52,059 bases of DNA from Candidatus Brevefilum sp. (GTDB lineage: Bacteria > Chloroflexota > Anaerolineae > Anaerolineales > Anaerolineaceae). Below the pieces are notes generated by a model. That model had not been told where the DNA came from. It did no database searches and saw only the letters and a program-made list of their open reading frames with translations. Shown here piece by piece: positions 1-52,059 of the stretch. Every line of letters begins with the position of its first letter. The first letter of the stretch is position 1. The translations under genes were made by a program, and so were the position numbers. The stretch spans positions 1-52,059 of the forward strand of contig JARGGB010000011.1 in the NCBI GenBank assembly GCA_029210815.1, read 5' to 3'.

Positions 1-843
1 CCACTCAGACACAAGAAAGGGGCCGTAACCGATTGGCGTCGTGGTGACCCTTTCATCTTGCAGCAGGCTTTCCCAATTCATACCATCCTGGTAAAGGTGT
101 GAAGGCAGCGGTTTCCAGAAAAATCGTGCCAGGTCGGCATTGGAAAATCCGGGTAAACCGATCCACTGCAAGGTGTTCTGGTCAACAGCCGTGTATGATT
201 GCGTCCGGTCATAGGCCCACTTTAATTCAAGATCTGCTGCATCCCGGGCGATATCAAAGCTAAAAACCGAATCCCCTGACTGCACGGTCGAGCCGTCAGA
301 CCAGGTGAGGTCATCTCTCAATCGGTAATTAACCACCATCTGGTCCATTTCGAGCAAGGTTTCCCCATCCCACACTGTAACACAGTCTCCACTGCGACAT
401 CCGGCAGGGCGAACCACGAGCCCGGCTTTGAGGACCGCCAATTGCCCGGTTGCATCCACGACAGGCTGACCAGCCTGTACGCTCACCGGCACCAGAGCCA
501 GGTCGCCATTTGTCAGGTCTGGAACGCTTTCTAATATTACAGGGGCTTTTTCGCCCTCACCCTCAATAAAAGGTGCTTCATAAATCAAGCTGAGAATATT
601 GGCTTTGCCCCCCAATCCTTCAGCATGGTAAGGCAAGAGGTTTTTCGGGAGTGCCGTCGTACAGATTGTCAGGGATTTCAGCGGTGCTGCTGTTGGCGTG
701 GGCTCCGGCAAATTTGTGGGCACAGGCGTGGAAGGCGGCAGGGTTGGACCAGACGTCGGGGTTCCTGTTGACGGCTGGCAGGCTGTAATAATCAACAACA
801 CGGATAATAATAAGATCGATAAAAAAATTTTTGTTTTTTTCAT
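1..843 (-). CDS. ABC transporter substrate-binding lipoprotein, peptide/oligopeptide type (SBP_bac_5), 3' part beyond window
   Basis: The first 281 codons of a lipoprotein are present and the reading frame runs off the window edge. Residues 1-23 form a signal peptide ending in the lipobox ITAC, followed by a Thr/Pro-rich linker (about 25-50). The mature part carries features of the peptide/nickel-binding SBP family 5: an early segment 'PYHAEGLGGKANILSLIYE', then 'YRLRDDLTWSDGSTVQSGDSVFSFD', which is the usual 'W.DG.pvtA.DV.fs' region. It would capture peptides or another oligomeric solute outside the membrane for an ABC importer. No permease or ATPase is visible here. It follows rsgA on the same strand by 24 bp, so it may be the last visible gene of a maf-pbp-pbp-rsgA-SBP run. 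The fold family is secure; the substrate is not known. Confidence 0.85.
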   Translation of the reverse strand, partial: MKKTKIFLSILLLSVLLIITACQPSTGTPTSGPTLPPSTPVPTNLPEPTPTAAPLKSLTICTTALPKNLLPYHAEGLGGKANILSLIYEAPFIEGEGEKAPVILESVPDLTNGDLALVPVSVQAGQPVVDATGQLAVLKAGLVVRPAGCRSGDCVTVWDGETLLEMDQMVVNYRLRDDLTWSDGSTVQSGDSVFSFDIARDAADLELKWAYDRTQSYTAVDQNTLQWIGLPGFSNADLARFFWKPLPSHLYQDGMNWESLLQDERVTTTPIGYGPFLVSEW

Positions 844-867
844 AGGCTTGTTGATAAAAAATGCTAT

Positions 868-1797
868 TTAATCTTCAAGGTAATCTTCTGAGTCGTCTTC
901 AAAACGGAGACGCAGGTACGAGTTATAACGTTCAGGCGCAATCTCTCCCCTTGAGACCGCCTCTCGCACTGCACAACCCGGCTCATGGGTGTGTGTACAA
1001 TCGCTAAATTTACAATCAGAAACCAGCGCTCGCATTTCAATAAAATAGGCGTCCAGTTCTTCAGGCTCGGTATCCCATAATGCCAGGGTGCGGATGCCGG
1101 GCGTATCCGCCACATAGCCCCCCACATCCAGCGGGAAAAGCTCACGCACCTGGGTCGTATGCTTACCCTTTGAAGTCGCTTCGCTGACCGTCCGCACATG
1201 CAATCCCAAACCTGGTTGAATCGCGTTCAAAAGGCTGGATTTCCCCACACCAGAAGGACCAGCAAAAGCAGAAATCTTCTCCTGTAAGTGATCTCGCAGA
1301 TCATCCACACCTTCCCCTGTATGGGCAGAAGAATAAATTACTGAATACCCCAGATCCTCATACATTCCAAATAAAGCTTTGGCTTGTTCTTTTGTGACCA
1401 AATCAATTTTGTTCGCAACAATTAATGCGTCGATATTCTGCTTTTCTGCAATCACCAAAAAGCGGTCCAGCATTCGCAAACTCGGTTCAGGACGTGCGCA
1501 GGCAAAAACAGCCACGATTTGATTGGGGTTAGCAAGGATAATTTGGCGAAATTCTCTTTTGATACCTGAGCGCACGCGAGAAAAAACGCTCTTCCGCTCA
1601 TGTACTTTCTCAATCGTGCCGGTGCTATCCTGGTTCGGCGTGATGGTGACACGATCACCCACTGCCACAATGTCGCCTTCAACGGCTTCCTGCTTTAAAC
1701 GCCCACGAAGCCGGCAGAAGTACTCCCCAGCGTCTGTTTCTACTGTAAGAAAGCCTGACTGTGCTCGAATGACCAGACCATCCAGCGTTTCACTCAA
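868..1797 (-). CDS. rsgA: Ribosome small-subunit-dependent GTPase A (RsgA/YjeQ)
   Basis: A 309-residue circularly permuted GTPase that acts in late 30S maturation. An N-terminal OB-like domain (about 1-75) precedes the GTPase, whose motifs occur in the permuted order G4-G1-G3 diagnostic of the family: NKID (129-132), Walker A GPSGVGKS (180-187), DTPG (231-234). A C-terminal zinc-binding segment follows with C262, C267, H269/H271 and C275. Length is normal. The start appears to be TTG: AGGAG lies 7 nt upstream, overlapping the end of the upstream PBP gene, and no ATG fits. It sits 12 bp after the PBP stop, so it is probably cotranscribed with the two PBP genes. Identification is firm. Confidence 0.95.
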   Translation of the reverse strand: MSETLDGLVIRAQSGFLTVETDAGEYFCRLRGRLKQEAVEGDIVAVGDRVTITPNQDSTGTIEKVHERKSVFSRVRSGIKREFRQIILANPNQIVAVFACARPEPSLRMLDRFLVIAEKQNIDALIVANKIDLVTKEQAKALFGMYEDLGYSVIYSSAHTGEGVDDLRDHLQEKISAFAGPSGVGKSSLLNAIQPGLGLHVRTVSEATSKGKHTTQVRELFPLDVGGYVADTPGIRTLALWDTEPEELDAYFIEMRALVSDCKFSDCTHTHEPGCAVREAVSRGEIAPERYNSYLRLRFEDDSEDYLED

Positions 1798-1809
1798 TGA
1801 ATATCACTC

Positions 1810-4083
1810 CTAAGGCTCTTGTGTTGCTTCTTCATCTGCAACGGGTGTCTCGGTGAAAATTGGTGTGTTGGTGGGGATGGGTGTATTCGATGGGATGGGC
1901 GTTGGGGACGCGACCACGTAAGGATAAGCCTCCCAGGGCAAAGTGTATCCCGGGTTGGTGTAATTTGAAAAATATAAAGAAACAGCTCGCCTGAAAACGG
2001 GTGCTGCCATCTCAGACCCCTCACCAGCATTTTCAAGGATGACAGCCACGGCAATATCCGGGCGATCCTCATTCCCAACGCCAGTAAAACCGGCAAACCA
2101 TGCATGGGAATCCCCAAATGGGTTTTGTGCTGTCCCGGTCTTGCCAAATACGGGGTAAGGCATGGTACCTAATTCAAGGTGAGCAGTGCCGCGTCCGTTT
2201 TCAATAACGCTTTCCATCGCATCTCGAATAATGGCAAGGTTCTCTTCTGAAACTGGCAAGCTTCCAATTACCTCAGGCTCAAAAGTGTATGTCGGCGTCC
2301 CATTTTCTGGCCCAATCTGTTCAACCAGCGCGGGCCGATAACGCGTGCCGCCATTCCCAACAGCAGCGACAAAACTGGCAACCTGCAGCGGCGTTACAGT
2401 CATGTCCCCCTGACCGATGGCTAACTGGGTGTTTTGATCACACAGGGTAATGCTTTCAGGAATATTGCCAGGCTGCTCTGATATTTCAATGCCGGTTTCC
2501 TGTCCCAAACCAAAATCTCTGGCTAAGTCAGCGATTGCATTTGGATAGCCTGCGTTAAAAAGCCCTTCACCAATTGTGTAAAACCATGGGTTACAAGAGC
2601 GCATCAAGCCCTCGGGCAGGGTCAATTGTCTGCTCGGGGGTTTGTCTTTTTCATAGGTCCAGTCAAAGAGCTCAATACCGCCGCATACGATGACCGAGTG
2701 GTCACAATACAACTCAGATTCCTTGGTGTACACGCCTGTTTCCAAAGCGGCAGCCATAGTGATAATTTTAAAAACAGAACCCAGCGGGTATTGACCGTTT
2801 GTCGCCCTATTGAACACAGGATCATCAGGTTCAAAATAGGGATTATCCGCATAAACAAAGTTCTGGTTGTTGATATCGAATAAGTTTGGGTCAAACTGCG
2901 GGTTTGAAACCATGGCAATCACCCTGCCAGTGTCAATTTCCATCACGACAATGGCGCCGCGATAGTCACCAAGGGATTGCTGAAGCAAGTATTGCAATCT
3001 CGGTTCAATGGTGGTCGTCAGGGATTGCGCTGCCGATGTCCCCTTTTCAGCCAACTTACTGAGGATCTGGCCGTTAGCATCCTTCACATACAACGAAGCG
3101 CCCCGCTCACCAGACAATTCATCTTCAAAGCTGTATTCCAGGCCTGTACTGCCAAACCGTTCATTGGGTGCATACCCCAAACGAGAGTAGCGGTCCAGTT
3201 CCGCTTCAGAAATATATGTCAGGTGCCCAACAGCCTGGGGAGCAATGCCGCCGTCATAATAGAAGCGCGAGGAATAATAATTCAAATAAACACCGCTCAG
3301 CATGCTCAAAGCACTCATGTTCCTGTCAACTTCAGATTGGGCTGCTTCACCGAGAGCCACGTAATCACCCTCAAATGCTTCTTCAGCCATTTCCCTGACT
3401 TCATCGACCTGGTAAATAGTTAAATCCGCCATGGTTCTGTAAAACAAACCCATTAAGTCTTCATCCAGGTAACCAGGGATAAAGCCAATCGCAACCGCTT
3501 CCTCTTGGGCTGCGATAGGGGAGCCATCACTTGCGTAGATATTCCCGCGAGGTGTCGTTTGGCGCACAATTTCAAGGCTGTTGCCGCCCTGCAATTCAGG
3601 CAAGATCAAGCCGGCATTCCAGACAAGGCGCCACTCACCTGCCTCCCTTATTAAAGGAAAGGTCAGGTCTCGAGTAAATGTGCCGAATAAATTGGTGTTG
3701 TAATCAAGCTTGACGTTTGCAGAGGCTGAATTCGGATTGGTGACAGAAGAGAGAATGTCATATTGAATGCCATCTTCAAAAGCCAGGGTCATTGTGACCG
3801 CTGTGTCATTGAATTTCTCTGAAAATTCCTCAATCGAAACCTGGTTTTGCGACTCCACCGACAGCATACTGTACATGCTTGCATAATCCTCAGCTATCCA
3901 GGCGTCCATATAAGCGCTGACAGCGCCATCCACATCAGGCGCACGGGTAACATACACCTGGGGGGCAGGCAATGTCGCTGTTGCTGTTGCACCTTGCTCC
4001 GGCTCACCCGTCGATGAATTTACCGAGCAAGCTGCCGTTGCCAGCAATATAAGCAGCATTATCACGGAATACAATTTTTTCAT
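1810..4083 (-). CDS. Class B penicillin-binding protein (transpeptidase) with MecA-like NTF2 domain, copy A
   Basis: A 757-residue peptidoglycan D,D-transpeptidase. A lipoprotein-like or membrane-anchoring N terminus (LLATAACS, Cys19) and a Thr/Pro linker are followed by an NTF2-like MecA_N domain (about 50-165), a dimerisation domain (about 170-350) and the transpeptidase domain (about 360-690). The active-site motifs are intact: SVFK (Ser436-Lys439), SCN (496-498) and KTG (648-650). Two cysteines seven residues apart (460 and 467) are also present in the neighbouring paralogue and could form a disulfide. The C terminus ends in a Pro/Thr repeat tail. A -10-like TATAAT at 4144-4149 (minus strand), with a weak TTCCAC 18 bp upstream, lies in the gap after the upstream paralogue, so this gene may have its own promoter. 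It would cross-link cell-wall stem peptides outside the membrane. Confidence 0.9.
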   Translation of the reverse strand: MKKLYSVIMLLILLATAACSVNSSTGEPEQGATATATLPAPQVYVTRAPDVDGAVSAYMDAWIAEDYASMYSMLSVESQNQVSIEEFSEKFNDTAVTMTLAFEDGIQYDILSSVTNPNSASANVKLDYNTNLFGTFTRDLTFPLIREAGEWRLVWNAGLILPELQGGNSLEIVRQTTPRGNIYASDGSPIAAQEEAVAIGFIPGYLDEDLMGLFYRTMADLTIYQVDEVREMAEEAFEGDYVALGEAAQSEVDRNMSALSMLSGVYLNYYSSRFYYDGGIAPQAVGHLTYISEAELDRYSRLGYAPNERFGSTGLEYSFEDELSGERGASLYVKDANGQILSKLAEKGTSAAQSLTTTIEPRLQYLLQQSLGDYRGAIVVMEIDTGRVIAMVSNPQFDPNLFDINNQNFVYADNPYFEPDDPVFNRATNGQYPLGSVFKIITMAAALETGVYTKESELYCDHSVIVCGGIELFDWTYEKDKPPSRQLTLPEGLMRSCNPWFYTIGEGLFNAGYPNAIADLARDFGLGQETGIEISEQPGNIPESITLCDQNTQLAIGQGDMTVTPLQVASFVAAVGNGGTRYRPALVEQIGPENGTPTYTFEPEVIGSLPVSEENLAIIRDAMESVIENGRGTAHLELGTMPYPVFGKTGTAQNPFGDSHAWFAGFTGVGNEDRPDIAVAVILENAGEGSEMAAPVFRRAVSLYFSNYTNPGYTLPWEAYPYVVASPTPIPSNTPIPTNTPIFTETPVADEEATQEP

Positions 4084-4154
4084 CAGTTATTAACTCCAAA
4101 AATGCAAAAAGTGATTTGCATCTTTTTTGAACGCTATCGCTTGATTATACTGTG

Positions 4155-6356
4155 TCAGTCGTCGCTTGTGGAAGTGCCAGTAGGCGTGGGCGCCATAGGG
4201 AGATAGGGTTCTTCTTCCCAGGGCATTAAGCCGGATGGATCTGTGTAGTCAGAAAAATAAAGGGAAACCGCCCTTCGAAATACCGGTGCAGCAACAGCGG
4301 AGCCTTCCCCGCCGTTCTCAATGAGCACGGCGATGGCGATGTCGGGACGTTCGGGGTCGTTTTGTCTTGTGAAGCCGGCGAACCAGGCATGAGCATCACC
4401 GGTTGGTGTTTGTGCTGTGCCCGTCTTGCCCGATACGGGAACATCCAAACCCCGCATCGCCCAATAACCAGTGCCCCGTTCATCTTCGATTACCAGGCGC
4501 AAACCCTCCAAAACAAGTGACCTTGTTTCCTCAGAAATAGGAAGTTCACCCAGGATTTCTGGTTCAAAGCGGATTGTTTCTTCACCAGAAGGTTTTTCGA
4601 TGCTGTTGACAAGGGTCGGTCTGTACAGAGTACCGCCATTGGCAAGAGCGCTTACAAAGCTTGCAACTTGCAATGGAGTCACAAGAATCTCTCCCTGCCC
4701 AATTGCCATTTGTGCGCTGTTAACACAGGTCCCGGCTGTCTCAGGGATATTTCCTGGTTCCTCAGAGATTTCGATACCGGTCTCTTTGCCAAGGCCAAAG
4801 CCAAATGCCATTTGTGACAATGTATCTTCGTAACCTTCCTGGTACAAGCCTTGCCCGATGCGGTAAAACCAGGGATTGCAAGAGCGCATCAGCCCTTCAA
4901 CCAGGGTTAGCTCACCGCTGGCACCAGTCCCATAAGCGTAGGTCCAATCATAGAGTGTCACGCTGTCACACACCCACATCGACTGCCCACAGAAAAAGCT
5001 TGAATACTGGCTGAATAAATTCTTCTCCAATGCAGCCGACATTGAGATCATTTTGAAAACAGAGCCTAATGGATACTGCCCCTGTGTCGCCCGGTTGAAA
5101 AGGGGTTGATCTGGATCCGTAAAATAGGATTGCAACAGACCGCCCTCAGTTTCTGATTTATCAAAGGCATTGGGGTCAAAACCCGGGTTGGAGACCATTG
5201 CCAAAACCCGCCCAGTGTTGATTTCCATCACAACAACAGCCGCTCGAAGGTCACCCAATGACTCTTGCAGCCGCAATTGCAGTTGTTTGTCGATGGTTGT
5301 TGTGATGGACTGCCCGGATTCTGGCTGGCTGGCGGCAAATAAGGACAGGATTTTGCCGTCAGAATCCACCAGGTAAAGAGAACCGCCGTGCACCCCTGAG
5401 AGCTTTGCTTCATAGACAGCTTCAAGGCCAGTGGCACCAATACGCTCATCCTGTCGGTAACCCAGTCGTAAATAAGCCTCCAATTCTTCTTCCGGGATAT
5501 ACAGCCTGTAGCCCAAAACATGCGGTGCGACGCCGCCGTCCACATAATACCGCTCGCGGAACTCATCAATGCGCACCCCACTCAAGCCTCGTAAAGATTC
5601 AATGTATGGCGCTGCCTCCCCCCGAGAGAGGGAAATGATCGGCAGGTACCAGTCATCCGGTGTTGAGTCAACCAGAACAGCCAGTTCCTCAGCGTCATAT
5701 TTACTGAATTCTGCCAGTGTTTCATAAAGCAACGCTGCCTGCTGCGGCAAGATTTCTCCAGGTACCAGCCCAATTGCGAGTGCATCTTCATAGGCAGCCA
5801 TGGGAGCACCCTGACGATCAAAAATTTGACCTCTCGAAGGCGTCTGATGAACAAATTGAAGGTTTCTGCCATCCTCTAATTCGGGCAAAATCAAAGTGCG
5901 GGACCATTGTATTTGCCAGGTATTGTTTTCAAAGGTGAGCGGCATGACCATTTCCCTTGAATGCACCCCAAAAACCCGGGTGTTGTAATCCACACGATAG
6001 GCAACTTCTGCCTGGTGTGTCTTTGCCATTGTGGATAAGACTTGAAAATCAATAAAATCCAGGGTTAAACGGTTTGCCGTATCCTCATAATTATTCTGAA
6101 AATCAATCTCCGTGATCGCATCCTTGCTGAGGGTGGATAACATGCGGTACATGGCAGCATAATCTTCAGCCTTCCAAGCCTCTAGGAAGCGTTCAGCCGC
6201 AGACTGGGCTGACGCAGCCGTAGAAATATCAGGATTTTCGTAAGCCGATACCGATGGGTCCACCGTTGAGTTTCTGGGGGTGCACGCAATTATCAATCCC
6301 AGAATTAAAAGGCTGATGATCCCTTTTTGAATTTTAGCAAGCAGGAAGCGTTTCAT
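4155..6356 (-). CDS. Class B penicillin-binding protein (transpeptidase) with MecA-like NTF2 domain, copy B
   Basis: A 733-residue paralogue of the next gene, with the same layout: signal/lipobox-like LGLIIAC (Cys25), NTF2-like MecA_N domain (about 50-160), dimerisation domain (about 165-345) and transpeptidase domain. Catalytic motifs are SVFK (Ser432-Lys435), SCN (492-494) and KTG (644-646). The Cys pair at 456/463 matches copy A. The C-terminal tail is much shorter than in copy A. It lies 9 bp after maf and 71 bp before copy A, so the pair is a tandem duplication on one strand. Family members of this shape include low-affinity, beta-lactam-tolerant PBPs; whether either copy is such an enzyme cannot be told from sequence. 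Confidence 0.9.
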   Translation of the reverse strand: MKRFLLAKIQKGIISLLILGLIIACTPRNSTVDPSVSAYENPDISTAASAQSAAERFLEAWKAEDYAAMYRMLSTLSKDAITEIDFQNNYEDTANRLTLDFIDFQVLSTMAKTHQAEVAYRVDYNTRVFGVHSREMVMPLTFENNTWQIQWSRTLILPELEDGRNLQFVHQTPSRGQIFDRQGAPMAAYEDALAIGLVPGEILPQQAALLYETLAEFSKYDAEELAVLVDSTPDDWYLPIISLSRGEAAPYIESLRGLSGVRIDEFRERYYVDGGVAPHVLGYRLYIPEEELEAYLRLGYRQDERIGATGLEAVYEAKLSGVHGGSLYLVDSDGKILSLFAASQPESGQSITTTIDKQLQLRLQESLGDLRAAVVVMEINTGRVLAMVSNPGFDPNAFDKSETEGGLLQSYFTDPDQPLFNRATQGQYPLGSVFKMISMSAALEKNLFSQYSSFFCGQSMWVCDSVTLYDWTYAYGTGASGELTLVEGLMRSCNPWFYRIGQGLYQEGYEDTLSQMAFGFGLGKETGIEISEEPGNIPETAGTCVNSAQMAIGQGEILVTPLQVASFVSALANGGTLYRPTLVNSIEKPSGEETIRFEPEILGELPISEETRSLVLEGLRLVIEDERGTGYWAMRGLDVPVSGKTGTAQTPTGDAHAWFAGFTRQNDPERPDIAIAVLIENGGEGSAVAAPVFRRAVSLYFSDYTDPSGLMPWEEEPYLPMAPTPTGTSTSDD

Positions 6357-6365
6357 GGAATCTGC

Positions 6366-7013
6366 CTAACTTCTGGCTAGAATATTCTCAAAAACAGGAC
6401 AGGCATAGTCCAGCGTATCCTGGCACCGCAGGGGGATATCCGCCGGAATTTCAAGGTTAAATTTTCTCAAACCAAGAACCAGGTGACAGAGCGGAAGCCC
6501 CATCACCGAGGCATAACAGCCTGAAAGCGAATCAACCGGATGAAAACCAGGATGTTGGATGGCATATGCCCCAGCCTTGTCCATCGGATCCTTTGTGGCA
6601 ATATAGTCGCTAATTTCCTGATCGGAATAGTCCCGCATGGGTACATCCGTCCTGCAGACATCATCGTAAGTTTGTCCGGTGGCGGTCTGGATCAGGGCAA
6701 TACCGGTGTACACCTGATGAGAACGACCGCGCAATTGTTCAAGCATCGCTTGTGCTTCCACTTCATCACCTGGCTTACCCAAAAGCTGATCCTGGTCCAC
6801 CACAATCGTATCAGCCGCAATGATCAATCCCTCATATTGGGCGGCAACAACATCAGCCTTACATCGCGCCAGCCGTTCCACATACTCCCTGGGCGGTTCG
6901 CCCAGCAATTGCGCCTCATCAATATCCGCTGGTTTGACCTCAAAAGGCAAATCAAACAACGAAAAGAGCGTTCTTCTGCGGGGTGAATTTGAAGCTAAAA
7001 TTATTGTGTCCAT
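6366..7013 (-). CDS. maf: Maf family nucleoside triphosphate pyrophosphatase
   Basis: Maf enzymes hydrolyse dTTP/UTP or modified nucleotides to the monophosphate in the cytoplasm. The 215-residue product begins with the hallmark LASNSPRRRTLF (residues 6-17) and contains AADTIVV and LGKP, then the YTG and KAGAYAIQ segments. The reading frame is open 60 nt further upstream, but ATG 7013 is chosen because the Maf fold starts right there and a TAGAAT hexamer lies 7 nt upstream, which would give a leaderless transcript. The C terminus extends past the usual end with RCQDTLDYAC, two cysteines not needed by the Maf fold. The PBP gene follows after 9 bp. Confidence 0.93.
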   Translation of the reverse strand: MDTIILASNSPRRRTLFSLFDLPFEVKPADIDEAQLLGEPPREYVERLARCKADVVAAQYEGLIIAADTIVVDQDQLLGKPGDEVEAQAMLEQLRGRSHQVYTGIALIQTATGQTYDDVCRTDVPMRDYSDQEISDYIATKDPMDKAGAYAIQHPGFHPVDSLSGCYASVMGLPLCHLVLGLRKFNLEIPADIPLRCQDTLDYACPVFENILARS

Positions 7014-7020
7014 CGTTGGA

Positions 7021-7026
7021 ATTCTA
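7021..7026 (-). promoter_or_regulatory. -10 element of maf, leaderless configuration
   Basis: On the minus strand the hexamer TAGAAT is followed by 7 nt and then the ATG of maf, with no Shine-Dalgarno sequence between. Transcription would start at or next to the start codon. The -35 is weak (TTTATT with an 18 bp spacer). Confidence 0.45.
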
Positions 7027-7123
7027 ACACAACACGCGAATTTTAATAAATAGCGTACTGAGATGCACGCCAAGCTAACAAAGATATTATGTCCACAACA
7101 GACATCGTATGTAAGGCGGGTTT

Positions 7124-7255
7124 TGGAGTGAGGGCTTCAGCCCGATTGAAAAGTTGGTATAAGAATAATTCTCTAACCAAGAAGTATTAATTTTTTTGTT
7201 GGTTGAATATAGTGCATTTTCGAAGTAATAATGTCGGCCTGAAGGCCTCACTCCA
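7124..7255. repeat. MITE/REP-like element bounded by 22-bp inverted repeats
   Basis: Two 22-nt arms at 7124-7145 and 7234-7255 are inverted copies of each other with two differences. Each arm also holds its own small palindrome (GGGCTTCAGCCC left, GGCCTGAAGGCC right), and the two differences are complementary changes that preserve these inner hairpins. The 88-nt interior is AT-rich and non-coding. It fills most of the 319-bp gap between maf and the RNase Z gene; the rest shows nothing else. A half copy of the same pattern occurs near 11899. Confidence 0.7.
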
Positions 7256-7332
7256 GGAAAGTAAAAAGATAATTCCCCTTACTTTCTTTAAGTATTTATC
7301 AAATTGAGTTTTTCGCAATGAGAGGTAAAAAT

Positions 7333-8256
7333 CTAATCGTTTTCTCGCATAATTTTAAAATGATCAAAATCCCTGGCAACATTTACGGCGGGGAAGATTT
7401 CCTGCGCTTCGTCCAGCACATCCCTTTCGCGATAGCGGCGAGATAGATGGGTTAAATAAAGCTGACCCACCCCGGCTTCCTTTGCCAAATTTGCCGCCTG
7501 CGCAGCAGTTAAATGGTCAAATCGTTGCGCGAGGTCCTCTTCAGCCCGGGTGTAGGTTGATTCAATGACCAGAGCATCAGCATCACGAATATTATCCACC
7601 AATTTATCAGGCCGACCTGTATCTCCGACAACAACCAGGGAAGTCCCTTTTCGTGATTCTCCCAAGACCTGGTCAGGGTGGATAGACCTTCCATCCGGCA
7701 GGGTAACCGTTTTTCCGTTGACCAGGTCACGCCGCCATGGGCCCGGTGGGATATTCAGCACTTCTGCTTTTTCAGGTAAAAAGGGTCTGCGGTTGCGTTC
7801 TTCAAACCTGTACCCAAGGGAGTGTGAGCCGCGGTGGTCAACCGGGAAAGCAGTGATCGTAAAACCTTCCGTTTCAAAAAAAGTGCCCGGTTCGATTTCA
7901 TGCAGAGTTACTGGTGGCTTCCCATAGTAACCGCGAAGAACCACACCAAAAATGAGGTCATGCACCCTGTCAAGGGTATGCTGGGTGCCGTAGATCTCAA
8001 TTTCATCCATCACTTCCCAGCGAAGAAATGTCGATACCAGCCCCCCCAAACCCAGGATGTGATCCAGGTGTCCATGGGTCAATAATATTTGATTGAGCCG
8101 TTTAAACCCAACACCAGCACGCAATATCTGCCGCTGGGTGCCCTCCCCACAATCAACCAGAAAGCGAAATTCTTCATGCTGAACCATTAACGATGATAAG
8201 CCGCGATGCACGGACGGTGCCGAGGCTGAAGTACCCAAAAATACAATTTCAAACAA
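7333..8256 (-). CDS. rnz: Ribonuclease Z (tRNA 3' endonuclease)
   Basis: tRNase Z cuts the 3' trailer from tRNA precursors. The 307-residue product has the complete metallo-beta-lactamase set of the family: FLGTSASAP at the N terminus, the metal motif HGHLDH (about 61-66) followed by ILGLGGL, then FPVDHRGSHSLGY, GDTGRPD, and a C-terminal LYLTHLSRRY with the last His ligand. The length matches the short bacterial tRNase Z form with exosite region. It begins 24 bp after the small membrane protein gene on the same strand. All tRNA genes in this window lack an encoded CCA end, so 3' trimming before CCA addition is required, consistent with this enzyme. Confidence 0.95.
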   Translation of the reverse strand: MFEIVFLGTSASAPSVHRGLSSLMVQHEEFRFLVDCGEGTQRQILRAGVGFKRLNQILLTHGHLDHILGLGGLVSTFLRWEVMDEIEIYGTQHTLDRVHDLIFGVVLRGYYGKPPVTLHEIEPGTFFETEGFTITAFPVDHRGSHSLGYRFEERNRRPFLPEKAEVLNIPPGPWRRDLVNGKTVTLPDGRSIHPDQVLGESRKGTSLVVVGDTGRPDKLVDNIRDADALVIESTYTRAEEDLAQRFDHLTAAQAANLAKEAGVGQLYLTHLSRRYRERDVLDEAQEIFPAVNVARDFDHFKIMREND

Positions 8257-8280
8257 TAGTGTCGCCTATTTCTTCAGTGA

Positions 8281-8481
8281 TTATTCTTTTCCAAAGCCGG
8301 CAATCAGGCGCATCAAGCCCAAAAGCCCCAAACCCACCTGGATGCCTTCCCCTGCGGTAAGCTGCGGGGTTTCGTTCTCTTCTTCAGCCCGACTAATTAA
8401 CAAATATGCGGAAATGGCCCCTACAAAAGCACCTATGATTGTGCCAAGAACCATTGTTTTTGTCTTTGACTTTTTATCCAT
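8281..8481 (-). CDS. Small single-pass membrane protein, unknown function
   Basis: A 66-residue protein with a basic N terminus (MDKKSKTK), one glycine-rich hydrophobic segment (about 9-31) and a second moderately hydrophobic stretch near the C terminus (about 47-62). The layout is like the small YtxH-type membrane proteins common in Gram-positive and Chloroflexi genomes, but there is no diagnostic motif. It lies between two other minus-strand genes and has an A-rich upstream region. Judged real because the frame fills the gap between neighbours and the composition is that of a membrane protein. No function is assigned. Confidence 0.6.
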   Translation of the reverse strand: MDKKSKTKTMVLGTIIGAFVGAISAYLLISRAEEENETPQLTAGEGIQVGLGLLGLMRLIAGFGKE

Positions 8482-8557
8482 TTTTAAATCCTTTATTTCT
8501 TGGTTTTGTTTTATGACAACAATACGTATTTATAACCCGAAGGTCAGAATATATCGA

Positions 8558-9016
8558 TTATTTTCGTTTCAGTCCCATCAATGCTGTGAAAAAGCCGTTC
8601 ACGCCTGCCCTAACAGACCTGGCAGAGACTATAGGGCTGACCATCTTTCTCGTCGCTAAATTGATCCGAGCTGTTATCAAACCTGCATATTGCTGTACCA
8701 GGTCTGTGTAAAATGGCAGGATGTTTAACAGCTTTGCCATCAGGAAGATCAAAGCAGCGAGCACCAATGTGCCGAAAAATGCAAACATGATGACCGGCAA
8801 TATTAACCAGATGTTCGAGATATCTGCCCATTGAGATACAGAAGCGCCTGAAAATGTGCCAGAAGCGGTCAGGATCACAAAAACACCAGCAGCAATGATC
8901 AACAAGAAACCGAAAATAATAGGGACCAGTATTTGCCAGGTTCTGTCTCTGTGGTGACGGTGTATGCTCGAACTTGTACGGCTTTTTTCTGTAGTTATCG
9001 AAATTTCTTCATTCAT
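8558..9016 (-). CDS. Putative membrane protein, two transmembrane segments, unknown function
   Basis: A 152-residue protein. A short charged N terminus is followed by two hydrophobic segments (about 27-50 and 62-90) and an amphipathic C-terminal region containing LLNILPFYTDLVQQYAGLITARINLATRKMVSPIVSAR-like helices, cut here for length. ATG 9016 is preferred over an upstream TTG because a promoter (TTGGTT, 17 bp, TAAAAT) ends 7 nt before it, which fits a leaderless mRNA. With the following 66-residue gene it may form a small membrane-protein pair. I do not recognise the family. Confidence 0.65.
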   Translation of the reverse strand: MNEEISITTEKSRTSSSIHRHHRDRTWQILVPIIFGFLLIIAAGVFVILTASGTFSGASVSQWADISNIWLILPVIMFAFFGTLVLAALIFLMAKLLNILPFYTDLVQQYAGLITARINLATRKMVSPIVSARSVRAGVNGFFTALMGLKRK

Positions 9017-9023
9017 AAGCTTT

Positions 9024-9052
9024 ATTTTAACATGAGTTGCGCTGTTAACCAA
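9024..9052 (-). promoter_or_regulatory. Sigma-A type promoter, leaderless configuration
   Basis: Read on the minus strand: -35 TTGGTT (9047-9052), 17-bp spacer, -10 TAAAAT (9024-9029), then 7 nt to ATG 9016. The spacing is ideal and no Shine-Dalgarno sequence is present. Confidence 0.55.
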
Positions 9053-9518
9053 AACATTCCATAGGATTCAACAAAATCCCTCAGGATTTAAATTTTTCAC
9101 CGACCTTATACGCACTTTCCACAAAGGTCTTCATTAATTTAAATTTTATTGTATAATTAGTTTCAAGAATTAAGTCGAATGACTTATTTGAAAAGAAAAT
9201 ATGTTCATCTGCCGCTCTGTAAATTGCAGTTGCGGTCAAGATATCAAAAAGAATCGTACGAAAATTTTTCGCCGGCATCCTGCCTGGCATTATTATTACC
9301 GATGACATTTATGCTGAAGGGTAAAGGTAACACTGATTTAGAAATAATACCTGAGCTCAATCAAGATCAGTGTCAACCAAAGAGTACAGGAAAGAAATGG
9401 TCAATTTTTCAACGTAATTTTTCTTCGACCATTCAAATTTGTTTATCCATTGAACATTCTGGATAAGCAAAGCGATCCTATACATGATTTAAGCCAATAA
9501 GGAATTCTTGTAGATATT
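9053..9518. other. Intergenic region without a convincing gene
   Basis: About 470 bp of AT-rich DNA between divergent genes. Open frames on both strands (to 75 and 95 codons) have no recognisable domain, no good ribosome-binding site and mutually overlap. A TATAAT at 9152-9157 (plus) lacks a good -35. The region may be a long leader of recX or encode a small RNA ending at the hairpin at 9519-9552; neither can be settled here. Confidence 0.5.
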
Positions 9519-9560
9519 ACGGCCGTAGCTGCTTGGGCATTGCTACGGCTGTCTTTGTTT
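9519..9560 (+). terminator. Terminator-like hairpin just upstream of recX
   Basis: An 11-bp stem (9519-9529 with 9542-9552, one G-U pair) and a 12-nt loop are followed by CTTTGTTTT. It ends about 13 nt before the recX start codon, so it could terminate an upstream transcript or act as an attenuator of recX-rny. Confidence 0.6.
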
Positions 9561-9573
9561 TAAGGTTAAGTTG

Positions 9574-10257
9574 ATGGAACGGGAAATTACAGCGATTAAA
9601 GCGCAAAAAAGAAACCCGCAGCGGGTCAATATTTATCTCGATGGCGAATTCGCCTTCGGACTCTCACGGTTTGTCGCTGGTTGGTTGGAACCTGGTCGCA
9701 AGTTAAATGAAGCGGACATAGAAAGACTCCAAGAACAGGATACTTTCGAGGTGGCTTTTCAAAAGGCTTTGCAATTTATTAGCTACCGCCCGCGATCCGT
9801 TGATGAAACCAGAAAACGCTTGTCGGAAAAAGGGTTCAGCGATGAGGTGGTTGAATCCACCTTACAAAAATTGCTGGACAAACATTACCTGGATGATCTC
9901 GATTTTGCTCGACAATGGATTGAGAACAGAAATGAATTCCGACCACGCGGTGACAGGCTGTTAGCGTACGAACTCCGTCTCAAAGGGGTGGCAGACCAAG
10001 AGATAACACAGGCACTTGAAAAATTCAGCGGCGACGAGAATGACTTAGCATATAAAGCCGGCATAAAAAAAGCTAAGAAATGTCGCCAGGAGACCAAATT
10101 AGATTTCCAGAAAAAAGTCGGCGGTTTTTTAAGCCGTCGGGGATTTCACTACGGTATTGTAAAACCAACAGTGGAACGACTCTGGGAAGAATTTGGGGCA
10201 GATGAAGGGTCAACGCGCCTGGACAATACTGGAAAATGGAGCGAAATTAATGAATAA
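9574..10257 (+). CDS. recX: Regulatory protein RecX
   Basis: RecX binds RecA filaments and limits recombinase activity. The 227-residue product has an N-terminal extension typical of Gram-positive-type RecX (about 1-65), then the three-helix repeats with 'FISYRPRSVDETRKRLSEKG', 'LLDKHYLDDLDFARQWIENR' and the C-terminal 'VGGFLSRRGFHYGIVKPTVERL'. ATG 9574 is used; the frame could begin one codon earlier at TTG. The ribosome-binding site is weak (AAGG). Its last 8 nt overlap the start of rny, so the two are translationally coupled. recA is not in the window. Confidence 0.9.
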   Translation: MEREITAIKAQKRNPQRVNIYLDGEFAFGLSRFVAGWLEPGRKLNEADIERLQEQDTFEVAFQKALQFISYRPRSVDETRKRLSEKGFSDEVVESTLQKLLDKHYLDDLDFARQWIENRNEFRPRGDRLLAYELRLKGVADQEITQALEKFSGDENDLAYKAGIKKAKKCRQETKLDFQKKVGGFLSRRGFHYGIVKPTVERLWEEFGADEGSTRLDNTGKWSEINE

Positions 10258-11794
10258 CCTAATCAACAACCCAATAATAATGATCGTAATAAGTTTTATC
10301 GCGCTGGCACTGGGTGGGGTCATCGGATACATCATCAAACAAACCCTTGTGGAAAACAAACGGAAAGCGCAAAATCTAAAAGCCGACCACATCATTACCG
10401 AAGCACAGGAACAAGCCCGTGAAATCCAATTAGAAGCAAAGGATGCTGCGCTTCAAATCACACAAAAAGCAGAAGAGGATATCAATCGGCGACGTGCTGA
10501 ACTGAGCAGAGAGGATGATCGCCTGCAGAAACGGCGGGAAGAACTGGATCGGCGTCTGGAAAAATACGAGGAACGCGAAAGCAGGCTCAATAAACGTCAA
10601 TCCAGCATCGATAAACGTGCCAATGAAATCGACCAGAAATACGACGAGATACTGGAAGAACTGCAGCGCGTTGCCCAAATGACCACGGATGAAGCACGAG
10701 AGGTGCTCTTGGCTGAAACTGAAAAGGAGGCCAGGGCAGATATGGCTCGCATTATCCGACAGATCGAAAGCGAAGCCAGGGAAAAAGGTAATATGCGTGC
10801 AAGAGAACTGATTGCCGATGCAATTCAGCGCGTTGCTTCAGAAAGAGTAGCCGAAGTGACCACCTCCGTTGTTAATCTGCCCAATGAAGAAATGAAAGGT
10901 CGAATTGTCGGCCGAAACGGACGAAACATCCGGGCATTTGAGCAGGTCTCGGGCGTCGATGTGATTGTTGATGACACCCCTGAAGCAGTCACCGTATCCT
11001 GTTTTGACTCCGTTCGACGTGAAGTCGCTCGTAGAGCATTGCAGCGGTTGGTAATTGACGGACGGATCCACCCTGCAAACATTGAGAAGATCCTTAATGA
11101 AGAAAATGAACAGGTGTTGGAAGATATCGAAGAGGCGGGTGAACAGGCTGCCTACGATGCTGGTGTCGCCGGCTTGCACCGAGAGATTCTTAAAAAATTG
11201 GGTCGTCTCCAATTCAGAACTTCTTACGGACAGAATCAGCTTGCACACGCCGTTGAAACCGCCAAGATCGCCAGCGTAATTGCAGCCGAGCTCGGTGCAA
11301 ACGTCGAAGTTGCAAAAGCAGGCGCATTGCTGCATGACCTGGGCAAAGCCATGGATCACAACACCGAGGGAACCCACGCTCAAATTGGTGCAGAATTTGC
11401 TGCAAGACACGGCGTCAACGACAAAGTTGTCAACATTATCGGTTCGCACCACCACGAGGTTGAACAGGAATCTGTAGAAGCTGTGATTGTAGAAGCATCA
11501 GATGCGATATCCGGTGCACGACCCGGTGCACGACGAGAGGACCTGGAGCAGTACATCAAACGTCTTCGGTCCCTTGAAAACATCGCCAACAGCTACGAAG
11601 GTGTTGATCGCAGTTACGCAATCCAGGCTGGACGAGAAGTTCGCATCATCGTCAAACCGAATGAGATTGACGATGTAGAAGCCAATCGCATGGCAAAGAA
11701 TATTGCCCAGCAAATCGAAGAGACCATGCAGTACCCCGGGCAAATCCGCATCACGGTAATCCGCGAAAGCCGGGCGACAGAATACGCAAAATAA
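10250..11794 (+). CDS. rny: Ribonuclease Y (membrane-anchored endoribonuclease)
   Basis: RNase Y starts bulk mRNA decay from the inner face of the membrane. The 514-residue product has the complete domain order: transmembrane helix (about 7-27), long charged coiled coil (about 30-165), KH domain with GRIVGRNGRNIRAFE (about 215-229), and an HD domain with the metal-binding pair in LLHDLGKAMDH (about 358-368). The C-terminal region ends IRITVIRESRATEYAK, as in other members. ATG 10250 is chosen because GGAG is 8 nt upstream and the transmembrane helix starts immediately after; an upstream in-frame ATG lies deep in recX. A strong hairpin follows the stop. Confidence 0.96.
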   Translation: MNNLINNPIIMIVISFIALALGGVIGYIIKQTLVENKRKAQNLKADHIITEAQEQAREIQLEAKDAALQITQKAEEDINRRRAELSREDDRLQKRREELDRRLEKYEERESRLNKRQSSIDKRANEIDQKYDEILEELQRVAQMTTDEAREVLLAETEKEARADMARIIRQIESEAREKGNMRARELIADAIQRVASERVAEVTTSVVNLPNEEMKGRIVGRNGRNIRAFEQVSGVDVIVDDTPEAVTVSCFDSVRREVARRALQRLVIDGRIHPANIEKILNEENEQVLEDIEEAGEQAAYDAGVAGLHREILKKLGRLQFRTSYGQNQLAHAVETAKIASVIAAELGANVEVAKAGALLHDLGKAMDHNTEGTHAQIGAEFAARHGVNDKVVNIIGSHHHEVEQESVEAVIVEASDAISGARPGARREDLEQYIKRLRSLENIANSYEGVDRSYAIQAGREVRIIVKPNEIDDVEANRMAKNIAQQIEETMQYPGQIRITVIRESRATEYAK

Positions 11795-11807
11795 CAAGAG
11801 AAACGAC

Positions 11808-11848
11808 AAACCATCAGGCTGTCCAGACCGGGCAGCCTGGTTTGGTTT
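11808..11848. terminator. Bidirectional terminator between rny and the convergent MBL hydrolase gene
   Basis: Stem AAACC/GGTTT plus AGGCTG/CAGCCT (11808-11821 with 11833-11843), with a 3-nt bulge and an 11-nt loop, flanked by A-rich sequence on the left and TTTGGTTT on the right. It can serve both converging genes. Confidence 0.7.
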
Positions 11849-11850
11849 AA

Positions 11851-11910
11851 TCAGGTATCAGTTATTAGGAATTTGGTATCAAAAAATTTTTAGAGCGAGA
11901 CCTTCAGGTC
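11851..11910. repeat. Fragments of two dispersed repeat families
   Basis: 11851-11880 is, on the minus strand, GATACCAAATTCCTAATAAC followed by TGATACCTGATT, matching the 'ATACCTGATTCCC' simple repeat at 15071-15137. 11899-11910 is GACCTTCAGGTC in the context 'GCGA...GATTG', matching the arm palindrome of the element at 7124-7255. Confidence 0.5.
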
Positions 11911-11952
11911 GATTGTATACCGGGTGAAAAAAATCAAAGACCTGCGTGACTT

Positions 11953-12597
11953 CTAACGTAAAAATGGGTTGTGAGCTTTTTCGTAAGCCACAGTACTCTC
12001 GGGACCATGCCCGGGCAATAATCGTGTGTCATCCGGCAGATCAAAAACCTCCTGGCGAATGGATTCCATCAGAACTAACATTGCACCGCCAGGCAAATCT
12101 GTCCTGCCAATACTCCCACGAAAGATCACATCCCCACAAAAAAGCACCCCAAGTGCATCACAATAAAACATTACATGCCCGGGACTGTGTCCCGGAGCAT
12201 GCCGGACTTCAACGACGACTTCCCCATTCTTCTCCAAACACAAGGTCATGCCATGCTCAAATTGGATCGATACGGGCGGCGGCTGTGCTATCGACAGTCC
12301 GAACTTGCCTGCACCGCCCTCCTGCTGATACCAATCCATATCATCAGGATGCAATCCGATTGGCAAAGGTGGAGAATATGCCCTGGCGAGCTGATTTGCC
12401 CCACTGATGTGATCAAAATGAGCATGCGTCAACCAGATCTGCGTCAGTGCCCACCCCCGCTCTTCCGCAACTTTTAATAATACTTCGCTTCCATAACTCG
12501 GATCAATCGCCACAGCTTTGTTAATCTGATTATCTCCCAGCAAATATGAATTATTGTCCATTGGACCCAGGCTTAACGGCACAAATTCAAGCTTCAT
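11953..12597 (-). CDS. MBL-fold metallohydrolase, glyoxalase II-like
   Basis: A 214-residue single-domain metallo-beta-lactamase-fold hydrolase. The binuclear metal site is complete: THAHFDH (about 59-65), HAPGHSPGH (about 133-141), an Asp ligand in FCGDVIF, and PGHGPEST near the C terminus. This pattern and size match the hydroxyacylglutathione hydrolase-like (GloB/YcbL) group, which cleave thioesters or related substrates in the cytoplasm. ATG 12597 is chosen; it overlaps the 3' end of the MFS gene by 11 bp, so the two are probably coupled. The exact substrate is unknown. Confidence 0.85.
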   Translation of the reverse strand: MKLEFVPLSLGPMDNNSYLLGDNQINKAVAIDPSYGSEVLLKVAEERGWALTQIWLTHAHFDHISGANQLARAYSPPLPIGLHPDDMDWYQQEGGAGKFGLSIAQPPPVSIQFEHGMTLCLEKNGEVVVEVRHAPGHSPGHVMFYCDALGVLFCGDVIFRGSIGRTDLPGGAMLVLMESIRQEVFDLPDDTRLLPGHGPESTVAYEKAHNPFLR

Positions 12598-13762
12598 CAA
12601 CCATCTCCACGTCTATTGAGTCTAAAACCTGATTTTCAACCCGTTCAGTGCTGCTTCTTCGCATCATTAAATAACTGAGCATCATCGAAAAAATTAATAC
12701 ACCCGCACTGATTGGATACAACACAACAGGCTGCCAATTATAAATCCAACCTGCGATGACAGGGGCAAGCATAAAAGCCAGGGAATTCAAGGACTCAACC
12801 ACACCAAAGGCAAACCCAACTTCAAACTCCCTTACCAGGGGTCTTGCCAGTGCAAGGGTCATTGCGCGGCATAATCGATAACCACCAAGGAAGAAATAAG
12901 CCGCTCCGTACCAAAAAATACCCCCGCCCATCCAGATCAAACCCGCAAACAACAACACGCCAAACTGCCCAATCATCATCGCCATATCAGCACGCAAGTG
13001 ACCAAACACCAGCATCAAAACAGCACTTCCCAATGCGCCTATTGCGCCAAGCTGTCCAATCTTATTGATTGAAAGGCCGCGTTGATTTTGCAGAAAATTG
13101 GCTGTCAGGGGCTGCGGCAGGACAACAGCAAACATGACCAGGAAGATGGTCACCATCAACCCCACAAAGGCTTGATTCCGTAGAAAATGGATGTCATCCG
13201 CACTACCTTTTTGATAATTTTTTTCTTGCTTACCAGCAAACATCACGATCACCGTCGATATCGTGAAAATCACTGCTGAGCCGTAATAAACCATGCGCAG
13301 GTTGAAGATCTCACCCAATATGCCGCCTACAAGGGGTCCCAAAATCCCGCCTATGTTGTAAGTAGCAGACATGAAACTGACCGCTTTGCCAACAGACCAC
13401 GATCCACGGGCTTCCTGTACATAGGAATTTAACGGCGCCATCACTGAGGAAGTCAATCCATATAGAAACATACCAGCGACAAAATAACCCAATGATGGGG
13501 CAAGCGCCATCATCCATGTGGCAGCAGCACCAGAAAACCAGGAAAACCACATTAAAGGACGTCGCCCAAACTTATCCGCCAGTATGCCTGAGGGGATTTG
13601 TGAAATCGCCATCACAAAGCCGTTAATGCCGAGAATCGTACCGATCATAATCGGGTCTGCACCAAACTGCTGGATGTAGAGAGGTTGAAAAATATAAAAC
13701 ATCCCCTCGCCGAAACCCCATGTGAGCATCGCTGCTGAGACGATTTTTAAATCACGTGTCAT
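12587..13762 (-). CDS. Major facilitator superfamily transporter
   Basis: A 391-residue membrane protein with about 12 hydrophobic helices. The loop between helices 2 and 3 carries the MFS signature GILADKFGRRPLMWFSW (about 59-75), and a second glycine-rich repeat, GPLVGGILGEIFNLR, follows helix 5. The C terminus is acidic. It lies 12 bp after the M24 peptidase gene and overlaps the MBL hydrolase, making a three-gene minus-strand unit. Drug or metabolite efflux is typical of this type, but no substrate can be read from the sequence. Confidence 0.88.
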   Translation of the reverse strand: MTRDLKIVSAAMLTWGFGEGMFYIFQPLYIQQFGADPIMIGTILGINGFVMAISQIPSGILADKFGRRPLMWFSWFSGAAATWMMALAPSLGYFVAGMFLYGLTSSVMAPLNSYVQEARGSWSVGKAVSFMSATYNIGGILGPLVGGILGEIFNLRMVYYGSAVIFTISTVIVMFAGKQEKNYQKGSADDIHFLRNQAFVGLMVTIFLVMFAVVLPQPLTANFLQNQRGLSINKIGQLGAIGALGSAVLMLVFGHLRADMAMMIGQFGVLLFAGLIWMGGGIFWYGAAYFFLGGYRLCRAMTLALARPLVREFEVGFAFGVVESLNSLAFMLAPVIAGWIYNWQPVVLYPISAGVLIFSMMLSYLMMRRSSTERVENQVLDSIDVEMVDEA

Positions 13763-13774
13763 ACCTGCACCCGA

Positions 13775-14893
13775 TCAACCAATAAATTTTTCCAGAGGCA
13801 AAAGCTCACGCGGTAAATCTGTGAGTGAATCCAATCCCGTCTCAGTGACGACCACATCGTCCTCAATCCTGACGCCGCCTCTGCCAGGCAGGTAAATTCC
13901 TGGCTCGATGGTAAAGGTCATCCCAGTTTCCAGTATGGTTCTGTTTTCATCAAAAATGTAAGGCGTCTCATGCGCTTCCATCCCAAGGCCATGCCCGGTC
14001 CGATGGATAAAGAAGTCACCATATCCAGCTTCAGTGATCACCAATCGCGCAGCACGGTCAACAGCACCCGCCGCCAGCCCGGGCTTACCGGTTTTGCGAC
14101 CAGCCTGGTTTGCCCTTAGAACAAAGACACCAATTTTGAGCAATTCTTGTTCAACCTCGCCAAAAGTAAAGGTGCGGGTGATATCTGAAAAATAACCTTC
14201 GAAACTGGCGCCCCAATCAATCAACAGCAAATCACCCTTCTGCAATGCCCTATCCGATGGCACAGCGTGCGGATTGGCTGTGTTTTCGCCAAGAGATACT
14301 ATGGGTGAAAATGGTAATTGATCATCAGACCCTGCTCGCAAAAGCTGAACAACAAGCTCGTTGGCAATTTGCTTTTCCGTCATGCCTTCCTTGAGCAATT
14401 TTAAGGTTGCCAAAATTGCACTTTGCGCAATCTTCGCTGCCCGTCTCATTTTTACAATTTCACCGGATTCCTTTTTTATGCGCAGCCCATCAATAACTTT
14501 TCCGCCATCAACAAATTCAATGTTAGGAAGCGCATTTTTTAAATAAGCCAATTCCAAGAACCGCATCCGACCCGCTTCCACCCCCACATGACCCTGAGTA
14601 AGACCTAGCTTTTCCACTGCCCGATCGAAAGCCGCCTGCCATGCTGCCGGGTCATCACCATAAGTGAAAGCCTGGAAAACCGGCGTGTCGTCTTGCAGCT
14701 TAGCTTTTTCGAGCTCCGGCAAAATCATGGTGGACATCCCGGAAACTGACACTAAAAGTACTGTGGGACGTTCCATCAGGTGAAACTCAAGACCTGTCAA
14801 ATATCTTAAGCTTGGTCCCGGGTTCAATGCCACCCCTTTCAGGCCATGGATTTTCATCAAAGAAACCAGCTTTTCCATCCGTTCAGTATTCAT
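13775..14893 (-). CDS. Xaa-Pro aminopeptidase / M24 family metallopeptidase
   Basis: A 372-residue cytoplasmic peptidase of the PepQ/PepP type. A creatinase-like N-terminal domain (about 1-135) with MNTERMEKLVSLM and NPGPSLRYLTGL precedes the pita-bread domain. All five metal ligands are visible: Asp in LLIDWGA, Asp in FSDITRTF, His in RTGHGLG, Glu in TIEPGIY and Glu in RIEDDVVV. It removes N-terminal residues next to proline, a step in full peptide degradation. It is the first gene of the unit that continues with the MFS transporter and the MBL hydrolase. Confidence 0.92.
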   Translation of the reverse strand: MNTERMEKLVSLMKIHGLKGVALNPGPSLRYLTGLEFHLMERPTVLLVSVSGMSTMILPELEKAKLQDDTPVFQAFTYGDDPAAWQAAFDRAVEKLGLTQGHVGVEAGRMRFLELAYLKNALPNIEFVDGGKVIDGLRIKKESGEIVKMRRAAKIAQSAILATLKLLKEGMTEKQIANELVVQLLRAGSDDQLPFSPIVSLGENTANPHAVPSDRALQKGDLLLIDWGASFEGYFSDITRTFTFGEVEQELLKIGVFVLRANQAGRKTGKPGLAAGAVDRAARLVITEAGYGDFFIHRTGHGLGMEAHETPYIFDENRTILETGMTFTIEPGIYLPGRGGVRIEDDVVVTETGLDSLTDLPRELLPLEKFIG

Positions 14894-14947
14894 TGCGCCT
14901 CCAAGGATAAGTAATAGGAGAATTATACATGAGAGGATGAATCAGGA

Positions 14948-14979
14948 ATTAGGAAATTAGGCAATTAGGCAATTAGGAA
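14948..14979. repeat. Four 8-bp tandem repeats (ATTAGGMA)
   Basis: Four consecutive copies of ATTAGGAA/ATTAGGCA in the order AA, CA, CA, AA. On the other strand they read CCTAAT-rich, like the 14-bp repeats about 90 bp downstream. Confidence 0.8.
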
Positions 14980-15070
14980 TTGGTGTACTTCGGTTGTTTT
15001 TGAGTATCTTTTTCTTATAATATTCAAATAGATGCACGCCAGTAAACGTAAATCAGGACGACACACTAAT

Positions 15071-15137
15071 ACCTAATTCCCAATACCTAATTCCCAATAC
15101 CTGATTCCCAATACCTGATTCCCAATACCTGGCTCCC
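15071..15137. repeat. 14-bp tandem repeat, 4.8 units
   Basis: The unit ACCTAATTCCCAAT occurs at 15071, 15085, then as ACCTGATTCCCAAT at 15099 and 15113, with a partial fifth unit to 15137. The spacing is exact. It ends 16 bp before the cysK promoter. Confidence 0.9.
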
Positions 15138-15153
15138 ATCCTTCCACAACCCC

Positions 15154-15181
15154 TTGACTCATCTCCGATTTATATTATAAT
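15154..15181 (+). promoter_or_regulatory. Sigma-A promoter of the cysK-cysE operon
   Basis: -35 TTGACT (15154-15159), 16-bp spacer, -10 TATAAT (15176-15181). Transcription should start near 15188, about 250 nt before cysK, leaving room for the leader peptide and its hairpins. Confidence 0.8.
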
Positions 15182-15217
15182 TATGATAGTTATTATCTAA
15201 TTCAATTGGAGAATTTT

Positions 15218-15256
15218 ATGATTTACATGTGCTTGTGTCTGGGGCGGGGTCGTTAG
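15218..15256 (+). CDS. Putative cysteine-responsive leader peptide upstream of cysK
   Basis: A 12-codon open frame encodes MIYMCLCLGRGR and then a stop. It has a good ribosome-binding site (TGGAG at 15207-15211, 6 nt spacing) and lies about 30 nt after the predicted transcription start. Two of twelve codons are for cysteine and two for methionine, the sulfur amino acids, directly ahead of the two genes for cysteine synthesis. The Cys codons (15230-15232 and 15236-15238) are at the 5' arm of a hairpin that covers the stop codon. Known leader peptides of amino-acid operons use runs of the regulated residue; Cys-rich ones are described in mycobacteria. This assignment is inference from arrangement. 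Confidence 0.7.
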   Translation: MIYMCLCLGRGR

Positions 15257-15341
15257 CCGCCGGACAGACGTAACTTGAAAATTCAAGCCAGTCGATCTGG
15301 GCGATTGACAGCCCCGCAATGCCATTAATGCGGTGCAATGG
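15237..15341 (+). promoter_or_regulatory. Candidate attenuator structures in the cysK leader
   Basis: Stem 1: GTCTG and GGCGG (15237-15241, 15243-15247) pair with CCGCC and CAGAC (15257-15261, 15265-15269) across a small internal loop, enclosing the leader stop codon. Further on, CCGCA/TGCGG (15314-15318 with 15329-15333) and CCATT/AATGG (15322-15326 with 15337-15341) are mutually exclusive stems. No canonical U-run follows, so the switching mechanism is uncertain. Confidence 0.5.
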
Positions 15342-15439
15342 TTTCGCTGCCTTTCCTGATAACTCGATTGGCTTTATGTTTTAAAACCCATCCGCACCCA
15401 GTTTCAGTAAAGAATAATGATAGGCTAAATGGAGAAATA

Positions 15440-16369
15440 ATGAAGATTTATAACAATATTACAGAATTAATTGGCAACACACCGCTGGTGCGTCTTAACC
15501 GGATCAACCAGGGGGGCGCTGATGTCCTAGTAAAACTTGAGTATTTTAACCCTGCCCATAGTGTGAAAGACCGCATTGGCGTTGCGATGATTGATGCCGC
15601 AGAAAAAGCCGGGAAATTGAAACCGGACAGCATAATCGTTGAACCTACCAGCGGCAACACGGGCATTGCATTGGCATTTACAGCCGCCGCTCGCGGTTAT
15701 GGCTGCGTGATCGTGATGCCCGAAAAAGTCAGCTTTGAGCGGAAAATGATGATGAAAGTACTTGGCGCAGAATTAATCCTGACACCCGGTGATGAAGGCA
15801 TGGACGGCGCAATCGCTAAGGCTGAAGCATTGGCGAAATCCGATCCGCGCTATTATATGCCCAATCAATTCACCAATCCCGCTAACCCTGAAATCCATCG
15901 CAAAACAACTGCCGAAGAAATCTGGCGTGATACCGACGGGAAGGTCGATATCCTCGTTGCCGGTATTGGTACGGGCGGAACGATTACAGGCACCGGTGAA
16001 GGTCTAAAAGCCCATAACCCCCAAATCCAGGTCGTGGCAGTTGAGCCACAAGCAGCACCCGTTCTTTCTGGCGGAGAAAAGGGTCCGCACCCGATCATGG
16101 GGATTGGCGCAGGATTTATCCCGGAGGTATTAAACACCAGCATTTATGATGAGATCATCACCGTCACCGGTGAAGATGCCTTTGGTACCGCTCGCCAGCT
16201 GGCAATACAGGAGGGACTCCCGGTTGGCATCTCCTCTGGTGCTGCTGTCTGGGCAGCCTTACGGCTCGCAAAACGTCCTGAAAACGACGGGAAATTAATT
16301 GTGGTAATCATTCCCTCCTTTGCAGAACGTTATCTCAGTACGCCGCTCTTCGACGACTTGCGTGATTAA
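15440..16369 (+). CDS. cysK: Cysteine synthase A (O-acetylserine sulfhydrylase)
   Basis: PLP enzyme that makes cysteine from O-acetylserine and sulfide. The 309-residue product has the PLP lysine in NPAHSVKDR (Lys43), the substrate loop TSGNTG (70-75), the phosphate-binding [12 protein letters not shown] and SSGAA near the C terminus. The chosen ATG has GGAG 5 nt upstream and starts directly at [19 protein letters not shown], the family's normal start; the frame is open further upstream through the leader region, but that part is not protein-like. cysE follows 21 bp later, so both steps from serine to cysteine are in one operon, probably controlled by the Cys leader peptide. Confidence 0.96.
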
Positions 16370-16390
16370 TGGTTTGGAGTAAAAATTATT

Positions 16391-17152
16391 ATGGAACATA
16401 CATCAAATCTTACTTTGACAAATAAAACAAGTTACACATCATCCAAAGAGATTGGATTATTCAAAATGATCCTTGAAGATATTCGCTGCGCGTTACATCG
16501 TGACCCGGCAGCACGCAACTGGTTCGAAGTACTGGTAAATTATGCTGGTTTGCACGCGATCTGGTTTTATCGCATCAGCCATTGGTTATGGAACAAAAAA
16601 TTCCATCTACTTGCACGCTCGTTATCCCAGTTTGCCCGATGGATCACCGGTGTTGAAATTCATCCCGGCGCTAAAATCGGCAGACGGTTTTTCATTGATC
16701 ATGGCATGGGCGTTGTGATCGGTGAGACCACCGAAATTGGCGATGATGTCACTTTTTACCATGGTGTCACCATGGGCGGTGTCAGCCTTGAAAAAGGCAA
16801 ACGCCATCCTACCCTGGGGAATAAGGTTGTTGTTGGCGCTGGGGCAAAGGTGCTTGGCGCTATAGAAATCGGTGAAGGCAGCCGAATTGGTGCTAATGCT
16901 GTGGTGGTTAAATCGGTCCCGGCTGAATCCGTGGTTGTTGGCATTCCCGGTCAGATCGTCAAGCGCAGTCACAAGCGAGTCAGTGATGCGCCAGACCTTC
17001 ACCACGACCTTTTGCCAGACACGATCGGTTTAGCGCTTCAGCAAGTGATGACTCGCCTTGACCGTTTGGAAGATCAGATGCATCTCCACGAAAACGGCCA
17101 TATAAATATTGATGAAAACGGATATTGGGTAGGATCCGATTTCAGTATTTAA
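16391..17152 (+). CDS. cysE: Serine O-acetyltransferase
   Basis: Makes O-acetylserine from serine and acetyl-CoA for CysK. The N-terminal helical part includes '[25 protein letters not shown]', and the left-handed beta-helix of hexapeptide repeats follows (about 85-200) with [23 protein letters not shown], including the catalytic His/Asp region, and YHGVTMGG, cut into pieces here. At 253 residues it is close to the short bacterial type, with a C-terminal tail (about 205-253) ending GSDFSI; an Ile C terminus is what binds the CysK active site in the cysteine synthase complex of other bacteria. GGAG lies 11 nt before ATG 16391; an alternative ATG is at 16466. Confidence 0.94.
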
Positions 17153-17168
17153 TCAGGTAAAACAAAAA

Positions 17169-17201
17169 AGATCCCTGGAACATCCATAATCCCAGGGATC
17201 T
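17169..17201. terminator. Bidirectional terminator between cysE and the AhpD-like gene
   Basis: Perfect 10-bp stem AGATCCCTGG / CCAGGGATCT (17169-17178 with 17192-17201), 13-nt loop. Six A residues on the left give a U-run for minus-strand transcripts; the right flank is T/A-rich for cysE. Confidence 0.85.
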
Positions 17202-17231
17202 AATTATTTAATTTAGAAATTGAGCCGAACA

Positions 17232-17582
17232 TTAACCCTGCCGTTCCCGGTATAAATCCATGCTCTCAACAGCATGACGCAGATGTGGGATCACAATGCT
17301 GCCCCCTACAACAAGCGCAACATTGAAAGCATCATAAATCTCCTCATCGGCCCAACCGGCATCCACACATTGAATAATATGATAATCAATACAATCATTG
17401 CAGCGCAAAACCATGGACGCCACCAAACCCAATAATTCTTTCGTCTTTGCGCTGAGCGCATCATCCTGATAAGCTTTCGTATCCAGGTTGAAAAAACGCT
17501 TGATGCCCAGATGGTCAATCGAATCAATCCGGTCGTTCATTTGGTGCCGATAATTTTCAAATTCTTTCAATCGATCATTCAT
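17232..17582 (-). CDS. Carboxymuconolactone decarboxylase / AhpD-like protein
   Basis: A 116-residue all-helical protein of the CMD/AhpD family. The redox motif is present as LRCNDCIDYHI (Cys pair CxxC followed by His four residues later, about 61-68), preceded by TKELLGLVASMVL and followed by AGWADEEIYDAFNVALVVGG. Members with CxxCxxxH act as thiol-dependent peroxide reductants or redox partners. The ribosome-binding site is GGAG about 7 nt before ATG. It is the last gene of a long minus-strand run, following the small membrane protein by 14 bp, and ends at a strong terminator. Confidence 0.9.
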   Translation of the reverse strand: MNDRLKEFENYRHQMNDRIDSIDHLGIKRFFNLDTKAYQDDALSAKTKELLGLVASMVLRCNDCIDYHIIQCVDAGWADEEIYDAFNVALVVGGSIVIPHLRHAVESMDLYRERQG

Positions 17583-17596
17583 CGAAAACTCCAGTA

Positions 17597-17947
17597 TTAT
17601 TCACCTCTTCTGTGCAAGGTCTCCCTGAGGGTGCCAACCATAAGAATAACCACAAGGACAGTTGCCCAGAAGATGATCCCATCGGTATAGCCGATCTCTT
17701 CAGGCGTAGGTGGTTCTAATTCTGGGGTAGGTGTTGTTGTGAGCAAATTTTCGACTTCTGGCTGATCCGTTTCAAGACTTACGTCTGTTGTCGGTTCAGC
17801 AGTTAATAAAAGGGCAGCTGGATAAACGGGGCGAACAAAGGCGATGAGAAAAAGCAATAAAACCACCGTTGAGAAAACAAAGATTAAATATTGCGGCTCA
17901 AAGTTTGTTTTAATCATGCTGCGGGGTTTGTTTTGATTTTCACCCAT
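17597..17947 (-). CDS. Small membrane protein with two transmembrane helices and Thr/Pro-rich outer loop
   Basis: A 116-residue protein. The first hydrophobic helix (about 20-38, YLIFVFSTVVLLLFLIAFV) and the second (about 89-107, GIIFWATVLVVILMVGTL) flank a Thr/Pro/Glu-rich segment (about 50-85) that should lie outside. The C terminus RETLHRRGE is basic and cytoplasmic. A good ribosome-binding site (GGAGG, 9 nt) precedes ATG. It starts 5 bp after the stop of the orphan solute-binding lipoprotein, so the two are probably translated from the same message and may work together. Family not recognised. Confidence 0.7.
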   Translation of the reverse strand: MGENQNKPRSMIKTNFEPQYLIFVFSTVVLLLFLIAFVRPVYPAALLLTAEPTTDVSLETDQPEVENLLTTTPTPELEPPTPEEIGYTDGIIFWATVLVVILMVGTLRETLHRRGE

Positions 17948-17952
17948 AAACG

Positions 17953-19284
17953 CTATTCCTCCAGGCTTTCCACTGCCACTTGCGCCGCTTGTGAAGGGTC
18001 AACCAAACCCTGTACAACCTGGCGTGTTTGCTCCCGAATAATGGGTCCCAGGCTGGCAATAATATCGTTTGAGGGTCGCAAGCGTGTCATTAAAGCAATT
18101 TGATTTAATGATGATCGCAAATTTTGGTCCTGCCAGGCGTCCAATGCACTGGGTCGCGGGGGCAAATATCCCGAGGAAAGCGTCCATTCAGATAGAAATT
18201 CAGGTTCCACAAGAAATTCAGCTAGTTCAACCGCAAGCGGGTGACGATTTTCGTCCGGTGTCGCTAATGCCCAACCCATGCCCGTGCCCAAAGAAACCGG
18301 GCTGTTATTACCTGGTGGTAAGGGCGCCAGGAGGGCGTCAGCTGGTGCATCCTGCAGGTAATTCGACAACCAGGTCACCACCAAATTCGCCTGCCCTTCT
18401 CGAAATGCCGTCCAAACCTGTGCAGATGTTTGGTATTGAAGGGAGGCTTCGGTGATATTGCCCGCCTCAACCCCTTGCTGGAAAAGACGGAAAGTTTCAG
18501 TTAATGGCTCAACTTCCAGCATCGGTCGACGTTGGTTGTCTTGCAAGCTTCCCCCGGATGCCAGGTAAAGGCTCATTTGAAATAAGGATTGGTCACTTTC
18601 TGCAGCAAAAGCCAGGGCTGTGTCCGTTTCAAATATGCCGCCCCATGAACCGGGAAATTGTTCAAAACTTTCAGGTCGGTAAACCAGGACGAGTGTGTCT
18701 GCGGCAAAGGGCAATCCAAAAGTACTGCCCTGTAACAAAGCCATTTCCCGCGTGAAATCATACCAGTCGCTGTCATCAGGAATTTCAGTCAGGCTGTCCA
18801 TTGGGAAAATCAAGCTCTTTAAAGCTGCAGTCTCTATATCCTGGCGCGAAAAGGCGATCAAATCTGGCAGCGCGTCCGGTGCTGCAGCACTCGCAGCTGT
18901 TAGGGCATCCAGCAGACCCCCGGCACCGCTGGCAGCTTTGACCCGCACAATGATCTCAATACCATCATTTTGATCTGAAAACATTTGAAGCCTTGCCTGC
19001 AGCATTTGACTCGCTTCTGTTTCCAAAGCCGGGTCCATTTCAGGCGGTACCCATAATGTCAAACTTGTAATCAGGGCAGGTGTTGTCTCGACAGTTGTTG
19101 TCGTTTGTGGTGTGGGTGTTGACGCTTCGTTTTCTCCTGGAGAAAGGGTTGCTGTAGAGGTTCTGGCGGTTACCCAGGGCAGCTCAAAAGGCAATGCCTC
19201 GCAAGCAGACAATGCGAAAATCAATATCACGCCCAAAACCAGGGGAATTCTGATCTTTTTCAAAAGCCTTCGCCATCCTTTCAA
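17953..19284 (-). CDS. Extracellular solute-binding lipoprotein, family 1 (SBP_bac_1), without adjacent permease
   Basis: A 443-residue lipoprotein: basic N terminus, hydrophobic helix and a perfect lipobox LSAC (Cys28), then a Thr-rich linker (about 40-65). The mature domain shows the two-lobed family 1 pattern: 'LTLWVPPEMDP', 'LPDLIAFSRQDIETAALKSL', 'FGLPFAADTLVLVYRPE', 'VVTWLSNYL' and 'GTGMGWALATPDENRHPLAVELAEFLV', the last being the usual site near the C terminus of sugar-binding SBPs. No permease or ATPase gene is adjacent; it sits between an M42 peptidase gene (4 bp) and a small two-helix membrane protein. It may serve a shared transporter or another surface role. Confidence 0.85.
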   Translation of the reverse strand: MKGWRRLLKKIRIPLVLGVILIFALSACEALPFELPWVTARTSTATLSPGENEASTPTPQTTTTVETTPALITSLTLWVPPEMDPALETEASQMLQARLQMFSDQNDGIEIIVRVKAASGAGGLLDALTAASAAAPDALPDLIAFSRQDIETAALKSLIFPMDSLTEIPDDSDWYDFTREMALLQGSTFGLPFAADTLVLVYRPESFEQFPGSWGGIFETDTALAFAAESDQSLFQMSLYLASGGSLQDNQRRPMLEVEPLTETFRLFQQGVEAGNITEASLQYQTSAQVWTAFREGQANLVVTWLSNYLQDAPADALLAPLPPGNNSPVSLGTGMGWALATPDENRHPLAVELAEFLVEPEFLSEWTLSSGYLPPRPSALDAWQDQNLRSSLNQIALMTRLRPSNDIIASLGPIIREQTRQVVQGLVDPSQAAQVAVESLEE

Positions 19285-19288
19285 AGGA

Positions 19289-20290
19289 TTATTTTAAGTC
19301 AATCGGCTCACTCAGTAATTTCACCAGGAGCTGAACCGCATTTTCCACATCATCCGAGTCTACCATCTCAGAAGGTGAATGGATATAACGGCAAGCAATA
19401 GAGACACAACCAGCCGGGACACCGCCGCGAGTTAATTGGATGGCACGTCCATCGGTACCGCCAGCCTCCAAAACCTCCAATTGATACGGGAGACCGGCTT
19501 CTTCTGCTGCTTTGATCATCCAATCAACAAGCCGCGGATCGGCAATAAAGCTCGAATCACGGACCTTGATCGCAGGCCCATCACCAAGGGCTGTTGCCAT
19601 TTTCGGGCTGAATCGTGGGGTATCACCGCTTCGTGTGACGTCAATTGCAAAACCTAAATCCGGGTCAACACCATAGGCGGCTGTGGTTGCGCCGCGTAAG
19701 CCAACCTCTTCCTGGGTGCTGAAAACAAAATGAAGCTCATGCGGCGTGCTTTCTAATCGCTTCAATACCTCAATTGCAACTGCAGCGGCTACACGATCAT
19801 CCATGGATTTAGCAACCATTCGTTTACCAAGGTCAATGAAAGGTCGTTCAAAGCCGCATACATCACCGACTTTAACAGAGCAGTCTTCTTTGCTGGTCGC
19901 GCCGACATCAATGAACAAATCCGTTAACTTGGGCGTCTTTCCGCTTTCAATGCTGTCCATACCGATCACGCCCCGGGTGCCATCCATAAACAGAACCCGA
20001 CCGCCATAACAGGTCATTGGGTTGATGCCGCCAATGTTTGTGAAACGCAGGAAGCCTCTGTCATCAACATGGGTTACCATCAGACCAATCTCATCGATAT
20101 GTCCCGAGATCATCACACGCAGCCCCTGTTCCGTCTTCACACCTTTTTTGGCTATAAGGCTGCCCAGTGCATCCACTCGCAGCTCATCAGCCGCATCACC
20201 AATCGCTTCGCGAATCACATCACGAATTTCATACTCAAAACCTGAGGGTCCTGGGGTTTCAACAAGTTGCTTGATTAAAGATTTCATCAA
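19289..20290 (-). CDS. M42 family metallo-aminopeptidase, copy 1 of 3
   Basis: A 333-residue cytoplasmic aminopeptidase of the glutamyl aminopeptidase / tetrahedral aminopeptidase family. Metal and catalytic residues are all seen: SGHIDEIGLMV (His about 64), KSMDDRVAAAVAIE (bridging Asp about 175), TQEEVGLRGA (catalytic Glu pair about 209-210), AIDVT (Asp) and RYIHSPSEMV (final His). Enzymes of this family form large dodecameric shells that trim peptides released by proteases. It is the third gene in a row of three M42 paralogues on one strand. The start at ATG 20290 follows an A-rich stretch. Confidence 0.92.
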   Translation of the reverse strand: MMKSLIKQLVETPGPSGFEYEIRDVIREAIGDAADELRVDALGSLIAKKGVKTEQGLRVMISGHIDEIGLMVTHVDDRGFLRFTNIGGINPMTCYGGRVLFMDGTRGVIGMDSIESGKTPKLTDLFIDVGATSKEDCSVKVGDVCGFERPFIDLGKRMVAKSMDDRVAAAVAIEVLKRLESTPHELHFVFSTQEEVGLRGATTAAYGVDPDLGFAIDVTRSGDTPRFSPKMATALGDGPAIKVRDSSFIADPRLVDWMIKAAEEAGLPYQLEVLEAGGTDGRAIQLTRGGVPAGCVSIACRYIHSPSEMVDSDDVENAVQLLVKLLSEPIDLK

Positions 20291-20343
20291 AGTGCTCCTA
20301 AAAGAAAGTAATCGAGTAATTATTCAAAGGGATAGCCATCAAT

Positions 20344-21444
20344 TTAGCCGCGTCTTTCACCTGCCAATAAATCCGGTGTCACACGAACCAAAGCAGCATC
20401 CAGCAAACGTAATGTATTCGCCCAATCATCAACACGGGCAAGACCTATTGCCGAGTGGGCATACCTGGAAGGTACTGAGACGCTTATGCTGGGAATTCCT
20501 GCTCGTGTTTTGTGAATCACACCGGCATCGGTGCCGCCGCCGCCAGGCTGCCTGAATTGATAAGGGATATCCTCTTGCTGTGCGGCATCGGAAAAAAGTG
20601 TCACCAACCGTCGATCTGCAATTGTTGCACGATCCATCACATAGATGGCTGGGCCGGCATCCAATCGGGTGTTGTACTGGACATTCTGATCTTCGTCATC
20701 CCAATGCGGCAGGTCATAGGCAGGGGTTGAATCAACAGCGATTGCCATATCAGGATCAAACCGGTAAGCCACCACGCGTGCACCTCTCAAACCAACTTCT
20801 TCCTGAACAGTAAAAGCAGCTAATAAATCGATGTTCTCCGATGCGTGCTTGAGAAGCTCGATCAAGATCGCAACCCCAAACCGATCATCCAGGGCTTTCG
20901 CCTGGATGCTGGGTCCGAATCGTTTAAACCGGGTTGCAAAAGTTGCCCGATCGCCTGGCTTGACCTTTTCACCGATCTCAGGTCCCAAATCAATTCGCAA
21001 TGCATCAACTGGGATTTTATTTTTACGCTCATCTGCGGTGGTCATGTGGATCGGCTTTGCGCCAATTACGCCCGGCAAATGCTCGCGTCCAACAAGAACA
21101 GCCTTGCCCGGTAACTGGCGTTCATCTATCCCACCAATACGCTCAAACTGAAACAGCTTGTCATCATGTTTTTTAACGATCATGAATCCGATTTCGTCCA
21201 TGTGCGCTGCCAGCATGACACGCACCCGGTTCTCACCACGGCCGAATTTGGTTGCAAGGACATTACCCAATGCATCCACTTTAATCTCATCTGCAAAGGG
21301 CTTGATCTCTTCAAGGACAATTTGCCGCACTTCTTGTTCGTCACCTGAAACAGCGGAGGCATTACATAATTTTTCTAATAATTCGATTTGACGATCGCCA
21401 ATTGTCGGTATGTTGCTTGCTTGAATTTTTTGATTTTCAGTCAT
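20344..21444 (-). CDS. M42 family metallo-aminopeptidase, copy 2 of 3
   Basis: A 366-residue paralogue of its neighbours. Ligand motifs: AAHMDEIGFMI, KALDDRFGVAILIE, VQEEVGLRGARV, AVDSTPAYD and RYAHSAIGLA. It has a longer N terminus (about 25 residues more) and the insert 'DLPHWDDEDQNVQYNTRLDAG' after the Asp ligand, unlike copies 1 and 3, so its pocket entrance may differ. It lies 3 bp after copy 3 and 53 bp before copy 1. Glutamyl/aspartyl-type or broad aminopeptidase activity is usual for the family; specificity cannot be read here. Confidence 0.92.
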   Translation of the reverse strand: MTENQKIQASNIPTIGDRQIELLEKLCNASAVSGDEQEVRQIVLEEIKPFADEIKVDALGNVLATKFGRGENRVRVMLAAHMDEIGFMIVKKHDDKLFQFERIGGIDERQLPGKAVLVGREHLPGVIGAKPIHMTTADERKNKIPVDALRIDLGPEIGEKVKPGDRATFATRFKRFGPSIQAKALDDRFGVAILIELLKHASENIDLLAAFTVQEEVGLRGARVVAYRFDPDMAIAVDSTPAYDLPHWDDEDQNVQYNTRLDAGPAIYVMDRATIADRRLVTLFSDAAQQEDIPYQFRQPGGGGTDAGVIHKTRAGIPSISVSVPSRYAHSAIGLARVDDWANTLRLLDAALVRVTPDLLAGERRG

Positions 21445-21447
21445 AAA

Positions 21448-22506
21448 TCACTCTTCCCAATTAATATGATCCAATGCATCTGGCTTTAGATCGGCAATAA
21501 ATTCCGCCATCAATCTCCCAGCGCGCCGAATGTCTTTCAATGAGACTGTCTCAACGGGTGTATGCATATAACGCAGCGGAATGCCTATGACAGCACACGG
21601 GATACCTTCTGCAACAATCTGCACAGCCATCGCGTCCGTGCCTGACATCTTTGGCATCAGGTCACGGTGATAAGGTATTTCCAATTCTTTTGCTTTTTTC
21701 TCAAAAGCATCGTACAGAGCAGGATGTATATTTGGTCCGTAACCAAGCCCGACGCCCTCACCGAAGGGCAGACTTTGCCAATCTGATGCACCCGGTCCCT
21801 TTGCAAAACAAACATCGATCACAATGGCAATATCAGGCTGGATATCGAATGGTGAAGTGAAGGCTCCTCCCAGAGTTTCTTCCTCCTGGGCAGAAGCAAC
21901 AGCCCAAACATCCCAATCATGGACGCGGTTTTGCAGCGCTTCCAGGCACAAAGTTGTGGCTGCAACCGAAACGCGGTTGTCAAGGGTATGCCCTGCCAGG
22001 GCTTCGCCGGTTAATTCAAGGGGCATCTGTGCATAAGAAACGATATCGCCCACGCGAACCTTTTTTGCAAGTTCGTCAGGACCTAAGCCGACATCCACAA
22101 GCAAATATTTCATTTCAACAGGACCGTCACCAACCGACTCCGGCAGCAAATGCCCCGGGGGCTGCACGACAACACCTGGCAGTTCCTCCCGCCCATGAAC
22201 GATCACGGGTTGTCCGGGTAGGATGCGGTGGTCAATACCACCAATCTCAGTGATACGGATAAAACTATCCTGGATGTGCGTAACCATCATCCCAATAGCG
22301 TCCATGTGTGCCGAGATCATTACCTTGCGGCGGGGTGTATCGCCCTGTCCGCGCTTTAAGCCGTGAAGACTGCCTATTTTACTGACAGAAAGTCCATCCG
22401 TCAGCGGCGCCCAGGCTTCCTGAAGGATCTCGCGAATGGGGCTTTCATAGCCTGAAAGTCCCGGTGCGGTTAACATTTTTTTAAGAAATTCTGATAAATC
22501 AATCAT
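21448..22506 (-). CDS. M42 family metallo-aminopeptidase, copy 3 of 3 (divergent)
   Basis: A 352-residue M42 peptidase, the most divergent of the three. Ligand motifs: SAHMDAIGMMV (Ala where the others have Glu after Asp), HTLDNRVSVAATT (DN instead of DD), AQEEETLGGAFT (instead of EEVGLRGA), VIDVCFAKGPG and RYMHTPVETV. The metal-binding His, Asp and Glu residues are kept, so it is probably active. The substitutions around them suggest a different substrate or metal preference. It follows the Thr/Pro stalk protein gene by 28 bp and precedes copy 2 by 3 bp. Confidence 0.9.
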   Translation of the reverse strand: MIDLSEFLKKMLTAPGLSGYESPIREILQEAWAPLTDGLSVSKIGSLHGLKRGQGDTPRRKVMISAHMDAIGMMVTHIQDSFIRITEIGGIDHRILPGQPVIVHGREELPGVVVQPPGHLLPESVGDGPVEMKYLLVDVGLGPDELAKKVRVGDIVSYAQMPLELTGEALAGHTLDNRVSVAATTLCLEALQNRVHDWDVWAVASAQEEETLGGAFTSPFDIQPDIAIVIDVCFAKGPGASDWQSLPFGEGVGLGYGPNIHPALYDAFEKKAKELEIPYHRDLMPKMSGTDAMAVQIVAEGIPCAVIGIPLRYMHTPVETVSLKDIRRAGRLMAEFIADLKPDALDHINWEE

Positions 22507-22534
22507 AGAGTTTGTTCACCTCGTTGGATCTAAA

Positions 22535-23029
22535 TTATGGGTTTTCACCTTGTGTTGGTGTCACCGTCGGCGCGTCTGGAGAGGTCGGCTGAATCGTCTC
22601 TGTCGGTGCAGCAGATGTTTCTGATGGCGTAAAAGTGAGTGTCTCTGATGGAACAGGGGTCTCCGTTGGTGTCAGGGTAGCTGTTTCCGTTGGTGTATTT
22701 GTCGAGGTCGGCGTTATCGTACTGGTTTGTGTAACAGTCGCCGTAGTTGTGGGGGTCAGACTTCGATAAGGCGTAAGGGTGATTGTCGCCATTCGAGTCG
22801 GGCTTGGGGTCACCGTCGGGGAAACTTCCTGCGGTTGATTTCGATTAATACGCAGTACAACCAATCCCAAAAAATAGCAGGGCAGCGTAATTAAAATCGT
22901 TAAGATCAGTAAATAACGAACGCGCTTTGTACTGCTTAGATTCCTCAATATGCCTCCAACACCTAAAATCATATCACCAGCCTTTAAGCTGAGCAAGTTA
23001 AGTGTCTTGGATAAAAATTCTATCTGCAT
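22535..23029 (-). CDS. Membrane-anchored Thr/Pro-rich stalk protein
   Basis: A 164-residue protein with one transmembrane helix (about 39-60, RYLLILTILITLPCYFLGLVV) and an outer tail (about 66-164) made almost entirely of Thr, Pro, Ser and Glu in the pattern TPTxTxTxTPT. Such tails are typical of O-glycosylated or rigid surface stalks; no folded domain follows. The start may be ATG 23029 or ATG 22972, where AAGG precedes the codon. It lies between the methyltransferase and the first M42 gene on the same strand. Function unknown. The simple sequence makes it a candidate for slippage-driven length variation. Confidence 0.65.
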   Translation of the reverse strand: MQIEFLSKTLNLLSLKAGDMILGVGGILRNLSSTKRVRYLLILTILITLPCYFLGLVVLRINRNQPQEVSPTVTPSPTRMATITLTPYRSLTPTTTATVTQTSTITPTSTNTPTETATLTPTETPVPSETLTFTPSETSAAPTETIQPTSPDAPTVTPTQGENP

Positions 23030-23108
23030 TTAACTAAAAAGAAGCATCCTAGCCTAAAAGCATCAGTATTTTGCTTCTTTTCAAAATCTACCGTAATGAC
23101 GGGATCGC

Positions 23109-23867
23109 TTATCCAGGCTTATGGGCTGTAAACCACACCCTTGGAGAAGTCGTTTGCACATCGGTGCGGTTCTTCAGGCTGCCATACATACCAGCAATCA
23201 TAAAGCCCGTTTCATTCAATAAAAATTGGATATCCGCGATTGGATAACCACGCTCACGATGCGTTTCATCAATCCGATCCCAGCATTCTCCATGCTCAGT
23301 AAAAATTGTAACATCCATCGTCGCAATCTGATTTTCATAATCATAAGACTGCCTGTGGATCTCGATAAAGTCCTTTGCTTCGTTCTGGATATAGGTTTCC
23401 TCACGCATCCAATCAACAGAAAGCCCATAGATTGTGTTCATATCAAAGATAAAGAAACCGCCAGGCTGTAATGCCCGGTAAGCGCCTTTGAATGCATCTT
23501 GCAAGTCGCGGATGGTCAGCAAATAATTCAGGCTGTCAAAAAAGCAGGTCACCAGGCTGAATTCGCCTATAAAAGGAAGAGAGCGCATATCCTCAACAAG
23601 GAAGGTAACATTCACACCGGCTTCATTTGCTCGTTCTTTCGCCAGATCGATCATCCTCCGGGACTGATCAATCCCGGTCACCTGGTATCCCAATTTAGCC
23701 ATCCCAACGGCAAAACTCCCCTCGCCGCAAGCTATATCCAACAAATATGATGGCTTCAGACCAATTTCATTTAAATAATCCGGGAGTACGGAATCAACCA
23801 GGTTCTGTGAAAAACGCAGGTAGGGTCCACGTTGATAAGCGTATGCAAACCGATCATAAATTGTCAT
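23109..23867 (-). CDS. Class I SAM-dependent methyltransferase
   Basis: A 252-residue protein with a Rossmann methyltransferase fold. Motif I is LLDIACGEGSFAVGMAKLG (about 42-60), followed by the acidic strand VTGIDQS (about 64-70), motif II region FLVEDMRSLPF (about 89-99), and FSLVTCFFDSLNYLL with the post-motif helix; a C-terminal half with FDMNTIYGLSVDWM resembles methyltransferase domain 25/11 proteins that modify small molecules. It follows the DUF368 gene by 18 bp, so the two are likely cotranscribed. The methylated substrate is unknown. Confidence 0.87.
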   Translation of the reverse strand: MTIYDRFAYAYQRGPYLRFSQNLVDSVLPDYLNEIGLKPSYLLDIACGEGSFAVGMAKLGYQVTGIDQSRRMIDLAKERANEAGVNVTFLVEDMRSLPFIGEFSLVTCFFDSLNYLLTIRDLQDAFKGAYRALQPGGFFIFDMNTIYGLSVDWMREETYIQNEAKDFIEIHRQSYDYENQIATMDVTIFTEHGECWDRIDETHRERGYPIADIQFLLNETGFMIAGMYGSLKNRTDVQTTSPRVWFTAHKPG

Positions 23868-23885
23868 AACACTCCCTATTTATGC

Positions 23886-24746
23886 CTATCCGAACAATTC
23901 CTCGCGCTCATATTTCTCATCCAGTTTCGCCAGGAAGAAGGAAGTAAGTGCACCAATGATAAACAAAACTGCACATATTGCAATGGTCCACCCGCTGACA
24001 CTGCCAGGGATGATCACAATTGTCGAACCAACCACAATCCCAAGAATAAAATGATACATAAAACCATAAAACTTCATAAATAACCAGGATATCAATTTTG
24101 CAAGGACCAAAACAATGAGAGTCACGCCTAAAATTAAGGGGATAATCACACCCAGATCAAGCTGTCGAATGCCAGATGCCATCGGCTGGTATAAACCCAG
24201 GTAAATCAAAAAATTTGAGGGGCTCATCCCCGGAACAACCACACCCAATCCAATCAGCACCCCGCTCAACAACCAGTTGCCAAAAGATGGTGCCAGCTGC
24301 ACCGTTCGGATGGTCTCCATCCAGCGCATGAAAAATACCGTGCCTACTGCAGTTAAAACCAAAATAAACCAGTGGACAGTATTTCTGCCCTTTTTCCCGG
24401 CAGTTTTGAAAAGTGAAGGAAAGGTGCCGGCAATGAATCCAATAAAAAGCCAGGTAAATTGCGCCGCATAATTGCTGAATGCAAAATCAACAACCGCAGA
24501 AAAGGCAACCACACCGATCGCTCCGCCAATCCCAACGGGGAGAAAGAAACGGACATTTTCGATAAAATTGTCTCTCAGGTTGCCCAAGAACCCCATCAAC
24601 CGCTCATAAATCCCGAAAACAACAGCAAGGACGCCGCCAGAAAGGCCAGGGGTAATGAATCCGATGCCAACCAGGATTCCTTTTAAAAGGCGAATAATCC
24701 AGTCTGCAAAAGATTTTTTATTTTGGTTTTCATTTTTTATCGTCAT
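23886..24746 (-). CDS. DUF368 family membrane protein, probable polyprenyl-phosphate transporter (PopT-like)
   Basis: A 286-residue polytopic membrane protein. The two internally repeated loops typical of DUF368 are present: GFITPGLSGGVLAVVFGIYE (about 38-57, then RLMGFL) and VVPGMSPSNFLIYLGLYQPM (about 180-199). DUF368 proteins have recently been shown to move undecaprenyl/polyprenyl phosphate, the lipid carrier of cell-wall synthesis, across the membrane. About eight helices are predicted by eye. A VTT/DedA-like protein, the other family with this activity, is encoded 1.7 kb upstream on the same strand. A promoter is visible upstream of this gene. Family assignment is firm; substrate follows from family knowledge. 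Confidence 0.88.
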   Translation of the reverse strand: MTIKNENQNKKSFADWIIRLLKGILVGIGFITPGLSGGVLAVVFGIYERLMGFLGNLRDNFIENVRFFLPVGIGGAIGVVAFSAVVDFAFSNYAAQFTWLFIGFIAGTFPSLFKTAGKKGRNTVHWFILVLTAVGTVFFMRWMETIRTVQLAPSFGNWLLSGVLIGLGVVVPGMSPSNFLIYLGLYQPMASGIRQLDLGVIIPLILGVTLIVLVLAKLISWLFMKFYGFMYHFILGIVVGSTIVIIPGSVSGWTIAICAVLFIIGALTSFFLAKLDEKYEREELFG

Positions 24747-24801
24747 TTTTTATCCAAATCTATTTATTTACCATGCTCTGGTCTGTGAACAAAACTGCTC
24801 T

Positions 24802-24829
24802 ATTATATTACATTGTAAATCTTTGCAAA
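24802..24829 (-). promoter_or_regulatory. Probable promoter of the DUF368-methyltransferase unit
   Basis: On the minus strand, TTTGCA (24824-24829) and TATAAT (24802-24807) are separated by 16 bp. The start codon is about 55 nt downstream. Confidence 0.5.
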
Positions 24830-24836
24830 ATGTGTC

Positions 24837-24864
24837 GTAGGGGCACGGCGTGCTGTGCCCCTAC
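24837..24864. repeat. REP-like palindrome GTAGGGGCAC...GTGCCCCTAC
   Basis: Perfect 10-bp stem (24837-24846 with 24855-24864) and an 8-nt loop in the 278-bp gap between the DUF368 and M20 genes. The 'GTAGGGGCAC' type of palindrome is a common dispersed intergenic repeat in several bacterial phyla. Nothing else is seen in this gap except the promoter. Confidence 0.75.
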
Positions 24865-25024
24865 ATCATTAATAACCAGAATCCTTTGTGTTTGGCTTGG
24901 TACGATGACAAAATTTCATTACGTTCTTATCCTGCTTTGCTTTAGGATCTTCACAAAATATGCATCCGACCCTGATTGATCAAAATCGGTTACGAGAATT
25001 GATTTTGGAAGAAGACACCTGTCA

Positions 25025-26386
25025 TCATTTATAATCATGCATCAATTTCAGGATGCGGGTAAAATGTTTCGCCCCTTTGATATATAAATCCAGGCTGATC
25101 GACTCATTCGGTGCATGGGCACCGCTTTCAGAATCGCCAGCACCGGAGCTGATGATCGGCACGCCAAGATATGCCTGAAACATGTAATTCGGACCTGACC
25201 CACCAATCATCGGGATCACACGGGTTGGCTTTTCATAAACATCCTTTGCAGCCTCAACTGCCAGCTTAACAGCAGGATGGTCCGGGTCCGTCTTTGCCGG
25301 TGGATTTCCACCCAGGTTCACGATCTCAATATCCTCAAAACCATGGCTGTCCAGGTGCGCGCGCAATTTTTCCAGGACTTTTTCCGGTGTTTGGTTCGGC
25401 ACCAGCCTGAAATCAACCTTGGCACTGGCTTCAGCAGGCAAGACTGTCTTTGATCCCTTCCCCTGGTAGCCGGAATTCAAGCCGCAAATGGTGCAGGTAG
25501 GCTGATAAACAGCTTGAATGGCTAATTCAAGCTCATCATCAATACCTTTGAGGAAATTCTTCAAACCGTACTTTTCTTTGTAGTAAGCCATCATTTCCGG
25601 CTGCTGGGCTAATAATGCTTTTTCGCGATCCGTTGGGGGGACGACATCATCATAATAATCTGGCAGCAGAATGTTTTCATCCTGATCCTTTAAACTGCTC
25701 AATGCCCACACCAACCGCCAGGCAGCGTTAGGGAATATTGATCCCCCAGTACCGGAATGCACGTCCTGGTTTGCGGTCTTTACGCGCAATTCAACGTAAC
25801 AGATGCCGCGCAAACCGACCATTTGTATGGGCGTGTTCGTATGGTCAACGCCGCCAACTTCCCACAGGCAGATATCTCCTGAAAGCATCTCCCTGTGTTC
25901 TTTGAAAAAAGGTTCCAGGTGAACGCTGCCTATCTCTTCCTCGCCCTCTACAATAAACTTAACATTACAGGGCAATTCGCCTTCCGTCTCGAGGATTGCG
26001 TCGATAGCATGCAGTCGTTCAACAAAATTTCCCTTATTATCCGCCACACCGCGTGCATACATCCTGCCATTGCGGATGGTCAGCTCAAAGGGCGGTGATT
26101 CCCACAAATCTAAGGGCTCTGGCGGTTGAACATCGTAGTGATCGTAAACGATCAGAGTTGCATTATTGCTTCCCTTTCGCTCTCCAAAAACCACAGGGGA
26201 ACCACCCGTTGGTAATATTTTCACGTCGAATCCACGCGCCTGCAAACTTTCAGCAACCATATTCGCACAAACTTCAATACCTAAATTTTGGGCAGCAACG
26301 CTTGGCTGTCTACATAACACAGATAATTCTGAAATACTTTCATCCAGGTGTGACTCAATGTAACGATCAATTTCCTTTATGCTCAT
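25025..26386 (-). CDS. M20 family dipeptidase / carboxypeptidase
   Basis: A 453-residue zinc peptidase of the M20/PepV-CNDP type. Key residues: LIVYDHYDVQPP (metal His and catalytic Asp, about 80-91), GRMYARGVADNKG (bridging Asp, about 109-121), IVEGEEEIGS (catalytic Glu pair, about 144-153), 'GDICLWEVGGVDH' and, near the C terminus, SGAGDSESGAHAPNES with the last His. The lid domain carries the NSGYQGKGSKTVLP segment. ATG 26386 is preferred because MSIKEIDRYIESH aligns with the family start; the frame is open for 20 more codons upstream. It overlaps no gene after correction and follows the VTT protein on the same strand. It hydrolyses di- or short peptides in the cytoplasm. Confidence 0.92.
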   Translation of the reverse strand: MSIKEIDRYIESHLDESISELSVLCRQPSVAAQNLGIEVCANMVAESLQARGFDVKILPTGGSPVVFGERKGSNNATLIVYDHYDVQPPEPLDLWESPPFELTIRNGRMYARGVADNKGNFVERLHAIDAILETEGELPCNVKFIVEGEEEIGSVHLEPFFKEHREMLSGDICLWEVGGVDHTNTPIQMVGLRGICYVELRVKTANQDVHSGTGGSIFPNAAWRLVWALSSLKDQDENILLPDYYDDVVPPTDREKALLAQQPEMMAYYKEKYGLKNFLKGIDDELELAIQAVYQPTCTICGLNSGYQGKGSKTVLPAEASAKVDFRLVPNQTPEKVLEKLRAHLDSHGFEDIEIVNLGGNPPAKTDPDHPAVKLAVEAAKDVYEKPTRVIPMIGGSGPNYMFQAYLGVPIISSGAGDSESGAHAPNESISLDLYIKGAKHFTRILKLMHDYK

Positions 26387-26429
26387 AATGTCAGATCCTT
26401 TTGTAATAAATTTTCTCGGTTGGTCAAAA

Positions 26430-27038
26430 TTAGAAAATACGCTCAAAAGTCATCATCACACAATTGCCAGCATAAGCAAAAATCATCATTTTGAGGATTT
26501 TCCCAATAACACAATAGATTAGAAATTTCCAGATCGGCATCTTCAATATTCCTGCGATGATCCCAGCCAGGTCGAACAAGGGATTGGGGATGAATGCAAG
26601 CACAAGAATTGTAATGTCGCCATATTTTTCCATCCAGCGAACCACACGCTGATATCTTTCTGAGTCTTCAACTACTGCCTGACCACTAAAACCTGCCATG
26701 TAACCCGAAAGTTCTCCCAGGGCTGCACCTGCCCCCGCCGCAATCGAAACAAACAGCGGATTAAAAACCGCGCCCATGGCAGATGTAAACATCACCCCTG
26801 GCACCGGGACGAAGATGGTTGCGTTTGCAAGAATTGAGAACAAAAAGATTCCCGGGTAGCCGTAAGCTTTTAACGCCTGGATCTCCTCGCGCTTGATCAC
26901 CAGGAAGACTGTCAGCGCAATGACAGCCAACAACACGATCACCCTGATGATATTTAATGTCTGTTTAGACAGCTTCTTTTTCGGTGATACTGGACCAGAT
27001 ATTTCCGATTCCTCGGAGATATTGTTATTGTGAATCAA
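26430..27038 (-). CDS. VTT (DedA/SNARE-associated) family membrane protein
   Basis: A 202-residue membrane protein. A hydrophilic N terminus, a first helix (about 29-49) and then the VTT domain: YGYPGIFLFSILANATIFVP, cut here, PVPGVMFTSAMGAVFNPL, the re-entrant AAGAGAALGELSGYMAGFSG with Glu and Gly-Tyr, and the second half FIPNPLFDLAGIIAGILKMP. This is the YqaA/TVP38-like layout. DedA relatives recycle undecaprenyl phosphate or scramble lipids. The start is probably the TTG at 27038, overlapping the end of udk by 14 bp, since no ATG exists before the domain. Confidence 0.85.
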   Translation of the reverse strand: MIHNNNISEESEISGPVSPKKKLSKQTLNIIRVIVLLAVIALTVFLVIKREEIQALKAYGYPGIFLFSILANATIFVPVPGVMFTSAMGAVFNPLFVSIAAGAGAALGELSGYMAGFSGQAVVEDSERYQRVVRWMEKYGDITILVLAFIPNPLFDLAGIIAGILKMPIWKFLIYCVIGKILKMMIFAYAGNCVMMTFERIF

Positions 27039-27684
27039 CAGAAGGCTCCCCGTTTAACAGGGATTGTAACCTGGCAATGACCATATCCAGTGCCACAACA
27101 TTCATCCCCCCTTCCGGCACAATAATATCGGCATAACGTTTAGAGTTTTCCACAAATTCAAGATGCATCGGGCGCACCGTTTGCAGATACTGGCTGATCA
27201 CCGACTGCACAGATCGCCCGCGCTCGGTCACATCTCTTGTCAACCGGCGAATAAAGCGGATATCTGCATCAGTGTCCACATAGATCTTCATATCAAAGAG
27301 GTTACGCAGCGCTTTCTCAACAAAAATAAGGATGCCCTCAACCAGAATGACGGGTCTGGGATCAACTCTTTGAGTCTCTTCCTTGCGATTATGAATGGTG
27401 AAGTCATATAAAGGCATCTCAATTGACTGTCCCTGCTTGAGCAATTCAATATGCTCGATTAACAATTCGGATTCGAGTGAATCCGGATGGTCATAGTTGA
27501 CCTTTGCCCGTTCCTCAAGGGGGAGATGCTTTTGGTCACGATAATATGCATCATGTGGTAAATAGGCGATTTTATCACGCCCAATCCTGCTTAGAATTAA
27601 ATCTGACAGGGTGGTCTTCCCGGAACCCGTCCCCCCTGAGATTCCAACAACCATAATTTTTTGTGTTTGCGATTGCGTATCCAT
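27025..27684 (-). CDS. udk: Uridine kinase
   Basis: Phosphorylates uridine and cytidine with ATP or GTP in pyrimidine salvage. The 219-residue product has the Walker A GISGGTGSGKTTL (about 14-26), LPHDAYYRD with the substrate Asp, NYDHPDSLESELL, the lid-type 'DFTIHNRKEETQRVDPRPVILVEGIL' and FIRRLTRDVTERGRS. Length is standard. There is no Shine-Dalgarno sequence; a TATAAT hexamer lies 6 nt before ATG, which suggests a leaderless message. folD is divergent with its own -10 within 20 bp, so the two promoters overlap. Confidence 0.95.
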   Translation of the reverse strand: MDTQSQTQKIMVVGISGGTGSGKTTLSDLILSRIGRDKIAYLPHDAYYRDQKHLPLEERAKVNYDHPDSLESELLIEHIELLKQGQSIEMPLYDFTIHNRKEETQRVDPRPVILVEGILIFVEKALRNLFDMKIYVDTDADIRFIRRLTRDVTERGRSVQSVISQYLQTVRPMHLEFVENSKRYADIIVPEGGMNVVALDMVIARLQSLLNGEPSVDSQ

Positions 27685-27690
27685 ACCAGA

Positions 27691-27716
27691 ATTATAACGC
27701 TGGTTTCAGGTATAAT
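27691..27716. promoter_or_regulatory. Overlapping divergent -10 elements of udk and folD
   Basis: TATAAT for udk on the minus strand (27691-27696), 6 nt before its ATG; TATAAT for folD on the plus strand at 27711-27716. Each promoter's spacer contains the other's -10, so they should exclude one another. The -35 hexamers are weak. Confidence 0.5.
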
Positions 27717-27746
27717 CCATAAAAATAATCAGAACTTGGAGGATGA

Positions 27747-28631
27747 ATGGGTGCAAAAATTATTGATGGGAAAGCCATCGCCGAATCATTAAGAGAAGAA
27801 GTCAAACAACAGGTCACCGAACGAGTATCCCAGGGACTGCCCATTCCCGGGTTAGCGACGGTCATTGTTGGCGACAACCCTGCATCCAGAGTTTATGTGC
27901 GCATGAAGCACAAAGCTTGCCAGGAGGCAGGAATTCTCTCGGTTGGACACGAACTGCCAGCGGATGCCTCGCAAGATGAGGTTGAAGCCCTGGTGAAGAA
28001 ATTAAATAAGGATCCGAAAATCCACGGCATCCTGGTTCAATTGCCCTTGCCCGCTGGTTTAGATGAAGAAAGCGTGCTGAACGCCATCAAACTGCAAAAA
28101 GACGTGGATGGTTTTCACCCGATCAATATTGGTCGTCTGGCACAAAAAGGCCGTGAGCCCTTGTTCATCCCTGCCACCCCTTCAGGTGTTATGTACTTAT
28201 TAGAAAACAGCGGTGCACCCCTTGATGGGGCTAATGCGGTCGTTTTGGGGCGTTCCAACATCGTTGGCATGCCCGTCAGCCTGCTCCTGGTGCGCGCCAA
28301 TGCCACCGTGACCATCTGTCATTCGCACACAAAAGATATCCCTGCCGTTACCCGTGAAGCGGATATTTTGGTAGCTGCTGTCGGTGCTGCAGAATATGTG
28401 CGCGGTGACTGGATCAAACCCGGCGCGACTGTGATCGATGTCGGCGTTAACCGGGTAGATGATCCTACGCGAAAAAGCGGCTATAAATTGGTCGGCGATG
28501 TTGCTTACGATGAGGCTAAAGAGGTTGCCGGTGCCATCACACCCGTACCGGGCGGGGTCGGACCGATGACCATCGCCATGCTTCTGCGCAACACATTGCG
28601 TGCTGCGCGCCTGGCAGATGAAAAAGCATAA
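27747..28631 (+). CDS. folD: Bifunctional methylenetetrahydrofolate dehydrogenase / cyclohydrolase
   Basis: Interconverts 5,10-methylene-THF and 10-formyl-THF in one-carbon metabolism. The 294-residue product has VYVRMKHKACQEAGI with the active-site Tyr and Lys (about 51-57), HGILVQLPLP (about 95-104), KDVDGFHP, the GRSNIVGMPVSLLL Rossmann segment (about 167-180), and the C-terminal TPVPGGVGPMTIAMLL. ATG 27747 is used because GGAGG lies 4 nt upstream and the product begins MGAKIIDGKAIA as in other members. It is divergent from udk and convergent with dtd. Confidence 0.96.
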   Translation: MGAKIIDGKAIAESLREEVKQQVTERVSQGLPIPGLATVIVGDNPASRVYVRMKHKACQEAGILSVGHELPADASQDEVEALVKKLNKDPKIHGILVQLPLPAGLDEESVLNAIKLQKDVDGFHPINIGRLAQKGREPLFIPATPSGVMYLLENSGAPLDGANAVVLGRSNIVGMPVSLLLVRANATVTICHSHTKDIPAVTREADILVAAVGAAEYVRGDWIKPGATVIDVGVNRVDDPTRKSGYKLVGDVAYDEAKEVAGAITPVPGGVGPMTIAMLLRNTLRAARLADEKA

Positions 28632-28703
28632 AGTCATTCTTCAATAATCGCCAGACAGCATATTCCACCCCGTGATCAACAGGTCATGAACGGTAAAAAA
28701 AAA

Positions 28704-29141
28704 TTAATATTCCATCATCAGTGTCACTGGTCCATCATTGATCAGTGACACTTCCATATGCGCCCCAAAAACGCCCATTTGTGTGGGTACACCCCTATCT
28801 ACGAGCATGTTCGCGAAGGCTGTTACAAGCGGCTCTGCAAGTTCAGGTTTAGCAGCACCAATAAAAGACGGACGCCGCCCTTTGTTTGTATCCGCATAGA
28901 GCGTAAACTGCGAAACCACAAGCGCTTGCCCCGCTACATCCAGAACAGAGAGGTTCATCTTTTCATCCTGGTCTTCAAAGATTCGCAAAGTGGCAATCTT
29001 ATCAGCCATTTGCTCTGCTATCGCCATATTGTCTTCAGGTCCGATCCCTAAAAAAATAACCAGACCCTTCTCAATTTCAGCAACAAGCTCGCCGCCCACC
29101 CTGACAGCACCCTGGCTCACGCGTTGAATAACTGCTCTCAT
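28704..29141 (-). CDS. dtd: D-aminoacyl-tRNA deacylase
   Basis: Removes D-amino acids (and glycine from tRNA-Ala) mischarged onto tRNA. The 145-residue product starts [13 protein letters not shown], contains the catalytic VSQFTLYAD with Thr, and ends [11 protein letters not shown], the cross-subunit Gly-Pro motif. ATG 29141 is the family start; GGAGG is about 11 nt upstream. Length is standard. It is convergent with folD; no strong terminator hairpin is seen in the 72-bp gap between them. Confidence 0.96.
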
Positions 29142-29282
29142 AATTTTCAATCCTCCATCCTGAATATGCTTGAAATCATTTCAACAAATTATAGCATCCA
29201 CCACAAACCACCAGTGTGCAAAAACAATTCACAACTTATCAATTTCTTCTCACAAGCCACGATTAACGGCGTCCAAATGCGC

Positions 29283-29288
29283 TATAAT
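29283..29288 (+). promoter_or_regulatory. -10 element of the RNase D gene, leaderless configuration
   Basis: TATAAT followed by 7 nt and then ATG 29296, with no Shine-Dalgarno sequence between. The -35 region is weak. Confidence 0.5.
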
Positions 29289-29295
29289 CTACCAT

Positions 29296-30426
29296 ATGCT
29301 TGAAACACTAAAACAAACAAATTTGGTCTGGGTTGACCAACCGCAAGAATTACATAAGGTCATTGACGAGCTTTTATCACAGGATATTATCGCTGTCGAT
29401 ACAGAATCGAACAGCCTTTATGCTTACCAGGAACAGGTTTGCCTGATCCAATTCTCCACACGTGAAAAAGACATCCTCGTGGATGCCTTAGCCCTGCCTG
29501 ATCTATCCCTGCTAGGACCTATCTTCCATTCGGATAAGATCATGAAGGTATTCCATGCGTCAGAGTATGATCTAATCTGCCTTTTCCGTGATTATGGTTT
29601 TCAATTTAATTTTCTATTTGACACTATGATAGCGGCACGTACCCTGGGATATCAGAAGATCGGCCTGGGATCGCTCCTCGAAAAGTATTTTGATGTCCAA
29701 ATGGACAAAAAATACCAGCGTGCGAACTGGGGCAAACGGCCATTAAAACCTGAAATGCTCGAATATGCCCGCCTTGACAGCCATTACCTCATCCCGCTGG
29801 CAGAAATTCTCCAAAAAGAACTGCGGGAAAGCGGTCGTTGGCCTCTGGCGATGGAAGATTTTGAAAGACTGACACATGATATTCTTGACACAACGGAATC
29901 AGACGAGGAAGATTTCTGGAAACTTCGTGGTGCACGTGATCTCAACAGCTGGCAGGCTGCCATCCTAAAGTCGGTTTACGAATTTAGAGAAGCCCAGGCT
30001 GAAAAGCAAGACCGTCCATCGTTTAAAATTTTCAGTCATCAAGCACTGGTTGATATCGCGAGTCAGGCTCCTGAAAGCCTGGAAGCGTTAAAAAAGCTGT
30101 CATCCCTGAACCATCGTTTGGTTGATCGATATGGGCGAGGTCTGATAAACGCTGTTCAGGAGGGCGAAAAAGCACCGCCTGAAAATCCGCCCCATAACAA
30201 CCGTCCAGAAGAGGCAGTCCTCAACCGGATGGATGCACTGCGCGAGTGGCGAAAGCTGGCTGGTCGGGACATAGGTGTCCCTTCTGATGTGATACTACCT
30301 AAAGATGTACTTAATCGCATCGCCCGGGAAAACCCCAAAAGTAAACAAAGCCTCCAGAAAGTCATGGCAGATGTACCTTATCGTTACCAACACTTTGCTG
30401 ACGAGATCTTGAAAACACTGAAATAA
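29296..30426 (+). CDS. rnd: Ribonuclease D (3'-5' exonuclease with HRDC domains)
   Basis: Trims 3' ends of tRNA and other small RNA precursors. The 376-residue product has the DEDDy catalytic set: Asp35 and Glu37 in AVDTESNS, Asp92 in FHASEYDL, Tyr157 and Asp161 in EYARLDSHYL. Two HRDC-like helical domains follow (about 210-290 and 305-376), the second ending PYRYQHFADEILKTLK, as in the E. coli enzyme. ATG 29296 is chosen because the family's N terminus starts there and a TATAAT sits 7 nt upstream, although the frame is open for 42 more codons. It is followed after 14 bp by the beta-CASP RNase gene. Confidence 0.92.
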   Translation: MLETLKQTNLVWVDQPQELHKVIDELLSQDIIAVDTESNSLYAYQEQVCLIQFSTREKDILVDALALPDLSLLGPIFHSDKIMKVFHASEYDLICLFRDYGFQFNFLFDTMIAARTLGYQKIGLGSLLEKYFDVQMDKKYQRANWGKRPLKPEMLEYARLDSHYLIPLAEILQKELRESGRWPLAMEDFERLTHDILDTTESDEEDFWKLRGARDLNSWQAAILKSVYEFREAQAEKQDRPSFKIFSHQALVDIASQAPESLEALKKLSSLNHRLVDRYGRGLINAVQEGEKAPPENPPHNNRPEEAVLNRMDALREWRKLAGRDIGVPSDVILPKDVLNRIARENPKSKQSLQKVMADVPYRYQHFADEILKTLK

Positions 30427-30440
30427 GGAGAATAGCTCAC

Positions 30441-31844
30441 ATGAAACTCACCATTCATGGCGCTGCACAAACTGTTACAGGCTCTAAATATCTAATTGAA
30501 ATTAATGGGCAGCGGTTATTGCTGGAATGCGGCTTATTTCAGGGACGACGCGAAAAGACTTATGAATATAACTTGAATTTTGATTTTGACCCCGCAAGCA
30601 TTGACGCCGTTATCATATCCCATGCGCATATCGATCACAGCGGGAACCTGCCCAACCTGGTTAAAAAGGGCTTCAAAGGTCACATCTACGCGACCGACGC
30701 CACACGTGACCTGGCAGATATCCTGCTCAAAGATTCCGGGCATATCCATGAGTATGATGTAAAGTATCTCAATAAAAAACGAGAGAAAAAAGGCTTACCG
30801 CCTGTTGAACCATTGTTCACAATTGTAGATGCCATGCGAACCGTCCCCCATTTCAGACAAATGGCATATGGACAGGAATTTCAACCAGTCAAAGGTGTTA
30901 CTGCACAGTTTATAGATGCCGGTCATATCCTTGGGTCGGCCGCCGTCCTGTTCGATTTGGAAGAGAACGGAAAAAAGACCCGCTTCTGGTTTTCAGGCGA
31001 CATCGGCCGCCCGGATAAGCCATTGCTTCGTGATCCAATTCTGCCTGGCGGTTATGATGTTGATGTCTTAATGATGGAATGCACCTACGGAGATCGCCCC
31101 CATGACAATATCAACGAAGCTTTTGAGGAATTTGAACAGGTTGTTGGGCGCACCATCAAACGCCGTGGCAAGGTCATCATTCCGGCATTTTCGGTTGGAC
31201 GCACCCAAACCCTGGTTTATTTACTGAACGAATTGATGTCCTCTGGTAAATTGCCAAAGGTGCCAGTATTTGTTGACAGCCCATTAGCTGTGGCAGCATC
31301 AGATATCTACCGGCGTCATCCGCAATGCTACGACCAGGAAACCTGGGATTTTATCTCCCATTATAGACATCCCGCCCTGGATTTCGATGCATTAACCTAT
31401 ACGCATTCGGTTGAGGAATCAAAAGCTCTAAATTACCGCGACGACCCCATGATCATCATCAGTGCATCGGGCATGGTTGAGGCTGGCCGCATCCTGCACC
31501 ACGTGAAAAACAATATCCACGACGAGCGCAATACCATTTTGATCGTCTCCTGGATGGCACCGCACACCCTTGGGCGGCGTTTAGCAGATCGTGAGCGTGA
31601 AATCCGCATCTTTGGCGAGTCCTACTACCGCCGTGCCCAGGTTGAAACCATCAATGGGCTCTCAGCACATGCCGGCCAGGGTTTATTGGTGGAATATGCC
31701 CGGTCGGTTGCAGGCCAGGCGAAGAAGATCATCCTCGTGCATGGCGAAGAACAAGCAGCGGAAAAACTTCAAGAAAAATTAAGCCGGAATGACAACATGC
31801 CCCCCATTTATTTCCCTGATCGGTTGGACACATTCGAGCTGTGA
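30441..31844 (+). CDS. MBL-fold beta-CASP RNA-processing exonuclease family protein
   Basis: A 467-residue protein with a metallo-beta-lactamase domain interrupted by a beta-CASP domain. Motifs: SHAHIDHSGNLP (about 55-66), DAGHILGS with a metal His, WFSGDIGRPDKPLL, the beta-CASP Asp/Glu region MMECTYGDR, FSVGRTQTLVYLL, ISASGMVEAGRILHH (motif B with His) and the C-terminal INGLSAHAGQ and LVHGE of the RMMBL segment. Relatives include CPSF73-like and RNase J-like enzymes; it lacks the C-terminal domain of RNase J. GGAG lies 10 nt before ATG. With RNase D upstream and tRNA-Ser downstream, a role in RNA maturation or decay is likely. Confidence 0.9.
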   Translation: MKLTIHGAAQTVTGSKYLIEINGQRLLLECGLFQGRREKTYEYNLNFDFDPASIDAVIISHAHIDHSGNLPNLVKKGFKGHIYATDATRDLADILLKDSGHIHEYDVKYLNKKREKKGLPPVEPLFTIVDAMRTVPHFRQMAYGQEFQPVKGVTAQFIDAGHILGSAAVLFDLEENGKKTRFWFSGDIGRPDKPLLRDPILPGGYDVDVLMMECTYGDRPHDNINEAFEEFEQVVGRTIKRRGKVIIPAFSVGRTQTLVYLLNELMSSGKLPKVPVFVDSPLAVAASDIYRRHPQCYDQETWDFISHYRHPALDFDALTYTHSVEESKALNYRDDPMIIISASGMVEAGRILHHVKNNIHDERNTILIVSWMAPHTLGRRLADREREIRIFGESYYRRAQVETINGLSAHAGQGLLVEYARSVAGQAKKIILVHGEEQAAEKLQEKLSRNDNMPPIYFPDRLDTFEL

Positions 31845-31851
31845 TCCTTGC

Positions 31852-31880
31852 TTAACTGCGGCATTACTATCGAGTATAAT
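31852..31880 (+). promoter_or_regulatory. Promoter of tRNA-Ser(CGA)
   Basis: TTAACT (31852-31857), 17-bp spacer, TATAAT (31875-31880). The mature tRNA starts 15 nt downstream. Confidence 0.7.
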
Positions 31881-31894
31881 GGATGCCTGCTTGT

Positions 31895-31982
31895 GGAGAG
31901 GTGCCGGAGTGGACGATCGGGGCGGTCTCGAAAACCGTTGTAGCCTCTGTGGCTACCGAGGGTTCGAATCCCTCCCTCTCCG
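31895..31982 (+). tRNA. tRNA-Ser (anticodon CGA)
   Basis: 88 nt. Acceptor GGAGAGG pairs with CCTCTCC, discriminator G. Anticodon loop CTCGAAA gives CGA. A long variable arm (GTAGCC...GGCTAC) marks a class II tRNA, and the T-arm is GAGGG-TTCGAAT-CCCTC. No CCA is encoded. It reads UCG codons. Confidence 0.93.
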
Positions 31983-31999
31983 CTCTTTTTTAACCATTT

Positions 32000-32317
32000 C
32001 TATTCCCCCTGTATTCCCATCTCGGTAGCAAAGGCATTAACTGTGCCGCCCGGCAAAACGCCTAACGGCTCTTCTGAACCTGCCAACCCATCTGCCACAC
32101 CAGAAACAGTGCCGTCACCGCCGCAAGCCACGACCAAATCATAATCTTCTTTCAGTGCACTTGTGACAACAGCTTTAAGGTCTTGTTCCCCGGTTGTTTC
32201 ATACAAATCAAAATCCCACAAGCCCTGGTCATGGGCGCGATTAAGCACTGCACGAATCTCATCTGGATCACTTTGACCTGCAACGGGATTTTAAACGACA
32301 TAGGCTTTTACTGACAT
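32000..32317 (-). pseudogene. Diacylglycerol kinase-like gene, broken by an in-frame stop and truncated
   Basis: On the minus strand ATG 32317 opens MSVKAYVV, then a TAA stop, then in the same frame NPVAGQSDPDEIRAV and on through VVACGGDGTVSGVADGLAG and LGVLPGGTVNAFATEMGI. This is the start of a DAGK/YegS-type lipid kinase: 'NP.aG' loop and the nucleotide-binding GGDGT. A single T-to-A change in a Leu codon would explain the stop. The frame ends at residue ~105, while the family needs about 290, so the C-terminal two thirds are missing. AGGAGG is still present upstream. The break lies 18 bp from the end of tRNA-Ser(CGA). Confidence 0.8.
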
Positions 32318-32426
32318 GGCTTTATTATTTCCTCCTCTCGGAACATTAAATAATAAAGGAAAACAACTTATAAAAGTGGTCGTTAATTAGAAAATAGAAT
32401 TTCAAAAATCAGGATTAATTAAATAC

Positions 32427-32696
32427 TCAGGGCGTTCCGTTCAATTCTGCTTTATCATACAGCCCATCGATATCCTCCTGATGAGCCTCATCTTCCCCAT
32501 AAGAAATGCCCGCACAAATCAGGCAGGCAAAGATTCGATCCACGTATTCAAGATCCTGTTCCGGGAATGGTACATGACGCAAAATGTCTTCGTAGGAAAC
32601 AAAGGATTTCTCTCGACCTAATTTAAACAAATTGGCAATCGGAGATGTCTCATTCCCCTCATTTATTTCGTTATCAATCATTGATTGTGAGACCAT
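32427..32696 (-). CDS. Stand-alone sigma-70 region 1.1-like protein
   Basis: An 89-residue protein whose residues 17-71 align without gaps with residues 17-71 of the housekeeping sigma factor encoded just upstream: 24 of 55 positions are identical by hand count, including TSxIAxL, GRxKSF, DIL and LIxAxIxY. It ends soon after this domain in an acidic tail and has no region 1.2-4. The frame is intact with an ATG start; AGG about 10 nt upstream is a weak ribosome-binding site. It lies 148 bp after the sigma gene on the same strand. It could bind core polymerase or sigma as a competitor, or be the remnant of a partial duplication. Role is inference. Confidence 0.72.
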   Translation of the reverse strand: MVSQSMIDNEINEGNETSPIANLFKLGREKSFVSYEDILRHVPFPEQDLEYVDRIFACLICAGISYGEDEAHQEDIDGLYDKAELNGTP

Positions 32697-32844
32697 TGCT
32701 GCAACCTGTTCTAAGAATAATCTTCGGACCTGTGTCGCCTATTTAAGTTAAGCATATTATTATTTCCGAAAATTTGCAAGGGAAACTTATTAGAAAATAA
32801 CACTGAATAACTGCAAAGGTCAAGAAATATTTAATCTCAAGCAC

Positions 32845-34074
32845 TTACTTCGATAAATAATCTCGCAGTCGACGCTTGATCGAGGGATGTCGCAATCGTG
32901 ACAAAGCCTGTGCCTGAATTTGACGGACCCGTTCCCTGGTTACACCCATTTTGCGCCCCACTTCTTCAAGGGTATAAGCCTGACCGTCCAATAAGCCAAA
33001 CCGCAGCTGCAAGATTCGAACTTCTCTTGAAGGCAATGAATCAAGCACCGAAAGCAAGCTTTCCTTAAGCAAATGACTTGTTGCTATGTCATCCGGCAAT
33101 GGGATTTCTTGATCCTCAATGAAATCGCCCAGGGTTGAGTCGCCCTCGTCATCTGTTGGTAATTCAAGGGATAAAGGACGCCTGGCGACATCCATCATAT
33201 GTTCCACCTTTTCAGGGGTAACCTCTAATGCCTCGGCAAGCTCCTCAATTTTTGGTTTGCGGTCTAAATGCTGGGTCAATTCGTGCTGAACTCGTAATAA
33301 CTTATTTATCTGATCCCCCATGTGCACGGGGACACGGATCGTCCGCCCCTGGTCTGCCACTGCCCGTGAGATTGCCTGGCGTATCCACCAGGTGGCGTAT
33401 GTGCTGAATTTGTGACCGCGACGGTACTCAAACTTTTTTGTTGCCCGCATCAAGCCAATATTGCCTTCCTGGATTAAATCAAGGAAAGGAACTCCCCGGT
33501 TCATGTATTTCTTGGCAATGCTGATCACCAGTCGAGAATTGGCAGTGATCAGATGTTCTCGAGCTTTCCATCCATCCTCAACAAGCCTCCTCAGTTCAAC
33601 CCGTCTCCGATCAGAAACATAGCCGCGTGCCAGCTCAGCCCGGGCTAAACGCCCACTTTCAATTCGCTGGGCAAGGGCAACTTCCTCCACTGCCGTCAAC
33701 AATGGTACACGGCTGACCTCTTTGAAGTACAGACCAATGGTGTCGTTGGTCTCAATATTAGAAAGATCATCCGATGAGGTGCCCTGTGCCTTATTCGCCT
33801 TTTGCTCCCTGGCTTTTTCCTCCACCTTTTTAAGCTCCTCATCAGAAGGTTGGTCAAGGAGTTCGGCATCCTCAACGTAAGGAATGCATGCGCTGATTAA
33901 AGCGCTGAACACCATTTCCAGTTTTTTGACGTCCTCTTCTGCTTCTGGAAAGATTTGGAGGATATCACTTGTAGTGATGAAGGATTTATTTCTGCCAATT
34001 TGGATCAAACGAGCTATTGAAGAAGTGCCCTGCCCGCCGTTTGATTTTGCACTCGTCGTGGACTTTATGCCCAT
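32845..34074 (-). CDS. sigA: RNA polymerase primary sigma factor (RpoD/SigA type)
   Basis: A 409-residue group 1 sigma factor. Region 1.1 (about 17-75) is followed by a short charged linker, region 1.2 with [21 protein letters not shown] (split here as [21 protein letters not shown]), region 2 with [20 protein letters not shown] and [13 protein letters not shown], which reads -10 DNA, region 3 (about 270-330) and region 4 with [19 protein letters not shown], the helix-turn-helix for -35. The consensus -10 hexamers found in this window fit such a factor. TACAAT lies 12 nt before ATG on the minus strand. tRNA-Ser(GCT) is upstream with a terminator between, so it has its own promoter. Confidence 0.96.
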
Positions 34075-34325
34075 AGGCTCTTTCTATTGTATGAAAGGAA
34101 TGAATAAGCAGCGATTAACCCCAACTAAACCGCCATATCAACATTATTGAACGAACCTTGATTACGATAACCCAACACCCCATAAGTCTAGTATTTTTTA
34201 ATCAAAATATCAACCTTTTGGGCAATACGAGATAAAAAAATGCGTTGAGAAAGACCAGAAAAAGCTTGAATAATGAAGAATATCAAATTGTATGCTTACT
34301 GTAAAAAATTTTTATATATATCCCA
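34075..34325. other. Non-coding gap between sigA and the tRNA terminator
   Basis: About 250 bp of AT-rich DNA upstream of sigA. Apart from the TACAAT just before the sigA start, I see no gene, repeat or structured RNA. Confidence 0.5.
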
Positions 34326-34329
34326 AACC

Positions 34330-34360
34330 AAAAACTCGTGCAAGATGAGCACGAGTTTTT
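34330..34360 (-). terminator. Terminator of the tRNA-Ser pair
   Basis: AAAACTCGTGC / GCACGAGTTTT, perfect stem (34331-34341 with 34349-34359), 7-nt loop, flanked by A-runs and T-runs so it can work both ways. It begins 9 nt after the 3' end of tRNA-Ser(GCT). Confidence 0.85.
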
Positions 34361-34368
34361 TATTTCAG

Positions 34369-34458
34369 CGGGGAGGGAGGGATTCGAACCCTCGGTTGAG
34401 CTAAACACCCAACAACCACTTAGCAGGCGGCCCCATTCAACCACTCTGGCACCTCCCC
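34369..34458 (-). tRNA. tRNA-Ser (anticodon GCT)
   Basis: 90 nt. Acceptor GGGGAGG pairs with CCTCCCC, discriminator G. Anticodon loop CTGCTAA gives GCT. Long variable arm and T-arm GAGGG-TTCGAAT-CCCTC. No CCA is encoded. It reads AGC/AGU codons. Confidence 0.92.
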
Positions 34459-34486
34459 AGACATAAATAATACCCCACTATAAAGG

Positions 34487-34573
34487 CGGAGGGAGAGGGA
34501 TTCGAACCCACGGTGGGCGTGAACCCACACCTGTTTTCAAGACAGGCGCCTTAGTCCACTCGGCCATCCCTCC
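34487..34573 (-). tRNA. tRNA-Ser (anticodon TGA)
   Basis: 87 nt. Acceptor GGAGGGA pairs with TCCCTCC, discriminator G. Anticodon arm CCTGT-CTTGAAA-ACAGG gives TGA. Long variable arm. The T-stem GTGGG/CCCTC has one U-U mismatch. No CCA is encoded. It lies 28 bp from tRNA-Ser(GCT) and is probably cotranscribed. Confidence 0.9.
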
Positions 34574-34706
34574 GGATTTGACATTCTAACATTAAATATC
34601 CACCATCACAAGGCGGAGCTTAATTATAGCACCCAGAGCAAAACATGCAACAAAAATAAACGAATAATTGCCATTGATGATAAATACTTTTAGTAAATTG
34701 TACTCA

Positions 34707-35813
34707 TTAGGGGGTATTGGTCGGCCAGGGGGTGATGGATGGCCGCTTTGTCGCAACAGCTGTTGGTCTTTCAACCGTGAACGTCGGTGATGCCATAGGG
34801 ATGGGCGTTTTCGTGTTAACCAAATCATCAAGACCTGTTGGAGAAACGATCGTCTGTGTCCCAGATTGGATTCCCCCAGAATCTAATTTCCCCTGCCACC
34901 AGCGCCATCCCAAAAAAACAGCCGTCAGAATTGCACTAATCAAAGCCAGTGTTAGCAGGCATCCCAACACAAGTTTTCGCTTTCGAGGTTTTTTAAAAAC
35001 ACCCCTGGAAGGAATATACATCAATATCACTGTGGTGTTATCGTAACCCCCACGCGCATTTGCCATTTGGATCAAACGATCTACTGCGGTATCAAAAGGG
35101 TTCTCCTTAATCACCAATTGAATCTCAGGATCTTCCACAAGATCGGTCAAGCCATCACTGCAAAGGATCAGCGTGTCACCGGCGATCAAGCGCATGCCCT
35201 GGTTATTCTGAGCTTCCTCATCGCTCTCACCCTCAAAATACCACAATCGGAAATCAGGTTCTGGTTCGCTTTTAGTTCCTAAATAACGGCGAATAACGTG
35301 TGCATTTGGATGATTTTCACGTTCCGATTCCTGGATAAGTCCTGCTTCATAGGCTTCCTGCACCCAGGTATGGTCCGTGGTTAGCTGAACAATGTGCCCT
35401 TTGCGCAAAAGGTAAATTCTTGAATCCCCCAGGTTCGCCGTAAACAACCTGTTACCAATCACCCAGGCAATCGCACAGGTTGCCCCCATCCCAGCTCTTC
35501 CCTGGTCAGATAGTGATGCCTGGTAAATAGCAGCACTTGCACGCTGAATTGCTTGCCCCATCACTTCAAGCGGGTTATTTGGGTCGCTTTCAAGTATCGT
35601 TTCAGAAATAATTGAAACACCCATCTGCGCTGCAATTTCACCTGCACGATGACCGCCAATACCATCGCATAAAACAGCCAGCGTTGAAGGCACCTTTTTT
35701 TTAGGACTGACCCAGGAACCTGTCACCTGGTAACGATCTTCATTTTGCTTGCCAGTCATACCAGGGTGGCTTGCTGCGCTGATATCTAAATGAGGTTTTT
35801 TTGATTCAATCAT
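34707..35813 (-). CDS. Membrane-anchored PP2C-type serine/threonine phosphatase
   Basis: A 368-residue protein. The N-terminal PP2C domain (about 8-265) has the metal-binding residues of the family: GMTGKQNEDRYQV, LCDGIGGHRAGE, GMGATCAIAWV, ANLGDSRIYLLR, CSDGLTDLV and GGYDNTTVILM. One transmembrane helix follows (about 281-304), then an outer Thr/Pro-rich tail. It would dephosphorylate Ser/Thr residues in the cytoplasm. Its ATG overlaps the stop of the FHA-protein gene by 4 bp (ATGA), so the two are translationally coupled and likely act in one phospho-signalling module. No Hanks-type kinase gene is in the window. Confidence 0.92.
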   Translation of the reverse strand: MIESKKPHLDISAASHPGMTGKQNEDRYQVTGSWVSPKKKVPSTLAVLCDGIGGHRAGEIAAQMGVSIISETILESDPNNPLEVMGQAIQRASAAIYQASLSDQGRAGMGATCAIAWVIGNRLFTANLGDSRIYLLRKGHIVQLTTDHTWVQEAYEAGLIQESERENHPNAHVIRRYLGTKSEPEPDFRLWYFEGESDEEAQNNQGMRLIAGDTLILCSDGLTDLVEDPEIQLVIKENPFDTAVDRLIQMANARGGYDNTTVILMYIPSRGVFKKPRKRKLVLGCLLTLALISAILTAVFLGWRWWQGKLDSGGIQSGTQTIVSPTGLDDLVNTKTPIPMASPTFTVERPTAVATKRPSITPWPTNTP

Positions 35814-37693
35814 AAGGCTGGCTCGTATTTCGAGACAATCACATGAGGTTTGTCAGCAGTAATAATTGTAAATCGAAATCCACAATTCCCAAAGTGAAGG
35901 ATATCTCCCGCTTGAATTCTAACTGGCTGGCGACTAATTCGCTCATAATTCACCCATGTGCCGAATCTCGAATCCAGATCATTGATCCAGAAGTTCGACC
36001 CATCGTGATGCAGCAAAGCGTGTGCATCATCGATACTTTTATCATCAATCAATAAATCAGCTTTTTTTGTATCTCGCCCGACATAAACACGGGACCGAGA
36101 AAGGTCAAGTCTCCCATCTAAATCGCTAGAAAAGTTCTTCAAGGGAATTAAGGTCGCAACAACTTGATCGCTTTCTTTGACGCTCTGTAATAAATCCGCC
36201 GTTGGGCTGTTTTCCTTTCTAAACTTCGCAGGCAGAAAGCCTTTTACTCGGTCTTTCTTCCAGTACTTTCTGATTATCCGTGGAAGAAATATCGTAAGTG
36301 AAAGAAATACAACAAGTCCCAAAACTAAAAATGTGATTTGTTTTGACGTGAGACTTGTCTCTGGTTCGGGCAATATCACCTCAAGCTGCACGGGTGTCAG
36401 CATCGTCATGGCGGAAAAACCAAGTGAGTCCTCCACTTCAACCTGGATGCTGTGTTCACCAGTCTCGGTCAATGAGCTCAGGGTCCAGTTAAGCACATCA
36501 AAGGGCGGCGAATTTCGTTCGTCAACGACCTCGCCATCCACATAAAGTCGGCTGGCAACAATTGGCCGCGGGCGGCAGTCAGGGAATTCCACCATGATCT
36601 CGATGGATTTGTTGGTCGGAGAGAGTTCAGTACCCTCCCCCTTTGATTGGGCTCGCGTAATGACTGCGGGGGGAGAGAGCAAGATCGGGTTTGGTGGGGT
36701 AACTTCAATATAAAAAGGCGCACTCTCGCCGCTTATTTCACCCTCGGGCATTGTCAGCACAACACGCAATGGGAATGTGCCTGTTTCCCTAATTTCCGAT
36801 TGGTATGCTATTTTGTAGTAGAAGCCCAGATTCGCAAGATAGGTTTCGGGATCTGGAATAGCTTCTGTTCCTGTAAAATTGAAGAGATTTCCGCCCGTTC
36901 TATCTGCCAAATTTATCAATGCGCTGCCCTGAACATTGGTCAGATAATACGCATCATCGACCAGCCAGACGTTAACCTGGATGCCGGCAGACTGGGCATC
37001 CGTTGATAAGGCTTCTATGACTTCTATCTGAGACGGTGAGGGCGCAGGTGTGATGTAGAGTAATACTTTATCAACACCAAAAGGGACCACCCTTTCACTT
37101 GCCAGGCTGATAGCTGTTTCCAGGCTGGATAAATCTGGTTCAAGCATGCGGAAATTCGGTTGATATGCCTTTATCGCATTGACCCAAAGGGCACGATCGC
37201 TTGAACTATTAATCTCAACACCAGCATCGCTCACCAGGGACCATCGGTCAGCACTGTAAGCGGTGCGTTTTTGCGACCAATCTACAAGGGCATCTCGCAA
37301 TTTTTCATAAGGGGAAACACCATTCGTATCGCGTATATCCAATTGCCTTGCGGGATTCAGTACCAATGTAAAATGGATGCCGCTTCGTACTTTATCCAGT
37401 GATTCTGGCGTGAATGGATTGCCATCCTCATAAACCATAAGCTGGCTGAGCTGAAGATCGGCATTCAATTCACTTTGTGATGTTGGGAGCTTAAAAGGAA
37501 CAGTGATTGTCGGAAAAAGGCTGGTGTCAGGTGACTGAACAAGCAGGGATTCATCCCATTGGCCGTATCCTGATATTGTCGTGTTTATTAAAATCAGCAA
37601 AACAATCGACATAACCAGAATGTGATAAATACCAGGGGAAAAGTTCTTCCCCTGGTATTTTTCCCAGGCGTTTTTAATACGCAAGATTGTCAT
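35810..37693 (-). CDS. Transmembrane FHA-domain protein with extracellular vWA-like and Ig-like regions
   Basis: A 627-residue two-helix membrane protein. Helix 1 (about 22-44) leads to a large outer part: a vWA-like domain (about 85-280) with a degenerate metal site (LVLNPARQLDIRD), then a beta-rich region (about 290-440) with phrases such as SPPAVITRAQSKGEG and ASRLYVDGEVVDE. Helix 2 (about 450-470) leads to a cytoplasmic FHA domain (about 530-615) with SRVYVGRDTKKADLLIDD, the phosphothreonine-binding Arg and Ser/His region, and NDLDSRFGTWVN. It can sense something outside and bind phosphothreonine inside. Start ATG 37693 is preferred over a TTG four codons upstream. It is coupled to the PP2C gene. 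Confidence 0.82.
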   Translation of the reverse strand: MTILRIKNAWEKYQGKNFSPGIYHILVMSIVLLILINTTISGYGQWDESLLVQSPDTSLFPTITVPFKLPTSQSELNADLQLSQLMVYEDGNPFTPESLDKVRSGIHFTLVLNPARQLDIRDTNGVSPYEKLRDALVDWSQKRTAYSADRWSLVSDAGVEINSSSDRALWVNAIKAYQPNFRMLEPDLSSLETAISLASERVVPFGVDKVLLYITPAPSPSQIEVIEALSTDAQSAGIQVNVWLVDDAYYLTNVQGSALINLADRTGGNLFNFTGTEAIPDPETYLANLGFYYKIAYQSEIRETGTFPLRVVLTMPEGEISGESAPFYIEVTPPNPILLSPPAVITRAQSKGEGTELSPTNKSIEIMVEFPDCRPRPIVASRLYVDGEVVDERNSPPFDVLNWTLSSLTETGEHSIQVEVEDSLGFSAMTMLTPVQLEVILPEPETSLTSKQITFLVLGLVVFLSLTIFLPRIIRKYWKKDRVKGFLPAKFRKENSPTADLLQSVKESDQVVATLIPLKNFSSDLDGRLDLSRSRVYVGRDTKKADLLIDDKSIDDAHALLHHDGSNFWINDLDSRFGTWVNYERISRQPVRIQAGDILHFGNCGFRFTIITADKPHVIVSKYEPAL

Positions 37694-37717
37694 CGAAATT
37701 CCCAAAGAGGTTTTTAC

Positions 37718-38719
37718 TTAATCCTCCTGGAGATCATCCAAAGTTCGATCTTCAGCTTCCTGATTGAGTACAACAGGTTTAAGCGCATCTTCGCCAACCA
37801 GGGTACGATAGGTCAGGGTCCAGCTCGCCAGAACATAAGCTTTGATAACGCCCGCCAGGAATATCAAGAAGGGCAGCAAAGCTAATAACATAATGATGCT
37901 GAGGAATAATCCGATGGAAGCGCTTTGGAAACCAGTCGCAAACAAATTGATCAACAAAGGTATCGGTACAAGGACCAGGGGAAGTCCAATAATTAGGCTG
38001 ACAATAAGCTGTCCAATTCCTAATATAAGGAACATCACCACAACGTAACCGATCTTCCGGGTAATAACCTGCCATGCCCGGCTGATTCCTTCAAATATAT
38101 CCTTATCTTCTTCAATGATAGCAATCGTTGTAAAGATGATCATCACTTCAATGAACCAACCAATGGGAATCAGTAAGAACAGCCCCAGGAAGCAGGTGCA
38201 GACCGTAAAAAGGACAATCGGTATTGCAAATATCAGGAAAGCCACAAATCCCAAAATGCACAGCCCCAAATTTAATAGGAGCACCTTCCAGTAATAAGGC
38301 TTAATTGCCTTGAAGATTTCGCTAAATGATAAAGGTTTGCCATCTTCAGCAGCGTCATCAGCCATAGCAGTACCTTTGATCACACCCGCGGTCCCCAAAG
38401 TCCCGAGTAATAAAGAAAGGATAGCGATGGCAATTCCCATGAAAATCATCAGGAAAACGATCATTATCCAAATCCATGGCTCAATATTTTCGATGGTTGT
38501 GATGACATTGTCAAAGGAATACCGCATTGATGGATTCAGAAAGGGGAAAATACCGCTCGAACTTGAATGCGCTGGTGCACCCCCTGAAGACCCGCCGCCG
38601 TGACCGCCGCCGCCCCTGGCACTGTTCATACCGCAGCTCGCCAACAGCCCAAAAAGCCACAATATTTTATGCTTCCAAATTATTTTCCATGCTTTTTTTA
38701 AAATCTCACCAAAGTCCAT
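37718..38719 (-). CDS. Polytopic membrane protein, unknown function
   Basis: A 333-residue membrane protein. It begins MDFGEILKKAWKIIWKHKILWLFGLLA, given here as the N-terminal amphipathic and first hydrophobic helices, then a Gly/Ser-rich loop (about 36-58) and about six further helices. The lack of charged residues in helices and the 'GISRAWQVI' segment before a late helix resemble the glycerophosphodiester phosphodiesterase membrane-domain / DUF7544-like group, whose role is not known. It precedes the FHA gene by about 24 bp on the same strand, so it may belong to that module. Acidic C terminus (RTLDDLQED). Confidence 0.72.
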   Translation of the reverse strand: MDFGEILKKAWKIIWKHKILWLFGLLASCGMNSARGGGGHGGGSSGGAPAHSSSSGIFPFLNPSMRYSFDNVITTIENIEPWIWIMIVFLMIFMGIAIAILSLLLGTLGTAGVIKGTAMADDAAEDGKPLSFSEIFKAIKPYYWKVLLLNLGLCILGFVAFLIFAIPIVLFTVCTCFLGLFLLIPIGWFIEVMIIFTTIAIIEEDKDIFEGISRAWQVITRKIGYVVVMFLILGIGQLIVSLIIGLPLVLVPIPLLINLFATGFQSASIGLFLSIIMLLALLPFLIFLAGVIKAYVLASWTLTYRTLVGEDALKPVVLNQEAEDRTLDDLQED

Positions 38720-38809
38720 CTCAATCTCCTTTTGACTTGTTTTTCAAAAGCCCATTTCAAAGTCTGTTTCACTTATTATTTTATATTAAACCGCTGCATA
38801 TGACGAATC

Positions 38810-40375
38810 TTATTCCCACTCGATCGTTCCTGGGGGCTTACTCGTGATATCATACACCACCCGATTAACGCCCTGCACCTCATTCACAATTCGACTGGAA
38901 ACTCGCGCCAGAAGTTCATTCGGCAATCTTGCCCAATCCGCTGTCATAAAATCGTGGGTTGTCACAGCCCTGAGCGCAATGACTTCCTGGTAAGTGCGCT
39001 GGTCCCCCATCACACCCACCGCCTTAACAGGCAAGAGGACTGCAAAAGCTTGGGCAGTCCCTGTTTCAATTCCTTGGTCATCTTCGCTAAATGTTAGAAG
39101 ATTTGCTTTAGCAAGTTCTTCTGTGAATATTGCATCTGCCTGACGCAATTTTTCGATTCTTGGTAAGCTCACTTCTCCCAAACACCTGACAGCCAGGCCA
39201 GGCCCCGGAAAGGGCTGCCGCCAGATTAATTCCTTTGGCAAACCGAGGGCTTCACCCACTTTACGGACCTCATCTTTGAAAAGATACCGCAGCGGCTCAA
39301 CCAGATCAAAATTCATCCGCTCGGGCAATCCCCCAACATTATGGTGGGTTTTGATACGATGTGCTGAAGACCTTTCCGGCGCACGAGATTCAATGACATC
39401 GGGGTAAATGGTCCCCTGCACAAGAAATTTGGGTTCGCCCAGTGTAAGGGCTGTTGATTCAAACAAGCGAATAAAGGTTTCTCCAATGATCCGCCGTTTC
39501 TCTTCTGGTGCTGTCACACCCTTTAAGTTTGAGAAGAAAACTTCTTTTGAATCTAATTTTATAAAATGACAATTAAGGTTTTCACCAAATACCTTTTCAA
39601 CCCAAAAACCTTCATCTTTACGCATCAGCCCGGTTTCTACGAAAACAGCTGTTAGCTGGTCGCCCAGCGCCTTTTGAACGAGGGCAGTGGCAACACTCGA
39701 ATCGACACCTCCACTCACAGCCGATAAAACTTTTCCGCTGCCGACTTCCTTGCGAATAGCATCCACTGACTCTTCAATAATTGATTGCGGCGTCCACCCT
39801 GGTTTACATCCGCAAACATCAAAAACAAACCGTTTGATCAGCAATTCACCCGAAGGCGTATGCCGAACTTCCGGGTGAAATTGCAAACCATAATAAGCAC
39901 GGTATTCATCTCCCATCGCTGCAATTGGGCTGTTGTAGGTTTTTGCCAAAACAGAGAAACCTTCAGGCAAACTGTCAATCCTGTCGCCATGAGACATCCA
40001 AACCTGGGGGTCGTCATCCGCTCTCAGCAATATGGACGGCTTTAGAAGGGTCAAATCTGCAGAACCGTACTCCCGTTTAACAGCCCGGGCAACTTCTCCT
40101 CCCAACGAATGCGTAATCGCTTGCATGCCGTAACAAATCCCCAGAATGGGTAAACTACTTTCGAAGAGATATCCCGGAATTTCAGGGGCGTTGGCGTCAT
40201 AAACTGAACCAGGCCCTCCTGACAGCACAAAACCTTTTGGCTTTACAGCCATCACCCGATCCCCAGGTGTATCCCATGGGAAAAGCTCGGCAAAAACCTG
40301 TGCTTCGCGTATGCGGCGCACGATTAGTTGGGCATATTGTGAGCCAAAATCAATTACTGCGATCGTGTCAATCAC
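38810..40375 (-). CDS. guaA: GMP synthase (glutamine-hydrolysing)
   Basis: Converts XMP to GMP using glutamine and ATP. The 521-residue product has a class I glutamine amidotransferase domain with the nucleophile in GICYGMQ (Cys about 79) and FHPEV, then the ATP pyrophosphatase domain with SGGVDSS (about 218-224) and the C-terminal dimerisation domain ending KPPGTIEWE. The start is taken as GTG 40375: GGAG is 6 nt upstream and the product begins MIDTIAVIDFGSQYAQLI, as expected; an in-frame GTG seven codons upstream lacks a site. It overlaps the HIT gene stop by 8 bp and follows xpt, forming a guanine-nucleotide operon. Confidence 0.96.
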   Translation of the reverse strand: MIDTIAVIDFGSQYAQLIVRRIREAQVFAELFPWDTPGDRVMAVKPKGFVLSGGPGSVYDANAPEIPGYLFESSLPILGICYGMQAITHSLGGEVARAVKREYGSADLTLLKPSILLRADDDPQVWMSHGDRIDSLPEGFSVLAKTYNSPIAAMGDEYRAYYGLQFHPEVRHTPSGELLIKRFVFDVCGCKPGWTPQSIIEESVDAIRKEVGSGKVLSAVSGGVDSSVATALVQKALGDQLTAVFVETGLMRKDEGFWVEKVFGENLNCHFIKLDSKEVFFSNLKGVTAPEEKRRIIGETFIRLFESTALTLGEPKFLVQGTIYPDVIESRAPERSSAHRIKTHHNVGGLPERMNFDLVEPLRYLFKDEVRKVGEALGLPKELIWRQPFPGPGLAVRCLGEVSLPRIEKLRQADAIFTEELAKANLLTFSEDDQGIETGTAQAFAVLLPVKAVGVMGDQRTYQEVIALRAVTTHDFMTADWARLPNELLARVSSRIVNEVQGVNRVVYDITSKPPGTIEWE

Positions 40376-40664
40376 TAATTTCTCCAAAACTTTCACTAAT
40401 AAGGTGCCAATGCCACTGCGGAACAGTTTGATTCGATCCTCCGTTGGTAATTAATCGGTATCCGCACGCTTCAAGATTAAATTCTTCGATGAGTTTTTTG
40501 ACAATGACAAAAAGCTCTGAATAAAACGCGTCCGAGTCATTGGGTGCATCTGACAGTGAAAGCACGCTGCTTTTGGGTAGGATCAGAATATGTAAAGGGT
40601 ACAGGGGTTTGGGATGATAAAAAGCCCGCCAATAGGAGCCTTCATGTATATTTCTATCTTTCAT
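40368..40664 (-). CDS. HIT family protein (histidine triad)
   Basis: A 98-residue product from ATG 40664. AFYHPKPLYPLHILILPK matches the first half of HIT proteins (AFYHPxPxYPxHxLIxPK), and NGGSNQTVPQWHWHLISE gives the triad region with HWHLI near the C terminus. HIT proteins hydrolyse nucleoside phosphoramidates or dinucleotides. The usual first strand-helix part is short here; a longer product starting at a non-ATG codon upstream (GTG or TTG, between 40664 and the xpt stop) is possible, since that stretch keeps some family likeness. It is in the xpt-guaA operon, overlapping guaA by 8 bp. Confidence 0.8.
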   Translation of the reverse strand: MKDRNIHEGSYWRAFYHPKPLYPLHILILPKSSVLSLSDAPNDSDAFYSELFVIVKKLIEEFNLEACGYRLITNGGSNQTVPQWHWHLISESFGEISD

Positions 40665-40749
40665 GAAATGACCTGTATGGTTAAACAAAAACACAAACAC
40701 TGGCTTTAGAAAACAAGACCTGGCTGTTTTTAAAAGCAGGGATGAGATT

Positions 40750-41328
40750 TCAGTCTTCAGCAAAAACAATCTTGCCATTTTCAAGGGAGTCGATCGGCAC
40801 AAGCGCAATAATTGGAACACCAAGATCCGCGAGCAGCTCTCGCCCTCCCTCGAAAGTTTTCTCAATCAAAGCGCCAATGCCCACCAATTTTGCACCTGCT
40901 GTTTGCGCCAGGCGAACAAGGCCAGCAATCGTTGCACCTGATGCGAGAAAGTCGTCAATGATCAAAACCCGTTCGCCGTTTGCCAGGTATTCCGGGGAAA
41001 CAATCAACTCGACCATATGCCCCTTGGTATGAGAAGGCGCAACCGTTAAGTAAACCGTATCGGGCATGGTCACCGGTTTATGTTTTCGGGCATAGACAAC
41101 GGGGATGCTAAGATACATGGCAGTCATAAGGGCAGGTGCAATGCCTGAAATTTCGGCAGTTAAGATTTTTGTTGGTTCTGTAGATTTGAAGAGCCGGGCA
41201 AATTCCTTTCCGCAGGCGTCCATCAAAACAGGGTCAACCTGGTGGTTAATAAAGGGATCGACCTTTAAAATATCGTTCCCCAGAACCTTACCCTCTTGCT
41301 CAACGCGTTTTCTCAATGGTTCAAACAC
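40750..41328 (-). CDS. xpt: Xanthine phosphoribosyltransferase
   Basis: Salvages xanthine to XMP, the substrate of GuaA two genes on. The 192-residue product has the PRTase core: ILTAEISGIAPALMTAMYL, cut to its parts ILTAEISGIAP and ALMTAMYL, YARKHKPVTMP, and the PRPP-binding LIIDDFLASGATIAGLVRL, split as LIIDDFLASGATI. The start is GTG 41328, since GGAGG lies 5 nt upstream; the open frame begins four codons earlier at a TTG that is itself part of the ribosome-binding site. In many firmicutes xpt is under a purine riboswitch; here I see no such element in the 39-bp gap upstream. Confidence 0.92.
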   Translation of the reverse strand: MFEPLRKRVEQEGKVLGNDILKVDPFINHQVDPVLMDACGKEFARLFKSTEPTKILTAEISGIAPALMTAMYLSIPVVYARKHKPVTMPDTVYLTVAPSHTKGHMVELIVSPEYLANGERVLIIDDFLASGATIAGLVRLAQTAGAKLVGIGALIEKTFEGGRELLADLGVPIIALVPIDSLENGKIVFAED

Positions 41329-41367
41329 GCTAACCTCCAAAAAAACCTGGTACCCGGAATATTTTCG

Positions 41368-42348
41368 CTAAACGACGCGGATTTCATCCTCTTCAAGGCT
41401 TTCATCCGCCTTTTCAGCATCCTGCCGCCTCAGACGAACAAGGACCTCTTCCAGAATCTTTCGGTTAAAACTCACCAAATCGGCAATTAACCCAATCAGG
41501 AAGGTGACAAATCCAACAATCAGGAAAACAGCGGCTAATATCAGGGATTGGACCATGCCGCCCCCTTGCCCCTGGAAGTAATAAATCAAAAAGCGGATGC
41601 CTATGCCAGCGCCTATCAGCACTAAGAAAACACTTATCATGGTAAAAATTCTTAAGGAACGATACATCGTAAATGCTCGCATGATCGTCACTGATGAATT
41701 CAGTAAATAATTGCGTATACTCCGAAATAAACGGGATGGGCGTTCTGGCGGATTGGTTTCAATCGGAACAAAGGAAACCCGAGTTTTGTTCGAACCTGCC
41801 TGGATTAAAGTCTCGAGGGTATAAGAATAATTACTCAACACGATGGTTTCCATGGCGACCTTGCGTGTGACAGCTCGAAAACCGCTGGTAGCATCGGGAA
41901 TTTCAAACCCTGCTGTCGCTGAAACCACCTTGCTGCCAATCCGCTGCAGCAAACGTTTATGCGGCTCAAAATGGTCGATTGTGCGCACGCCCCGATCGCC
42001 GATCACCATTTCTGAGTGACCCTCAAGAATGGGCTTAACTAATTTAGCGATATCCTTCGCCTGGTACTGGTTATCCGCATCGGTATTGACGATCACATCT
42101 GCCCCCAGGCGAACGCAAGCATCCAATCCATGGGTATAAGCTTTTGCCAGGCCAAGGTGTCGTGAAAGTCGGACAATATGGTCCGCGCCGTTCTCCCGGG
42201 CGACGCTGGCAGTCTTATCTGTGCTGCCATCGTCAATGATTAAAACCGCTACCTGGTCAAAACCCTCAACGGACTCTGGTAACTGCGAAAGTGTACTGGG
42301 CAGGATCTGCGCTTCGTTATAACAGGGAATTTGAATGATCAATTTCAT
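41368..42348 (-). CDS. Family 2 glycosyltransferase, dolichol-phosphate mannosyltransferase-like, with C-terminal membrane helices
   Basis: A 326-residue enzyme. The GT2 domain (about 1-215) begins [20 protein letters not shown] and has the nucleotide-sugar motifs [10 protein letters not shown] and NTDADNQY (DxD type), then '[15 protein letters not shown]' typical of DPM1-like members. Two hydrophobic helices follow (about 233-257 and 267-295). It would transfer a sugar to a polyprenyl phosphate at the inner membrane face. ATG 42348 is chosen because the family begins there; the frame is open 16 codons upstream. It is convergent with nothing nearby and follows its own TATACT-like promoter (minus strand) about 30 bp upstream. 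It precedes xpt by 39 bp. Confidence 0.9.
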
Positions 42349-42525
42349 GGCATATTTTCTCGCTCTTCGATTATCATTTAGTATATCATGATGCAAGCCT
42401 GTGCTTATCAGGAAGAAAATTTAGGTGACATTCACACAAATTGATGATCCTTAAGTTCACAAATATTCTTTCGTTCTCAAATGTCAACCACTCAAAAATC
42501 TATTGATGACAGGAAAGGCACAATA

Positions 42526-43833
42526 ATGAAATCAGAGAAATTGAAATCCTTCAACTACGCCATCGGCATGTTTGGCACATCGATTCCTATCAACCTGCTC
42601 AAAACCTATGCCGCAATTTTTTATGTCGATCGTCTGGGATTAAAAACAACCCAGTTTGCGCTGATTCTATTTGTTTACACCTTTATTGACGTCCTGGATA
42701 ACCCTGTTTACGGGTTTCTATCCGATCGAACACGCACAAAATGGGGCAGAAGACGCCCCTGGCTGATCATTGGCACCCCCCTCCTTGTTTTGGGCTTAAT
42801 CGCTTTCTACAGTCCGCCCGAGTTCCTTGCCGGGCAGTCTTTGCTCGCGTATGCCATGCTGTTTTACATCCTCACAGGCACCCTTGACTCCGTCATCAAT
42901 GCCAATTATGGCGCGCTTTTTCCGGAATTATTCACCGATGACGCCAGCCGTGCAAAGACGAACGCTATGCGGCAGGCTTTTCAACTGGTAGCGATGATCA
43001 TCAGCATCGCGTTAACCCCCATCGTCACCAATGCCATCGGCTTCAGCACGACCGCTATTCTTTATGGAGTTTTGGGGGGTGTTGTCATTATTCACATGGC
43101 ACTCACCGCACGTGAAAAAGAAATCGAGCCTGATGAAAATAAACCCAATCTGTGGGACAGCATCAAAACCATCGTCACCAACCGAAACTTCTGGATTGCG
43201 GGGTTTACCAATGCATTTTACAGTGCTGCCATGTCCCTGGTTTTAGCCGGCTTACCCTTCTTTGTAAAATACACGCTTCAAATCCCGGATGCACAATCGA
43301 CCTTCTTATTTGCTTCAGTACTGCTGATTGCCATTGCCTGCGTTGTCCTGTGGGCATGGCTGGTTCGGAAGCACCAGCTGCTCCCTGTTTGGCGGATTGC
43401 ATTGGGCACACTGGCGCTTGCTTTCATCCCGCTGTATTTTGCGCATAACCTGGTCACGGCAATTGCAGCAAGCGCACTGGTTGGCTTTGGTTTTGCAGGG
43501 GTGATCACGACCATGGATCTGATTGGTGCCAGGATCATGGATGAGGATACCCGAAAGTATAATGTCCGCCGAGAAGGAATTTATTCCAACGCCATCGGCT
43601 TTATGAACCGGTTAAGCGGTCTGTTTACAAGCCTGGCTTTTCTGTTGATCTTCCATTTATTTGGTTTCGAGAGCGGGGACAATCCAGGCAGCCAACCTGG
43701 TACTGCAGCTCGCTTCCTGCTGACAATATTCCCTCTCGTCTTAATGGTGATCAGCCTTGGATTTTCCTTTTTCCTGAAATTCAAACAAAATAACGAAGAA
43801 AGCATCGAAACCGGTGCAAGTCATGACGCCTGA
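42526..43833 (+). CDS. GPH/MFS-2 family sugar:cation symporter
   Basis: A 435-residue transporter with about 12 helices. The GPH family signature is clear: DVLDNPVYGFLSDRTRTKWG then RRRPWLIIGTPLL (about 58-90), and DTRKYNVRREGIYSNAIGFM in the second half (about 340-360). These symporters take up glycosides, pentosides or hexuronides with H+ or Na+. ATG 42526 has AGGAAAGG about 8 nt upstream; the open frame extends 15 codons further upstream. It is the first gene of a three-gene plus-strand unit with a PHP hydrolase and a GH13 glucosidase, so import of a glucoside is likely. Confidence 0.9.
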   Translation: MKSEKLKSFNYAIGMFGTSIPINLLKTYAAIFYVDRLGLKTTQFALILFVYTFIDVLDNPVYGFLSDRTRTKWGRRRPWLIIGTPLLVLGLIAFYSPPEFLAGQSLLAYAMLFYILTGTLDSVINANYGALFPELFTDDASRAKTNAMRQAFQLVAMIISIALTPIVTNAIGFSTTAILYGVLGGVVIIHMALTAREKEIEPDENKPNLWDSIKTIVTNRNFWIAGFTNAFYSAAMSLVLAGLPFFVKYTLQIPDAQSTFLFASVLLIAIACVVLWAWLVRKHQLLPVWRIALGTLALAFIPLYFAHNLVTAIAASALVGFGFAGVITTMDLIGARIMDEDTRKYNVRREGIYSNAIGFMNRLSGLFTSLAFLLIFHLFGFESGDNPGSQPGTAARFLLTIFPLVLMVISLGFSFFLKFKQNNEESIETGASHDA

Positions 43834-43903
43834 GGTGGTTTAATTAATTATCAAAAAATTACATCTAAGTGTCAACTGATAAATAGATTCACCAGGAGAA
43901 CAA

Positions 43904-45232
43904 GTGACCGAAACACAAGAACTGGAAATTTTTATTCCCCATGAAAAACAAGGCGATTATTTCACCCTCCCCTTTCAGATGCCTGAAAATATTGAAACCT
44001 TTCGCCTTACCTATCACTACCAGAATCATCATAAGCGATCTGAGGAAACACCTTCAGGTACCTTTATTTCATCAAAAGCCATTAACATCATCGATCTTGG
44101 GCTGCTCAATCCACAGGGTGAGCAGGTCGGGGTATCAGGTTCCAACAAAACTGAGATCTTTATCAATGCGATTCATGCGACCCCAGGATACCAGCCGCAA
44201 AAACTCACGCCAGGAGAATGGAAAATTTTGATCGGCGCTTACAAAGTGGCACCTGAGGGCGTAACGGTCTCTTATCGATTAACTTTCACCCGAAAAGAAC
44301 GCCAGCTTTTAATAGGCGATATCCACACCCATACAATCGCATCAGACGGCGTGCTTTCAGTTGAGGAACTGGCTACTCATGCCAAAAGGCACGGGCTCGA
44401 TTTTCTCGCCATCACCGATCATAACCAGATGGTCAGCGCTGAATCCCTTCGAGGGATCAACGGTATCACCCTGATCCCGGGGGTTGAATGGACCCATTAC
44501 CAGGGTCATGCCAATTTTCTGGGCATCGATAAGCCTTATGATGAACCTTTCTTCACCCATTCGGATGAAGAAGTAAAAGCCCGGTTTAATTCAGCCCATG
44601 AACGCGGCGCATTGATCGTAATCAACCACCCCTTTGACCCACCCTGCAGCTTTCAATTCAACATGAACGAATTACCTTTTGACTGCCTTGAAATTTGGAA
44701 TGGCCCAATGCGCGAAAGCAATATGAGAGCAGTAGGATTCTGGCACTCCCTGCTCGTATCAGGAAAACGAATTCCAGCCGTTGGCGGCAGCGACTACCAT
44801 AAAGACGGACTTTTCCAAATCCTTGGCGGACCCTGTATGGGCGTCTATGCCAGAGCAAACACACCCAACGAGATTTTGAAGGCTTTGCGGGCAGGCCGCA
44901 GCTTCATCCGGTTTTCGCCGCAGGGGCCTAAGATTCAACTCAATGCCGATGAATGCCAGATGGGCGATGCGAGGGTCTGGGAAGCGGGCCAAACCCTCCA
45001 AATCGAAGTTTCAGGATTGATCCCTGGCGATATCGTTAAGGTGATCACCCAAAGTGAAGAAACAGTGCCGTTCCAGGCAGTCTCAGAGGGCATGGCTGAA
45101 CTCAGTTTTCCAGTGAAAGCGCCAGGGTTTGTCCGCGTTGAGATCCTTCGCACATTCCTGCCCGGGCTGCCGCCATTACCCGCATTAATCTCAAACCCGA
45201 TTTATTTTCTGGAAGAAACCCCTGATCGGTAA
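43904..45232 (+). CDS. PHP-domain metallohydrolase (CehA/McbA-like)
   Basis: A 442-residue protein starting at GTG with AGGAG 6 nt upstream. An N-terminal beta-rich domain (about 1-140) precedes the PHP domain: GDIHTHTIASDG (about 146-157), LAITDHNQM, GVEWTHYQGHANFLG, INHPFDPP and VGGSDYHKDG supply the His/Asp metal ligands. A C-terminal beta domain follows (about 325-442). Members of the CehA/McbA group are phosphodiesterases or carbamate hydrolases. Between a sugar symporter and a glucosidase it may act on a phosphorylated or esterified sugar, but this is only context. The N-terminal domain looks like those of secreted relatives, yet there is no signal peptide. Confidence 0.87.
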   Translation: MTETQELEIFIPHEKQGDYFTLPFQMPENIETFRLTYHYQNHHKRSEETPSGTFISSKAINIIDLGLLNPQGEQVGVSGSNKTEIFINAIHATPGYQPQKLTPGEWKILIGAYKVAPEGVTVSYRLTFTRKERQLLIGDIHTHTIASDGVLSVEELATHAKRHGLDFLAITDHNQMVSAESLRGINGITLIPGVEWTHYQGHANFLGIDKPYDEPFFTHSDEEVKARFNSAHERGALIVINHPFDPPCSFQFNMNELPFDCLEIWNGPMRESNMRAVGFWHSLLVSGKRIPAVGGSDYHKDGLFQILGGPCMGVYARANTPNEILKALRAGRSFIRFSPQGPKIQLNADECQMGDARVWEAGQTLQIEVSGLIPGDIVKVITQSEETVPFQAVSEGMAELSFPVKAPGFVRVEILRTFLPGLPPLPALISNPIYFLEETPDR

Positions 45233-45262
45233 AAGCCGAGTCAAACAAGGGAGAGTATCAAA

Positions 45263-46876
45263 ATGAAACACACCTTACCTTCCTGGCTTCAAAAAGCCGT
45301 CTTTTATCAAATCTATCTCCAATCCTTCTACGATTCTAACGATGATGGGGTCGGAGATATCCCCGGGATTATTGAAAAACTTGATTATCTTGAGAGCTTA
45401 GGGATCAATGCCCTTTGGATCAACCCCTGTTTTGTATCCCCCTTCCAGGATGCCGGCTATGATGTGGCGGATTATTACCGGGTTGCCCCACGATATGGCA
45501 CCAATCAAGACCTCGAAAGGCTCTTTGCTGAAGCCCAAAAACGCGGTATGCATGTTCTGCTTGATCTCGTCCCTGGTCACACATCCGTTGAACACCCCTG
45601 GTTCCAGGAATCCCAGAAACACGAAACCAATCTTCACACAGACTATTATGTATGGAACAACTCCATCTGGGATACGCCCCATGAGGATTTGCCGGTCGTC
45701 CGCGGCTATGGCCAGCGAGATGCGGGTTACATCACCAATTTCTTCTGGTTTCAGCCAGCCCTCAACTACGGCTTTGCACAGACCGACCCGACTTACCCCT
45801 GGATGCAGGCCGTGGACGCCGCTGGACCGCAGCAGGTTCGTCAGGAAATCAAAAAGGTCATGGCTTACTGGCTGGATAAAGGCGCCAGCGGTTTCCGGGT
45901 AGATATGGCGAATTCCCTGGTCAAGCGAGATCCGGATAAAGCCGAAACATCCCGCTTCTGGCGTTGGATCCGGGATTGGCTGGAAGAAAACTATCCCGAA
46001 GCGGTGATCGTCTCCGAATGGGGATCGCCAGCGCAGTCCATTGCGGCAGGTTTCCATGCCGATTTCTTGTTAGGTTTCAACAACCCGGGTTGGGTTTCTC
46101 TTTTCCGAAAGCGCGGGGAGGGTCGCTGGCGTGACCCCTACAGCTGGCCCTTTTTCGATGAATCAGGCCACGGCGATATCCGCCAGTTTTTGGACGAATA
46201 CCTCTATTATCTTGATGAAATATCCGACCAGGGATATGTTGCGCTCATTACGGGAAATCACGACGAAACACCCCGTCTTAGGAATGGCAAAAGCCAGGCG
46301 ATGATGAAATTGATCTATTTATTCCTGATGACCATGCCCGGGACGCCCTTTATTTATTACGGCGATGAAATCGGCATGCAGTATCGTGAGCTGCCCTCAA
46401 AAGAAGGTGGTTATACACGAACTGGTGCCCGAACACCCATGCAGTGGTCCAATGACAAAAACGCAGGATTCTCACATGCTGATGCTGATTCCTTATACCT
46501 CCCCGTGGATCCTTCGCCAGATCGCCCCAATGTCGCAGAACAAGACTCAGACCCCGATTCACTGCTTAACCGGGTTAAAGAATTGGTTCATTTAAGGCAC
46601 ACTCTTCCCGCCCTGTCTTCCGATGCAAAATTTGAAGTGGTATATGCCGAAAGCGGTAAATTGCCCCTTGTTTACAGCATGAGCAAATCCGATCAAAAAT
46701 TGCTGATTGCCCTCAACCCTTCAAGTCAAAAGGTCAGCATTGATCTCCCACCTGACATCATTGATACTCACCCCAAATTAATTGACGCACCTGAAAACGC
46801 CGAATTGAGAAAGACGGATTCCGGATGGCACCTCAGCCTGGGACCCGTTTCCGGGGCGATATATAAAATCTCTTAA
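45263..46876 (+). CDS. Glycoside hydrolase family 13 alpha-glucosidase / trehalose synthase-like
   Basis: A 537-residue GH13 enzyme. The (beta/alpha)8 barrel shows AVFYQIYLQSFYDSNDDGVGD at the start (split as AVFYQIYLQSF and NDDGVGD), region I DLVPGHTS (101-108; family consensus has Asn-His), nucleophile Asp214 in GFRVDMANS, acid/base Glu252 in VSEWG and Asp334 in GNHDETP. 'YYGDEIGM' and a C-terminal beta-domain follow. Oligo-1,6-glucosidase, alpha-glucosidase and trehalulose/trehalose synthase are close relatives. No signal peptide, so it is cytoplasmic and fits hydrolysis of a disaccharide brought in by the symporter two genes upstream. The gap from the PHP gene is 30 bp with GGGAG before ATG. 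Confidence 0.9.
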   Translation: MKHTLPSWLQKAVFYQIYLQSFYDSNDDGVGDIPGIIEKLDYLESLGINALWINPCFVSPFQDAGYDVADYYRVAPRYGTNQDLERLFAEAQKRGMHVLLDLVPGHTSVEHPWFQESQKHETNLHTDYYVWNNSIWDTPHEDLPVVRGYGQRDAGYITNFFWFQPALNYGFAQTDPTYPWMQAVDAAGPQQVRQEIKKVMAYWLDKGASGFRVDMANSLVKRDPDKAETSRFWRWIRDWLEENYPEAVIVSEWGSPAQSIAAGFHADFLLGFNNPGWVSLFRKRGEGRWRDPYSWPFFDESGHGDIRQFLDEYLYYLDEISDQGYVALITGNHDETPRLRNGKSQAMMKLIYLFLMTMPGTPFIYYGDEIGMQYRELPSKEGGYTRTGARTPMQWSNDKNAGFSHADADSLYLPVDPSPDRPNVAEQDSDPDSLLNRVKELVHLRHTLPALSSDAKFEVVYAESGKLPLVYSMSKSDQKLLIALNPSSQKVSIDLPPDIIDTHPKLIDAPENAELRKTDSGWHLSLGPVSGAIYKIS

Positions 46877-46993
46877 AATAATGTCCCTCCAAAGGAAATA
46901 CAAGTAGGGTGCAGTGAAACCCCCCACGGCACAATAACAACCAAACACCCATTAGCCCATCTATATTGTAAAAAAATGTAAACTGACCAAAAC

Positions 46994-47018
46994 GGCGGGA
47001 TGACAAACGCATCCCGCC
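46994..47018. repeat. REP-like hairpin GGCGGGATG...CATCCCGCC
   Basis: Perfect 9-bp stem (46994-47002 with 47010-47018) and 7-nt loop, about 120 bp after the GH13 stop. It could also terminate the GH13 transcript, though no U-run follows. The rest of 46877-47030 is AT-rich with no gene. Confidence 0.65.
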
Positions 47019-47030
47019 CTACAAATTTAT

Positions 47031-47213
47031 TGTCACTGCGAACGAAGTGAAGCAGTCTCAGTAAAAAATTTGATAATGCAAAAGCCTTGAGCTGTGTATG
47101 TTAAGGATAAAGGTGAGTCCACCACATTACTCTGAGATTGCTTCTTCGGCCTATCGGCCTCATCGCAATGACAAAATACCCAAGCACTAGCGAAGTGGTA
47201 AGCAGTCTCAGAG
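47031..47213. repeat. Cluster of three REP-type repeats (TGTCATTGCGA...AAGCARTCTCAG)
   Basis: Copy 1 at 47031-47061 begins TGTCACTGCGAACGAAG and ends GAAGCAGTCTCAG. Copy 2 at 47130-47173 is inverted, reading on the minus strand TGTCATTGCGATGAGG to AAGCAATCTCAGAG. Copy 3 at 47185-47213 is a partial direct copy ending AAGCAGTCTCAGAG. This resembles a very widespread bacterial intergenic repeat. Confidence 0.75.
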
Positions 47214-47273
47214 AAAAAATAAAATAAAAGTTTTCAGATGTGTTTGTCACATAATCAACTTTCGAATGGAATC

Positions 47274-48776
47274 TTATTCCCCTTCTTCATCCTTTTTCTC
47301 TGCGGCTTTCACCAAAAAAGGACCCCCAAACATAAAGAAAACCACCCCGGCAATGCCCAACCAGCCCACCCAATCCCCGAGTCGTGTGTTAATCGTGCCG
47401 TTACCAGAGCCAAGCAGCACCTCCGCCACCAGGGTTGCGCCGCCGCCCTCCGTGTACGATGCTAAAGCCTTGATTCGGCCATAGGGGTCCACAATGACTG
47501 AATCGTAACCCCCGTCCGCCTTGACCATCGCAACACGGTTTTCGATCGCCCGGAATACCACATGCGTGTAATGTTTATCCGCAATACCACCCCAATCATT
47601 CGATGGCACGCCGATCAACTGCGCACCCTGTGCTGCCAGCTTGCGTGCTGTGTCGGTATAGTCCAGGTCGTAGCAAATGATGGTGCCCAGGGTCCCGATG
47701 GGTGTTTCATAAACCGGGTAGGTACCGCGGGTCGGGCTGGTTTCACCGCCAAACAATACCGGGTGATCCTTCCCAAACACGCCTAAAAATTCACCTGAGG
47801 GGTCAATGACGGTCGCCTCGTTGCGAAATGTGCCATCATCCAGGTTAACGACATAACCGATTGCCAGGTAACTTTCAATCTCCTTAGCCAGGCTCACCAA
47901 ACCCAATTGGTCCTCAACCTGGGGATCTGTCCGCAATGCGCCTTCAGGCCAGACGACAAATTCAGCCCCCTGGTCTGCTGCCTGACGGGTTTCTGCGATC
48001 ATATCTCGGAACAACTGCGCCAACAATTCATCTCTGCCTTGATTTCCTGTAATGATAGGAGAGATATCCGGTTGAACTGCAGCAACGGTGATCTTTTCAC
48101 CCGCATCAGGCTGAAGAAGGATCAGGCTCAAACCGGTCCACAGAACAAGTGCCAGCGCTGTGCCATTTGCCCAACGCCTGACCATTTTCTCCGGAATCCC
48201 TGAAGGGATGCTGAACTTCGCCCCCTGGTCGAGCCAGTAAATAATGCCCTGCGCCAGGACCAAATTGACCACCATCACCAGCATCCCCTGCCCAATGATG
48301 CCGAAAATGCTCGCCGGCTGAATGAACCAGACTTGCCGATAGAGAGGATAGGCGATGAACCCCCAAGTGCCTGCAATCGGGATGAACAAGCGGACCATCT
48401 CAATTGCTGACCAGGATAAGGCACCCTCAATCACAAAATAGCGATAATGTGTCTTTTGATTAAATTTTCTCTTGCCAATATCCACCAAAAAAGAGATTAA
48501 AGCGGCCACCAACGGCAGGTAAATCATGTAAGAGCCGGTTGGATTAAAGATTGGCCCCATATAGCCTTCCAGCCAAATCCCAATGGCGATCGCCGTGGGT
48601 AAACTTGATAGTTTCGCAGGCATCACCCTGTGCTGGGCAACCAGCACCGGCACCCACCCGATGAAGATCAAAGGCCAAATTTCATATGGCGGAAAAGCAA
48701 GGATAAAAGCAAAGCCGCTGATGACAGCCAATAATATGCCAAATAAACCATTCATTAACCACTGTCGATTTTTCAT
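47274..48776 (-). CDS. lnt: Apolipoprotein N-acyltransferase family protein
   Basis: A 500-residue membrane protein: about seven helices in the N-terminal half and a nitrilase domain outside (about 220-460), then a last helix (about 470-490). Catalytic residues are seen: Glu in VVWPEGALR, Lys in FGKDHPVLF, and Cys in GTIICYDLDYTD. Helix region NPTGSYMIYLPL and 'WSAIEMVRLFIPIAGTWGF' correspond to Lnt membrane parts. It would N-acylate the cysteine of lipoproteins. ATG 48776 has AAGGA about 8 nt upstream; the frame is open eight codons further. Several putative lipoproteins are encoded in the window. Lnt is usual in diderms and also in actinobacteria. Confidence 0.85.
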   Translation of the reverse strand: MKNRQWLMNGLFGILLAVISGFAFILAFPPYEIWPLIFIGWVPVLVAQHRVMPAKLSSLPTAIAIGIWLEGYMGPIFNPTGSYMIYLPLVAALISFLVDIGKRKFNQKTHYRYFVIEGALSWSAIEMVRLFIPIAGTWGFIAYPLYRQVWFIQPASIFGIIGQGMLVMVVNLVLAQGIIYWLDQGAKFSIPSGIPEKMVRRWANGTALALVLWTGLSLILLQPDAGEKITVAAVQPDISPIITGNQGRDELLAQLFRDMIAETRQAADQGAEFVVWPEGALRTDPQVEDQLGLVSLAKEIESYLAIGYVVNLDDGTFRNEATVIDPSGEFLGVFGKDHPVLFGGETSPTRGTYPVYETPIGTLGTIICYDLDYTDTARKLAAQGAQLIGVPSNDWGGIADKHYTHVVFRAIENRVAMVKADGGYDSVIVDPYGRIKALASYTEGGGATLVAEVLLGSGNGTINTRLGDWVGWLGIAGVVFFMFGGPFLVKAAEKKDEEGE

Positions 48777-48843
48777 CTTACAATCCTTCTGTTTCCTCAC
48801 TTTGAGGCAGCGTAACTAAGGCATCCACAGTAAAGATACCGTG

Positions 48844-49548
48844 TTAGAACTTTTCAAGAACTTCAACGACATTCGGCGTATCTGACAAATCCTCCAGGAG
48901 AAAATCCGGTTCCAATGCTGCCAGGTCCTGCATCGAATAAAGCCCTGTTGCAACACTGAGCACCTTTATGCCCGCATGCTGAGCACAGGTAATATCATGA
49001 GGGGTATCTCCGATTACCAATGCACGTTCAGCCGGAACCTGAACCCCAATCATTTGGCTGAGGCGATAAAGTGCCAGGGCAGGCAGGGTATTGCGATCGA
49101 TATGCTCATCCCCAAAGGCGCCAAAGGTGAACAAGCCCGGGTCAATACTAACCGCCTGCAATTTATGAACAACCGTTTTTTGCACATTCCCGGTTACCAG
49201 GCCTAAAATGAACCTAGCATCCTTTTCAAGGTGATTTAATAAGGATTTCACCCCTGGTAGAATGTGCATCTTCGAGGATGGTGCGGCAGCAGCGATGTGA
49301 CGGGAGAGAGCGTCAAAGACTTTATCACGCTGTGCTTCAACCTCGGGCTCCTCCAGGCCGGCATGCACCAACAAATCATTGACAATGCCCCAATCTGTTC
49401 TCCCTGCCATGGCAACGCCATCAGTGGGCACTGAAAACCCCAACACATCTTCCAGTGCGCGCTGACAACAAAGACGGCCAATTCCAGCCGGCTCCAGCAA
49501 GGTGCCGTCAATATCAAATAATAAAACCTTATGAGAATTAATATCCAT
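48844..49548 (-). CDS. HAD-family phosphatase (phosphoglycolate phosphatase-like)
   Basis: A 234-residue haloacid dehalogenase superfamily hydrolase with a cap domain. Motif I LLFDIDGTLL (about 9-18, nucleophile Asp12 and Asp14), motif II LVTGN (about 118-122), motif III Lys in VVHKLQ and motif IV VIGDTPHDI (about 178-186). Size and motifs fit the Gph-like / beta-phosphoglucomutase-like group. TAAAAT lies 6 nt before ATG with no Shine-Dalgarno site, again a leaderless arrangement. hom is divergent. The substrate cannot be given. Confidence 0.9.
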   Translation of the reverse strand: MDINSHKVLLFDIDGTLLEPAGIGRLCCQRALEDVLGFSVPTDGVAMAGRTDWGIVNDLLVHAGLEEPEVEAQRDKVFDALSRHIAAAAPSSKMHILPGVKSLLNHLEKDARFILGLVTGNVQKTVVHKLQAVSIDPGLFTFGAFGDEHIDRNTLPALALYRLSQMIGVQVPAERALVIGDTPHDITCAQHAGIKVLSVATGLYSMQDLAALEPDFLLEDLSDTPNVVEVLEKF

Positions 49549-49554
49549 AACAAT

Positions 49555-49560
49555 ATTTTA
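49555..49560 (-). promoter_or_regulatory. -10 element of the HAD phosphatase gene, leaderless configuration
   Basis: On the minus strand TAAAAT is followed by 6 nt and ATG 49548; no ribosome-binding site lies between them. Confidence 0.4.
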
Positions 49561-49651
49561 ACCCACGATTTCATTTCTGCCTCATTTCATGCCAGATTTC
49601 GAGTTTTTGTGGTTAAATATAGGAAACAAATGCTCAAAAAAGGAAAACTTT

Positions 49652-50686
49652 ATGACAAAAAATTATCGCATGTGTTTGGTGGGATTTGGCAACGTCGGCA
49701 AAGCCTTTGCCCGTTTATTGATCAAAAAGAAAGAGGAACTGGCATCTCGTTATGGAGTTTCAGTAACTGTGACGGGCATTATCACCGGGACGCACGGCCA
49801 GGCTATTAATCCGGACGGACTGGATTTAGAACAGGCGCTGTCCATTACCGACTCCGGTCAAGACCTGAACCGCTTGAGTAAGGTAGATACCCCCAATGAA
49901 ACCCATGCATTCATCAGCACCTGCCCGGCGGACTTCATGTTTGAAACCACACCGGTCAACCCCCAAAGCGGCCAACCTGCCCTGGGCTATCTGAAAACCG
50001 CCCTGGAAAAAGGGATGCATGTTATCACCGCCAATAAAGGGCCTGTGGTTCACGGCTACCAGGAACTCACAGAACTGGCAAAAAAGCAAAACCTGGGCTT
50101 CATGTTTGAATCGGCTGTGATGGATGGCGCCCCAATCTTTGCCCTCTTCCGGCAGCCGCTAGTAGGCGCCAACCTGATTTCATTCAAAGGCATTCTCAAT
50201 TCCTGCACCAATATGCTGCTTGCCATGATGGAAGAAGGGAAAAGCTTTGATGAAGCCGTCGCCTATGGCAAATCCATCGGGATTACCGAAACCGACCCCA
50301 GCAATGATATTGACGGCTGGGATGCAGCAATAAAAGTATCTGCACTTGTGACAGTGCTGATGGGCGTTCCCATGACGCCGCAGCAGGTGGACCGTACTGG
50401 CATTCGCGGCATCACCCCGGAGAAGATCGCTGAAGCCAAAGCTGACGGTGAGCGATGGAAGCTGGTGTGCAGCGCAAAGCGGGAAGAAGGCCGCGTCTTT
50501 GCCAGGGTTGCGCCTGAACGCGTGGGGCCGGAATCCCCCCTGTACAGCGTGAACGGCACAAGCTCCTACTGCCAATTCAAGCTCGACATGCTGCCCGGCC
50601 TGGGGATATTAGAAAGCGACCCGGGTCCCGAAACAACTGCCTACGGCTTGTTTGCTGATTTCCTCAACATCCTTGAGGTTGCCTGA
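49652..50686 (+). CDS. hom: Homoserine dehydrogenase
   Basis: Reduces aspartate semialdehyde to homoserine on the way to threonine and methionine. The 344-residue product has the N-terminal NAD(P) fold with LVGFGNVGKAFARLL (about 9-23), HVITANKGPV (about 130), and the catalytic region KGILNSCTNMLLAMMEEG, split from the following ETDPSNDIDGWDAAIKV where Asp and Lys act in catalysis. It lacks a C-terminal ACT domain, so feedback by threonine through ACT is not expected. ATG 49652 has AAGGA 7 nt upstream; the open frame extends 21 codons upstream. folK starts 2 bp after the stop. Confidence 0.94.
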   Translation: MTKNYRMCLVGFGNVGKAFARLLIKKKEELASRYGVSVTVTGIITGTHGQAINPDGLDLEQALSITDSGQDLNRLSKVDTPNETHAFISTCPADFMFETTPVNPQSGQPALGYLKTALEKGMHVITANKGPVVHGYQELTELAKKQNLGFMFESAVMDGAPIFALFRQPLVGANLISFKGILNSCTNMLLAMMEEGKSFDEAVAYGKSIGITETDPSNDIDGWDAAIKVSALVTVLMGVPMTPQQVDRTGIRGITPEKIAEAKADGERWKLVCSAKREEGRVFARVAPERVGPESPLYSVNGTSSYCQFKLDMLPGLGILESDPGPETTAYGLFADFLNILEVA

Positions 50687-50688
50687 TT

Positions 50689-51165
50689 GTGAATGAGCAG
50701 GTGTTCCTTGCCCTTGGAACGAATATCGGCGATCGCGAAACCAACCTGTGTGAAGCAAGAAAAGCACTGGGGGTGAAGGTGACCATCATCAAGGAATCGC
50801 CCATTTATATTACGCCGCCCTGGGGTTATGAAGACCAGCCGGAATTTCTCAACCAGGTGCTGGAATTGCGAACCAAAATGCGCCCCGGACGCTTGTTAGC
50901 TTATGTAAAACGAATTGAAAAGAAGATGGGACGCCTGAAAACCTTCCGCAACGGGCCGCGACTGATCGATTTGGATATCCTTTTCTATGGTCAAAGGGTG
51001 ATCAAGCGATCCAAACTGCGTATCCCACATCCCAGCCTTCATGAACGCAATTTCGTTCTCGTCCCATTGAAGGATATCGCACCCGAATTCAATCACCCTG
51101 TTTTAAACATGACAGTCGAAACAATGCTTGCAAAAATCAATACAGAAGGTGTGCGCCCGCTGTGA
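50689..51165 (+). CDS. folK: 2-amino-4-hydroxy-6-hydroxymethyldihydropteridine diphosphokinase
   Basis: Transfers pyrophosphate from ATP to the pterin in folate synthesis. The 158-residue product has ALGTNIGDRETNL (about 8-20), PPWGYEDQPEFLNQVLEL, and the signature NGPRLIDLDILFYG (about 87-100) with the two metal Asp residues, then IPHPSLHERNFVLVPLKDI (about 111-129). GTG start directly after hom; its stop overlaps the start codon of the next gene (GTGA). Together with folD in this window it covers part of folate metabolism. Confidence 0.95.
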   Translation: MNEQVFLALGTNIGDRETNLCEARKALGVKVTIIKESPIYITPPWGYEDQPEFLNQVLELRTKMRPGRLLAYVKRIEKKMGRLKTFRNGPRLIDLDILFYGQRVIKRSKLRIPHPSLHERNFVLVPLKDIAPEFNHPVLNMTVETMLAKINTEGVRPL

Positions 51166-52059
51166 CCTTCCTGGCTTTTGCAGCGCTTTTGCTGCCAGGC
51201 ACAGCCTGGTGGGCGTGGATGGGTAAGCGAAAACAGGATCCCATGGTTTCCCTTGCCCAGGTCATTGGCGTCAGCCTGGCGCTAATCATGTTGATTGCCG
51301 AGCTTCTCTTTCTATTCAGGATGGATCTCACAATTGCTGGTCTTCTGTTGATCCTCTTGATTTTTATCATCCTGGGATTTCTCGGGTTCATCAAACGTGG
51401 TTTTCGGTTTCAAAGGAAGTATCTGCCTCATCTCATTATTGGCCTGATTTTATTTGGACTGACTTTGTTTTTACGTTTATACCAGGCTCGAGAGCTTCTG
51501 CTGCCCAACTGGGTGGACTCCCAGCATCATTACCTGATCATCCGTGTCATCCTTGAAAACGGCGGCTTGCCAGAAAGCCTCTCGCCCTACCTTGAGGGAC
51601 CCTTCTATTACCATTTCGGTTATCATGCAGTGACTGCTCTGTTCACCGCGGTAAGCGGTATGGAAATTGGTGATGCAATGCTCCTGTTAGGGCAGGTGCT
51701 GAATGCTGCTGTCAGCCTTTCCACCTATGCCCTGGGGAAAACCCTCTGGCGTGACTGGCGTCCTGCAGCAATCGCGGGCTTATTGGTTAGCTTTGTCACC
51801 CGTATGCCAGCATATTACCTCAGCTGGGGGCGCTATACCTTGCTGACCGGGATGATCTTGCTCCCCTTAGCCATGAGCCTCGCCATCACCATGCTCAAAA
51901 AGCCCCGCCCCTGGCGGCACACGCTGTCACTGGCAGTGCTGACTTCAGGGTTGCTGCTTTCACATTACTTCGCAGCGAGCCTGCTGGCGATCTTCCTGGT
52001 CCTGCTGACGATCGCGCATCTGCTGCCTCGGCTGAAAAATTGGGCAAAAGCCGCCACAG
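51162..52059 (+). CDS. Polytopic membrane protein, GT-C glycosyltransferase-like, 3' part beyond window
   Basis: From GTG 51162 (GTGA overlap with folK) the frame runs 299 codons to the window end without a stop. Many hydrophobic helices are present. After about four helices the segment NWVDSQHHYLIIRVILENGG, LPESLSPYLEGPFYYHFGYH (about 112-150) resembles the first outer loop of GT-C membrane glycosyltransferases, with an Asp after helix 1 and 'YHFGYH'. It may use polyprenyl-phosphate sugars to glycosylate a surface polymer or protein. Without the C-terminal part the family cannot be fixed. Confidence 0.7.
   Translation, partial: MTFLAFAALLLPGTAWWAWMGKRKQDPMVSLAQVIGVSLALIMLIAELLFLFRMDLTIAGLLLILLIFIILGFLGFIKRGFRFQRKYLPHLIIGLILFGLTLFLRLYQARELLLPNWVDSQHHYLIIRVILENGGLPESLSPYLEGPFYYHFGYHAVTALFTAVSGMEIGDAMLLLGQVLNAAVSLSTYALGKTLWRDWRPAAIAGLLVSFVTRMPAYYLSWGRYTLLTGMILLPLAMSLAITMLKKPRPWRHTLSLAVLTSGLLLSHYFAASLLAIFLVLLTIAHLLPRLKNWAKAAT

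Follow-up and report, generated by a model that had tools for sequence, protein, structure and literature searches.

The window analysed here is the whole stretch of 52,059 nucleotides from Candidatus Brevefilum sp. (contig JARGGB010000011.1 of assembly GCA_029210815.1; the genome that carries it is called G000 below). On its minus strand lies a small gene that encodes region 1.1 of a sigma-70 factor (R1.1) and that we call SA, for stand-alone region 1.1 gene; the names SA, sigA, sigC and sigM were coined in the present analysis. The features of the locus are as follows.

32427..32696, minus strand: SA, stand-alone sigma region 1.1 protein, 89 aa (open reading frame, Pfam, BLASTP, dN/dS, AlphaFold2)
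32749..32779, minus strand: promoter-like element of SA, TTGCAA, 17 nt, TATGCT (matrix, intergenic alignment)
32845..34074, minus strand: sigC, full sigma-70 factor of 409 aa and sigA paralogue (Pfam, tree)
33814-34023, minus strand: R1.1 of sigC (Pfam)
34183..34213, minus strand: promoter element of sigC, of the same type, TTGATATTTTGATTAAAAAATACTAGACTTA (matrix and pattern search)
32012-32317, minus strand: diacylglycerol-kinase-like remnant on the other side of SA (residues 1-102 of 303)
31895-31983, 34368-34458 and 34485-34573: tRNA-Ser genes (cga, gct and tga)

The SA protein is the sigma-70 R1.1 domain alone, encoded as its own gene. Its frame is intact and begins with ATG, and its 89 residues match PF03979 (Sigma70_r1_1) with an E-value of 1.1e-5 and 25.7 bits against a cut-off of 22.5, with no other Pfam family at E <= 0.1. 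Sigma regions 1.2, 2, 3 and 4 gave no match in Pfam at that threshold, so SA is not a complete sigma-70 factor, and the HARE-HTH family (PF05066) gave none in the window SA either. In BLASTP, SA and the adjacent 409-aa sigma share 30 of 85 residues (E 6e-14); residues 17-71 of SA pair gap-free with residues 17-71 of sigC, and a recount by hand gave 24 identities in 55 positions, the same figure as in the first-pass annotation. That annotation had taken the gene for a free-standing region 1.1 protein and had proposed a PF03979 profile search as a check, the significant outcome of which bears it out.

The neighbouring sigC contains R1.1 and regions 1.2, 2, 3 and 4 by Pfam. Besides SA, G000 encodes three full R1.1-bearing sigmas, on contigs C11 (sigA), C99 (sigM, beside a gene that we take to be metG-like) and C2 (sigC), and nine of its 12 region-2 sigma matches have no R1.1 match. 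Relatives of sigA occur throughout the family, for which reason sigA is taken here as the primary sigma. By comparison, 5 of the 16 genus genomes proved to contain sigC (G000, G007, G010, G012 and G015), several of the others being incomplete. A tree of sigma bodies without R1.1 placed the sigC copies in one clade (95/90) that branches with the sigA copies of the genus (91/90), and sigC is thus a paralogue of sigA and probably not the primary sigma. A sigM copy at L078 (G001:C76), positions 8185-9247, is split into overlapping frames of 199 and 156 aa, perhaps through an assembly error.

SA is present in 13 of the 16 genomes of the genus, all 13 proteins exceeding the PF03979 cut-off in the genus scan. 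They are 68-89 aa long, have about 20 residues or fewer past the aligned core, without a long disordered polyanionic C-terminal region, and are uniformly acidic, with net charges from -3 to -14. The three genomes that lack SA (G001, G008 and G009) form one clade (99/99), and in a tree with seven outgroups this trio is sister to the other 13, whose branch is supported at 82/81. Estimated completeness is 66% for G001, 96% for G008 and 95% for G009, and 69-98% for the SA genomes; since SA was found in 13 of 13 although these completeness values multiply to only 0.10, it is effectively a core gene of that clade. When a profile of the 13 SAs was run over 147 family genomes, those 13 headed the listed matches, a rank that is partly by construction as the profile was built from them. 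The only other frames shorter than 150 aa among the family matches listed, G007:C209 and G117:C8, are both sigmas cut by contig ends and were left out of the SA count; a 171-aa frame in G142 is a further candidate. The 197-aa R1.1 frame in G299, a five-contig genome, was rejected as SA: it belongs to a complete primary-type sigma (L101, G299:C1, positions 3845-4991) whose reading frame is broken in the linker between region 1.1 and 1.2, by either a sequencing error or a real split. Over 396 genomes of the class, three of them from the genus, SA appeared only in those three among the matches listed. No further stand-alone R1.1 stood among the matches listed for the 147 family and 396 class genomes, and divergent ones could exist elsewhere, most of all beyond the family and beyond Chloroflexota. 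Literature searches, to which subscription papers were mostly out of reach, showed no description of a gene for region 1.1 alone among the papers listed. SA is not a contig-end artefact, lying well inside contigs in G000, G005, G010, G011, G012, G013 and G014, and a phage origin was rejected after no match was obtained in 50,697 phage records (E <= 0.01) and none was confirmed in viral contigs.

The position of SA varies among the genomes. It follows sigC in 5 of 13; the other 8 genomes showed no sigma next to it, the contig of G006 ending 249 bases upstream. Measured against the genes that flank the window locus (RNase D-like, beta-CASP and PP2C), SA lies about 1.6 to 17 kb away in G004, G005, G006, G011 and G014; in G013 it is on a different contig from the window-type locus, beside a two-gene pair that also adjoins SA in G004 and G006, and in G002 and G003 it sits on short contigs without any of the flanking genes. 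In two of the genomes that lack SA, G008 and G009, the interval from beta-CASP to PP2C is present with no SA inside. Two points of the first-pass annotation have to be revised accordingly: SA probably does not stand next to the primary sigma gene, its neighbour in the window being a paralogue and most SAs having no sigma found beside them, and the tandem arrangement that it proposed to look for beside rpoD in other Chloroflexota was seen, among the matches listed, only in this genus. Absence from all related genomes, which it had named as evidence against its reading, did not come about. Because 8 of the 13 SAs have no sigma detected next to them, a role tied to an adjacent sigma is unlikely as the general function, and a role confined to the neighbouring sigC was rejected. 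Three tRNA-Ser genes flank the SA-sigC pair in the window, each less than 1 kb away.

Among the close species G000, G007 and G012, the dN/dS of SA is 0.033, 0.045 and 0.077, compared with 0.05-0.07 for sigC and 0.13-0.19 for PP2C over the same three pairs. SA differs between G000 and G012 by 11 changes that are synonymous and 2 that are not (Fisher p 1.5e-6), and seven more distant pairs gave dN/dS values of 0.17-0.42, dS being saturated in three of the 13 SA pairs. By these sequence comparisons SA is under purifying selection and is not decaying, whereas downstream the diacylglycerol-kinase-like gene survives as a remnant, interrupted by an in-frame TAA at codon 9 (G012 has the whole 303-aa gene at the same place). 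The argument already made from the intact frame and conserved core against simple decay therefore gains from 13 intact frames in 13 genomes and from dN/dS of 0.03-0.08, far below the value near 1 that had been named as evidence for decay.

Over the same nine species pairs, core identity is 37-74% for SA versus 72-85% for the R1.1 of sigA, so SA diverges faster. Seven residues of the R1.1 core are nevertheless invariant in all 13 SAs (S18, A21, L23, I38, L39, L59 and I64). Comparison of the 13 SAs with 20 sigA R1.1 sequences, ten from the genus and ten from outside it (the ten sigM R1.1 sequences were left out here and in the domain tree), revealed a set of signature residues: D53 in 12 of 13 SAs (E in 20/20 sigA), R54 in 11 (E in 15/20), L49 in 11 (V in 19/20), P45 in 10 (A in 20/20), F24 in 10 (I in 18/20) and G67 in 10 (I or V in 17/20). 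One charge on the third helix is reversed relative to sigA R1.1. This reversal and the faster divergence suggest that the partner of SA may differ from that of sigA R1.1. In the tree of the short domain, ten SAs group together (89/88) and those of G002, G003 and G013, on long branches, stray; a grouping of all 13 was not rejected (p-AU 0.377), and a single origin within the genus is most likely.

The promoter-like element of SA, with its TATGCT hexamer at 32751-32756, ends 52 nt before the ATG and is related to the promoters of sigA and sigC. The intergenic alignment comprised G000, G007, G012, G010 and G015, and the element upstream of the SAs resembles TTGATGTTTT-n-AAATAATAATATGCTTA. Run on both strands of 595 kb of loci that overlap in part, a matrix built from nine SA sites found 31 sites that scored more than 14 bits: 11 at SA, 11 at sigA, 5 at sigC and 4 others that all scored below 17 bits. 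Since SA sites served to train this matrix, its result for SA is circular, and the test was repeated with a matrix of nine sigA sites only. With it the upstream regions of 10 of 13 SAs outscored 473 of 479 controls (mechanically defined frames, 120 aa or longer, taken from 28 loci; some overlap, and a few sigM copies are included), and the six controls on top were one sigA from the training set and five sigC genes. The SA of G003 was weak in this test, 33 of 479 controls scoring as high, and the matrix returned no sigma-type promoter for SA in G011 and G005. The sigA of G003 scored 13.7; at sigA loci outside the genus, 10 of 12 scored at least 12.9 and the remaining two gave nothing, and none of nine sigM loci exceeded a score of 9. 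A pattern drawn from all three gene groups was searched over the 16 genomes with up to three mismatches and gave 24 sites, 10 at sigA, 5 at sigC, 5 at SA and 4 elsewhere, the last with three mismatches each; a reversed-pattern control gave 4 sites. Within three mismatches the pattern reached 5 of 13 SAs, and the window SA element was not among the 24 sites. A default promoter scan listed another candidate at 32823-32794, which the pattern finds only in G000; the element described here was missing from that scan because its 8 of 12 hexamer matches fall below the limit of 9.

The sigA-type promoter itself, TTGATTTTT-n-AAAAA-n-TATTCT, has T- and A-runs in its spacer and recurs at sigA in the family and order; the inverted T-run and A-run may be an operator or a bend. 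Its positions include the following.

34183-34213 of the window, minus strand: sigA-type promoter
L001, 1335-1365: sigA-type promoter
L019, 1365-1395: sigA-type promoter
L023, 1351-1381: sigA-type promoter

With a sigma-type promoter as well as an R1.1 domain, SA resembles the first part of a sigma gene, kept as a gene of its own. From these similarities SA most likely inherited the sigma-gene promoter together with the first domain.

The AlphaFold2 model of SA, calculated from 11 sequences, has a mean pLDDT of 70, with blocks 21-70 at 81-88, and its predicted elements are, in order, helix 19-30, strand 32-34, helix 35-41, helix 49-61, strand 65-67 and helix 70-83. Against known structures the best Foldseek E-value was a weak 0.78, and sigma chains occupied ranks 1, 2, 3 and 5. 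A second structural comparison (VIA) returned sigma chains over their R1.1 part in rows 1-6, with Z-scores of only 3.6-5.9, the middling range on that tool's own scale. Chains 8to1_L and 6psu_L were counted as sigma chains from their entry titles. Given the weak Foldseek E-values we make no independent claim about the fold of SA. A profile search of PDB sequences with SA had as its best match 2k6x (E 4.4e-6), whose 72-residue chain bears the name RNA polymerase sigma factor rpoD.

Compared with R1.1 of the primary (group 1) sigmas, SA belongs to the same family above the curated cut-off, is likewise acidic and has the predicted helix-strand-helix-helix-strand core, its best structural matches, weak as they are, being sigma chains. 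It differs in being a separate gene without regions 1.2-4 and in having D53-R54 where sigA mostly has E-E. In PMC4598750, R1.1 is described as holding free sigma compact and off DNA and as acting afterwards as a DNA mimic in the channel of the polymerase until it is displaced. An experimental parallel is the isolated R1.1 of E. coli sigma-70 (residues 1-100), a man-made fragment and not, like SA, a natural, conserved gene. Added in trans, it restored full inhibition by Gp2 of both R1.1-less holoenzyme and sigma-38 holoenzyme, and without Gp2 it did not antagonize R1.1-less holoenzyme (PMC3778932), so that an effect of SA by itself is not assured. SA may also be likened to T7 Gp2 and TraR/DksA, which are small proteins that act on polymerase and not on promoter DNA; there is no sign that SA is related to them, as Pfam gives it only PF03979.

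We see about an even chance that SA descends from the first part of a primary-type sigma gene and has been retained as a regulator of RNA polymerase dosed with the primary sigma. The front end of such a gene, promoter plus region 1.1, would have split off once inside the genus, and SA would be produced in step with the primary sigma through what would be a copy of the primary-sigma promoter. The acidic protein would lodge in the downstream-DNA channel, either of core polymerase or of holoenzymes with an R1.1-less sigma, and keep DNA out of the channel until displaced; in this way it would serve as a trans-acting gatekeeper or take part in sigma competition. With no delta subunit identified in the genus, it could also do a delta-like job. 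By the most likely mode of action SA would attach to polymerase in trans, either in the channel or close by, at a dose set with the primary sigma. Among the mechanisms proposed in the first-pass annotation (competition for the channel, action on sigma in trans, titration of an anti-sigma factor), the sigma-type promoter favours those matched to primary-sigma supply. A stronger form of this proposal, which we advance tentatively and rate well short of even, is that SA is a natural trans-acting R1.1 that supplies a gate to core enzyme as well as to alternative-sigma holoenzymes, at a level that follows the supply of primary sigma, and is in this sense a sigma-derived analogue of delta that arose in a lineage with no delta identified.

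SA might instead act on free sigma, folding onto the DNA-binding regions of sigA (and sigC) as a brake that keeps sigma off DNA and is matched to its dose. Action of R1.1 in trans on sigma fragments is reported in classic work. A sigma-type promoter would match such a brake to sigma, and the cis effect of R1.1 on free sigma reported in PMC4598750 points the same way. However, the R1.1-bearing sigmas of these genomes carry their own R1.1 in cis, which should win locally, and the signature residues of SA differ from those of sigA; we regard this reading as unlikely.

In Bacillus subtilis and its relatives, delta is a small separate protein. Its N-terminal domain is similar to sigma 1.1 but sits on the beta' jaw/shelf and not in the channel, and delta promotes the replacement of sigma-A by sigmas without 1.1 (PMC7749165). 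A HARE-HTH scan of the 16 genomes identified no delta in the genus, its one match being a 344-aa frame in G013. As a delta-like surface subunit SA would dock on the jaw/shelf and shift sigma exchange or recycling, and the charge reversal in helix 3 would suit another surface. The channel activity of delta, on the other hand, sits in a long acidic tail to which SA, at 68-89 aa, has nothing comparable, and unlike delta SA shows no HARE-HTH match (at E <= 0.1 for the window SA) and appears by sequence and promoter to derive from a sigma gene. A delta-like surface subunit is quite unlikely.

That SA has left transcription for some other role would agree with its fast divergence, its SA-only residues and its changing gene neighbours, but the R1.1 core is kept, with the seven residues invariant throughout, and a sigma-type promoter is found in 10 of 13 genomes, which makes such a departure improbable. 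A decoy for a phage protein or an anti-sigma aimed at sigma R1.1 is very improbable: Gp2 exploits R1.1 (PMC3778932) and fast divergence would suit an arms race, but selection among close species is strongly purifying, a sigma-type promoter would not be typical of defence, and no viral relatives were found, though such a target could be unrelated. That SA is a meaningless remainder of a broken sigma gene is scarcely credible, for although SA apparently originates from the front of a sigma gene and adjoins a paralogous sigma in the window, the frames, dN/dS and p-value given above speak against it, its promoter is conserved while the adjoining diacylglycerol-kinase-like gene visibly decays, and for the close trio G000, G007 and G012 this reading is refuted.

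R1.1 is familiar as a cis-acting gate of primary sigmas and, in experiments, as an artificial fragment that acts in trans. With a natural, conserved gene that encodes nothing but R1.1, one can ask whether the gate works as a diffusible regulator, and whether other holoenzymes gain a gate that they lack. In SA the promoter and first domain of a sigma gene would have been recruited as a new gene, and its sigma-type promoter predicts that SA is co-expressed with sigA, so that the two would rise and fall together.
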